Source: Deltaproteobacteria bacterium RIFOXYA12_FULL_61_11 (GTDB lineage Bacteria; Bdellovibrionota_F; JAHFAK01; YA12-FULL-61-11). Taken from it: DNA of 7,175 bases. Under the pieces are notes generated by a model. The model made no database searches. It saw only the letters and a program-made list of their open reading frames with translations, and was not told the origin of the DNA. Position numbers and translations under genes: made by a program. Each line of letters opens with the position of its first letter. Within the stretch, counting starts at the first letter, position 1. Positions 1-7,175 of the stretch are shown here, one piece after another. Location: contig MGSU01000041.1 in assembly GCA_001799195.1 (NCBI GenBank), positions 1 through 7,175 of the forward strand. Reading direction: 5' to 3'.

Positions 1-172
1 CCAAAAGCTTGATATTGTATTGCTTTTTGTACTTCGCTATCAGCTCCAGGTAAAGCTCTTTGAGGTCATCGTTCTCGAGGAGGTACTGCTTGTTATGGTT
101 GGTGCACTGCCAGTACATGTGCAGCAGCGCGCCATCTGAGAATTGGAGATGCCGGGGAACCCTTGCGTTCAG
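1..172 (-). CDS. Y1 (IS200/REP-type) transposase-like protein, N-terminal part, cut by left edge
   Basis: The minus strand is open from base 214 down to the window edge. It reads ARVPRHLQFSDGALLHMYWQ, then a CTNHNKQYLLENDD stretch and a helix LKELYLELIAKYKKQYNIK. This is the usual opening of Y1/IS200-like and REP-associated tyrosine transposases: a first beta strand ending in H-x-x-x-x-C-x-N, an acidic turn, then a helix before the HxH strand. The HxH metal motif and catalytic Tyr would lie beyond the left edge and cannot be checked. Family members cut single-stranded DNA at hairpin ends, or act as domesticated REP-processing enzymes. The start is unclear. An in-frame TAG lies at 215-217, and no ATG or GTG precedes the conserved region. 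CTG at 172-170 is only a placeholder, and ATG at 118-116 would drop the first strand. The missing start suggests possible decay. The family call is from recalled motifs only. Confidence 0.6.
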   Translation of the reverse strand, partial: MNARVPRHLQFSDGALLHMYWQCTNHNKQYLLENDDLKELYLELIAKYKKQYNIKLL

Positions 173-217
173 GATCGAGAGATTGAGCAGGATCGATGCC
201 AGGCGGCTACACTTCTA

Positions 218-337
218 GCGTTTTGAACTTCTACGAATTCGAGAAAATTCCGACGTCTGCATTCGCGAAATCGATTCGATGCTTCGAAGTCCGATCTGGG
301 ATTTTTTCTTTCGAAGTCCGATCTGGGATTTTTTCTT
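218..337. other. Upstream flank of the transposase-like gene, AT-richer, no gene supported
   Basis: These 120 bases are clearly AT-richer than the GC-rich sequence beginning at 338. They contain palindromic TTCGAA twice, inside the tandem duplication. Read on the minus strand in the transposase frame, the stretch is open (KKSQIGLR twice, then SIESISRMQTSEF) until the TAG at 215-217. It is therefore either an upstream coding part lost to a nonsense change or simply the element's non-coding end. The composition step near 337/338 could be the boundary of the mobile element against older chromosomal DNA. That is inference: no terminal inverted repeat or target duplication could be proved with the other end outside the window. 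Confidence 0.4.
283..336. repeat. Perfect 27-bp tandem duplication
   Basis: Two identical, adjacent 27-base copies occupy 283-309 and 310-336. Each starts TTCGAAGTCCGATCTGGG and ends in a T-rich ATTTTTTCT. The unit length is nine codons, so all frames stay open through it, which is why several spurious reading frames span this area. It lies between the transposase-like gene and the SDR remnant. It may be a replication-slippage duplication or part of the element's recognition end. The six-T run after a GC-richer stretch is not preceded by a convincing hairpin, so I do not call it a terminator. Confidence 0.9.
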
Positions 338-513
338 CGCGCCCTGCTCGACCTCGGCGGGGTCCCACCCGAGGCTTCGCGTACCTCGACCAGACCCTGC
401 GCTACGATGCTTCGAATACCGAAGAGCATTGCGAGCAGGTCGGTCTCAAAGCCCCGTACCTGCCCGATCACCTCCCCGCCTGCGCCGAGTACTACCTGCG
501 GCATTTGGCCTGA
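338..513 (+). pseudogene. Remnant of an SDR / NAD-dependent epimerase-like gene, C-terminal end only, frameshifted
   Basis: Two reading frames together give one protein-like C-terminus. The first frame (338 to about 378) reads RALLDLGGVPPEAS. The second frame, from about 379 to the TGA at 511-513, reads AYLDQTLRYDASNTEEHC, then EQVGLKAPYLPDHLPACAEY and YLRHLA. The pattern G-V-P-P-x-A-x-x-Y-L-x-x-T-x-x-Y-D-x-x-N-T, a G-x-x-x-P-x-L-x-x-Y-like stretch and a final Y-x-x-x-H resembles the end of extended short-chain dehydrogenases (NAD-dependent epimerase/dehydratase proteins). The shift equals one lost base or two extra bases near 376-380. The Rossmann domain and any start are absent, because the sequence is replaced on the left by the transposase flank. 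The family assignment is by recalled resemblance. That it is a broken remnant is better supported than which SDR it came from. Confidence 0.45.
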
Positions 514-718
514 TGGACATACCCTCTATCGCTATATCGCTACCGATACAGTGTATTGACATTGGATCAACCCGGTGTGCCTTCACAATAGAACACCTTG
601 GATTCTCAGAGAAATTCTATTTTGTCAACTGGCATCTTCCCTGCTGATGGCAAAGAGAGCCTCGAGAGAGGCGGTAAGCGAGGAAGAAACCCTCGGCCAC
701 GTGCAGAGAGATATTATC
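514..718. other. Intergenic stretch before the lipase gene; small palindromes, no gene supported
   Basis: This stretch separates the SDR remnant from the lipase start. It has two small inverted repeats close together: TATCG-CTAC-CGATA (535-548) and ATACA-G-TGTAT (546-556). The second abuts a perfect TTGACA (556-561). No good -10 hexamer lies 16 to 18 bases further on. An operator-containing promoter for the lipase gene is possible here but not shown. The lipase frame stays open back to 575, but the added residues (such as HNRTPWILREILF) do not look like a conserved N-terminus. Confidence 0.35.
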
Positions 719-2056
719 ATGTTGAAAACATTTTCATTTCCGGGAACAGTGCTGGTTGGATTGCTGACGTTGGTGTGCACGAGCTGTTTACAGAAGAAGG
801 TCGCCCCCCCCTACAATCCCGTTCATCATCCTGCAATCGAATACCATACGGTTCATGCAACCGGAGCCTTCGGGCAACCCTATCGCGTCATCCTGAAACG
901 ATATTCTCGCCCCGAGGGGAAACCCGTCGTCCTCCTGCACGGCCTCGGGAAAACGGGCCGAGCCTTTGACCTCGTCGAAGGCTCTCCGGAGTTGTCCTTG
1001 GCGACCTTCCTTTTCGGTCAAGGGTATGATGTATGGCTGCTCAACCTCAGGAACCGTGAGTTGGCTCCGGGCCTACGCTCGACCTGCCCACCTCCTCACG
1101 AGATAGAACAGCAGGCCGATCCTTCTGTACGGAAGTACCGTTGTGAGACGGCGTCCATCGACGATTACGCCATCTATGATGTTCCGCCCATGCTGAACTA
1201 CCTTGCTGCCTTGACTGGGCAACCGATGACCCTGGTGGGAAATTCTCTCGGCGGTCTGGTTTTCACGGCCTACCTCGAGGGAGCTTTCCACGACCGAGCC
1301 ATGCTTGCGCAGGGTTTGAAACGCGTACGACTTTCGACGGAGCTCGCTGCCCAGCGCGGGGGGGCCATCGAGCATCTGGTCTACCTCTTCTCGTCCCCGA
1401 TCATCCGCTTCCGCTGGACGCTCGAACAAGAAAGCGAGCGTTGGCAACAGTTACCCCCAGGAGAGAGACAACCCTGGGTCTCGCATCTTTACAAGCGCAT
1501 GGTACCGGACGCCCAGCTCAACCCGGACTACGCTCGCTATAACTTCTTCCTCTCGCTGCTGGCCGGTTCGGCCTCTCTCGATGCCCAATTACTGCGTCAC
1601 GAGCTGGTTTCGCTCGGCACTATTTTGAGCAACGTATTGCAACCAGACACCTACCTACACCCCCTCATCGTCGCGCGTCCCGCCGGTTACGGATGGATCA
1701 ACTGGCCGCCGAACCTGCCGGAGTGGGGGCCCTATCTGCTCCTCGATCAGGTCGTGGATTTCCCCGGGCGCGTGTTGCGGCAGCTCCTCGATATCGTGAG
1801 AACCGGATCCTTTGCATCCTTTGATCGGACGATTGATTACGGTTCGAGGCTATCGATGCTCCGCAACTTGAAGATCACGTTTGTCCATGGGGGACGTGAT
1901 AAGGTGTTCATGCCTGGGACCGGTTATCAAACCATCGTAGAGCAAATGGGATCCGGCAACGACGTGCACTGGAAGGTGTTCCCGGAACTCGGGCATGATG
2001 ATTTCCTCGTTCTTCCTTCCCGGTATCCCGAATTAGCAGAAGTCTTGGCCGATTGA
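719..2056 (+). CDS. Exported alpha/beta-hydrolase, lysosomal/gastric acid lipase type
   Basis: A 445-residue serine hydrolase, probably an esterase or lipase acting outside the cytoplasm; the natural substrate cannot be read from sequence. The fold markers are in order: oxyanion loop LLHGLG (72-77); DVWLLNLRNR (104-113), matching the 'DVWL-N-R-G' segment of acid lipases; DDYAIYDVPPMLNYL (148-162); the nucleophile elbow GNSLGG with Ser176; HGGRDKV with candidate Asp394; and ELGHDDF with candidate His426. The insert between Ser and Asp is long (about 215 residues), as expected for a lid domain. I chose ATG 719 over the longer frame opening at 575 because it begins a clean signal peptide: MLKTF, a hydrophobic core, then LVCTSC with Cys23. 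That could be a lipoprotein site, but position -3 is Cys instead of Leu/Val, so simple secretion is also possible. AGAGAG lies just upstream as a weak ribosome site. It is followed by a separate tRNA unit, so it is probably monocistronic. Confidence 0.85.
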   Translation: MLKTFSFPGTVLVGLLTLVCTSCLQKKVAPPYNPVHHPAIEYHTVHATGAFGQPYRVILKRYSRPEGKPVVLLHGLGKTGRAFDLVEGSPELSLATFLFGQGYDVWLLNLRNRELAPGLRSTCPPPHEIEQQADPSVRKYRCETASIDDYAIYDVPPMLNYLAALTGQPMTLVGNSLGGLVFTAYLEGAFHDRAMLAQGLKRVRLSTELAAQRGGAIEHLVYLFSSPIIRFRWTLEQESERWQQLPPGERQPWVSHLYKRMVPDAQLNPDYARYNFFLSLLAGSASLDAQLLRHELVSLGTILSNVLQPDTYLHPLIVARPAGYGWINWPPNLPEWGPYLLLDQVVDFPGRVLRQLLDIVRTGSFASFDRTIDYGSRLSMLRNLKITFVHGGRDKVFMPGTGYQTIVEQMGSGNDVHWKVFPELGHDDFLVLPSRYPELAEVLAD

Positions 2057-2098
2057 GCTCGGGCTCCAGTCTGCTCGAACGGTCTCTTCGGAAGGAGG

Positions 2099-2127
2099 TG
2101 GACCCGGCCGTACCAGAGAGGTATACT
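2099..2127 (+). promoter_or_regulatory. Probable sigma-70-type promoter of tRNA-Leu
   Basis: A -35-like TGGACC (2099-2104) is followed after exactly 17 bases by a -10-like TATACT (2122-2127). Transcription would start around 2133-2136, roughly 16 to 18 bases before the mature tRNA, a normal leader length. With no terminator visible after the tRNA, this promoter may also serve the gene run beginning at 2289. Confidence 0.6.
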
Positions 2128-2133
2128 CACAGC

Positions 2134-2148
2134 GGTGGGAATACCACC
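2134..2148 (+). other. Small hairpin in the tRNA 5' leader
   Basis: GGTGG (2134-2138), loop GAATA, CCACC (2144-2148) form a perfect 5-bp GC-rich stem ending three bases before the first tRNA base. It sits where the 5' leader removed by RNase P would be. It could help keep the leader from misfolding with the tRNA, but no function is demonstrated. Confidence 0.45.
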
Positions 2149-2151
2149 TCG

Positions 2152-2236
2152 GCCCTGATGGCGGAATTGGTAGACGCAAGGGACTTAAAATCCCTCGCAC
2201 CTTCGGTGCGTGCCGGTTCGAGTCCGGCTCTGGGCA
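2152..2236 (+). tRNA. tRNA-Leu, anticodon UAA
   Basis: It folds as a complete class II tRNA of 85 bases including the discriminator. The acceptor arm is GCCCTGA against TCTGGGC with discriminator A at 2236. The D arm contains the typical GCGGAATTGGTAGACGC of tRNA-Leu. The anticodon stem AGGGA/TCCCT encloses the loop CTTAAAA, placing TAA at 2186-2188, which reads UUA and UUG. The long variable arm is CGCACC-TTC-GGTGCG (2195-2209), and the T arm is GCCGG-TTCGAGT-CCGGC. CCA is not encoded (ATA follows the acceptor), so it must be added by the CCA enzyme. One oddity is a T-T mismatch at position 5/68 of the acceptor stem, with the other six pairs perfect. A promoter lies upstream and a protein gene starts 52 bases downstream. 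Confidence 0.95.
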
Positions 2237-2288
2237 TAGACGATTCGAGGTCGCGACGAGACGCGGCCCTTGCTACCGGAGACTACCG

Positions 2289-2768
2289 ATGACCTACTTC
2301 GTTCGACCGACCATCCTCGTGCTCCTCGCCTTCTTCCTTTCCGCCTCCTCTTTCAAGGAAGGCATGGACCACGGGCGCTATGCCAAGAAACTCGAGGGCA
2401 AGCTGCTGCAGGTCGTTGCCGGCGATAAAGATGAATTGTCCGGGTACCAACAATTCCTGCGCGAGATGGACTACGATCCAACCATCAAGACCTTCGTCGA
2501 TCGCAACGGCCAGCCCCAATACCTGAAGCTGCTCCAGGTCAACGAAGTGGAATTCTATTACACCACGACCAAGAAGCGGCACCGGTTCCTCCGCTCCATG
2601 ACCAAGCTCGAGAGCGTCTTGCAGGAAAGTGCCGACCTCGACGATGCAGCTCTCGCGGCGCTGAGCGGAGCTCCCCCTCCGCCACCGCTCCCGAAAACCA
2701 TGACCGAGGAACACCGTCCCGCACCGCCTCCAGCTCCCCAGGCACCCCCAGCGGAGACAAAGCCATGA
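2289..2768 (+). CDS. Small exported protein with proline-rich C-terminal tail, unknown function
   Basis: A 159-residue protein of no family I recognise. It starts with a signal peptide or membrane anchor (MTYFVRP, a hydrophobic core to about residue 19, small residues SASS). A charged, probably folded part follows (about 24-125), notable for Tyr and Lys/Arg, for example FYYTTTKKRHRFLRSM (89-104). The tail (about 128-159) is rich in Pro and Ala (PPPPPLP, APPPAPQAPP), a low-complexity extension typical of envelope-spanning or wall-contacting proteins. The ATG at 2289 has GGAG about nine bases upstream. It is the first gene of the run after tRNA-Leu, with no terminator or clear separate promoter in the 52 bases between them. 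Its stop overlaps the next start in ATGA, so the two exported proteins are probably made together. Confidence 0.75.
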   Translation: MTYFVRPTILVLLAFFLSASSFKEGMDHGRYAKKLEGKLLQVVAGDKDELSGYQQFLREMDYDPTIKTFVDRNGQPQYLKLLQVNEVEFYYTTTKKRHRFLRSMTKLESVLQESADLDDAALAALSGAPPPPPLPKTMTEEHRPAPPPAPQAPPAETKP

Positions 2769-3550
2769 ACCGCCTCTTCGTCCTGACGATGCTGCTCGTG
2801 GCTGCCCGGACCTCGGCCATGGATACCTCGCAGCCGACGTGTGCAAACCCCAGCTACCTCAAACCCGGGGCCGCCTTCTCCACGATCCACGTCGCGGGCG
2901 TGGGCATCGGCAGCGCTGACCTGGTCAGTACCGACGGAACCGCCTTGTACATCCGCTTCTATGACAGCGGCAACAACGAGGTCTCGTACCTCACCATCGA
3001 TACCTCGAGCGGAACTCTGCCGTTGCGCACCGGGGCGAGCGACCCGACTCTGCTGTCCCTGTGCGCCTTTACCGGTGGGATCACCTCCTTCGAAGTGCTC
3101 GACCTCTCCATCCAGGCCGATGCGGCAACCCCGGAGGGCGAGTACGGTATCGGCATCGGTGAACCGCCGTACATGGGTGGAGCCAAGATCAAGGTTTCGA
3201 TGACCGAGCCGGTGACGCCGGTCACCCCACCGCCGGTCGATCCCGGTGACCCGAGCACCGACCCGACCACCCCGACCACCCCGACCACCCCAACTACCCC
3301 GACTACCCCGACTACCCCAACTACCCCGACCACGCCTGGTACCGACACCGGCTCGACCATCACGACGCCGACCGGTACTTCGCCGTGTCCCGGTGGGGCG
3401 CCCATGCCCTGCCTGGGGGTCGAGGACCAGGGTTGCGGTTTCTCCGTGGGTTTGCATCGTCCGAGCCTCAGCCCCGCGATGCTCCTGGCCCTGGGACTCG
3501 TCCTCGGCGCCTTTCTCCGGCGTTTCTCCCGTCGTTCCTCACAACGGTGA
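2765..3550 (+). CDS. Exported Pro-Thr-repeat protein with MYXO-CTERM-like C-terminal sorting tail
   Basis: A 261-residue protein predicted at the cell surface. Residues 1-19 are a signal peptide (hydrophobic core, then ARTSA). Residues about 20-147 look like a single beta-rich domain, with Cys26 and Cys100 able to form a disulfide; the domain is not recognised. A Pro/Thr linker follows (148-205) containing eight exact PTT units (167-190). Next come a Cys-bearing stretch (Cys208, Cys216), then GCGFSVG (223-229), a hydrophobic helix (about 236-251) and a basic end RRFSRR. The order Cys motif, TM helix, Arg cluster at the very C-terminus is that of MYXO-CTERM-type sorting tails, processed and anchored by a dedicated intramembrane protease. 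That is known for the class and inferred here. The start overlaps the upstream stop by 4 bases, and the stop lies 3 bases before the maf start. Confidence 0.75.
   Translation: MNRLFVLTMLLVAARTSAMDTSQPTCANPSYLKPGAAFSTIHVAGVGIGSADLVSTDGTALYIRFYDSGNNEVSYLTIDTSSGTLPLRTGASDPTLLSLCAFTGGITSFEVLDLSIQADAATPEGEYGIGIGEPPYMGGAKIKVSMTEPVTPVTPPPVDPGDPSTDPTTPTTPTTPTTPTTPTTPTTPTTPGTDTGSTITTPTGTSPCPGGAPMPCLGVEDQGCGFSVGLHRPSLSPAMLLALGLVLGAFLRRFSRRSSQR
3263..3334 (+). repeat. Eight 9-bp tandem units encoding Pro-Thr-Thr
   Basis: Eight consecutive 9-base units all encode PTT. Units 1-3 are CCGACCACC, units 4 and 7 CCAACTACC, units 5 and 6 CCGACTACC, and unit 8 CCGACCACG. The variants fall in blocks, as expected from stepwise duplication by slippage. 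The unit length is a multiple of three, so copy-number changes alter linker length without breaking the frame. Confidence 0.95.
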
Positions 3551-3553
3551 GCA

Positions 3554-4165
3554 GTGGGAACCCTCCACCAACACCTCCCCCTCGTCCTCGGAAGCTCCTC
3601 GGCCCGCCGCCGGGAACTGCTCACCGGTCTCGCCTTGACCTTCGAGGTGACGAGCGCCGACCTCGACGAGAGCGAGTTGGCGGACGAACCCCCAACCGGG
3701 TACGTCGTGCGTATGGCCCGCGAGAAGGCTGCCGCACTTGCGCAGGACCCTCGAAAAGAGCCCCCTGCGATCCTCCTGACCGCCGATACGATCGTGGTTC
3801 ATGAGGGCGCGATCCTGCATAAACCCATCGATCGGGACGACGGGCGGCGCATCCTCCGCACCCTCGCCGGCCGTTGGCACGAGGTCCATACCGCCTACCA
3901 TCTCGACCTGTGGGATGGTCGGGAGCTCGATCGCTTGGTCACGACGAGAGTGCGCTTCAAACGGATCTCCCCGGGCGAACTCGAGCACTACCTCGACCAG
4001 GATGAATACCGCGACAAGGCCGGCGGCTATGGTATCCAGGGTAAAGCCAACGTCCTGGTGCAAAGCCTCGAGGGGTCCTACACCAACGTCATCGGTCTGC
4101 CGCTGGCCGAACTGGTCGAGGATCTACTCTTCCTGGGAGCAATCTCGTACGATGCCGTGCGCTGA
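3554..4165 (+). CDS. maf: Maf-family nucleoside triphosphate pyrophosphatase, YhdE-like
   Basis: A cytoplasmic house-cleaning enzyme of 203 residues, the usual length. Maf proteins hydrolyse selected NTPs to NMP and pyrophosphate, and have been linked to keeping modified nucleotides out of nucleic acids and to septum formation. All family blocks are present: LGSSSARRRELL (12-23), TADTIVV (76-82) with the conserved Asp, HKP (89-91), TRVRF (131-135), DKAGGYGIQG (154-163) and GSYTNVIGLPL (174-184). The DKAG-GYGIQG form is that of the dTTP/UTP-preferring YhdE branch, not the YceF branch, so that specificity is inferred. The start is GTG at 3554, three bases after the previous stop. No ATG precedes the SSSARRR motif and no strong ribosome site is visible, so it probably depends on translational coupling. 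Its end overlaps the next gene by 14 bases. Confidence 0.93.
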   Translation: MGTLHQHLPLVLGSSSARRRELLTGLALTFEVTSADLDESELADEPPTGYVVRMAREKAAALAQDPRKEPPAILLTADTIVVHEGAILHKPIDRDDGRRILRTLAGRWHEVHTAYHLDLWDGRELDRLVTTRVRFKRISPGELEHYLDQDEYRDKAGGYGIQGKANVLVQSLEGSYTNVIGLPLAELVEDLLFLGAISYDAVR

Positions 4166-4883
4166 TACCGATCTCAAACGATTGCAAGCAGTTCGTGAAC
4201 GCATCGCCGTGGCCGCGCGGCGAGCGGGGAACTCCCCCGAAGGAATAACCCTGGTCGCCGTGAGCAAGGGGGTTTCCTACGAACGGCTGGCAGCAATCGC
4301 CCGAGAAGGGGGCCAACTCGATTTCGGCGAGAACTACGTCCAGGAAGCGATCCCCAAGATCAACGCCTTGGCCGACCTAGCCCTGCGTTGGCATTTCATC
4401 GGCCATCTCCAACGCAACAAGGTCCGGCAACTCCTGGGGTGCTGCACCCTGGTGCAGAGCCTGGACAGCGTCCGCCTGGCAGAGGAATTCGAACACCGCG
4501 GCGGCGCTGAGGGTGTCGTCACGAGGGTCCTGCTCCAGGTCAACCTGGCCCGGGAAGCGGGCAAACACGGTCTGGACGAAACCGAACTCCGTCCGTGCCT
4601 CGAGGCGTTGGCCGGTATGCCCCACCTCGAACCGATGGGCTTGATGCTGATCCCGCCCCTGGCCGCGTCGCCGGCCGAGAACAGGCCGCTCTACCGGAGC
4701 TTGCAGAAAGTGAGTGCAACCCTTCGCGAGCTGGGCTATCCTCTCGGCCATCACCTCTCGATGGGCATGAGCGACGACTTCGACCTCGCCGTGGAAGAAG
4801 GGGCGACCATCGTGCGGGTCGGTACGGCCGTGTTCGGACCGCGCCGCTATCCTCTGGTTGGACCCGGCAAGGAGGGACCATGA
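4152..4883 (+). CDS. yggS: YggS/PLPBP family pyridoxal-phosphate-binding protein
   Basis: A 243-residue single-domain TIM-barrel protein of the alanine-racemase N-terminal fold. Members bind pyridoxal 5'-phosphate without a known catalytic reaction and help keep PLP and amino-acid pools balanced. Visible signatures: LVAVSKG with the PLP lysine at Lys39, DFGENYVQEA (57-66), RWHFIGHLQRNK (79-90), QVNLAREAGKHG (129-140), GLM (163-165), LSMGMSDDF (202-210) and EGATIVRVGTAVFG (216-229), which holds the phosphate-binding residues. The ATG at 4152 overlaps maf by 14 bases. It leaves the normal short N-terminus MPCADTDLKRLQAV, whereas the much longer frame opening at 3801 would only read maf out of frame. 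The stop overlaps the divIVA start in ATGA. yggS next to divIVA-like and DUF167 genes is a recurrent arrangement across bacteria. Confidence 0.95.
   Translation: MPCADTDLKRLQAVRERIAVAARRAGNSPEGITLVAVSKGVSYERLAAIAREGGQLDFGENYVQEAIPKINALADLALRWHFIGHLQRNKVRQLLGCCTLVQSLDSVRLAEEFEHRGGAEGVVTRVLLQVNLAREAGKHGLDETELRPCLEALAGMPHLEPMGLMLIPPLAASPAENRPLYRSLQKVSATLRELGYPLGHHLSMGMSDDFDLAVEEGATIVRVGTAVFGPRRYPLVGPGKEGP
4871..4876 (+). promoter_or_regulatory. Strong ribosome binding site for divIVA
   Basis: GGAGGG ends three bases before the ATG at 4880. It lies inside the last codons of yggS, so divIVA has its own strong initiation signal besides the ATGA coupling. This supports ATG 4880 over the longer upstream frame. 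Confidence 0.65.
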
Positions 4884-5386
4884 AACTCACCCCCCTGGAC
4901 ATTCGCAATCACAAGACGAGGAAGGCCTATCGCGGCTATGCTTGCAAAGAGGTCGACCTCTTCTTGGATTTCGTGGCCAGCGAGTTCGAACGGTTGACCG
5001 GAGAACTCCACGAATTGCGTGATAACTACCGGCACATGGAGCGAGAACACGAGGCGCTCAAGCAGAAGGAGCGCGATCTCAGTCAGACCCTCCTCTACGC
5101 CAAAAACCTCCAGGAAGAGCTTCGCCGCAATGCCGAGAAGGAAGCAGAGTTGATCGTTTCCCAGGCCGAGTTGAAGGCCGATCGCATCGTGGAACAAGCC
5201 AACCAGAGACTCTCGGCCCTCCTCGACGAGATCCATGACCTCAAGGCCCAGCATCGCAGACTGCACGACGACCTGCGCGGCACATGCGAATCCTTCTTGC
5301 GTGTACTCTCCCTGTCGGCAAAAGAACAACAGGGTGAAGACGGCGTCGAGCGCAAGGTCGCGTTCCTCTCCGCGTACCATGACTGA
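4880..5386 (+). CDS. divIVA: DivIVA-family coiled-coil protein
   Basis: A 168-residue protein with the DivIVA opening MKLTPLDIRN, then KAYRGYACKEVDLFLDFV (15-32) and a long charged coiled coil (about 33-130). DivIVA proteins bind curved or septal membrane and recruit division, envelope-growth or polarity partners. In the Bacillus subtilis protein, Phe17 and Arg18 in the N-terminal turn insert into the membrane. The matching residues here are Tyr17 and Arg18, so the aromatic/basic pair is kept. The coil includes AKNLQEELRRNAEKEAELIV (74-93), typical of the second helix of the family, and a short C-terminal end (144-168) of unknown role. GGAGGG lies just before the ATG at 4880, the clearest ribosome site in the operon, and the start overlaps the yggS stop by 4 bases. 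The stop overlaps the DUF167 gene by 8 bases. Which partners it recruits is unknown. Confidence 0.9.
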   Translation: MKLTPLDIRNHKTRKAYRGYACKEVDLFLDFVASEFERLTGELHELRDNYRHMEREHEALKQKERDLSQTLLYAKNLQEELRRNAEKEAELIVSQAELKADRIVEQANQRLSALLDEIHDLKAQHRRLHDDLRGTCESFLRVLSLSAKEQQGEDGVERKVAFLSAYHD

Positions 5387-5681
5387 TTTCTTGGCACCCG
5401 AGCATGATGGTCGACTGCGCCTGCGCGTGTACCTGCAGCCCGGAGCCTCCATCAACAAGATTGTCGGGTTGCAGGGCGATGAGCTGAAGATTGCGATCCG
5501 TTCCCCGGCCGTCGAGAATCGCGCCAACGAGGAGCTGATCCGTTACCTTGCCAAACGTCTCGGTCTGGCCCGTTCCAAGGTCAACTTGGTGCAGGGTCAG
5601 ACCTGCCGGCACAAGGTTCTGCGTTTGGACGAAAGCAACGCCGACCTGATGCGCGAGCGGTTGATCCTCCCCGAACCATGA
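5379..5681 (+). CDS. yggU: DUF167 / YggU family protein
   Basis: A 100-residue cytoplasmic protein of the DUF167 family, with unknown biochemical function. Family landmarks are LRLRVYLQPGASINKIVG (13-30) with the PGAS loop, DELKIAIRSPAVENRANEEL (34-53), where ENRAN replaces the common DGKAN, then LAKRLGLARSKVNLVQG (57-73) and RHKVLRL (77-83). I chose ATG 5379 because it gives the usual length and puts the first beta strand near the N-terminus. It overlaps the divIVA stop by 8 bases. The stop overlaps the next start in ATGA. Location after yggS and divIVA matches the common neighbourhood of this family. Confidence 0.9.
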   Translation: MTDFLAPEHDGRLRLRVYLQPGASINKIVGLQGDELKIAIRSPAVENRANEELIRYLAKRLGLARSKVNLVQGQTCRHKVLRLDESNADLMRERLILPEP

Positions 5682-6751
5682 CTCCCTCCAAGGCCCGAGC
5701 CCTCCTCCTCGTCCTTGTCCTGCTCTTCGTCCCGGCCCGGGTAATTTCCTCGCCGATAGAGGAAATCCCCTTTCCTCTCGCCACCGTGGCCGTGCTTGGG
5801 GAAGCTCGCTTCACCGCCGACACCGAGGATCTCAAGGTCATTCACGCCGATCCGATCCTCGGTCGATACCGCTCCCTGCTCGCCGGTCTGTTGGCACAAC
5901 ACCGTCTCGAACCGCTTAAGGCGCTGCTCCAACTCGGTGGTCTGGTCTCGAGGGGGGACCACAGCCTGCAATGGGCCGTACTGCGCGACGAGTTCTTCGA
6001 GCGGCTCCGCCGTCAGGGCATCGCAACGATACTGCTCCCCGGAGAGCACGAACGGCGTTCTCGGGGCACCTTTCTGTTTTCCAAAGACCTCGAACTCGAA
6101 GAACTCGAGCGAACCCTCGGCGCAGCGTTCCCCGTCTATACCTATCCGGGGGTAAGCGTGGCCCTCCGCCACGGGTTCCAGGAGCTGGCGGGGCTGGTCC
6201 TGATCTTCCTCAACAGCACCCTGCCCGTGGCCGAGCAGGTCAAATACCTCGACCTGATGCACGAACGCTATCCGGGTCGAGGAAAACTCGTCTTCACGCA
6301 CCAGTTGCCCTTCCCCCTCGCCGGCAACCGTTACGGTCACTATTTCCGAGCCCCTCCCGCGCTCTCGGCCTGGGCTCCCCGGCTGGCCGCATGGAACCTC
6401 CTCGCTGTCTTCTCCGCCGATAGGCGGGTTCAGGCCCGGTTTCGTTTCTCGACCCTGCCGACGTGGTTCCTGGCAGCGGGTCCGCTCGATGGACTCCCAG
6501 CCGCGCCTCTCGAGGCCGAGGTGCTCCGGAAACAGTTACGCTGGTACCTGCGCCGCACCGAGCTCGGCCCCCCTGGGCTCGAACTCGACTACAAGGTAGC
6601 GGCGACCGGTTGTGGCTATGTACTGCGCCTCTTCACCGACCGGGTAGAGGTCCTGCCCCTCCTGCCGGAGGGAGGAACCCCCGCGGACCCGGATCGCAGA
6701 GGAGTATTGACCCTTCCGATGACTGTACCGAGGTCGGACTCCGGGGCTTGA
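5678..6751 (+). CDS. Exported protein resembling a calcineurin-type metallophosphoesterase with degraded active site
   Basis: A 357-residue protein with a signal peptide or anchor (ARALLLVLVLLFVPARVISS, 6-25). The body follows the layout of purple-acid-phosphatase-like phosphoesterases, but expected metal ligands are replaced. The first D-x-H strand appears as VAVLGEARF (37-45). The G-D-x-x-x-x-G motif appears as LGGLVSRGD (86-94). GNHD/E appears as PGEHE (121-125), followed later by LIFLNST (175-181), EQVKYLD (186-192) and LVFTHQLPF (204-212). The last G-H-x-H appears as FSADRR (245-250), followed by WFLAAGPLDG (263-272). Fold spacing is kept while the Asp, Asn and His ligands are mostly gone, so it is probably a non-catalytic binding or structural protein outside the cytoplasm. 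The assignment rests on motif order alone; an unrelated family remains possible. It overlaps the DUF167 stop by 4 bases. Confidence 0.6.
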   Translation: MTPSKARALLLVLVLLFVPARVISSPIEEIPFPLATVAVLGEARFTADTEDLKVIHADPILGRYRSLLAGLLAQHRLEPLKALLQLGGLVSRGDHSLQWAVLRDEFFERLRRQGIATILLPGEHERRSRGTFLFSKDLELEELERTLGAAFPVYTYPGVSVALRHGFQELAGLVLIFLNSTLPVAEQVKYLDLMHERYPGRGKLVFTHQLPFPLAGNRYGHYFRAPPALSAWAPRLAAWNLLAVFSADRRVQARFRFSTLPTWFLAAGPLDGLPAAPLEAEVLRKQLRWYLRRTELGPPGLELDYKVAATGCGYVLRLFTDRVEVLPLLPEGGTPADPDRRGVLTLPMTVPRSDSGA

Positions 6752-6754
6752 TGA

Positions 6755-7175
6755 ATGATGAAGGGAGCAATCGAAAAGGTGTCTTGTGAAAACCGGGTCC
6801 GGTTAGCGTCGCTGTGGTTTCCCTTGTCTTACCTGAAAAAAGTCCGAACGAGCACTGGGTTGACGATGGCCATCGTCGTTTGGACTTTCCTGGTCACCCT
6901 GAGTAGGGCCTTGCGCAAGCCGAATGATTTTGCCGAGGCGCACTGGTTGCTCTCCTACCGGTTCGGTTTCATGAAGCGTGGTCTGCTCGGATCGCTGGGT
7001 GGCGTGGTAACGGAAGCCGGAGGTCCGAAGATCACGCCCGAGGTGATCGTCGGCCTCTCCTCCCTGGTGTATTGCGGTTTGTATGCTGCCTTTCTTTACC
7101 AGATCATCCTCGTCTTACGTCGGCAGCAGGATCGATCCAGCGTCGTACCGCTGGTACTCGTCTTTGCGAGTTCTC
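6755..7175 (+). CDS. Polytopic membrane protein, N-terminal part, cut by right edge
   Basis: The frame is open from ATG 6755 to the window end (140 codons) with no stop. After a basic cytoplasmic-type N-terminus (1-34) comes a first membrane helix (about 35-52). A loop then reads RKPNDFAEAHWLLSYRFG and FMKRGLLGSL (54-81). A second helix spans about 97-121 (rich in Leu, Val, Tyr), followed by a basic turn LRRQQDRSS and the start of a third helix (130-140). The loop pattern D-F-x-x-A-H-W-L-x-x-Y-x-x-G-F-x-x-R-G-L-x-G resembles a conserved block I associate with large uncharacterised multi-pass membrane proteins, some GT-C-like; the function is not established. The gap to the upstream stop is 3 bases. 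GTG 6779, preceded by AAGGGAG, is a possible alternative start that would still keep every helix. Confidence 0.7.
   Translation, partial: MMKGAIEKVSCENRVRLASLWFPLSYLKKVRTSTGLTMAIVVWTFLVTLSRALRKPNDFAEAHWLLSYRFGFMKRGLLGSLGGVVTEAGGPKITPEVIVGLSSLVYCGLYAAFLYQIILVLRRQQDRSSVVPLVLVFASS

Follow-up and report, generated by a model that had tools for sequence, protein, structure and literature searches.

A divergent metallophosphoesterase relative with a predicted dead active site at the end of a maf-yggS-divIVA-DUF167 gene string

The window, i.e., the whole stretch of 7,175 bases analyzed here, contains an open reading frame (5678–6751, + strand) whose product (hereafter pseudo-MPE; MPE, metallophosphoesterase) is very probably a degenerate relative of the MPEs. 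The reading that we favor, and regard as likely, is a lineage-specific exported protein that has lost the two-metal centre and acts by binding. The window is the beginning of an 18,239-base contig; the draft assembly to which it belongs (G000) comprises 4.6 Mb at 87% completeness. The lineage is uncultured and its phylum is barely sampled; one other genome of the phylum (G001) was compared.

Gene string, coding quality, and export signal

The maf, yggS, divIVA, DUF167, and pseudo-MPE genes are all on the + strand, and every gene overlaps its successor. The divIVA/DUF167 overlap comprises eight bases (5379–5386), and the junction between DUF167 and pseudo-MPE is an ATGA in which the DUF167 stop codon occupies 5679–5681. 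Both this ATGA-joined frame and the maf/yggS/divIVA gene setting named in the initial annotation were recovered, with maf and yggS upstream of divIVA. However, pseudo-MPE does not come right after divIVA as had been stated; it follows DUF167, which is itself directly preceded by divIVA. The main features are as follows.

3554–4165, + strand: maf nucleotide pyrophosphatase (PF02545, E = 8.3e-53)
4152–4883, + strand: yggS, PLP-binding protein (PF01168, E = 2.8e-17; start inferred)
4880–5386, + strand: divIVA (PF05103, E = 1.3e-32; start computed)
5379–5681, + strand: DUF167, YggU family (PF02594, E = 5.4e-23; ATGA overlap with pseudo-MPE)
5678–6751, + strand: pseudo-MPE, predicted exported MPE-fold pseudoenzyme of 357 aa (intact ORF; codon usage; MPE profile 22.4 bits)
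5678–5752, + strand: signal-peptide-like N-terminus, residues 1 to about 25 (hydropathy; MTPSKARALLLVLVLLFVPARVISS)
5798–5809, + strand: motif I, G41-E42-A43-R44 (D to E), aligned to GD of ligand-keeping relatives
5936–5941, + strand: motif II, G87-G88 (bridging Asp to Gly), aligned to an invariant GD
6041–6052, + strand: motif III, G122-E123-H124-E125 (Asn to Glu; catalytic His kept), aligned to GNH[DE]
6299–6301, + strand: motif IV, His208 (kept), aligned to an invariant His
6416–6427, + strand: motif V, A247-D248-R249-R250 replacing GHDH (same register in MAFFT and hhalign)
6755–7175, + strand: start of a 460-aa membrane protein (ORF runs on to 8137; no Pfam family)

The codon usage of pseudo-MPE correlates with that of maf/yggS/divIVA at 0.82 (best reverse frame, 0.63), and GC3 is 0.74 in both halves of the gene. 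Because the frame is intact and codon usage is native in both halves, the gene is not a product of simple decay; with five separate ligand positions changed as well, recent decay or sequencing error was rejected. For the export signal, a hydrophobic, signal-like stretch spans residues 5–20, and the top hydrophobic 19-residue window begins at residue 9 (mean KD 2.3). Hydropathy and composition fit a signal peptide, and hydropathy over the 357 residues revealed no second strong transmembrane segment. These features agree with the earlier description of the protein as exported, which is a prediction.

Elsewhere in the window, a secreted protein encoded at 2765–3550 (+ strand) without a match among Pfam or NCBIfam families carries a PTTPTTP repeat, and its C-terminus (CGFSVG...LALGLVLGAFLRRFSRR) resembles a GlyGly/MYXO-CTERM-type sorting tail. 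The PTT repeat is encoded by a 9-base tandem repeat in eight copies (3262–3333). A perfect 27-base tandem repeat (two copies, 273–337) lies where no clear gene is seen, and a tRNA-Leu gene (anticodon taa; 2152–2236, + strand) is located between a hydrolase gene (575–2056) and the ORF at 2289.

Homology to MPEs, predicted fold, and active-site positions

For pseudo-MPE, no Pfam family was matched up to E = 1 and the PF00149 gathering cut-off was not reached; NCBIfam and a phmmer search against PDB sequences gave no MPE match either. A profile of 43 MPE domains, iterated from one MPE hit with the window sequence left out, gives the protein 22.4 bits (E = 2.1e-4 for Z = 50,000, or about 4e-9 when one test is counted). 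On this profile, 4,000 shuffled sequences peaked at 6.2 bits; among 2,694 other ORFs, only three MPEs that the same genome encodes and that were outside the profile scored higher than 6.2 bits. Profile-profile comparison, a check suggested in the initial annotation, also connects the protein to this family, as hhalign against 22 MPEs aligned residues 77–255, covering motifs II–V (P = 2.8e-6, probability 88%). A broader, more mixed MPE profile gives a lower score (11.1 bits), so the protein appears nearest to the Fn3/purple-acid-phosphatase-like group. Taken together, these results are good evidence for a relationship with MPEs beyond chance, in a protein that is very divergent.

A whole-protein search of 386 genomes produced weak hits, among which three loci (L019, L020, and L026) have long open frames aligned over several motifs. 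Their products are exported-looking, with an N-terminal extension, an MPE domain, and motifs in matching register. The weak single-sequence hits are genuine MPEs that share the motif register, with the pairs (relative/pseudo-MPE) GD/GG, GNHE/GEHE, and HQP/THQ. In about 980 distinct genomes, a search sensitive enough to reach canonical MPEs found no ortholog, but only canonical MPEs, short partial matches, and hits with stop codons. Neither close homologs with the same substitutions nor close homologs with all metal ligands, both of which the initial annotation had raised, were found in these genomes. Searches with the whole protein in the genome-contig and viral-contig collections also gave no match. 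Two candidates were rejected: a Shinella plasmid hit is a chance match (residues 50–132 only, in a 145-aa open frame without MPE motif residues), and a match to potassium-transporting ATPase subunit B (E = 0.002) is short, lies outside most motifs, and is not an MPE.

AlphaFold prediction without an alignment produced no usable fold (pLDDT 33). With an input alignment of 18 MPEs from viral-contig loci, the model has the MPE strand order (pTM 0.62, mean pLDDT 59). Ten-residue blocks containing most core strands average 75–89, and residues 131–160 and 251–310 are poor. The VIA-align Z scores of this model are 18.0 for Lmo2642, 17.9 for Rv0805, 17.1 for rat purple acid phosphatase, and 15.7 for GAP50; Vps29 was low-ranked in the fold search. 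The comparison with purple acid phosphatases and other PF00149 folds envisaged in the initial annotation gave Z of 15.7–18, but at a mean pLDDT of 59; for the four-layer alpha/beta MPE fold, the model is support rather than independent proof, because the MPE input alignment partly imposes it.

Five ligand positions are changed in pseudo-MPE (D to E42, D to G88, N to E123, H to D248, and H to R250), and the catalytic H124 and the motif IV ligand H208 are unchanged. The changed positions are invariant in 22 relatives, and all nine further MPEs of the genome retain GD and GNH(D/E). Within the ligand set of an active two-metal MPE (Asp, bridging Asp, Asn, His, His plus His), only H208 is kept. With the Asp of motif I, the bridging Asp, the motif III Asn, and the two motif V histidines lost or changed, two-metal catalysis is judged from these residues to be very unlikely.

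Compared with the initial annotation, the change of GD to GG at residues 87–88 stands, whereas other motifs need refinement. Ligand residues are changed as had been reported, at five positions, but the retained His124 and His208 had been missed. GEHE is present at 122–125 in place of GNHD, but its final Glu is ordinary because close active-looking relatives carry GNHE. A change of GHxH to SADR had been placed at 246–249; motif V is indeed altered, but the register was off by one. MAFFT and hhalign agree on ADRR at 247–250, and its two histidines therefore become Asp and Arg. A D-x-H had been reported as lacking in the first strand; motif I is nevertheless present as G41-E42-A43-R44, with Glu in place of Asp. 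As a whole, the designation of a metallophosphoesterase pseudoenzyme is backed by the profile, profile-profile, and fold evidence and by the fact that the bridging Asp has been lost along with most of the remaining ligands.

With most metal-binding residues changed, pseudo-MPE is probably a binding protein and not an enzyme. Its ancestor would have been a secreted, purple-acid-phosphatase-like MPE whose two-metal catalytic centre was subsequently lost. The present protein would be exported to the periplasm or cell surface and perform no two-metal catalysis. Metal site 1 may be empty, with side chains close to E42 (for example R250 and R44) taking up the space, and a pocket with H124, H208, E123, and D248 may be kept as a binding surface. 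The putative ligand could be an anionic or phosphorylated molecule, or a partner protein. Placed last, after maf-yggS-divIVA-DUF167, pseudo-MPE is expected to be co-translated with DUF167. The searches found no close homolog that would show the substitutions in this predicted dead site to be conserved under selection.

Neighboring genes and alternative readings

The initial annotation raised the possibility of a previously undescribed protein working with the division or growth machinery, and the one-strand, overlapping maf-yggS-divIVA-DUF167-pseudo-MPE genes are compatible with a periplasmic partner of this type. Furthermore, GAP50, which has the purple-acid-phosphatase fold, acts as a membrane anchor (PMC8949495). 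However, the maf/yggS/divIVA/DUF167 neighborhood is widespread in bacteria without a detected MPE. Among 59 DivIVA loci from named genomes, yggS or DUF167 adjoins divIVA in many, and no MPE was detected near divIVA. Similarly, no MPE was detected beside DUF167 in 29 loci, some of which stop shortly past DUF167; divIVA is just upstream in 12 of the 29, which belong to different families, and the MPE profile used on these loci does detect the locus of the window. In G001, the gene order is maf-yggS-DUF167-proC, with neither divIVA nor an MPE at this locus (L015). Conserved linkage of pseudo-MPE with divIVA/DUF167 was thus not detected across the genomes compared. Moreover, if exported as predicted, pseudo-MPE could not be in direct contact with DivIVA, DUF167, YggS, and Maf, which are cytoplasmic. 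Being a single sequence without a homolog, the protein lends no support yet to the division claim. With no MPE detected beside the 88 DivIVA- or DUF167-centred loci, no ortholog in about 980 genomes, and different predicted locations, the suggestion was not upheld: the link to division is weak, as is the clue given by the position in a division-type string, and a periplasmic division or growth partner is improbable. A more specific version, in which pseudo-MPE is a bacterial GAP50 counterpart, i.e., an exported, metal-free scaffold of the purple-acid-phosphatase fold made with the divIVA/DUF167 cluster that has Arg side chains in place of metal 1 and would, within this phylum, couple the assembly of the envelope to division or polar growth, is very improbable. 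Rather than a part of the division machinery, pseudo-MPE is probably a lineage-specific addition to the gene string.

As a separate observation on the DivIVA loci, five that are mostly from genomes of the Riflebacteria type (L053, L054, L056, L057, and L059) have divIVA-DUF167 followed by a small membrane/coiled-coil protein of about 160 aa and then by a secreted protein, about 265 aa long and conserved, that carries an AWGS..H motif.

Downstream genes provide another possible context. The gene for the 460-aa membrane protein begins three bases past the pseudo-MPE stop, and the two may be in one transcript. The contig region 6755–17293 (L017) encodes two large membrane proteins without a Pfam family, a glycosyltransferase/radical SAM fusion, a second, B12-binding radical SAM protein, and a DegT aminotransferase, and is perhaps a surface glycan cluster. 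Pseudo-MPE could therefore be an envelope protein functionally tied to these membrane and glycan genes and located beside DUF167 by chance. The association was seen in no homolog elsewhere, and the downstream gene has a different composition by codon position (GC1 of 0.54 versus 0.73). This explanation is less likely than not, and it is compatible with an exported binding protein. A remodeled protein that still binds metal or is active would have one metal at site 2 (E123, H208, and D248), H124 as the general acid, and R250 standing in for metal 1; here the ligands are allotted to the two metal sites as is general for purple acid phosphatases and Mre11-type enzymes. Metal-capable residues do remain at three of four site 2 positions in the corrected register, and the catalytic His is kept. 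However, Gly stands in place of the bridging Asp and Glu in place of the motif I Asp, two Arg are found at site 1, and we know of no MPE that uses one site 2 metal with Arg in place of metal 1, which makes such an enzyme unlikely. Finally, an unrelated exported protein carrying a few MPE-like words would fit the negative Pfam, NCBIfam, and PDB sequence searches, but is scarcely credible given the shuffle and background controls, the hhalign result, and the consistent register over four motifs.

Relation to known systems

To our knowledge, pseudoenzymes of the MPE fold are mainly eukaryotic scaffolds. No description of a bacterial exported pseudo-MPE was found in the open-access literature, of which coverage was limited. 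The standard family models do not detect the protein, so similar cases may be more frequent than counts suggest. Pseudo-MPE represents a clear case of a pseudoenzyme, from a lineage about which little is known, yet one sequence only.

Compared with purple acid phosphatases and other PF00149 MPEs (1qfc; 2hy1, Rv0805; 2xmo, Lmo2642), pseudo-MPE has the same predicted fold and order of motifs I–V, shares His124 and His208, and is predicted to be secreted, as are many purple acid phosphatases. In contrast, it differs at five ligands including the bridging Asp, has no Fn3 domain, and shows only about 15–25% identity, under the Pfam cut-off. The best within-genome match is an exported MPE (L013; residues 3–125, motifs I–III, E = 2e-4 in a 12-sequence set), which retains D-T-Q, GD, and GNHD, whereas pseudo-MPE does not. 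In Vps29 and other inactive MPE-fold subunits, the fold serves binding. The same use of the fold is proposed here for pseudo-MPE, but Vps29-type subunits are small, cytosolic, and eukaryotic. In Plasmodium, GAP50 combines a purple-acid-phosphatase fold with a reported role as membrane anchor for a protein complex, and there are reports of acid phosphatase activity as well (PMC8949495). GAP50 (3tgh) is eukaryotic and membrane-anchored, and its likeness to the pseudo-MPE model (Z = 15.7) is one of fold.
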